This document shows positions 1 to 25,524 of a stretch of DNA of 25,524 nucleotides, in pieces. Numbering within the stretch: position 1 is the first letter of the stretch; each line of letters starts with the position of its first letter. The position numbers and the translations under genes were made by a program. The stretch comes from a virus: the IMG/VR virus record IMGVR_UViG_3300037882_000755, positions 1-25,524 of that record; one strand, given 5' to 3'. The notes beneath the pieces were generated by a model, which saw only the letters and a program-made list of their open reading frames with translations, was not told where the DNA came from and made no database searches.

Positions 1-935
1 ATCTTGGCGTCATGCACCGGCTCCCACGCGCCCCTGTCGTCGGTGTAGATCGCACCAGCGGCAAGTTGGAGACACTTCAGGGTGCGCGACGCGGCGTTAA
101 CCGCCTCGATCTCGTGCGTACCCAGCGCGTGCTCGATCTCCAGATACATCTTGCGCTCCATTTCAGTGTACATCTGGCGCGCAGCCGGGGGGAGTTCGAC
201 GACAATGTCGCTCTCAATGGTCTTGTCGATGGGTAGATAATCGCCGGGGTCCACAGTCAGCGCGATGTCGGCGACGAGCGCATGGATTTCAGCTTCGGCA
301 AATGGGAAAGGCTCCAACCCGTAGCCGGATTGGGAGGGCTTGAACCACCTCTGCGTGAACGCCTCGTGTGTGCGGCCCAGACGTTGGCCCCCGTCGAGAA
401 ACCAGAACTGACCCCATAGGTCTTTAAGGCCGTTCGCTGCCGGGGTGCCGGTAAGTTCCACGAAACGCTCGACGCGCGGCATGATTTTGGCCAGCGCGGC
501 GGTGCGCTGCCCGCCTTGGCGCAGGCGGAAGCCCTTCAGCTTGCGGGCTTCGTCGGCGATGATCGTCTTGAACGGCCAATTCCTTACACCGAGGTGGCCC
601 ACCAACCACGGCAGCATCTCGTAATTTATGCTGTAGAAGTCGGCAGGCGTGGCGAGCGCCGCGAAGCGTTCGGTGACGGTGCCTTCAATACTGACGATCC
701 GCATCCCCTGAAGATGGTCCCACTCCTCGGTCTCGCGCGGCCAGACGTTGCGCGCCACCCTCTTCGGGCCGAGGATCAAGCCGGGGAGTTGCCCCATGAT
801 GCCGAGATGTTTTAGCGCGGTGAGCGTGGACACGGTTTTACCCGCGCCCATTTTGGCCCAGACGGCGCACCGCTCTAGGTCCATCATGTGGTCGATCATC
901 GGCGGTTGCCACGGTCGGGGGACGAAGGATTTCAT
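1..935 (-). CDS. SNF2/DEAD-type helicase, C-terminus cut by window edge
   Basis: Superfamily 2 ATPase, probably a DNA translocase or helicase working with the replication genes upstream in the operon. Translating the minus strand from the ATG at 935 gives 311 uninterrupted residues with Walker A GAGKT (residues 30-34), motif II DEAR (128-131, a DEAx box) and motif III TGTP (162-165), in the order expected of SNF2-like helicases. The start overlaps the stop of the DUF1643 gene by 4 nt (ATGA), which implies translational coupling. Only the N-terminal RecA-like lobe and the start of the second lobe are present. Phage SNF2-like helicases of about 450 residues commonly sit next to VRR-NUC and DUF2800/DUF2815 genes, as here. 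The substrate is unknown. Confidence 0.88.
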   Translation of the reverse strand, partial: MKSFVPRPWQPPMIDHMMDLERCAVWAKMGAGKTVSTLTALKHLGIMGQLPGLILGPKRVARNVWPRETEEWDHLQGMRIVSIEGTVTERFAALATPADFYSINYEMLPWLVGHLGVRNWPFKTIIADEARKLKGFRLRQGGQRTAALAKIMPRVERFVELTGTPAANGLKDLWGQFWFLDGGQRLGRTHEAFTQRWFKPSQSGYGLEPFPFAEAEIHALVADIALTVDPGDYLPIDKTIESDIVVELPPAARQMYTEMERKMYLEIEHALGTHEIEAVNAASRTLKCLQLAAGAIYTDDRGAWEPVHDAK

Positions 936-1420
936 GCGAACATCCAAGGCACGAGGGGCGTGGTGTAGGCCAACATTAGGGTGTGCCGGGGTTGGCCGTC
1001 TCGCGCCGTGCCAAAGCACATGACAGGTTTGCCCGCTTCGGCCATCATCGCCGTGACTTCTATCCACCGGTCGCGCAGCCGCTTGGGTAGCTTGGCCAGA
1101 GGCCCCCAGCAGGGCACCAGCACGTCGGCGTCAGCGAATATCCCGCGCAGCGCGTCGTCGGCATCCGGGTGGTTCGGCGCTGCGCAGGACGCCAGTTCGC
1201 GCACGTCTGTTGCGCGGTAAGTGAACTTGTTCGCCTTGATAACCCGTCGCCAGCCGAGACGCCGTGCGAAGCCTATGTCCTTGCGGATTGTCGGATCGTT
1301 TGTCGTCGCGTCGGCGACTGACGGGTTGACCCCGATCAGTGCCGCCACCAAACCGGCGTTGGAGACCTCGCGGTCAAGCCGCATCCGATGCGCGCGGCAG
1401 GGGGAGAGGATTGCGGTCAT
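932..1420 (-). CDS. DUF1643 family protein
   Basis: 162-residue protein of unknown biochemical role. It matches the DUF1643 pattern: a G-V-NPS-x-ADA segment near residues 32-38, followed by DDPTIR-like NDPTIRKDIGFARR, then a K-x-N-x-F-x-YRATD stretch and a later VPCWG segment. These conserved N, D, R and W positions suggest an enzymatic or nucleotide-binding fold, but no reaction is established for the family. It overlaps both neighbours by 4 nt (VRR-NUC upstream, helicase downstream), so it belongs to the replication/recombination operon. The family is frequent in phages and mobile elements. The family call is firm; the function is not known. Confidence 0.82.
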   Translation of the reverse strand: MTAILSPCRAHRMRLDREVSNAGLVAALIGVNPSVADATTNDPTIRKDIGFARRLGWRRVIKANKFTYRATDVRELASCAAPNHPDADDALRGIFADADVLVPCWGPLAKLPKRLRDRWIEVTAMMAEAGKPVMCFGTARDGQPRHTLMLAYTTPLVPWMFA

Positions 1421-1713
1421 CTCGTCGTCATCTCCAACACGTAGGTGTCAACGGCGTCTTTTGTGCTCAGCACGTCAACCCTAAAGCCGCAGGCGCGCAG
1501 GCGCTTCTGCTCGCGCTCCTGATGCGCTTGGTTATCGTACCCGGCTGGCGGCTTCGTCTCGACGAAACCCCCGTTGCCGAGTTCAGGCCAGCCACACAGC
1601 CGGTCCGGCGCACCGCGCCTCCCCTGCCACACGACCTTACGCGTGAACCCCCCGCTCGCCTTTACACGTGCGATCAGGTATCCTTCGACGGTCTGCTCCC
1701 GGACGTACACCAT
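1417..1713 (-). CDS. VRR-NUC domain endonuclease
   Basis: 98-residue single-domain nuclease of the VRR-NUC clade (PD-(D/E)XK superfamily; relatives cut branched or flapped DNA). Visible motifs are an early Glu (E10) in VEGYL, GAPDR (residues 34-38) supplying the catalytic Asp, VETK (51-54) supplying the E-x-K pair, and a following Q-x-H-Q-x-R-E helix (62-67). All the catalytic positions of a stand-alone viral VRR-NUC are present. The ATG at 1713 overlaps the stop of a 24-codon upstream reading frame (TGATG), and a TTG just before it could also serve. No good independent ribosome binding site is seen, so coupling is likely. It lies between DNA polymerase and DUF1643/helicase and probably processes replication or recombination intermediates. 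Confidence 0.9.
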   Translation of the reverse strand: MVYVREQTVEGYLIARVKASGGFTRKVVWQGRRGAPDRLCGWPELGNGGFVETKPPAGYDNQAHQEREQKRLRACGFRVDVLSTKDAVDTYVLEMTTR

Positions 1714-1787
1714 CAACGCACCACGTACATGAGCACGCGCCGCAATTCAGCTTTGGCTTTGGTGGGTTCGGTCTCGGTAAGCGCCAT
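1713..1787 (-). CDS. 24-residue leader-like peptide between polymerase and VRR-NUC
   Basis: A 24-codon frame starting ATG at 1787 and ending in a TGA that shares its last base with the VRR-NUC start. It follows the polymerase stop by 3 nt and has a purine-rich site (GGAAAGGATAGG) just before the ATG, better than anything preceding VRR-NUC itself. The peptide is charged and carries no recognisable domain. It may be a real micro-gene, or simply a translated spacer that delivers ribosomes to VRR-NUC. Expression is inferred from the layout only. Confidence 0.4.
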   Translation of the reverse strand: MALTETEPTKAKAELRRVLMYVVR

Positions 1788-1790
1788 GTC

Positions 1791-3809
1791 CTATCCTTTC
1801 CGGTAACGGTACGTCTCAAACCCGGCTGACGCCAACGGTAGATCGGCGTCAGCCCACATCGGCGTCCGAGCCATGAGGTCCGAGAGCACACTAACTGAAT
1901 AGTTCTCGGTGTCAAGCGTCTCCGTTATCAATTCGTCATGCACGGTCAGGACGACGGGATACCCAGCATCCTCGGCGTTCTCCGCGCCATTGACGATAAC
2001 GTCGCGAGCGACGGCTTGCGTGGCGTTCTCGGCCAGCTTGCCACCGTATGTCGTCAGGCGCTCGAACTTCCGCGTGTAGCTGTTCAGCCCCATATACGAC
2101 AGTGTTTGCCGCCCCTTGAACCGTGGGTCTGGGATCATCTGGGGATCGGCGTAGGCCAGCACCCGGCCCGAAGGCAGGTGCATCCGCAGCCACGCCTCGA
2201 CCTTGGTGAAGCGGATGTACTTGCCGACGCGGGTTTCCATACCCGTCAACGTGGTTTCGATGGCGGCGTCCTGCATCCGCCACCAGAAGTTGACGATCTT
2301 CTGGTTCTTGTCGCGCCAACCGTCAACGATATCCTTGACCTGCTGGTCCGGGAGTTCCAGTCCGTAGAGCGCAGCCATAGATGCGAACGCGCCGACGCTG
2401 CCCTGATACCCGCACGCCAACTCTGGCACCTTTCCGACCATCTGCCGCTCATCCTTGGTGACCTCCCCCGGCGTTTTGCCGAGGATGCCGCCAGCCGTCA
2501 CCAGATATAGATCGGGGCCGTCGCCAGTGTCGTAATCGCGAAACGCCTCCAACTTCCACTCTTCCCCGGCCAGCCAAGCCAGCACCCGGCCTTCGATATT
2601 CGACAAGTCGGAGATGACCAGTTTCTTACCCGGCGGCGCGACAATACAGCCACGTATCGCGTTGCTCGACAACGTGATGACGCTGTCGAAGATACTCTCG
2701 GCGACGCCATCCTTCAGCGCCTCGATGCCAATCTCGATCTCATCGTTGGGCATCGACGGGCGAGGCAGGTTCTGCGGCTGGAAAACCCGGCCCGCCCAGC
2801 GCCCAGTGCGCGCCGCGCCGCAGAACTGGAGCGTGCCGCGCAAGCGCCCGTCTTCATTGACGCCCTTGAGCAGCGCGTTATATTTCGACGTGCTGGTCTG
2901 CGACGCTTCGAGCCGGATCGCGATCAGTTCGCGCACGGCGTCGGGCAGGTTCTCGTCGTTGACGCGCCGCTCCAACGTGCCTTTGGTCATGTCTGGTAGT
3001 TCGACGCCCCACTCGGAGAGTAGGTGCTTGAGTAGCCTGTCCCGCTGCGTGGCGCGCGTTACGTCGCCTCCGGTCATGTCGTCCGCGCGCTCGTTCAAAT
3101 CCTTCTGAGCAGCGTTCACCGCCGACACAGCGGCCCTTGCGAGATCGGTGTCAACGGCAAACCCCCGGTCGTTGATCTTCTGGTCGAGGCACCACAGCGC
3201 CCGCTCTGGCGCAAGCCTGTTGCCTGTCGAAACGCCGGGATAGTTCCACTTGGGCATGGTGTAGAAAATATGTCTCATAGCGGAGATGTCCGACCCCGCG
3301 TAACGTAGGAACGTCGCCCACTCATCTGGGTGCGTCACCTTCGTCGCGCGACGCACGGCGGAGTTCTTCGGCATGGGCTTGCAGAACAGCTTGATGAGAC
3401 CCTTGCCCTCTTTCATCTTCGCGTCTTCCTCGGAGACATCAAAGATAGCACCCAGCTTGTCCAACCCACCGGGCAGGCCATGCGACATCGCCTGCACCAT
3501 CGTGTCGATGATGCGCGAAGGTGGGATGATGACTTTCTTGGCGTGGTGCAGAACTGTGCGGTCGAAGTTGCCAAAGTTGTGCCCGACGATGGTGATGCCG
3601 GGGTCAGAGATGGCGTCCATCACTTCGTCTGGCAACGGCAGCGAGCCTTCACCGTCGTCGTTCGTGAGGTCGGCGACGCGCACGGGGCCGAGCATCCCAC
3701 GTGCCCACGACACGACGATGACCTCGGCGTCCTCGGCGTAGCGGTGCGTTCCGACCTGTATCGGGGTCTGGCAAAAGGTCTCGATGTCGAGGAACAGAAG
3801 GTCGCTCAT
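1791..3809 (-). CDS. Family A DNA polymerase with 3'-5' exonuclease domain
   Basis: 672-residue replicative polymerase. The exonuclease domain shows Exo I LFLDIET (D8, E10), Exo II H-N-F-x-NFD (residues 77-83) and Exo III Y-x3-D (Y170, D174), so proofreading should be active. The polymerase domain shows motif A DLSNIEGR (401-408; D401 metal ligand), motif B around K460...Y468 in the form KVPELACGYQG, and motif C VHDE (623-626). Leu464 sits where Pol I has Phe762, as in the phage subgroup with the ELA-x-GYQG signature. There is no 5' nuclease domain. A GAGGAAA site precedes the ATG at 3809, which overlaps the upstream gene by 4 nt. Neighbouring SSB-like, VapE primase-helicase and nuclease genes complete a phage replisome. 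Confidence 0.96.
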   Translation of the reverse strand: MSDLLFLDIETFCQTPIQVGTHRYAEDAEVIVVSWARGMLGPVRVADLTNDDGEGSLPLPDEVMDAISDPGITIVGHNFGNFDRTVLHHAKKVIIPPSRIIDTMVQAMSHGLPGGLDKLGAIFDVSEEDAKMKEGKGLIKLFCKPMPKNSAVRRATKVTHPDEWATFLRYAGSDISAMRHIFYTMPKWNYPGVSTGNRLAPERALWCLDQKINDRGFAVDTDLARAAVSAVNAAQKDLNERADDMTGGDVTRATQRDRLLKHLLSEWGVELPDMTKGTLERRVNDENLPDAVRELIAIRLEASQTSTSKYNALLKGVNEDGRLRGTLQFCGAARTGRWAGRVFQPQNLPRPSMPNDEIEIGIEALKDGVAESIFDSVITLSSNAIRGCIVAPPGKKLVISDLSNIEGRVLAWLAGEEWKLEAFRDYDTGDGPDLYLVTAGGILGKTPGEVTKDERQMVGKVPELACGYQGSVGAFASMAALYGLELPDQQVKDIVDGWRDKNQKIVNFWWRMQDAAIETTLTGMETRVGKYIRFTKVEAWLRMHLPSGRVLAYADPQMIPDPRFKGRQTLSYMGLNSYTRKFERLTTYGGKLAENATQAVARDVIVNGAENAEDAGYPVVLTVHDELITETLDTENYSVSVLSDLMARTPMWADADLPLASAGFETYRYRKG

Positions 3810-4063
3810 GTCTGGTTTCCTCGTCGCTCGTCTGCGTGGTCAAGGACTGCCGCAACGATGCCGTACTTGCGCCTCGGCTCTCGGCGTGCGTCCCAAACAT
3901 GTTGGTTGCCCCAACACTCAAGGACCGTCCCTTTGTGGGATATCTTGCGCTCGACGATCCGCAGCGGCTTGCCGTCGCGGAACACCACGCGAAATCTCCT
4001 TTCGCGCACCACGTACCACGCGTCGGTGTCACCATCGGCGAGGGGTTCAGCTTTGCGTATCAT
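3806..4063 (-). CDS. Hypothetical protein, basic, 85 aa
   Basis: Not recognised. The 85-residue product is rich in Arg and in aromatic residues, with a central segment of alternating charged and hydrophobic residues (RFRVVFRDGKPLRIVERKI, about residues 22-40) that looks like paired beta strands, followed by a Cys/Trp/His-containing part (LECWGNQHVW). It starts at ATG 4063, overlapping the upstream HTH gene by 4 nt, and ends 4 nt inside the polymerase gene. This strict ATGA coupling on both sides is the best evidence that it is real. A small replication accessory or nucleic-acid-binding protein would fit the position and charge, but nothing in the sequence proves it. Confidence 0.72.
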   Translation of the reverse strand: MIRKAEPLADGDTDAWYVVRERRFRVVFRDGKPLRIVERKISHKGTVLECWGNQHVWDARREPRRKYGIVAAVLDHADERRGNQT

Positions 4064-4329
4064 CGCGCTTGGTCCCCCAGTTCCTCGCAGATGATGCGCC
4101 AGTGTCTGGACGCCCCTTGCTGCGACAGCCCGATCCTGCGACCGGCTTCGGCGACAGACACGTCTTCCTCCGCCACGATCTCGGCTATGGCGTCGCGGTT
4201 CCGGCTACCTTTCGCGCGTTGGCGCTCGTAGTACTCGTGGTACATGCCCAGCGCCTTGGCCGCTTTCGCGCTGGGTTTCTTTGCGTTGGCGCGGCGGCGA
4301 CGCGCCTCTTCAAGAGTGATCTTGGTCAC
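4060..4329 (-). CDS. Small HTH DNA-binding protein
   Basis: 89-residue protein with a very basic N-terminus (about residues 8-25, Arg/Lys/Ala-rich) and a C-terminal helix-turn-helix: VSVAEAGRRIGLSQQGASRHWR (about residues 57-78) has the A-x3-G-x5-LS-x2-x2-R pattern of resolvase/Xre-like or terminase-small-like HTH units. The start is GTG at 4329 in a GTGA overlap with the preceding gene, a junction type reused elsewhere in this operon. It precedes the polymerase by one gene, so a role in replication initiation or in regulation is possible. It could instead be a homing-endonuclease-like or Com-like DNA binder. Confidence 0.75.
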   Translation of the reverse strand: MTKITLEEARRRRANAKKPSAKAAKALGMYHEYYERQRAKGSRNRDAIAEIVAEEDVSVAEAGRRIGLSQQGASRHWRIICEELGDQAR

Positions 4330-4535
4330 GCTTCACCCATCTCGATAACGGTGACGCCGGGTATGGTCGTGGGGTTCGTCGTCTCCCGGCCAAACGGCGG
4401 CAGGATACGGATGAAACCGCCCGCGTGGGGGATGTATTTCTCCGACCCGCGACGGAATACCTTGGTCTGCTTCAGCACGTTGTTGCGGAAGCGAACGATG
4501 GCCTGATGGCCCACGATTTCGTGAAAAAGTTCCAT
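4326..4535 (-). CDS. Hypothetical protein, 69 aa
   Basis: Not recognised. The start is set by the ATG at 4535, which has a clear CCGGAGAAA site; a longer frame reaching 4739 would run through the DUF2815 gene in another frame and is rejected. The 69 residues contain two short hydrophobic beta-like stretches (HQAIVRF and GGFIRILPP) and a C-terminal TTIPGVTVIEMGEA segment, consistent with a small beta-rich domain. It overlaps the following HTH gene by a GTGA junction and lies 74 nt downstream of DUF2815, separated by a hairpin. Confidence 0.68.
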   Translation of the reverse strand: MELFHEIVGHQAIVRFRNNVLKQTKVFRRGSEKYIPHAGGFIRILPPFGRETTNPTTIPGVTVIEMGEA

Positions 4536-4555
4536 GTCATTTCTCCGGTTAGGTT

Positions 4556-4587
4556 GGCAGACTTCCGGTTTCCCGGCCCGGTCTGCC
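4556..4587. repeat. Hairpin just upstream of a ribosome binding site
   Basis: GGCAGAC (4556-4562) pairs perfectly with GTCTGCC (4581-4587), and CCGG/CCGG (4565-4568 / 4573-4576) can pair inside. On the minus-strand mRNA it lies between the DUF2815 stop and the CCGGAGAAA site of the 69-aa gene. No T-tract follows, so it is more likely an mRNA stability or processing structure than a terminator. Confidence 0.55.
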
Positions 4588-4608
4588 AGCGGGGCGACCC
4601 TTGCGGGA

Positions 4609-5241
4609 TCAGTCGAACAGCGAAGACCCGCTGCCGGTGCCTTCGTCTGCGGGCACGGCCAGCGAGGCGAAGCTATCCGCCTTGCTGGGGGCCGAACCGG
4701 CGCCGAACGCGTCGCCGTCACGCACGAACATGCAGCCACACAGGTCGATGACGATGCGCTTTTTCATCCCCATTTTCTTCAGCGCCCACACGTCAATTTC
4801 GGCGTGGGTGTAGCACCCGCCATACGGCTTCCCGTCGCTGGCGACAGCGGGGACCGGCTTGCCGTCGGGGCCGGGGATGTACACGCCGGGGCGGGTTTCA
4901 TTCTTGGCGGTGACATACAGCTTGCCCTCGAAACCGTCGTAGATTTCGTTCGACGCGTTGCGCTTCAGATTGCCCTTGCGCAGACCCTTTTGGTCGTCGG
5001 CGAACTCGCCGAAGAAATCCTTCCAGTCGGCACCCCACGCCTCTTCGGCGACTTCCGCGATGGCGGCTTCGACCGCCTGCGCGTTCGGGCCACCGGGGTT
5101 GAGGATGAAGCTGGCCTCGAACTTGGCCTTGCCGACGGTCCCATCGTCGTTCTTCATCCCCGGACGCGCAGCCCAGAGGAACGGGAACGCAAGACGAACT
5201 GGATCGGCCTCGGTGTGCGTGAGCATGATTTTCTTACCCAT
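4609..5241 (-). CDS. DUF2815 single-stranded DNA-binding protein
   Basis: 210-residue OB-fold-type ssDNA-binding protein. Family features seen are an N-terminal FPFLWAARPG strand, KAKFEASFILNP (about residues 38-49), a long helix with a conserved Trp, LRKGN/DGFEGKLYVTAKN in the middle (about 85-115), P-x-V-x2-P-DGKP, GCYTHAEIDVWA (about 142-153) and a C-terminal low-complexity tail. The ATG at 5241 was chosen because homology begins there and AAAGGATAT precedes it; the frame stays open further upstream but overlaps DUF2800. Family A phage replisomes commonly pair DUF2815 with DUF2800, as here. The tail ends GSGSSLFD, and the LFD end is shared with three other proteins of this phage. Confidence 0.9.
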   Translation of the reverse strand: MGKKIMLTHTEADPVRLAFPFLWAARPGMKNDDGTVGKAKFEASFILNPGGPNAQAVEAAIAEVAEEAWGADWKDFFGEFADDQKGLRKGNLKRNASNEIYDGFEGKLYVTAKNETRPGVYIPGPDGKPVPAVASDGKPYGGCYTHAEIDVWALKKMGMKKRIVIDLCGCMFVRDGDAFGAGSAPSKADSFASLAVPADEGTGSGSSLFD

Positions 5242-5278
5242 AGTCGTATATCCTTTAACCTTGTTGGCGTAGAACCGT

Positions 5279-6664
5279 TCAGTCGAAGAGACTGGACGTG
5301 ATGGCCTCTTCGTTTTCAGAAGAGGATTGCACGACGGCCTCGAACGTCGAAGCCTCCGTGGCAATCTGGTAGGCCGGACGCGGGTCGCTTTCAAGCGCGA
5401 TCTGCGGCGACGGTTTGGAGCGGGTGATGATCGGGGTCTGGTCGTCGCCGACCTTGGTGCCCACGATCTTTGCCCAAATCTTCGGGCGATCCTTGAACAG
5501 TTTCTCGGCCTGTGTCGGGCTGATGACCTTGGCGGTCGTCGCCTCGGCCACCTTCAGCCGACCACCGCGCGTAAGTTCTTCGAGCGCCACGTCGTCGTTG
5601 GCCCACTTGCGGTCGCCTTCGCGGCCCAGCACCAGCTTGTGCCCCGGCAGATTGCCTTCGTCGGCGAGTTCACGGGCGCGCTCGCGCACCGCCTTGATCC
5701 AGTCTTCAATCAGCTTCAGCGCGCGATACGCCTCGGCGACTTCGGCTGCGTCATGGGGTTGCGCGACTTCGGCTGCGATCTGTTTGGGTAGTGAGGTCTC
5801 AGCCCCGACGTTGGCGAACGCCGACGCGCTGCTGGGCGCAGTGACCTTACCGGTCACATACCCGACGACCATGCCCTTGACCGCCGGACAGGTGGCCTTG
5901 GCGTTGCAGAACTTGCACTGCTTCTCACCCGGCACCAACGTCTGGCCCTCGTCGAGCATCGCGACGCCCGCGCCGGTAGAGAGTTGGTCAACCAGTTCGC
6001 GCAGATGTTCGGCGCTCACTTCGAGCACGTCTACCCAGTTCAGGCGCGGCTGGATGATAATCATCTTCACGCGCTTCACGCCGTCGAAGATCAGCTTATA
6101 TTTCTCCAGCGACGCGCCGCCGTACATCACCATCTGCCAGTTCGGGATACAGGTTTCGGGATCGTACGACGCAGGGCGAGCCTTGTCTGGGTTGCGGCTG
6201 TCGAACGCATCGACCTTGACGCCCTTGCCGGTCTTGAGGTCGGCCACGACCAGCGTTTCTCCACCATCGGTCAGCCCGATCACGTCGCTGGTGCTGACGG
6301 CTTCGGCTTCGCCCGTGATGAACTGGATGTCCACCTCTTCCTCGGACAAGATGATGTCGTTTTCAGGATCGAGGAACGAGTGGATGTAGCTGACATATTC
6401 GTTGACGCAATCGGCCATCTCCATGTCCACGGTGTAGCGTTCGCCACTGACCTCGAACACCCGGTTCAGATGCTCTTCGGCGTCCGCGTTGGTCTTCATG
6501 CAAATGTCGGCCAGTTCGTGGGCGGCGGTTCCCCAGTCCGCGTATTTGCTGGACTTGTTCGGGTGGAACGATTGCAGGTGTACGCTGCCGGGGCAGCGCA
6601 TGAATGTTGGGGCGGCGCTTCCGCCGAGCACCGCGTGCCGCTTCTCTTCTACTACGTCAGCCAT
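5279..6664 (-). CDS. DUF2800 Cas4/RecB-like nuclease
   Basis: 461-residue PD-(D/E)XK exonuclease-like protein with an Fe-S-type cysteine arrangement. C24 lies in MRCPGS, and C250, C253 and C259 lie in KQCKFCNAKATCP. The nuclease core has GTAAHE (45-50), D127 in SDVIG, D142 and K144 in ADLKTGKG, and the Q-x3-Y motif NWQMVMYG (175-182). This is the full RecB/AddB/Cas4 motif set. It most likely resects or recombines DNA together with the adjacent DUF2815 SSB. The ATG at 6664 has CCGGAGAAG before it, directly following a large inverted-repeat element. The protein ends AITSSLFD, the same tail as DUF2815. About 200 residues beyond the last cysteines are helical and charged. Confidence 0.9.
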   Translation of the reverse strand: MADVVEEKRHAVLGGSAAPTFMRCPGSVHLQSFHPNKSSKYADWGTAAHELADICMKTNADAEEHLNRVFEVSGERYTVDMEMADCVNEYVSYIHSFLDPENDIILSEEEVDIQFITGEAEAVSTSDVIGLTDGGETLVVADLKTGKGVKVDAFDSRNPDKARPASYDPETCIPNWQMVMYGGASLEKYKLIFDGVKRVKMIIIQPRLNWVDVLEVSAEHLRELVDQLSTGAGVAMLDEGQTLVPGEKQCKFCNAKATCPAVKGMVVGYVTGKVTAPSSASAFANVGAETSLPKQIAAEVAQPHDAAEVAEAYRALKLIEDWIKAVRERARELADEGNLPGHKLVLGREGDRKWANDDVALEELTRGGRLKVAEATTAKVISPTQAEKLFKDRPKIWAKIVGTKVGDDQTPIITRSKPSPQIALESDPRPAYQIATEASTFEAVVQSSSENEEAITSSLFD

Positions 6665-6680
6665 GTGTCTTCTCCGGTTT

Positions 6681-6806
6681 GGTTCAAAGGACAGGCGGAT
6701 ACTTCCTCCCCCAAGCGGGGAAACCGCGTACAGATGGCCACCTTACTGGGTGTCCGGGGCGTTGCCCATTTCCAGAATACGAGGCTATCCGCCTGTCCTT
6801 TGAACC
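6681..6806. repeat. 126-bp element bounded by perfect 21-bp inverted repeat
   Basis: Positions 6681-6701 and 6786-6806 are exact reverse complements (21 of 21 bp) separated by 84 bp. The interior adds smaller hairpins: GGGC-AAC-GCCC, GCGG-N5-CCGC and CCCC-GCTT-GGGG when read on the minus strand. It fills most of the 191-nt gap between the 153-aa gene and DUF2800, and its distal arm ends only about 5 nt before the CCGGAG site of DUF2800. No target-site duplication or coding potential is seen. Candidates are an RNase III-type processing site, a translation control structure or a replication element. Confidence 0.75.
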
Positions 6807-6855
6807 CCGCTGCGCCGCAGAAGTCATCTGCCAACACAGCGGAGGTTCGCGTCGT

Positions 6856-7317
6856 TTACGCCAGTTCTTTTTCCAGCGCGGCGACAAGGTCTGCGTATTG
6901 ATCTTCCCGGACTTCCGAGAACTTGGCCGCGTCGAGCGTCGCCAGCGCCTTGGCGCAGGCGGCTTCACCCTTCAGCTTCACGACCTGCGTCATCGCGCGC
7001 ATCGCGTCGGTGCGGGTGACCGGCTCAGAATGGGATGTCGTCTTCGTCCCCGTTTCCTTCGGCGATACGTCGGTCGCCGCAGTCTCCGTGGCAGGGGTTT
7101 CCGAAATCAGCGTACTCGCAGGGGTATCCGCTGCGGGGGCAGACGCCTTCTCGGCTTTCTCGCCACGCGTTGCGGGCTTGCTGGATGGCGAGAGGGGTTC
7201 GTTTCCCGTTGTCAGGAACGCATAGAAATCGGTGGCGGCTTTGAGCACGACGGTAGGGGTGCCGCCAAGCTGGACGGCGTACGCCAGCGCCGAGTGTCGG
7301 GTTTCAAAATCAGTCAT
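6856..7317 (-). CDS. Hypothetical two-domain protein with Ala/Thr/Ser linker
   Basis: 153 residues, not assigned to a named family. A folded N-terminal part (about residues 1-40, ending in TDFYAFLTTG) is joined by a long Ala/Pro/Ser/Thr/Lys linker (about 42-100) to a C-terminal helical segment (about 103-153) containing MTQVVKLKGEAACAKALATL and VREDQYADLVAALEKEL. That C-terminal pattern resembles a short helical domain found at the ends of several phage recombination and ssDNA-associated proteins; this is recalled similarity, not a search result. The ATG at 7317 follows CCGGAGACACCCA. It is the first gene after the 7,402-7,445 terminator and precedes DUF2800, so a recombination-accessory role fits. 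Confidence 0.72.
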   Translation of the reverse strand: MTDFETRHSALAYAVQLGGTPTVVLKAATDFYAFLTTGNEPLSPSSKPATRGEKAEKASAPAADTPASTLISETPATETAATDVSPKETGTKTTSHSEPVTRTDAMRAMTQVVKLKGEAACAKALATLDAAKFSEVREDQYADLVAALEKELA

Positions 7318-7360
7318 TGGGTGTCTCCGGTTAGGGTTAGCGCGGGTGTGCCGCTGCATC

Positions 7361-7389
7361 TGACTACTGAACCATTTCGTTAGTGTCAA
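7361..7389 (-). promoter_or_regulatory. Candidate promoter/operator for the replication genes
   Basis: On the minus strand TTGACA (7389-7384) matches the sigma-70 -35 consensus. The -10 candidate 17 nt away, TAGTCA (7366-7361), is weak. The segment CTAACGAAATGGTTCA just inside resembles CTAACCGATTAGTTCA in the 15,430-15,458 promoter (12 of 16 positions). It lies between a strong terminator and the ATG at 7317, where a new start of transcription is needed. Confidence 0.45.
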
Positions 7390-7401
7390 GCACCAAAATA
7401 A

Positions 7402-7445
7402 GAAACCCCGCAGTGCGTCGGGGAGGCGACGCGCTGCGGGGTTTC
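7402..7445 (-). terminator. Rho-independent terminator after the VapE gene
   Basis: GAAACCCCGCAG (7402-7413) and CTGCGGGGTTTC (7434-7445) are perfect complements. The stem extends inward through GCGTCG (7415-7420) with CGACGC (7427-7432), closed by the GGGAGG loop. On the minus strand the stem is followed by TTATTTT, giving a classic terminator 53 nt past the VapE stop. The A-rich side on the plus strand would make it partly bidirectional. Confidence 0.85.
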
Positions 7446-7497
7446 AGCCTTCCCGGAGAGGACTGCACAACTGACGTGCCTCGCCCTGCCGGGTATG

Positions 7498-9654
7498 TCA
7501 ACCCCATAGCGCGCCGTCTCTCTTCATGCCCAACGTGCCGAGCACCCGGTCCATGCGCGCCGTGTGGTACGGCGTCGCGTTGCCCAACCGGATGCCGACA
7601 GCGGACATCGCCTCTCCCGTTGTAAACCCCTTGTCGATGGGGCGCGCCCCGACGAAGTTCGGGGTGATGAGCCAATCAGCCAGCAATTCCGACCAGACAT
7701 CCCAGACCTTGAACTGGTTGTGGTGCGCAGGCGCGAGGCGTTCTGCGTCGCCCCAAGATATGCCTCCCAGCCGGAACATGAACGCGGCTTCGGCCCAAAG
7801 CTGTTCGAGATCGCGGCGCACACCCTTAGTGTCGAGCTCGGCAGCGGTGCCCACCAGCGTCGGCAACCAGCGCCGCTCCCCGGTACCGTCGGCGAGGATA
7901 CCTTGCTCGTTGCCGGTGCCAATGAACACGGTGCGCCGCGCGTAGACAGTTCCGAACTCTCGGTATTTAGGTATCCACTCCTCGTGTGTGCGGGTGACCC
8001 ACGCCTTGATTTCCTCACTCTCTTTCGAGTTGAGGCCGCGCAGTTCCTCCAGTTCGCCGAGCAGCTTTCCGCGCATCTTGCGGGCGAGGTCGTCGTCCTG
8101 CGCCTTGAGGTTGATCGAGAGGTAAAACACATTGTCTGGCACCATCGCCTTGACCATTGAGGTCTTGCGCACGCCCTGCTCACCGATCCACACCGGCACC
8201 ATGTCGGCTTGCACACCGGGGGAGATCAAGCGTCCGGCCATAGCCGTCCACAGATACTGGGAGCAGGCTCTCGCGTATGGGCTGTCTGGCACCCCCAGAT
8301 ACCGACTATAGAAATCTGTGACGCGGCTCTCCCCGTCCCACTCCAGCCGCCCCAGCCAGACCTTGGCGCTGTCCATCCGGTGCGCTTTTGCTGCGGCCAA
8401 CACCGCGTCTTTGACGTTGAGGGGTGACGGGTTGCGCAGCCCCCGCATCTCCAACTTCACGCGGATCGCGCTATAGTCCTCGTCCTGAAACGGAACCCAC
8501 TGCGCGTTGTCGAGCGGACGGTCGCCGTCGGCCCGCATCAACTCGGCCTTGAAGTCGTCATATGTCAGGTGGAAACCGCAGAACCCGCCGTGTGAGATCA
8601 TGCGGACGATGTTGGTGTACGTGTTGTCGATCCTACCGCCGTCAACCCGGCCTAGCGTCGGCCAGCCGTGCTCCGGGTTGTACGGCGCAGGGGTTGCCGC
8701 GCTGGCCGCTACGGTCAAAGCCGTGGTGACCTGCTCGAACCCGGAGATAGCGTAGCCGCATCTCTCGTCGAACTCCCTGTCGTCGCGGCCCTCGCAGTGC
8801 GCGTGCAGGCAACGCCAGTGCCCCTGCTCGTACCCGCCTGTCCCTGCCGGGAAGTAGGCGGTCGATGTCGGCCCGCTGTCGCTGGTGTGCTCCGCCTCGA
8901 ACGGGCAGCGCAGATACATGACATCGTCGTCGCCAGCATCCCAGACATCCCAGTTATTGTACAACCACGCGGCGCGCGGATCTCCGGACGTGCCTGTCGC
9001 GGTGCCGGGTGACGCGCGGCGCTGACGCGAAACGATGGTCTCGCCGGTCGCGAACAGCATTTCGATGGCCGCGCGCATCGCGGCGAACTCGTCTGAGGTA
9101 ATCGTTGGGATCGTCTCGAAGCTGTTCCACACGTACCGCGTGCCAGAGGTATGCGTGCCCTCGGCGATGAACTGCCGACCGTCGCCCAATATCTCGACGA
9201 TCTCGTCGCCGACCGGGATGACCAGCTTGGGGAAATACTCGTCAGAGGGCAGGCGGAAGGCCAGCAGCCGCTTGCCGGACCCGGCGCGGCTGCGGGTGGG
9301 GAGCACCATACCGATGGCGTCCTGCGCTGCGTCCGCGATCTCACTGGCGAGCGCCGGGTCCGACACGTCGATGTCGAGCGCGCGGACGTGGCGGGTCTGG
9401 ACGCAGATGCCATAGTCCGGCTCGCGGGACCATTCCCGGATGTCGTCTACGTTGGCCTCAAACCCCGTCCACTTCGTCATGCCGATGGCGTGGCGGTCGC
9501 GGTTGTACAAGCTGGGGGTCTTTCCCAACCCCTGCATCGTCGAGCGTTCGCTGATTGCGGCTTTGGGGTTACTGACGACGGGCAGTAGATCGCGCGTCAG
9601 GCCCAGCCGGGTCGAAAAAATATCCCACGCATCGCGTGAGGCTCCGTACGCCAT
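7498..9654 (-). CDS. Prim-Pol / zinc finger / VapE-family primase-helicase
   Basis: 718-residue replication initiation protein. Domains in order: a Prim-Pol (AEP) domain with catalytic D94 and D96 in LDIDV, a TRSRAGSGKRLLAF strand (about 120-133) and EILGDGRQFIAEGTH (154-168); a CHC2-like zinc motif (C250, H256, C282, C287); and a VapE-type SF3-like ATPase with Walker A GEQGVRKT (491-498), an acidic GELEEL segment (533-538) and TGERRW (591-596) carrying a probable arginine finger. In Walker A the usual Gly before Lys is Arg, a known VapE-type variation. It would unwind and prime DNA for the family A polymerase. The ATG at 9654 has CACCGGAGAGGG before it, and the gene follows the Cro-like gene by 23 nt and ends at a strong terminator. 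Confidence 0.92.
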   Translation of the reverse strand: MAYGASRDAWDIFSTRLGLTRDLLPVVSNPKAAISERSTMQGLGKTPSLYNRDRHAIGMTKWTGFEANVDDIREWSREPDYGICVQTRHVRALDIDVSDPALASEIADAAQDAIGMVLPTRSRAGSGKRLLAFRLPSDEYFPKLVIPVGDEIVEILGDGRQFIAEGTHTSGTRYVWNSFETIPTITSDEFAAMRAAIEMLFATGETIVSRQRRASPGTATGTSGDPRAAWLYNNWDVWDAGDDDVMYLRCPFEAEHTSDSGPTSTAYFPAGTGGYEQGHWRCLHAHCEGRDDREFDERCGYAISGFEQVTTALTVAASAATPAPYNPEHGWPTLGRVDGGRIDNTYTNIVRMISHGGFCGFHLTYDDFKAELMRADGDRPLDNAQWVPFQDEDYSAIRVKLEMRGLRNPSPLNVKDAVLAAAKAHRMDSAKVWLGRLEWDGESRVTDFYSRYLGVPDSPYARACSQYLWTAMAGRLISPGVQADMVPVWIGEQGVRKTSMVKAMVPDNVFYLSINLKAQDDDLARKMRGKLLGELEELRGLNSKESEEIKAWVTRTHEEWIPKYREFGTVYARRTVFIGTGNEQGILADGTGERRWLPTLVGTAAELDTKGVRRDLEQLWAEAAFMFRLGGISWGDAERLAPAHHNQFKVWDVWSELLADWLITPNFVGARPIDKGFTTGEAMSAVGIRLGNATPYHTARMDRVLGTLGMKRDGALWG

Positions 9655-9677
9655 GTTAAATCCCTCTCCGGTGGGTG

Positions 9678-9896
9678 TCAGCGCGTGGCGCGGTCGAGTT
9701 CGATGGCTTTGGCGGTGTTATCATCCACCAGTTCGGCGATGTCGATCCCATACTTTTCCGCCAGTGGCAGTGCGCGAGCGGTGGGCAAGCGGTTCTGGCG
9801 CTTGGCCTTGTGGATGAACTCGGGGGTTACATCCATCTCCGTTGCGAGTTTGCGTATGCCGCCTGCCTTGGAGATCAGTTTCTCAATACCTGTCAT
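9678..9896 (-). CDS. Cro/YdaS-like HTH regulator
   Basis: 72-residue protein whose first 50 residues form a Cro- or YdaS-type helix-turn-helix: a helix ending KAGGIRKLATEM, a turn, a DVTPEFIHKAKRQNRLP recognition region (about residues 22-38), then ARALPLAEKYGID. The ATG at 9896 has CGGAGAAAA upstream and lies inside the end of the preceding gene (14-nt overlap). Small single-domain HTH proteins just ahead of VapE-type replication genes usually act as Cro-like repressors or replication regulators. Candidate operators are the CTAAC-type motifs in the three intergenic regions. Binding is inferred. Confidence 0.8.
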   Translation of the reverse strand: MTGIEKLISKAGGIRKLATEMDVTPEFIHKAKRQNRLPTARALPLAEKYGIDIAELVDDNTAKAIELDRATR

Positions 9897-10320
9897 GGTT
9901 TTCTCCGTTGTGGGTTTCGGATAACCCGGTAGTTCGGTTTCGGATGGGCGTCAATGCCCGCGCCGCGTCCTCTCGCTCATCGGCAATGGATGCTTTGAGG
10001 GTGGCGAAGCGCTCGACTATGCGCGCCGTCATCGTATCAGGGTCTGGTGTGTGCCTGTCAGGGTCTAAGTCGGTGCAGAAACGGTATTCGCCTTCGCCTC
10101 CAGTCGCCACGTCAATCTCTTGAATGGCTGCGGCGCGACCGTCCGCCAAGCCCATGTCATGCGCCTCATTTTCTGCCTTGTCGATGGATACCTCCAATAC
10201 GGCAATGCGGGCACGGAGGGTAGTGATTTCATCGGCCAGCATGTCGTCATAACCACAGGTGCATGCGTATTCGCGACCCTGACACCCTCTTTCGTGATCG
10301 TCTGTGAGAATATCACTCAC
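9883..10320 (-). CDS. Hypothetical coiled-coil protein, 145 aa
   Basis: Not recognised. The N-terminus contains a C-x6-C-x-C pattern (residues about 13-22: CQGREYACTC), followed by a predicted coiled coil (MLADEITTLRARIAVLEVSIDKAENEA, about 27-53), and the C-terminal half has a second amphipathic helix. The start is GTG at 10320 in a GTGA overlap with the upstream gene. The 3' end overlaps the Cro-like gene by 14 nt. The cysteine cluster plus coiled coil suggests a small scaffold or sensor protein, but there is no specific evidence for a function. Confidence 0.7.
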   Translation of the reverse strand: MSDILTDDHERGCQGREYACTCGYDDMLADEITTLRARIAVLEVSIDKAENEAHDMGLADGRAAAIQEIDVATGGEGEYRFCTDLDPDRHTPDPDTMTARIVERFATLKASIADEREDAARALTPIRNRTTGLSETHNGENHDRY

Positions 10321-10622
10321 GGCTTTTCTCCTATTGCAGCGAGAACGGCGCGGGTTTGAGGAATGTAATCACGCCACACTTGGTTGACGCGCTGCATCGC
10401 TACGCCAATAGCGTCGCCCATTCGATGTTCTTCTAACGCCAGACCCTTTGCAACCCGATCCACCATTTCATCGCTCTCAAGGATGGCCCTTGGGATATAG
10501 TGCTGGTCGATGAATGCGAGAGCGGCGTCGGCGATGAAAGAGTGTCTGCCAATGCTCACCATTTCGTGGGGTAGCCAAGCCGCAAGCGTTATCGCCAGTT
10601 CATCGCGTAGGGGGTTAGTCAT
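10317..10622 (-). CDS. Hypothetical helical protein, 101 aa
   Basis: Not recognised. The ATG at 10622 (AAGGACC site) was chosen over an upstream start at 10697 because the upstream extension lies within the 64-aa gene. The protein appears helical, with LAITLAAWLPHE, IADAALAFIDQHYIPRAIL and MGDAIGVAMQRVNQVW segments, resembling the small phage proteins that carry an ALAFIDQ-type helix repeated around an aspartate. It overlaps both neighbours (8 nt upstream, GTGA downstream). Its function is unknown. Confidence 0.7.
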   Translation of the reverse strand: MTNPLRDELAITLAAWLPHEMVSIGRHSFIADAALAFIDQHYIPRAILESDEMVDRVAKGLALEEHRMGDAIGVAMQRVNQVWRDYIPQTRAVLAAIGEKP

Positions 10623-10809
10623 CGCGACGGTCCTTGTCGTGCCAGCGGGGAACCTGTGCACCAGCGGCAAACAGGTCCATGACGTCGTTGTGGTCAATTC
10701 CCATAAGGTCGCCGATCATCGCAAAGTATGCCCCGTCTGGCAGGTCCGCGCTTTCCGCAATATCACAAGCGGTCGCAAAGTCCATTTTGCGCTTCGGATC
10801 ACTCGCCAT
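10615..10809 (-). CDS. Hypothetical acidic protein, 64 aa
   Basis: Not recognised. The ATG at 10809 follows CAGGAGATACGTG, a good ribosome binding site; a longer frame to 10920 lies over the preceding gene and is rejected. The 64-residue product is acidic in the middle (DIAESADLPDGAYFAMIGDLMGID region) and basic at its C-terminus (WHDKDRRDD). It overlaps the preceding gene by 11 nt and the next by 8 nt. No domain is recognised. Confidence 0.68.
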   Translation of the reverse strand: MASDPKRKMDFATACDIAESADLPDGAYFAMIGDLMGIDHNDVMDLFAAGAQVPRWHDKDRRDD

Positions 10810-11215
10810 CACGTATCTCCTGTTCGTTGCGCTCGATGGCGTTGGCTGCAAATCCACACGTTGCGGCAACGATTTTCGGCCCTTTCCCAAAAATATATTT
10901 GGCGGCATTTTTCGAACCAATCCCGCGCGCCTTGCAAAGGCTCAAAGTCACACCCAACAGCCTTATGCGCTGCCAGAATGTAAGATTGGCTGCGCAACGC
11001 CACCAGTTTTCTTCTTTGCGCAGCCAATCCACGGCGCTCGCCCGCCCCCGCTCGTAACCGCGCTGTTCGGCTGCGGCCTCTATTTCGGCGCGGTAGGTGG
11101 CTACAAGTTGGATAACGGTCTGGCCGTCGTCCCCGCGCAATCTCGCCAACAGGTCGTCGGCAATTCCTTTCGCAACCTCACGGTCACGATCGTTCGGTTC
11201 GGTGGTGTCAGTCAT
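10799..11215 (-). CDS. Hypothetical protein, 138 aa
   Basis: Not recognised. The start is ATG 11215 (AAAGGA about 10 nt upstream). The N-terminal half is a long charged helix (VAKGIADDLLARLRG and VATYRAEIEAAAEQRGYERGRA), a composition common in small phage proteins. The C-terminal half contains SAVDWLRKEENWWRCAANLTFW and a Gly/Lys-rich KYIFGKGPKIVAATCGF segment. It overlaps the next gene by 11 nt and the preceding one by 8 nt, consistent with a coupled operon. Confidence 0.7.
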   Translation of the reverse strand: MTDTTEPNDRDREVAKGIADDLLARLRGDDGQTVIQLVATYRAEIEAAAEQRGYERGRASAVDWLRKEENWWRCAANLTFWQRIRLLGVTLSLCKARGIGSKNAAKYIFGKGPKIVAATCGFAANAIERNEQEIRDGE

Positions 11216-11435
11216 TGGTGGGGTGTCCTTTCGGCATTTTGATGTTGGGCCAAGGGTCAACTGGCGAAGGCATTTCCAGAGTGGTCGTGCGCACGTAGCG
11301 TCCATCACCGGCGTATTCACCGCTGGACCATGTGTCGCACTCGGTGAGGCGCAATTTGACGCCCTCGACCGTGATGGTTCGCACGACTGTTTCACGCTTT
11401 GCGGGCGAGCCTGTCAGGACAGCTTTGATAAGCAT
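11208..11435 (-). CDS. Hypothetical beta-rich protein, 75 aa
   Basis: Not recognised. It starts at ATG 11435 (AAGGATGGG upstream), sharing a base with the stop of the zinc-ribbon-like gene; a GTG at 11438 (GTGA overlap) is an alternative. Alternating residues in RETVVRTITVEGVKLRLTE (about 15-33) and GRYVRTTTLEMPSP suggest a small beta sheet. The C-terminus is Pro/Lys-rich. It overlaps the following 138-aa gene by 8 nt. Confidence 0.66.
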   Translation of the reverse strand: MLIKAVLTGSPAKRETVVRTITVEGVKLRLTECDTWSSGEYAGDGRYVRTTTLEMPSPVDPWPNIKMPKGHPTND

Positions 11436-11632
11436 CACCCCATCCTTCCCTCAACCAGCTTGCCGCGCACGGTGGCGAGGCGCTCAATGCACTGTTCCTC
11501 GTGCCCAACGTCCGAGCAAACAAGACGGCGGACGCGAAACGATGCTTCACCGGCGGATTGGATATGCCCGCACATCTCGCAAGCGAACGTCGGCACCCAC
11601 TGATAGTCCAGCAGTTCGGGGGAGAGGGTCAT
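11435..11632 (-). CDS. Small zinc-ribbon-like protein, 65 aa
   Basis: 65 residues starting at ATG 11632, in an ATGA overlap with the A1S_2505-like gene (GGAG-like site upstream). A CEMCG pair near residues 18-21 and a later C...H..C set (LVCSDVGHEEQC, about 38-49) form a probable four-ligand zinc site, a ribbon-like arrangement. Small zinc ribbons of this kind are common among phage early proteins and may bind nucleic acid or a host protein. The family is not identified. Confidence 0.68.
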   Translation of the reverse strand: MTLSPELLDYQWVPTFACEMCGHIQSAGEASFRVRRLVCSDVGHEEQCIERLATVRGKLVEGRMG

Positions 11633-11982
11633 AGTTGCCAATCTCCCGTTTCCCATACGTTGCGCAGCGGCCCGCCTGACATGACGCCTCGTATTTCGGC
11701 GATGCTGTAACCGGCAAATCCCGTTCCGAATGGCGTGAGCAAAAACTGCACATCGTGGTGTTGAGCGGCGTATTTCCAAAAGCGGATATACGACTGCTCA
11801 ATTTCGGCGAGTGGCAGCGTTTTGATGTTCGTATCCTTGGTCGGCAGGGCATAAGCATTGCCCGTGCGGCCTTCACCGACGCCATATTGAGCGCCCCAAT
11901 GCTTGACGGCTTCAAGCGCGGCTCCCGCGCCGTGCCGACCGGCCAGGTTGCTCCCAAATACAAAGACAACTTTGCGGCTCAC
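11629..11982 (-). CDS. A1S_2505-type phage non-structural protein (macro-like)
   Basis: 117 residues. It begins with VFVFGSNLAGRHGAGAA (residues 5-21) and continues G-VGEGRTGNAYALPTKD (about 34-50), LPLAEIEQ and LLTPFGTGFAGY-x3-EI (about 81-98). This glycine-rich FGSN-AGRHGAGAA signature defines a phage/prophage family that looks related to macrodomain-like ADP-ribose or NAD-metabolite proteins; the relation is my inference from motif shape. The start is GTG at 11980-11982, with AGGAGACGG upstream, sharing one base with the preceding TAG. It lies in the early operon, so action on host metabolism or defence signalling is conceivable but unproven. Confidence 0.72.
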   Translation of the reverse strand: MSRKVVFVFGSNLAGRHGAGAALEAVKHWGAQYGVGEGRTGNAYALPTKDTNIKTLPLAEIEQSYIRFWKYAAQHHDVQFLLTPFGTGFAGYSIAEIRGVMSGGPLRNVWETGDWQL

Positions 11983-12362
11983 TATCCCGTCTCCTTGTCC
12001 AAAGCGGCTAGTGCGCGGCGGGCGATGCTGTGCGCAATGCGCTTGTCACGCCGGTCGTCTTCTAAATCGTCTTCATCATGCGGTCGCAACCGCCGCTCAA
12101 TCAACTTCATCTCCGCCACCAGCATCGGGATGGCGGCGGGGTTGGCGATGCCTTCAAGGGCGTTAACACAGGCGACAATGCGGGCGGCGTTGGCGTGTAT
12201 CTCATTATCGCCCCGCGCACTGCGCCAGTATGGCTGCACAAAGCCGTCCCAATGGACAATGCCGCAATCCAATTCAGGGGCGGCAAAGATTGACGGCCTG
12301 CCAGATAGAGGATTGCCGTCATCATCAATGACAACTTCCCAAGGTTCCGGTGTATGCTTCAT
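11982..12362 (-). CDS. Hypothetical early protein, 126 aa
   Basis: Not assigned to a characterised family. The N-terminal HTPEPWEV pattern followed by a glycine-rich turn and ANAARIVACVNALEGI (about residues 59-75) is a recurring layout in phage and prophage proteins of unknown function. The C-terminal half is a long charged helix. The ATG at 12362 overlaps the preceding stop (TGATG), and GGAGG lies 10 nt upstream; a GTG at 12365 is equally possible. Confidence 0.73.
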   Translation of the reverse strand: MKHTPEPWEVVIDDDGNPLSGRPSIFAAPELDCGIVHWDGFVQPYWRSARGDNEIHANAARIVACVNALEGIANPAAIPMLVAEMKLIERRLRPHDEDDLEDDRRDKRIAHSIARRALAALDKETG

Positions 12363-12535
12363 CACTTCACTTCCTCCGGCAAAGGGTTGGCGCGCAAATG
12401 GCGCATGATCGCGAGGACATGCTTGTCCATGTTACCAGAGCGATATTCAGCGGGAGAACATTCAAGATAAAATGAATGCCCAAGGTCCGCTACATAATTG
12501 CGCTCGGCTCGGGTTGGTGTGGTGGGAGGGGTCAT
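12362..12535 (-). CDS. Small hypothetical protein, 57 aa
   Basis: A 57-codon gene found by reading the minus strand. ATG at 12535 is preceded by GAACCTGACATG-type sequence (a poor ribosome binding site), and the frame ends in a TGA sharing its last base with the next ATG. The protein has a Thr/Pro-rich start, a central GHSFYLECSPAEY segment and a C-terminal MDKHVLAIMRHLRANPLPEE helix. No family is recognised. The junction overlap and continuous codon usage support it as real. Confidence 0.62.
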   Translation of the reverse strand: MTPPTTPTRAERNYVADLGHSFYLECSPAEYRSGNMDKHVLAIMRHLRANPLPEEVK

Positions 12536-12547
12536 GTCAGGTTCCGT

Positions 12548-12739
12548 TCACTTGCGATTGTAAGGGACGAACGTGCATCCATCGACGGGAAGGCGCTGCG
12601 ACTTATCTTGTTCGGTGATAACCGTAGCTCGACCTTGATCGTCGTATGCGAACACCTCGTAGGCGGTGCCGACTTTGAACATCGGCGAATTAGACAATAC
12701 ACATCGCCAATGCGAGGGGCGGTCCGGCATCTCATTCAT
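12548..12739 (-). CDS. Small hypothetical SH3-like protein, 63 aa
   Basis: 63 residues from ATG 12739 (CAAGGATG upstream, 8-nt overlap with the preceding gene); an in-frame ATG at 12730 is an alternative. A pattern of C-V-LSNSPMFKVGTAYEVFAYDD, then VITEQDKSQRLPVDGCTFVPY, resembles the small beta-barrel proteins phages use to wrap a conserved D-G-x-F strand. Similarity is judged from strand spacing only. The function is unknown. Confidence 0.62.
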   Translation of the reverse strand: MNEMPDRPSHWRCVLSNSPMFKVGTAYEVFAYDDQGRATVITEQDKSQRLPVDGCTFVPYNRK

Positions 12740-13166
12740 CCTTGATTGCTGCGAAGGGGGCAAGGAGCGCGGCATCACGGTCCATTGCCGTCAGCTTTTT
12801 ACGCGCCCACTGCACCATCACCGCAACGTCGGGGTCATGGTTGCGAGCGGCGAGAAGGCGTTCGATTGTCCTTTTGCCAGATGGTGAAATCGGGTCCGGC
12901 AACGGGTCAGTTGTGCCAAGATAAGCGTCTTTCATCCCCCGATACCGCTCCCAATCCGGTTCGGCAGGCTTCGGTCCATCGATCACCATCTTGCCGTGCG
13001 CTTCGATCAGCGCGATTGCATCGGCAAGCGGGTCTGTTTTGCGCCAGCGGCGGGCTGTGTCTGTGGTGGTCATGGCTGTTGCTCCTCCGCCATCTGGTCG
13101 AGTTAGTCCCGCGCCAATGCTCGCCAGTGCGGCGGGCAAAACGGAAAAGATTGTTTGATTGCTCAT
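12732..13166 (-). CDS. Hypothetical protein, 144 aa, two possible starts
   Basis: Not recognised. ATG 13166 overlaps the preceding stop (ATGA) and has GGAGAAA upstream. An internal ATG at 13073 has an even better GGAGGAG site and begins MTTTDTARRW. The longer form adds a moderately hydrophobic 31-residue N-terminus. The common part has a helical DPLADAIALIEAHGK segment, an ERYRGMKDAYLG region, a basic helix (GKRTIERLLAARNH) and a C-terminal MVQWARKKLTAMDRDAALLAPF helix. Two products from one frame are possible. Confidence 0.66.
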   Translation of the reverse strand: MSNQTIFSVLPAALASIGAGLTRPDGGGATAMTTTDTARRWRKTDPLADAIALIEAHGKMVIDGPKPAEPDWERYRGMKDAYLGTTDPLPDPISPSGKRTIERLLAARNHDPDVAVMVQWARKKLTAMDRDAALLAPFAAIKDE

Positions 13167-13324
13167 GCGCGTTTCTCCATCGCAGCCCGTGCAGCCGCAT
13201 AGCTGCCATGCTGGTTAATCATTGATTGCGTCACAAACCCGCCGCGATTGCGGGCAAGCTGGTGGTCGGCGGTGCGAACCTTGGGCATTGCTGCCACGCG
13301 CTCGGCAAGTGCTGCGGCGGTCAC
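13163..13324 (-). CDS. Small hypothetical protein, 53 aa, GTG start
   Basis: A 53-codon gene deduced from overlaps: GTG at 13324 overlaps the upstream TGA (GTGA), and its own TGA overlaps the ATG at 13166 (ATGA). The product is Ala/Arg-rich and basic (LAERVAAMPKVRTADHQLARNRGG), with a C-terminal SYAAARAAMEKRA helix. Precise junctions on both sides are the main evidence; the composition alone would not convince. Confidence 0.55.
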   Translation of the reverse strand: MTAAALAERVAAMPKVRTADHQLARNRGGFVTQSMINQHGSYAAARAAMEKRA

Positions 13325-13581
13325 AGCATCACCGCCATAACCAGCAGCGGCGCGGTAATCGCCAGCCCTGCGATCACAATGTCGGCAACCCGCAAAGTCC
13401 GAACAACACCACGAACAGTTGCCCGCTCTGGCAGCGCGTCCGGCGCGCGGTATGGATAGCCAACGCGCACAAAATGCAGCGGCTGTTCAGGATGGCGCGG
13501 CGCTTGCATTTCGTGCAGTGCGTCCGAGTGTGACGCGCGGTTGAAACGCTCTAGGCGGTCAAGGTGATTGGCGATGCTCAT
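13321..13581 (-). CDS. Small C-terminal membrane-anchored protein, 86 aa
   Basis: 86 residues starting at ATG 13581, which overlaps the stop of the octapeptide-repeat gene (ATGA). The N-terminal 60 residues are soluble, His- and Arg-rich (NHLDRLERFNRASHSDALHE, then basic RAPDALPERATVRG). Residues about 65-86 form one hydrophobic segment (ADIVIAGLAITAPLLVMAVML) long enough to span a membrane, giving a tail-anchored topology. It might act at the host inner membrane. It is too early in transcription and has the wrong domain order to be called a holin. Confidence 0.66.
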   Translation of the reverse strand: MSIANHLDRLERFNRASHSDALHEMQAPRHPEQPLHFVRVGYPYRAPDALPERATVRGVVRTLRVADIVIAGLAITAPLLVMAVML

Positions 13582-14318
13582 TGCTTTGCCTCCACCAGTT
13601 TGCCTTTGGCGTCGGCCTTGTAAGGCGTGTTTGGCTTGATGCCGCCTTCGCCAACATATCCGATGGCGAATTTGTAACGCTTGCCATCCCACCATTTGAC
13701 CATGACAGCGCCGCTGTCGCCAGCCGTCGCAGTGCCGTAGTAGCCAGCCGTCGCAGTGCCTCTGTCGCCAGCCGTCGCAGTGCCGCTGTCGCCAGCCGTC
13801 GCAGTGCCGCTGTCGCCAGCCGTCGCAGTGCCGTAGTAGCCAGCCGTCGCAGTGCCTCTGTCGCCAGCCGTCGCAGTGCCTCTGTCGCCAGCCGTCGCAG
13901 TGCCGCTGTAGCCAGCCGTCGCAGTGCCGTAGTAGCCAGCCGTCGCAGTGCCGTAGTGGCCAGCCGTCGCAGTGCCGTAGTGGCCAGTAACACCGCACAA
14001 AGATGCCAGCGCGGTTGTAATTTCAATTTGCGTTCCGGTCGCCACTTCACAGCGGGGGAATTTGACCTTGCCGCCCAGATCGACATATTCGTCGAAGCCG
14101 ACAAGCTGCCACCGAACATCGCCGGTATTGACCAGACCAGCATCACCTAGCCCGTTTAGCAGTGCGTGGAAGCCATTCCCGCATTTCTCGGTCGGCTTCC
14201 AATCGGGACATTCGACAGCCCCCTTCAATGGCCACACAAAACCACCCTGCGACGTGCCATCGGCGGAACAGGTGCGCAGACCGTAGTGTTTCCACTTGCG
14301 CTTTAGTTTGACAGTCAT
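13578..14318 (-). CDS. DUF7666-like protein with octapeptide repeats
   Basis: 246 residues from ATG 14318 (GGAGG upstream, ATGA overlap with the preceding gene). Residues about 8-100 resemble the DUF7666 phage family: GLRTCSADGTSQGGFVWP, APDW-like CPDWKPTEKCGNGFHALLNG, then VGFDEYVDLGGKVKFPRCEV. Next comes a run of 8-residue repeats of form GTATAG-x-x (about residues 111-200), a likely beta-helix or beta-roll. After it a short domain (VKWWDGKRYKFAIGYVGEGGIKPNTPYKAD split around Gly) ends the protein. The repeat number is probably variable. A binding surface or decoy role is conceivable; no activity can be assigned. Confidence 0.75.
   Translation of the reverse strand: MTVKLKRKWKHYGLRTCSADGTSQGGFVWPLKGAVECPDWKPTEKCGNGFHALLNGLGDAGLVNTGDVRWQLVGFDEYVDLGGKVKFPRCEVATGTQIEITTALASLCGVTGHYGTATAGHYGTATAGYYGTATAGYSGTATAGDRGTATAGDRGTATAGYYGTATAGDSGTATAGDSGTATAGDRGTATAGYYGTATAGDSGAVMVKWWDGKRYKFAIGYVGEGGIKPNTPYKADAKGKLVEAKQ
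13719..13982. repeat. 11 x 24-bp in-frame tandem repeat
   Basis: Eleven consecutive 24-bp units begin at 13719 and recur every 24 bp through 13959. Each has the 18-nt core GCCAGCCGTCGCAGTGCC, identical in all eleven copies, followed by six variable bases (GTAGTA, TCTGTC, GCTGTC, GCTGTA or GTAGTG). A degenerate twelfth unit starts at 13983. Read on the minus strand it encodes the GTATAG-x-x repeat. Confidence 0.97.
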
Positions 14319-14914
14319 TGCTTTGCCTCCTGTTTGGTGGTCATCGCCCATCCCATGCGCTTTGCATGAGCCTTGGCGGCAAGCATGGCGTCGGCCTGTT
14401 CTTCGCGGCCCACGCGCTTCCCAATGTGCTTGATCGCGTCAGCCAAAGTCATCCAACGGCACCCGCCGCCAATGAACGCCACACCATCAACGCAAGCGAG
14501 CGTAAGGCGATAGCCGTCGGCATAGCCAAGGTCGCGGACAACAGAGCAATCCGCCCATTCGCCGATGAACGCCCCTTCGCCGATGCGCGCCCCTTCGCCG
14601 ATGAACGCCCCTTCGCAGATGCTCGCCCCTTCGCCGATGCTCGCCCCTTTGCAGATGAACGCCCCTTTGCAGATGCGCGCCCCTTTGCCGATGCTCGCCC
14701 ATTCGCCGATGAACGCCCCTTCGCCGATGAACGCCCCTTCGCCGATGCGCGCCCCTTCGCCGATGAACGCCCCTTCGCCGATGCGCGCCCCTTCGCCGAT
14801 GGACGCGCGCACGAGTTCGGGGATTGGGAAACCCAGCTTCTCGAAGTGGGGGCGGGCCAAAGTGATAAATCCGTTCAGCCATTCTTCGCGCGTCTTGGTC
14901 AGGGTCATGGTCAT
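14315..14914 (-). CDS. Hexapeptide-repeat (left-handed beta-helix-like) protein
   Basis: 199 residues (ATG 14914; the ATG at 14908 has better spacing from GGAG). The N-terminus EEWLNGFITLARPHFEKLGFPIPELV is followed by 14 hexapeptides of form IGEGA-[FRS] (about residues 39-122), matching the left-handed beta-helix consensus used by hexapeptide acyltransferases, but with no catalytic His loop visible. The C-terminal domain (SVVRDLGYADGYRLTLACVDGVAFIGGGCRWMTLADAIKHIG region, here split by repeats) resembles a phage domain that recurs after pentapeptide- or hexapeptide-type repeats. It overlaps the octapeptide gene by 4 nt and shares its Lys/Gln-rich ending. The function is unknown; a DNA-mimic or binding rod is one possibility. 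Confidence 0.75.
   Translation of the reverse strand: MTMTLTKTREEWLNGFITLARPHFEKLGFPIPELVRASIGEGARIGEGAFIGEGARIGEGAFIGEGAFIGEWASIGKGARICKGAFICKGASIGEGASICEGAFIGEGARIGEGAFIGEWADCSVVRDLGYADGYRLTLACVDGVAFIGGGCRWMTLADAIKHIGKRVGREEQADAMLAAKAHAKRMGWAMTTKQEAKQ
14549..14800. repeat. 14 x 18-bp in-frame tandem repeat
   Basis: Fourteen contiguous 18-bp units from 14549 to 14800 encode hexapeptides IGEGAR/F/S, with variants IGEWAS, IGKGAR, ICKGAF, ICEGAF and IGEWAD. Differences between copies are nearly all single non-synonymous changes at the sixth codon or at the G/E positions, so the copies are recent. Confidence 0.95.
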
Positions 14915-14931
14915 GGTCTCCGGGGTGGGGG

Positions 14932-15129
14932 TTACGGGTTGCGCCCGTGCATGATACGGGCTTCGCGTTCTGCGTTGAGGCGGTCAGCTTCGGACTGGGC
15001 TTCGGTTTCGGTAGCGGCCAACATCACCGCAGAACAATCCTTGTCGTCGCGCACCATCCACGGCTTGTCTGGTAGCCAACCTCTCGAGTATTTTCTGGGG
15101 GCTGTGCTGTATCTGGGTTTAAGCGCCAC
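14932..15129 (-). CDS. Hypothetical protein, 65 aa, GTG start
   Basis: 65 residues beginning at GTG 15129, preceded by CAGGAGACAAACCC, a good ribosome binding site. The Lys/Arg/Pro-rich N-terminus (KPRYSTAPRKYSRGWLPDKPW) leads into a single helix rich in Ala and Glu (ATETEAQSEADRLNAEREARI, about residues 39-59). No family is recognised. It overlaps the 45-aa gene upstream by 11 nt and is separated by 17 nt from the hexapeptide gene. Confidence 0.6.
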   Translation of the reverse strand: MALKPRYSTAPRKYSRGWLPDKPWMVRDDKDCSAVMLAATETEAQSEADRLNAEREARIMHGRNP

Positions 15130-15256
15130 GGGTTTGTCTCCTGCTGGGTTGGGCTACTGGGCGAGCACATTCGCGGATCACGTCGTTAAATGACCAGCTT
15201 TCCGGTGCGTCCTGCTGCCAGAACTTGCTGACGAGGAACAACTCGTCGCCGACCAT
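15119..15256 (-). CDS. Small hypothetical protein, 45 aa
   Basis: 45 codons from ATG 15256, which shares its first base with the stop of the preceding frame (TGATG). The first 27 residues look protein-like (GDELFLVSKFWQQDAPESW, then NDVIRE), while the last 15 are basic and Pro/Arg-rich and overlap the next gene. No independent ribosome binding site is obvious, so translation probably depends on coupling. No family is recognised. Confidence 0.5.
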   Translation of the reverse strand: MVGDELFLVSKFWQQDAPESWSFNDVIRECARPVAQPSRRQTRGA

Positions 15257-15381
15257 CAACTGGCGTTAGTCCTTTTTGCCGTTGCACCCACAGCCGAAAC
15301 CGTCGTGGCCGTTGGCGATGATATATATTGCGCGCGTTCGCGGGACAGAGGGCGGAGTTCTTCAAAAATCTTGCGGTCCAT
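15256..15381 (-). CDS. First gene of early operon, possibly frameshifted
   Basis: ATG 15381 has CCGGAGACAAGAC upstream and lies about 50 nt after the predicted promoter. As written the frame gives 41 residues: a convincing start (MDRKIFEELRPLSRERAQYI) followed by a Ser/Thr/Ala-rich low-quality end. In another frame the DNA encodes IIANGHDGFGCGCNGKKD ending at 15266, which reads like a natural C-terminus with a CGC motif. Removing one AT from the (AT)4 run at 15321-15328 joins the two parts. The annotated form may be a slippage artefact, a real mutation or programmed slippage. Confidence 0.5.
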   Translation of the reverse strand: MDRKIFEELRPLSRERAQYISSPTATTVSAVGATAKRTNAS

Positions 15382-15429
15382 GTCTTGTCTCCGGGTCATC
15401 GTCAGCGCCTGTCGCTTCCGATGACCCAG

Positions 15430-15458
15430 AATATGAACTAATCGGTTAGTGGTGTCAA
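15430..15458 (-). promoter_or_regulatory. Early leftward promoter with palindromic operator
   Basis: On the minus strand TTGACA (15458-15453) and CATATT (15435-15430) are 17 nt apart, a good sigma-70 promoter that would start about 40-45 nt before the ATG at 15381. The spacer contains the palindrome ACTAA-TCGG-TTAGT (15437-15450), a natural operator site for the Cro-like protein. Confidence 0.7.
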
Positions 15459-15472
15459 CTGGGAAAATGCAC

Positions 15473-16240
15473 CTAATCGAACAGCGGGGAAGAGACAGGG
15501 TGCAGCGCGTCGCGCAGCGTTTCGATGTCGGCCCCGCGTAGATCGGGGTTCAGGCCCAAAACCAGCTTGTCCTGCAACTCTATCAGGTCGAGGATCGTCG
15601 AACCCGGTGGGGGAGTGCCGAGCACGGCCACCACGGCCTCGGGCCAGCCCTGCGCCTTCACGAGCCGGTTGCGGGCGTCGGAGATGATGGGCCGCGCGCT
15701 CTGCGCGACCACGTCGTCGTCGATTGGCGTGTCGAGCAGCGCGCCACCAGTCAGGGCGTCGAGTATCTGCTTTTTAGAGAAGAGCAGCGAGCGCCGGATT
15801 TGTTCCATCTCGGTGGCGTACGACGCCTCAACCCCAATGCTGGGGCTGTCTTCGCGCATCGCGCGACGCCGTTCGATTTCCTTCTGTAGCCGCAGCACCT
15901 CAGAGACCGAGGCCGTGGACGGCGCGATGGGGTCGTCGAGGTACAGGTTGGCCGCGCGGAAGTCGGCAACGGTCAGTGGATCGCTCTTCTCGGCGAAACG
16001 CACATGGGTTCCATCGGCTGGCCAGTGGCCTGTGTGGAGATACCACGCGACGTGATGCGCCGGGAACTGCCGATAGTCGCCACCGTACACGACGGCGCTT
16101 TTCAACCCGGGGTGGAACGTGACAGCGGATTTTCCCGGATGCGAGCGGCGTGTGATCGCTCCCGTATCGGGGTCGTACGCCAATCGGGATGCCATCGTCT
16201 CTAGCTGCCGCGCTGTCGGCATTTTGCGGGGTCGGGCCAT
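15473..16240 (-). CDS. HNH-like endonuclease-family protein with LFD tail
   Basis: 255 residues. The N-terminal ~100 residues follow the HNH_3/AP2-type homing nuclease layout: LAYDPDTGAITRR, a short beta region, YRQFPAHHVAWYLHTGHWP (about 56-74), then a degenerate GTHVRFAEKSDPLTVADFRAANLYL where typical members have DH-x-N-G-x3-DNR-x2-NLR. The usual DHxNG is not intact, so catalytic activity is uncertain. The remaining 150 residues are helical and unrecognised and end VSSPLFD. ATG 16240 has GGAG upstream. It is transcribed away from the terminase across the 320-bp control region. HNH proteins next to terminases often act in packaging, so it may be a terminase accessory rather than a homing enzyme. 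Confidence 0.68.
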   Translation of the reverse strand: MARPRKMPTARQLETMASRLAYDPDTGAITRRSHPGKSAVTFHPGLKSAVVYGGDYRQFPAHHVAWYLHTGHWPADGTHVRFAEKSDPLTVADFRAANLYLDDPIAPSTASVSEVLRLQKEIERRRAMREDSPSIGVEASYATEMEQIRRSLLFSKKQILDALTGGALLDTPIDDDVVAQSARPIISDARNRLVKAQGWPEAVVAVLGTPPPGSTILDLIELQDKLVLGLNPDLRGADIETLRDALHPVSSPLFD

Positions 16241-16559
16241 ACATTAAACTCCAAACTAAAAGAGAATACATTACACTCGTTTCGTGGAAGGTCCACGATC
16301 TCATTACATACAGGTCACTTTTACCCCCTGTCAACACTGTACGTGATAATATGTTCTCGCGTTTCCCCAAAAATCGCGTTAGTAAATAGGTTGGTATGTA
16401 TATGTTACGGTTGAGGTCTCTGGCGACAAGTGTATGGTACGATGTTTTGGTTTTTAGTTTATGTTCCGAAAGCCCGAAAGCCGCGCCGAGAGGCCAGACC
16501 GGTTTTGCGGCGCAGCCTGCTCTTGATCGGCAGCGCGATAGCGGGTATCTGGATGTGGT
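16241..16559. promoter_or_regulatory. Divergent intergenic control region
   Basis: This 319-bp region has no gene and is distinctly more AT-rich than its surroundings. It contains a CGTGGA-AGG-TCCACG palindrome (16283-16297), a leftward promoter candidate (16305-16334), a TCGCG-TTAGT operator-like motif (16374-16383) and, for the rightward terminase operon, a weak TTGAGG-N16-TATGGT candidate (16411-16438). No strong ribosome binding site precedes the terminase ATG. Confidence 0.6.
16305..16334 (-). promoter_or_regulatory. Candidate promoter for the HNH-like gene
   Basis: On the minus strand TTGACA (16334-16329) is followed after 18 nt by TATGTA (16310-16305). The -35 is perfect and the -10 is half-matching. 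The CGTGGA-AGG-TCCACG palindrome lies just downstream, where a repressor could act. It would transcribe the gene starting at 16240. Confidence 0.45.
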
Positions 16560-17054
16560 ATGGGTACCCCCGAAGTTCCTTTTGACGAAGATATCGCAGA
16601 CGACATCCTTGGGTGTCTCGCTGCCGGTATGCCGTTGACGAAGTGGCACAAGTCGCGCTTCGGTATCGTGTCACTGATGACGGTTTATCGTTGGCTTCGG
16701 ATCAACCCGGATTTCGCAGAGGCATATGCCAGAGCGCGGGAGGATCAAGCCGACACTTACGCGGAGCAGGTCGTCGGGATTGCTGATGATCTCTACGACA
16801 CCGGCAAAACCGTTTTCGATGCTCGCGTGGCCGAGGCCAGAATAAACTCGCGCAAGTGGGCAGCAGAAAATCTCAAGCCGCGCACCTACGGTAAACGTGT
16901 AGACGTGACATCGCTCAACGATCACACACTATCCAAGACACCGGACGAAGCCCGAGCGATACGCGCAGCCGCGATCCTCAAAATCGTGCAGGACCGCACG
17001 GCGCTGACCTCTGAAGACGCCGAGATCGTCCGCGCGTCGCCACTGTTCGACTGA
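16560..17054 (+). CDS. terS: Small terminase subunit, Sf6 gp1-like
   Basis: 164-residue DNA-recognition subunit of the packaging motor. The N-terminus follows the Sf6-type pattern: DEDIADDILGCLAAGMPL, an HTH in KSRFGIVSLMTVYRWLR (about 33-49), NPDFAEAYARAREDQADTYAEQVVGIADD (about 51-79), and ARINSRKWAAENLKPRTYGKRVDV (about 93-116), which matches the RxDxRKWxxxxxxPxxYG oligomerisation segment of that family. The protein ends RASPLFD, the tail also seen on DUF2815, DUF2800 and the HNH-like protein. The ATG at 16560 has only a weak GGA upstream. The stop overlaps the large terminase start (TGATG). Confidence 0.88.
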   Translation: MGTPEVPFDEDIADDILGCLAAGMPLTKWHKSRFGIVSLMTVYRWLRINPDFAEAYARAREDQADTYAEQVVGIADDLYDTGKTVFDARVAEARINSRKWAAENLKPRTYGKRVDVTSLNDHTLSKTPDEARAIRAAAILKIVQDRTALTSEDAEIVRASPLFD

Positions 17055-18712
17055 TGGACCCGGCAGAGATCACGCGGCTGCGTCAAGCGATGAAGCCGTC
17101 CGAGCGGCTGGAGTTCGACGCGTTGGTTGACGGCGTAGAGCCGATCTTCAAACCCAACCCCGGCCCGCAGACCGAGGCGTTCGACAGCGAGGCCGACATC
17201 GTCGGCTTTGGTGGCGCGGCAGGCGGCGGCAAAAGCTATCTGGCGTCGGGCATCGCGGTGACGCAGGGACTGCGCTCGCTCGTCATCCGGCAGGAGAAGG
17301 TGAGCACGCGAAAGTTCGTGCAGGAAATATCTGGCATCCTCGGTTCGCGCGACGGATATAGCAGCCAGACATCGTCATGGGCGTTCGACAACGGTGATGG
17401 CATCCGGCGCGTGGTCGAGTTCGCGGGGCTCGAAAACGAGGGGGACGAGGAAAAGCAACAGGGCGTCGATTACGACCGCAAGTTGTACGACGAGGTCACC
17501 CAGATGCGTGAGGCGCAGGTGAGGTACACGATGGGGTGGGTACGATCTGCCGATCCCAACCAGAAGTGCCAAGTGCTGATGGCGTTCAACCCGCCAACGT
17601 CACCTGAGGGCCGCTGGGTCGTCAAGTTCTTCGCACCTTGGCTGGACCCGAAACACGCGAACCCCGCCAAGTTCGGCGAACTGCGTTGGTTCGCCACCAT
17701 CGGCGACAACCCCGATTACGAGTTGCCGGTCGAGCGCAAGGGCGCGCAGTTCGTGGTCGTGGCCGGGAAACCAGTGTACAATTTCGATCCTGCCGACTAT
17801 ACTGCCGAGCAGATCGTCACCCCGAAATCGCGCACGTTCATCCAGAGCCGGGTCACCGACAATCCCTATTACGTCAAGTCGGGCTATATCGCCCAGCTTC
17901 AGGCGCTCCCCGAGCCGCTGCGCTCCCAGATGCTACGAGGTGACTTCATGGCAGGCACAGATGACCACCGTAACCAAGTCATCCCGACTGCGTGGGTCGA
18001 AGCGGCGATGGATCGCTGGAGCAACCGCGATGCGCGCGGTGAGATGACGAGCATGGGCGTGGACGCAGCGCGCGGCGGTAACATGGGCAGCACGTTGGGC
18101 GCGACAGGCAAGGACAAGATGGTCATTGCTCGCCGCCACGGGAAATGGTTCGCACCACTCATCCGCATCAAGGGCGTGGACGTGAACTCGGGATCGCTGG
18201 CGGCGGCTCAGGTCATCCGATACCGGAAAGACAACGCGCCAGTTCACCTCGACGTGGTAGGCATCGGCACCAGCCCTTACGATTTTCTGTGTGAAGCTGC
18301 CGTCCATGTCGAGCCGGTCAACGGCGCGGCGTCGGCTGGCGAAGAGACAGCAGCGCGCGGTTTGCTTAGGTTCGTCAACCTGCGCGCGAAGCTGATCTGG
18401 CGCTTGCGCGAAGCCCTCGACCCGGAGAACCCGGACCCGATCTATCTGCCGGATGACACCAAGCTGCTGGCCGACCTCACCGCGCCCTTGTTCTGGGTGA
18501 CAAAAGGTGGCATTAAGGTTGAAAGCAAGGACGAGATCGCTAAGCGCCTGATGCGGTCAACCGATGACGGCGACGCAGTGATGTACGCCAACATCGAGAC
18601 CCCCAAGCGCCGGGTTCTGGTTGGTGGTCTCGCGATGACGCGTGAGCAGTTGCTGGCGAACAGTGCGACTAAGTCGTATGACGATAGCCGCATGGACGAA
18701 TTGAAGGGTTAA
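17054..18712 (+). CDS. terL: Large terminase subunit
   Basis: 552-residue packaging ATPase/nuclease. Walker A is GGAAGGGKS (residues 53-61), Walker B is KLYDE (143-147), and the C-motif-like LMAFNPP follows at 175-181. The C-terminal RNase-H-like nuclease shows D337 in MGVDAARGGN, D400 in VHLDVVGIG and acidic residues near D505/D507 in TDDGDAV, the expected triad. Length is typical for podovirus terminases. The protein cuts concatemers and translocates DNA into the procapsid with TerS and the portal. It is the second gene of the rightward operon and is coupled to TerS. Confidence 0.96.
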   Translation: MDPAEITRLRQAMKPSERLEFDALVDGVEPIFKPNPGPQTEAFDSEADIVGFGGAAGGGKSYLASGIAVTQGLRSLVIRQEKVSTRKFVQEISGILGSRDGYSSQTSSWAFDNGDGIRRVVEFAGLENEGDEEKQQGVDYDRKLYDEVTQMREAQVRYTMGWVRSADPNQKCQVLMAFNPPTSPEGRWVVKFFAPWLDPKHANPAKFGELRWFATIGDNPDYELPVERKGAQFVVVAGKPVYNFDPADYTAEQIVTPKSRTFIQSRVTDNPYYVKSGYIAQLQALPEPLRSQMLRGDFMAGTDDHRNQVIPTAWVEAAMDRWSNRDARGEMTSMGVDAARGGNMGSTLGATGKDKMVIARRHGKWFAPLIRIKGVDVNSGSLAAAQVIRYRKDNAPVHLDVVGIGTSPYDFLCEAAVHVEPVNGAASAGEETAARGLLRFVNLRAKLIWRLREALDPENPDPIYLPDDTKLLADLTAPLFWVTKGGIKVESKDEIAKRLMRSTDDGDAVMYANIETPKRRVLVGGLAMTREQLLANSATKSYDDSRMDELKG

Positions 18713-18717
18713 CGCAC

Positions 18718-18909
18718 ATGTGTGTTCCAAAACCGAAGGTGCCCCAAGTCGAAAAGGTGCCAGTGCGCCAAGCCAGTCGCTTGCCCGATAACGGCGATGC
18801 CACGGTCGCAGCCTCGGCTCGCGCGCGTCGCCGCCTGTCCCCATCGGCTATGGTCTTCGCTGGACCGCAGGGCATGAACGCGCCCCCGGTCTCGAAATTG
18901 GGGGTTTGA
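18718..18909 (+). CDS. T7 gp6.7-like small virion protein
   Basis: 63 residues starting ATG 18718, preceded by GAAGGG. The MCVPKPKVPQVEKVPVRQ opening followed by an Arg-rich, disordered, Gly/Ala-containing stretch (ARARRRLSPSAMVFAGPQG) matches the recalled pattern of small T7-like virion proteins that begin MC-x-PK-x-K and are ejected with the DNA. Members usually lie among head genes, and this one sits between terminase and portal. Its stop overlaps the portal start region. The function is not proven here. Confidence 0.62.
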   Translation: MCVPKPKVPQVEKVPVRQASRLPDNGDATVAASARARRRLSPSAMVFAGPQGMNAPPVSKLGV

Positions 18910-20606
18910 CGTTGGCTGACAAAACCATCCGGGAACTGTGCGAGGACCGTCTCGGGTCCATGAAGCCGCTGCGCAAGACGTTTGAGGCTGACTGGGAAGA
19001 GATCAACCGCTACGCGTCGTCGAGTCGCGCTCAGTTTCTGGGCGACAGCAAGACGCGCATGAACAAGCGGCGCTCGAACCAAAGCAGCAAGGACAGCTAC
19101 GGTCGCCGCGCTGCGCGCACGCTCGCGTACGGTATGCAGTCCGGGTTGTCGCCATCGTCGATGCCGTGGTTCAAGCTAAAGGCGACCGATGACGACCTGA
19201 ACAATTTCCAACAGGTCAAAGAGTGGTTGGCCGAGGTCGAGCGCCTGATCTACGAGTTCTTCGCAGACATCGGCATTTACGATACGTTCAAGCTGAACTA
19301 CCGCGATCTGGGCAACTATGGCGTCTCGGTGGGCTTCCTGCTTGAGCACGAAGAATACGGCGGCGCGGCTCACCATCTCGACATCGGGAACTATTGGATC
19401 GCTGAGGACGACGCCGGTCGCACGGATACGTGCTATCGCGATGTCTTCCTAACGGTCGGCCAGATGGTCCGCATGTTCCCGTGGGCTAGCTTGTCACCTG
19501 CTGTGCGCAAGTGTTGGGAGAAAGGCCAAGTCCAAACCATCGTGCCAACGATCCACGCGGTCGAGCGCAACCTCCAGCGCGACCCGTCGAAGTTGGACAT
19601 TGGCAACAAGATGTATCGTTCGGTCTGGTGGGAGCAGGGCAACACCGACAAGGCACAGCTTTTACGGCAGTCGGGGTACGACAGCAAACCGTTCTGGGGT
19701 CCGCGCTGGGAAACGACTGGGCATGACGTGTACTCGGACGCCAGCCCCGGCTTCGACGCGCTGCCCGATTTGCGGGAAATGCAGCTTTCGGCCCGCCGTC
19801 GCGGGTACGCGAAGGACATGATGAACCGCCCGCCGATGAAAGCGCCGACGGGGTTGGCGGCAACGATGCTGCGTTTCGATCCCGGCAGTATCAATTTCGC
19901 GGCAGCGACTGATCTGTCTGGGCTTGAGCCTATCTTTTCACCTCAGTTCCAGACGCTTCAGGCGATCCGCGAAGACCATCTCGAAATCCGGCGCGATGTC
20001 GCCGAGTGCTATTACGTCGATCTGTTCCGCGCCATCTCGGAGCGTGAGGGCGTGCAACCGCTCAACGATCTGGAAACCAGTCTGCGAAACGACGAGAAGT
20101 ACACCCAGCTTGGGCCGGTTGTGGACCGCGTCAACGTCGAGATGCTGGAGGTCGCAGTTGACCGCGCGTACAATGTCCTCGACAATCTGGGCCGCATCCC
20201 GCCTGCGCCGCCAGACATCCAAGGCAAGCCGCTCGTGGTTGATTTCGTGTCGATGCTGGCACAGGCCCAGCGCGCCAGCCAGAACAGCGCTATCGAACGC
20301 ATCGCCCGGTATGTCGGCTTCATCGGTGGGATGTTCCCGGAAGCCGTCATCAAGTTCGACGCCGAGCAGTCCATCGACGCGTTCGCTGAAGGCATCGGTG
20401 CTCCGCCTAAGATTATCCGTTCCGACCAGATTATCGAGCGGATGCGCGAAGAGCAGGCGCAACAGGCACAGATGGAGCAGATGGCGGCTATGGCCCCCGC
20501 GATGCGCGATGGCGCGCAGGCGGCTGAACTGCTATCGCGCACCAACGTAACCCCCGACCAGAACGCGCTACAGGTTCTATCGGCGGTCGCCCCCGCTGTA
20601 GTGTAA
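18906..20606 (+). CDS. Portal (head-tail connector) protein, T7-like
   Basis: 566-residue dodecameric portal of the T7 head-tail connector family, forming the vertex for DNA entry and tail attachment. Recognisable stretches: an N-terminal SMKPLRKTFEADWEEINRYASS (18-39), ARTLAYGMQSGLSPSSMPWFKL (70-91), a NYRDLGNYG segment (about 130-138), the C-terminal MMNRPPMKAP and EPIFSPQFQTLQAIREDHLEIRRDV, and the EDHLEIR helix. It ends in a Gln/Met-rich coil. The start is a TTG: 18906 overlaps the previous stop, while TTG 18912 follows a GGGGG site and may be the true start. TerS, TerL and the gp6.7-like gene precede it. Confidence 0.93.
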   Translation: MTLADKTIRELCEDRLGSMKPLRKTFEADWEEINRYASSSRAQFLGDSKTRMNKRRSNQSSKDSYGRRAARTLAYGMQSGLSPSSMPWFKLKATDDDLNNFQQVKEWLAEVERLIYEFFADIGIYDTFKLNYRDLGNYGVSVGFLLEHEEYGGAAHHLDIGNYWIAEDDAGRTDTCYRDVFLTVGQMVRMFPWASLSPAVRKCWEKGQVQTIVPTIHAVERNLQRDPSKLDIGNKMYRSVWWEQGNTDKAQLLRQSGYDSKPFWGPRWETTGHDVYSDASPGFDALPDLREMQLSARRRGYAKDMMNRPPMKAPTGLAATMLRFDPGSINFAAATDLSGLEPIFSPQFQTLQAIREDHLEIRRDVAECYYVDLFRAISEREGVQPLNDLETSLRNDEKYTQLGPVVDRVNVEMLEVAVDRAYNVLDNLGRIPPAPPDIQGKPLVVDFVSMLAQAQRASQNSAIERIARYVGFIGGMFPEAVIKFDAEQSIDAFAEGIGAPPKIIRSDQIIERMREEQAQQAQMEQMAAMAPAMRDGAQAAELLSRTNVTPDQNALQVLSAVAPAVV

Positions 20607-20618
20607 ACGGAGACTGAA

Positions 20619-20858
20619 ATGGCTGACGCAATCCACCCCGCCCCTGCCGAGTTCTCGCCAGAGCAACTGACGACCGACCCGATCCTGCGGTATTTCCACT
20701 ACTCGCACCTGCCGCCTGTGCTTCAGGGCGCGAGCAAGCCGTTCTGCGATCTCGCCCGGCACATCGTCGAGACGCTGCCGCGCAACCCGGAACGCACTGT
20801 CGCGCTGCGCAAGCTGCTCGAAGCCAAGGACGCGGGCGTTCGTGCCAACGTCAACTGA
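20619..20858 (+). CDS. Acb2/Tad1-hairpin-like small protein, candidate anti-defence sponge
   Basis: 79 residues from ATG 20619 (AACGGAGACTGAA upstream). Residues 25-78 follow the layout of the Acb2/Tad1 hairpin domain: an aromatic F-x-Y-x-H-x-P-like segment (RYFHYSHLPP), a first helix with conserved K40 and a LARHIV core, a P-x-N-P-ERT-x-AL turn (54-62), then a second helix LRKLLEAKDAGVRANV in which typical members have L-x2-L-EEA-x-WANA. Members of that family bind cyclic di- and trinucleotides and block CBASS or Thoeris signalling. The family call is from motif recall; the key WANA aromatic is replaced here. It lies between portal and scaffold in the structural operon. Confidence 0.6.
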   Translation: MADAIHPAPAEFSPEQLTTDPILRYFHYSHLPPVLQGASKPFCDLARHIVETLPRNPERTVALRKLLEAKDAGVRANVN

Positions 20859-20871
20859 ACGGAGACCCCAG

Positions 20872-21048
20872 ATGGAAGACGGACAAGAACACAATTTTGC
20901 CGAAAAGGAGGAAGAGGCCCTTCTGTTTGCCCTCGAAGCTGGCATCAAGTCCCTCGTGGCGGATGCGTACGCGGCGGGCTTGCCGCTTGGCCCGACACGC
21001 GAAGCGGTGATCCGCGCGTACGACGACGCGGCTGCGGAACTGATATGA
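20872..21048 (+). CDS. Small acidic hypothetical protein, 58 aa
   Basis: 58 residues from ATG 20872, preceded by AACGGAGACCCCAG. It is a single helical protein: an acidic HNFAEKEEEALLFALEAGIK segment (about 7-26) and SLVADAYAAGLPLGPTREAVIRAYDDAAAELI. Small genes of this kind commonly lie between portal and scaffold in podoviruses of this group; the function is unknown. It overlaps the Bbp19-like gene (ATGA). Confidence 0.72.
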   Translation: MEDGQEHNFAEKEEEALLFALEAGIKSLVADAYAAGLPLGPTREAVIRAYDDAAAELI

Positions 21049-21437
21049 GCGCCAACCCCAGAGGCGACCTTGCGCGACGCGATCTCGAAGGATTGTTGCT
21101 AGACGAACGTTTTTTACGATTTGTCTCGACAATCTTCGAGAGCGCGTATATGCACACTGGTGCCTACGGTTCCGATGGTCGTCACCTCGCGTTTGTCGAG
21201 GGGCGCAGGTCTCTGGGGTTCGACATCTTGCGCTCTGCCGAAGTCATTCGGCCAGATGCCATGCTTGCGATCTTGCAAGCCGAACTCAACGCCCTGAAAG
21301 GAAACCCCGATGGTAGACATCACAACCCAGACCGATACACCGAACTCGACGCCGACGCAGGCCCCCGAGGCCCCGACGGGCGCGAACCCGGAACCGGCCT
21401 CGTCCACAGTTTCATCGACTACAGCGCAGCCGACTGA
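21045..21437 (+). CDS. Bbp19-like head-region protein with long overlap
   Basis: 130 residues from ATG 21045. Residues about 11-85 follow the Bbp19 family seen between portal and scaffold in Bordetella-phage-type podoviruses: LEGLLLDERFLRFVSTIFESA, then DGRHLAFVEGRRSLGFDILRSAE. The last ~43 residues are unlike the family (Gly/Pro/Asp/Arg-rich) and are encoded over the first 128 nt of the scaffold gene in a different frame, so this end may be a stop-loss extension. The role is probably head assembly or packaging, but the family has no established function that I can state. Confidence 0.78.
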   Translation: MSANPRGDLARRDLEGLLLDERFLRFVSTIFESAYMHTGAYGSDGRHLAFVEGRRSLGFDILRSAEVIRPDAMLAILQAELNALKGNPDGRHHNPDRYTELDADAGPRGPDGREPGTGLVHSFIDYSAAD

Positions 21438-22062
21438 CGCACCCAAAGGCACGCTGCTGACGGGTGAACCGGGCGACGCGCCGAAGCCCGAAGCGGAAAC
21501 GGGCACGGGTGAACCGGCCTCCCCCGACGCGACGACTGAAACGCCGGAACTTTTCGGTGCGCCCGAAGCGTACGAACTGACGCTGCCGGAAGGCGTGGAA
21601 CTGGATCGGGCTGCGCTTGACGTGGTCTCGCCCATTGCCAAGGAACTCAACCTGTCAAACGCAGGGCTGGGTAAACTGGCCGAGGCGTACACGACCGGCA
21701 TCCTGCCCCGGATCGAGGAAGCGTTTCACGCGCAATTGAACGATCAGGTCAAGGAAACCCAAACCGCTTGGGCAACCGAGACCAAAACCTTTGTCGAAGA
21801 GGACCGAGCGCGTCCGGCTGCTGAACAGGTGTTCGGTGGCGACGATCTCGCTAAGGTCCAGTCGGTGGCCGCGAAGGCGCTCGACCGGTTGGCCGGTCCT
21901 GAGTTCCGCGCGTTCCTCGACGAAACCGGTATCGGCAACCGCAAGGAAATGGTCCTGTTCGCGTACCGCGCAGGCAAGGCGATTTCCGAAGACACCAGCT
22001 TCCCGACCAGCGGCGCACCGGTTGCGCCCAAGTCGCGCGAGGAGCGATACTACGGCTCCTGA
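21310..22062 (+). CDS. Capsid scaffolding protein
   Basis: 250 residues from ATG 21310 (AAAGGAAACCCCG upstream). The first ~75 residues are Pro/Thr/Ala/Glu-rich and disordered; the rest is strongly helical (VVSPIAKELNLSNAGLGKLAEAY, and AFHAQLNDQVKETQTAWATETK, about 110-157), with a basic C-terminus (VAPKSREERYYGS), a shape typical of internal scaffolds that bind the inner face of the procapsid. It lies immediately before the major capsid gene, as in T7 and relatives. The start of this gene lies inside the Bbp19-like frame. Confidence 0.85.
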   Translation: MVDITTQTDTPNSTPTQAPEAPTGANPEPASSTVSSTTAQPTDAPKGTLLTGEPGDAPKPEAETGTGEPASPDATTETPELFGAPEAYELTLPEGVELDRAALDVVSPIAKELNLSNAGLGKLAEAYTTGILPRIEEAFHAQLNDQVKETQTAWATETKTFVEEDRARPAAEQVFGGDDLAKVQSVAAKALDRLAGPEFRAFLDETGIGNRKEMVLFAYRAGKAISEDTSFPTSGAPVAPKSREERYYGS

Positions 22063-22110
22063 CACGAGATAGCCTGACCGGAGAGGGCGCAGTGAAAACA
22101 GGAGATAGAA

Positions 22111-23148
22111 ATGGCTACCACTGCTACCCGTGTGCCGACGCTTCTCGATGTCGTGAACCAACTCGCACCCGACGGGTCGCAGTTGGACACTGCCGAGGTG
22201 CTGACTGAGCACAACGAAGTCCTCGAAGAAATGACTTGGCGTGAGGGTAACCTCTTGACCGGTCACCGCGACAGCGTCCGTACCACGCTGCCCACGCCGA
22301 CCTTCCGCGCGATCAACGAAGGTGTGCCGCTGACCAAGGCCAGCAGCACGCAGATCGAAGAAACATGCGCGCTGCTTGAAGATTTCTCGCAGGTTGACCG
22401 CGAACTGGCTGTGCTCTCGGGCAACGTCAACGCGTTCCGTCTGCGCGAAGCCAAGCCGCACATGATCGGAATGGCGCACCAGATGGCGGAAACGCTGTTC
22501 TATGGTAACGCCAACGTCAACCCGAAGTCGTTCACCGGCCTTGCGCCGCGATATTACACGGGTGACGCTGCCGAGAGCAACCTCGCCGATTATATCATCG
22601 ACGGCGGCGGTTCCGGCACCGGGCTGCGTTCGATCTGGTTGCTGGCGTGGTCGGAAGACACCATCACCGGCATCTACCCGAAGAACACCATCGGTGGTCT
22701 GCATCACGAAGACGCGACCAACGCTGCCGGTTCGGGGCACGACGGTATCCCGGCTGCGGCTGTCCTTCAGGACGCTAACAACGGGTTCTACATGGGTTTC
22801 CGCGACCACTGGACGTGGCGCTGCGGCCTGATGGTGAAGGATTACCGCTACGCGGTTCGTATCGCCAACCTCGACCTTGACACCCTGACCAACAACCCGA
22901 CCTCGGGCGACCTTCAGGACTTCATGGTTCAGGCGCTGGAGCGCATCGAGATGCCTTCGGGCACCAACCTCGCGTTCTACATGCCTCGCGACATCCGCTC
23001 GCTCCTGCGTCGCCAGATGCTGACGCAGAAGAACGCGTTCATGTCGTGGGACGAAGCAGGCGGCAAGCGCGTCCTGCGCTTCAGCGAGGCTGCTTTGCGC
23101 CGCGTTGACGCATTGAACGTGGATGAAACCGAAGTCACCGGCTTCTGA
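22111..23148 (+). CDS. Major capsid protein, HK97-fold, Bbp17/GP7-type
   Basis: 345 residues from ATG 22111 (AACAGGAGATAGAA upstream). Features of the podovirus GP7/Bbp17 type are an N-terminal TLLDVVNQLAPDG arm, the EVLEEMTWREGN segment (about 36-47), TTLPTPTFRAINEGVP (58-73), a central Y-x-G-D-AAESN-containing loop, LLAWSEDTITGIYPKNTIGG (about 177-196), and FYMPRDIRSLLRRQM (about 288-302). Such proteins form the T=7 shell. It is preceded by scaffold and followed by the decoration gene. No frameshifted second capsid form is evident. Confidence 0.94.
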   Translation: MATTATRVPTLLDVVNQLAPDGSQLDTAEVLTEHNEVLEEMTWREGNLLTGHRDSVRTTLPTPTFRAINEGVPLTKASSTQIEETCALLEDFSQVDRELAVLSGNVNAFRLREAKPHMIGMAHQMAETLFYGNANVNPKSFTGLAPRYYTGDAAESNLADYIIDGGGSGTGLRSIWLLAWSEDTITGIYPKNTIGGLHHEDATNAAGSGHDGIPAAAVLQDANNGFYMGFRDHWTWRCGLMVKDYRYAVRIANLDLDTLTNNPTSGDLQDFMVQALERIEMPSGTNLAFYMPRDIRSLLRRQMLTQKNAFMSWDEAGGKRVLRFSEAALRRVDALNVDETEVTGF

Positions 23149-23166
23149 TAGCGGCTGACGGAAAAC

Positions 23167-23188
23167 GGGGCGGCTGGGACGCCGCCCC
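23167..23188 (+). terminator. GC hairpin after the capsid gene
   Basis: GGGGCGGC (23167-23174) pairs with GCCGCCCC (23181-23188) around a TGGGAC loop. No T-tract follows and the next ribosome binding site begins at once, so it would only partly terminate; it may stabilise the abundant capsid mRNA or space the two messages. Confidence 0.6.
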
Positions 23189-23203
23189 AACAGGAGAAGA
23201 GAT

Positions 23204-23641
23204 ATGATTACCGATGCAGAACTCCGCCCGTCGCAGAACCAGTTTTTGACTGGCGCAGCCGCGACGACCACTTCGACCAACACGGTGGACCTGTTGGCCG
23301 CCGCCAACGATCAGGGGCGCGGGTATCCGCGCCGCGCTTTAGCGACCGTTTCCGCCGCTTTTGCAGGCGGCACGAGCGTGCAGGCACTGTTGGTGGAAAG
23401 CGCCAACGCCGATCTCTCGTCCAGCACCACGCTGGTCACGGGCGCGGCTGTCGTCACTGCTGACGCGGTGGCCGGTAAGGTGCTGATGGATGTTGTCATC
23501 CCACAGACCACCAAACGGTACATCGGCTTCAAGTACACGACCGTCGGCACCATGACCGGCGCGACCAGCAATGGCGTGAGCGCGCACTTCCTTGCCGAAA
23601 CCAACCGCCCGAACACCGTCCCGGCCAACACCGGGCGTTGA
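23204..23641 (+). CDS. Bbp16-like capsid decoration/cement protein
   Basis: 145 residues from ATG 23204 (AACAGGAGAAGAGAT upstream). The Ser/Thr/Ala-rich beta composition and family landmarks (N-terminal LRPSQNQFLTGAAATTTSTNTVDL, central LATVSAAFAGGTSVQALLVESA, and the later VIPQTTKRYIGFKYTTVG-like strand) match Bbp16-type cement proteins encoded directly after the capsid gene. Such trimers sit at shell three-fold or pseudo-three-fold points. A strong terminator follows, consistent with a unit of high expression shared with the capsid. Confidence 0.86.
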   Translation: MITDAELRPSQNQFLTGAAATTTSTNTVDLLAAANDQGRGYPRRALATVSAAFAGGTSVQALLVESANADLSSSTTLVTGAAVVTADAVAGKVLMDVVIPQTTKRYIGFKYTTVGTMTGATSNGVSAHFLAETNRPNTVPANTGR

Positions 23642-23649
23642 TCGCGCAG

Positions 23650-23679
23650 CGGGGTCCACGGGTAATATCGTGGACCCCG
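23650..23679 (+). terminator. Rho-independent terminator
   Basis: CGGGGTCCACG (23650-23660) pairs with CGTGGACCCCG (23669-23679), an 11-bp perfect stem with an 8-nt loop, followed by TTCCTCTTT on the plus strand. It ends the capsid/decoration message. Confidence 0.8.
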
Positions 23680-23707
23680 TTCCTCTTTGGAAAAGGACAC
23701 CCCCAAC

Positions 23708-24100
23708 ATGGGTAAATTGGTAGAGCGGATCGTTACCGCCAAAGCATTTTTCGATAGCTCGCAGGGCAAACTGTTCAAGCGCGGGGAAATCATCCAGATC
23801 GACGAAGACCTTCTGGTCTCCAAGACCAAGGGGCGCAGCAAGGCGGTTCCGGGTCTGGCGAAATTGAGCGACGCGGCTGAAAAACGCGCGCCTGACACCC
23901 CGCCAGTCGCCAAGCCGCGCGGCACGGGCGAGAAGGATAAGACCGCCGCAGCTAAACCGCGCGGCGCTAAAGGCGAGGCCGCAGCAGCCAAACCAAGCAA
24001 CGTGGCCCCTGAAAAGGCCGAAGACGCACAGGATGAAACCGCCGAAGACCTCGATGTCGAGGAAGGTGGCGCGCCACGAGGTTCGTCCGTCCTCGATTGA
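23708..24100 (+). CDS. Low-complexity structural-operon protein, 130 aa
   Basis: 130 residues from ATG 23708 (AAAAGGACACC upstream). The first ~55 residues look folded: KLVERIVTAKAFFDSSQGKLFKRGEIIQIDEDLL, with a beta-like GEIIQIDED strand. The remainder is Ala/Lys/Glu/Pro-rich and disordered, ending APRGSSVLD, similar to but not identical with the SSLFD tail. Genes in this slot, between decoration and tail tube A, are often head-completion or internal virion proteins. The family is not recognised. It is bracketed by two terminators, so its expression may be set separately. Confidence 0.72.
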   Translation: MGKLVERIVTAKAFFDSSQGKLFKRGEIIQIDEDLLVSKTKGRSKAVPGLAKLSDAAEKRAPDTPPVAKPRGTGEKDKTAAAKPRGAKGEAAAAKPSNVAPEKAEDAQDETAEDLDVEEGGAPRGSSVLD

Positions 24101-24130
24101 CGCTGGGGGCGATCTTGAGCGACGACGGAC

Positions 24131-24163
24131 AGGGGCAGCGCGCGAAAGTGCGTTGCCCCTTTT
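24131..24163 (+). terminator. Rho-independent terminator before tail genes
   Basis: AGGGGCAGCGC (24131-24141) pairs with GCGTTGCCCCT (24150-24160), an 11-bp stem with one G-T pair and a GCGAAAGT loop, followed by TTTTCTCG on the plus strand. It lies between the 130-aa gene and tail tubular protein A. Confidence 0.85.
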
Positions 24164-24187
24164 CTCGTTGAATGGTAGAGGTGGGTT

Positions 24188-24880
24188 ATGTCTTTCAAAG
24201 TGGCCTATACCGACGTGACGCTCTGGAACCGAGCGCTGTCCATGTTGCCCCACTCCCCGTTGTCTACGGTCGACGATCCGGGGCTGGCCGCGCGCGAGTG
24301 CCGCTTGCACTACAAACCCGTCGTGCGCGGGCTGTTGGAGAAATACGACTGGGGGCTGGCGACCAAGCGCGCGGCGCTGGCCGAGGCACCCAACAACGAC
24401 CGGCCCGAGTGGGCGTACGCGTATCTCGAACCCAGCGATCTCGCCTTCGCCAAGAGTATCTTGCCGACGGACGCGGCGATCAGCGGCGTCGGGTATTATC
24501 AAGGTCTGCGCTCGCTTCAGAACACGGTCGCGCTGCGGATGCAGCGCGTGGGCGGTAAGATTTACTCGCACTGGCCGGGGGCGACGTTGGAGTACACATC
24601 GCTCGACACCACCGAGGCCGACTTCACCGAGAACTTAGCCCAAGCCGTCGTGCTTACTTTGGCGTCGATGATCGCCATGCCGGTCACCAAGAACGCGCAG
24701 CTTGCTGACAGACTTGCGTCCAAGGCGCGGGACCACATCAACCAAGTGCTCGCCGCCGACCGTCAGCAGCAGGGTCAGAAATACGGCGAGGGCATCACCG
24801 AGACCGAGCGCGCCCGCGAACTGGGCGTCGATTTCGGGTACAGCGGGTACCCCACCGAGTATAGTTGGCCCCGGGCATGA
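24188..24880 (+). CDS. Tail tubular protein A-like
   Basis: 230 residues from ATG 24188 (GGTAGAGGTGGGTT upstream, a modest site). The N-terminus has the T7 gp11-type pattern: VTLWNRALSMLPHSPLSTVDD (10-30), then AARECRLHYKPVVRGLLEKYDWGLATKRAALAEAP (34-68), and a C-terminal helix (LADRLASKARDHINQVLAADRQQQGQ). The protein forms a ring below the portal and joins the nozzle to the head. Its stop overlaps the next tail gene by ATGA. Confidence 0.88.
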   Translation: MSFKVAYTDVTLWNRALSMLPHSPLSTVDDPGLAARECRLHYKPVVRGLLEKYDWGLATKRAALAEAPNNDRPEWAYAYLEPSDLAFAKSILPTDAAISGVGYYQGLRSLQNTVALRMQRVGGKIYSHWPGATLEYTSLDTTEADFTENLAQAVVLTLASMIAMPVTKNAQLADRLASKARDHINQVLAADRQQQGQKYGEGITETERARELGVDFGYSGYPTEYSWPRA

Positions 24881-25507
24881 GCAAAATCCCACTTGTAAAT
24901 ATGAGCAAGGGCGAACTCGCCCCCGAACTCTATTCCCGCGTGGACACCAGCCAGTACGGCGGGGCGTTGAAGCGCGCGGTCAACGTTATTGTGCAGCAGT
25001 TTGGTGGCGTCCGGTCTCGACCGGGCACCCGGTACATCGGAGACGTTGACAGCTTCGACGACAACGCGCGTCTGTTCCCTTTCCAGTACGGTCTCGACCA
25101 AGCCTATGTGCTCGGATGCCAAGACGGCATCGCCCGCCCGCTGACGTTGGGCGGTTTCGTCCTTGAGGAAGACAGCGCGGGCAGCGAGGGTCTCAAGATC
25201 ACGGCGGCGACCAAGGCGCTGAACTGCCAACTCACCATCGCGTACCACGAGTTGGTTGTGGGGGACCGCGTGTTCATCACCGGGGTGTCCGGCATGACCC
25301 AGCTTAACGGGCGCTTCGCCTCGGTGGTCAGTGTGGTGGACGACGACAACATCACCATCAACGTTGACAGTCGGGGGTTCACCACTTTTGTCTCATCGAC
25401 CGGGGTGACCCGAGTGGCCGCACCGCCACCACCACCGACGCCACCTTCTCCGCCTGACCCGCCGCCTCCCCCTCCTCCCCCGCCCCCGGTCAGGCGGAGA
25501 AGGTGGC
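24877..25507 (+). CDS. Tail protein with FCCH domain, truncated at contig end
   Basis: Open from ATG 24877, running off the window with at most ~187 residues that can be trusted (to about 25,439). The N-terminus is podovirus tail-like (MSKIPLVNMSKGELAPELYSR, then a GGALKRAVNVIVQQFGGVRSRPGTRYIGDV pattern), followed by DNARLFPFQYGLDQAYVLG. Residues about 128-180 (VVGDRVFITGVSGMTQLNGRF, then DNITINVDSRGFTTF) form one FCCH-like repeat, a fold often found in phage tail tube or nozzle proteins under the name ubiquitin-activating E1 FCCH domain. A Pro-rich run follows and ends in the library artefact. It is probably the nozzle/tail tubular protein B. Confidence 0.78.
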
Positions 25508-25524
25508 AGATCGGAAGAGCACAC
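25488..25524 (+). other. Chimeric fold-back plus Illumina adapter
   Basis: The last 17 bases (25508-25524) equal the start of the Illumina TruSeq adapter AGATCGGAAGAGCACAC. They directly follow a right arm (25488-25507) that is the exact reverse complement of 25440-25459. This is a fold-back library molecule read into its adapter, so sequence from about 25,488 on is not genomic and the end of the tail gene is unknown. Confidence 0.95.

Follow-up and report, generated by a model that had tools for sequence, protein, structure and literature searches.

Tandem octapeptide arrays of the Bbp36/VR2 phage gene family: identical cores, and variable residue pairs that appear to be kept diverse by selection

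Background

How can a tandem array hold eleven copies of an 18-nt core identical to the letter while the two codons beside each core differ from copy to copy, and never synonymously? The locus that raises this question lies in a virus record with tailed-phage genes, analysed here at its full length of 25,524 bases (the window). An earlier note, made from the sequence alone, had read the pattern as selection on two exposed residues per turn of a beta-helix, with recent expansion of the array by slippage or recombination. We have compared the array with its relatives in viral and bacterial DNA, modelled its product, and weighed selection against neutral and other explanations.

Results

The array and its gene

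On the minus strand the core reads GGC ACT GCG ACG GCT GGC in 11 of 11 copies. Counting the one beyond each outermost core, the 11 cores are accompanied by 12 pairs, in order HY HY YY YS DR DR YY DS DS DR YY DS. Codon 1 is TAC, GAC or CAC and codon 2 is TAC, AGC or AGA, giving five kinds of pair and no synonymous difference. This confirms the central observation of the earlier note, whose coordinates (13719-13982) cover the same array with the pair placed before the core; the core-first register is used in Table 1. Tandem Repeats Finder gives the array a score of 425 with 11.3 copies, so it is not a product of chance.

Table 1. Positions in the window of the array, its gene and neighbouring features
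Feature	Position	Strand	Remarks
Array gene, Bbp36/VR2 family	13578..14351	-	257 aa, or 246 aa from an inner ATG at 14318
C-terminal cap domain	13581..13712	-	after the last pair (GAVMVKWWDGKRYKFAIGYVGEGGIKPNTPYK...); conserved family-wide
11 tandem 24-bp units	13713..13976	-	invariant 18-nt core (GTATAG) and variable 6 nt (two codons)
Degenerate first unit	13977..14000	-	CGVTG + HY; N-terminal edge of array
N-terminal domain, DUF7666-like	14007..14285	-	residues about 23-115
Neighbouring gene	14315-14914	-	14 hexapeptide units (IGEGAx, 18 nt)
Terminase small subunit	16560-17054		

The product consists of an N-terminal DUF7666-like domain, the octapeptide array and a C-terminal cap domain, in that order. 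In the N-terminal domain the F, W, DW, CG.G.H and K.K motifs are invariant in 32 relatives. The DUF7666 profile (PF24703) scores the window protein at 24.8 bits, under its gathering cut-off of 27, and the BFVD structural neighbours of the protein carry the name DUF7666. After the array comes the cap motif WWD...YVGE(D)GI, a feature of the Bbp36/VR2 family. The gene sits in a group of small genes with a primase/VapE-like gene on one side and the terminase on the other; head-tail connector and GP7 capsid protein genes are also found in the window. Over 13581-14318 (minus strand) the repeats and cap weakly match E. coli YdhT in NCBIfam (21 bits; cut-off 300), and YdhT is possibly a chromosomal relative.

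The neighbouring gene has a repeat array of its own, in which all differences between units (G/C, E/K, G/W, and R/F/S/D at the sixth codon) are non-synonymous. Three other contigs (L156, L158, L160) have similar hexapeptide arrays with few silent changes. Over its first ~45 residues the hexapeptide protein resembles a 219-aa protein of a sister phage (L162:1457-2116), which has an HExxH-type motif (THELVH, SprT-like by eye); judged from this match, it is as if a repeat array had replaced the remainder of an L162-type gene. The large terminase of the same sister phage (L162:6849-9461) contains a putative intein, recognised by eye, with an insert from CVGAGTLVWMADG to HYITNQGFINRN.

Membership in the Bbp36/VR2 family

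A relative found by tblastn in phage records is Bbp36 of the Bordetella phages BPP-1, BMP-1 and BIP-1 (44% over 79 aa, residues 25-103, E 6e-10 against BPP-1), in which the array is annotated "variable region 2; VR2". No close DNA relatives of the window region were found among phage records. Going by protein similarity, the window gene is homologous to bbp36 and its kind of array is already known as VR2. PMC2884959, with reference to Liu et al. 2004, describes VR2 as a 24-bp element made of a 19-bp repeat with one of three 5-bp spacers, present in 9-20 copies depending on the isolate and not involved in tropism; bbp36 is reported there as dispensable. VR2 had been recorded as dynamic in 2004. 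The records of BPP-1, BMP-1, BIP-1 and vB_BbrP_003 all show identical cores and an array proper built from the pairs TATCGC, GAATCC and AATTAC, whose numbers and orders differ among the four phages; in three of them the final unit, next to the cap, is GAGAAA.

The window gene and Bbp36 have in common the N-terminal domain, 24-bp GTATAGxx units with identical cores, few two-codon types, C-terminal cap homology and a non-structural location. They differ in the silent codons of the core, in the phage genome that carries them, and in the pair alphabet (HY, YY, YS, DR and DS in the window, YR, ES and NY in Bbp36). Scanning viral DNA for a GTATAG-type pattern yields at least 119 stretches, and the same pattern occurs in 21 stretches of bacterial genome contigs from several phyla. 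Full-length members share the N-terminal domain and the cap. VR2 is thus the signature of a gene family present in many viral contigs and several bacterial phyla. In one contig (L076:6989-7582) an in-frame deletion has removed most of the N-terminal domain, with array and cap kept.

Array turnover and gene presence

Four contigs (L056, L075, L087 and L092) show zero differences in the 420 nt before and the 135 nt after the array, and their arrays of 8, 19, 4 and 8 units differ in pair set and order. A fifth, L072, agrees with them over the 420 nt before the array, and its array differs too. These flanks are the array gene's own ends, the wider contigs being mostly about 92-98% identical. In related phages, then, the array is re-sorted far faster than the remainder of the gene. 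Recent turnover by recombination or slippage is supported, as genes that are identical outside the array, over the stretches compared, carry wholly unlike arrays. Copy number and variable codons, which the earlier note proposed comparing among related phages, both vary between isolates in the BPP-1 group and in the Pseudomonas-type group; the window phage is represented by one contig.

In the surroundings of the gene these five contigs match Pseudomonas aeruginosa phages. Almost all of those phages are without it, and in PAN70 a different gene occupies the slot. In L162, a sister contig of the window phage with about 80% identity at the DNA level over terminase and portal, the corresponding interval likewise contains no such array. 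The gene is therefore accessory. In the relatives sampled, array genes lie near methylases, nucleases, helicases, a recombinase or a ParB-like gene, neighbours that fit an intracellular accessory role and not a part of the virion; the array protein is neither a tail nor a receptor protein. It has no match among the PADLOC defence families.

Predicted structure

AlphaFold2 (32 sequences) returns a confident beta-solenoid with a mean pLDDT of 89.7, rising to about 95-97 over most repeats. In the model TAT forms a strand and each G-x-x-G a turn, which places every variable pair in a turn; the structure prediction that the earlier note called for thus places all the pairs where exposure is predicted. 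Foldseek against the PDB gives no match at E<=0.001, and a second fold comparison gives middling matches (the CAP C-terminal domain best at Z 6.0, MinC at Z 5.5), for which reason no function is drawn from the fold.

Selection on the pair

The sample consists of 98 arrays from viral contigs among the matches listed, ascertained by the GTATAG pattern. Cores are letter-identical in 60 of the 98, and the pair varies in all 60 and in every array. Mean pi is about 0.02-0.05 at four-fold sites of the core, versus 0.17-0.54 per base over the six pair bases (98 arrays listed), and pair diversity exceeds that of core silent sites in 54/54 core types among the matches listed. Ordinary synonymous drift, which the earlier note had set against its own reading, is absent from most arrays (the 60 perfect ones among the 98 listed) and present in a minority (L003 and L004, for example).

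The plainest alternative is a neutral minisatellite, in which slippage or unequal exchange homogenises the copies and the solenoid tolerates anything at two codons. Arrays expand and contract freely, the pair lies in turns, where weak constraint is expected, and bbp36 is reported as dispensable (PMC2884959), all of which would suit such an explanation. It predicts, however, that pair diversity should equal that of silent core sites, and the observed value is about ten times higher. The within-array ratio of pair to four-fold core diversity is 10.7 (arrays among the matches listed), against at most 0.92 in simulations of neutral concerted evolution (duplication and deletion, with or without homology-dependent exchange that requires core identity; edge units left out). 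Perfect-core arrays are polymorphic at the pair in 57/57 cases, against about a sixth to a third of simulated arrays with comparable core diversity, and more than one pair type is kept in all arrays among the matches listed. At the pair, synonymous changes fall short of expectation about fourfold (3.4% and 5.0%, where 14.7% and 20.7% are expected). The pair/core ratio largely refutes the neutral minisatellite, which we regard as unlikely. Its rejection takes mutation to be equally frequent at core and pair (a mutator aimed at the pair, combined with amino-acid selection, would look alike), and the tests count arrays or core types as independent though some phages are related. There is strong evidence that diversity at the two residues is maintained, and the earlier claim of selection on two exposed residues per turn is supported, with neutral turnover rejected and the variable pairs found in turns of the solenoid model.

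Just 5 of the 98 arrays listed contain every combination of two codon-1 with two codon-2 alleles, so the pair is a linked unit and free recombination within it is ruled out. The alphabet YR/ES/NY is common to BIP-1, L076 and L136 despite different silent codons. The order of units is close to random, with no significant autocorrelation in 79 arrays among the matches listed; such an order fits shuffling and gives no code, and assembly from short reads may select for arrays that lack long internal repeats. In eight closed records lags 2, 4 and 6 have z of 1.9, 1.3 and 2.0, and lag 1 has -1.9, a hint of a two-unit period that is too weak to claim. Charge balance between pairs was considered and rejected, acidic and basic second residues co-occurring 23 times versus 21.6 by chance.

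Other explanations

Core identity might instead be kept by a function at the DNA level, such as a binding or recombination site, with the pair a mere spacer. The perfect cores in 60 of the 98 arrays listed agree with this, as does the description of VR2 in PMC2884959 as 19-bp repeats with 5-bp spacers. But from phage to phage the silent bases of the core vary almost without restriction (pi 0.63 between core types, nearly saturated; 54 types among the matches listed), the spacers keep the frame and alphabets at the amino-acid level, and the N- and C-terminal protein domains are conserved. The probability of this explanation is low.

A collapsed or scrambled assembly of the array in the window contig is about as improbable. 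The window is a metagenome contig and, in related records among the matches listed, 49 of 104 arrays are no farther than 150 bp from a contig end versus 1.4 expected, so assemblers do break at arrays; little weight should be given to the copy number or order read from any single metagenome contig, including the window. The same pattern is nevertheless present in finished or complete records (the BPP-1 group, L138, L142, L144 and L153), and mis-ordering alone cannot yield different pair sets. A GTATAG array stands at both contig ends in L015/L036, L033/L069, L039/L055, L044/L057, L068/L104 and L080/L093; these are probably circular genomes that assembly has cut open within the array.

Least likely of all is a dedicated mutator (a diversity-generating retroelement, DGR, or other targeted system) that rewrites the two codons, for although BPP-1 carries a DGR and the variation is sharply limited to 6 of 24 bases, neither the window nor any of 14 related viral records (possibly fragments) shows a reverse transcriptase (PF00078), the differences include T, G and C and multi-base changes and are not limited to adenines (core adenines are invariant in the window), array length and order change, unlike in mutagenic retrohoming, and silent pair changes are rare, a DGR in particular being rejected on the first two counts.

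Discussion

The reading we prefer, at a probability of roughly 0.6, is that identical cores recombine and so re-sort a solenoid, with selection keeping its corner residues diverse. The gene is accessory and non-structural, and its predicted product is a beta-solenoid in which each 8-residue GTATAGxx unit forms a short strand (TAT) and an exposed turn (G-x-x-G). The identical 18-nt cores would offer homology for frequent unequal recombination or slippage, and unequal exchange would re-sort, copy and delete units without letting the cores diverge (concerted evolution). Each pair of codons would move as a linked cassette, held diverse by selection at the amino-acid level. We infer recombination as the engine and selection as the keeper of the observed diversity. 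The pairs most likely form the contact surface of the rod, to judge from the selection test and from a register match with ice nucleation proteins (see below); this surface could serve self-assembly, as the corner positions of those proteins may, or meet a variable host or phage partner.

More tentatively, and at decidedly longer odds, the array could be a diversity generator independent of reverse transcriptase, in which core recombination re-sorts corner pairs into a private binding or self-assembly code for each lineage, under selection from a variable partner in the host or a rival phage. The likeness to modular recognition repeats drawn in the earlier note is possible, but the pairs follow no set sequence and the gene is found with replication or early genes and not with those of the tail. 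Should the pair prove to be a recognition surface, phages would possess a route to protein diversity that needs no retroelement, and the comparison names loci and phage pairs where the question can be tested. The VR2 kind of array is known; the family-wide test of its diversity is new.

Comparison with known systems

DGR targets such as Mtd VR1 resemble the array gene in being phage genes with confined amino-acid hypervariability. The array differs from them in being tandem, in its changing copy number, in changes that are not adenine-directed, and in having no reverse transcriptase found with it.

In ice nucleation proteins (INPs, e.g. PbINP) the octapeptide AGYGSTQT/AGEESSLT resembles the array in the register AGxxGTAT, and both have TxT strands. 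Positions 3, 11 and 12 of the INP consensus AGYGSTQTAGEESSLT face outward, and positions 3 and 11-12 have been proposed for dimerisation and electrostatic assembly (PMC9418140, PMC10727499); these outward corner positions match the variable pair of the array in register. In contrast to INPs, the array has an 8-residue unit, TAT on every strand, far fewer repeats and hypervariable corners. Membership in the ice nucleation family is rejected, the Pfam profile giving no match at E<=1.

A further parallel is found in the mycobacteriophage proteins Tweety gp54, Che8 gp57 and PMC gp51, whose tandem tetra- or octapeptide repeats vary in copy number, with variation confined to two residues; a gene of this type is missing from a close relative, and selection for variation was proposed by the authors (PMC2884959). 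Those repeats have Ala-Ala as their first two residues where the array has GTATAG.
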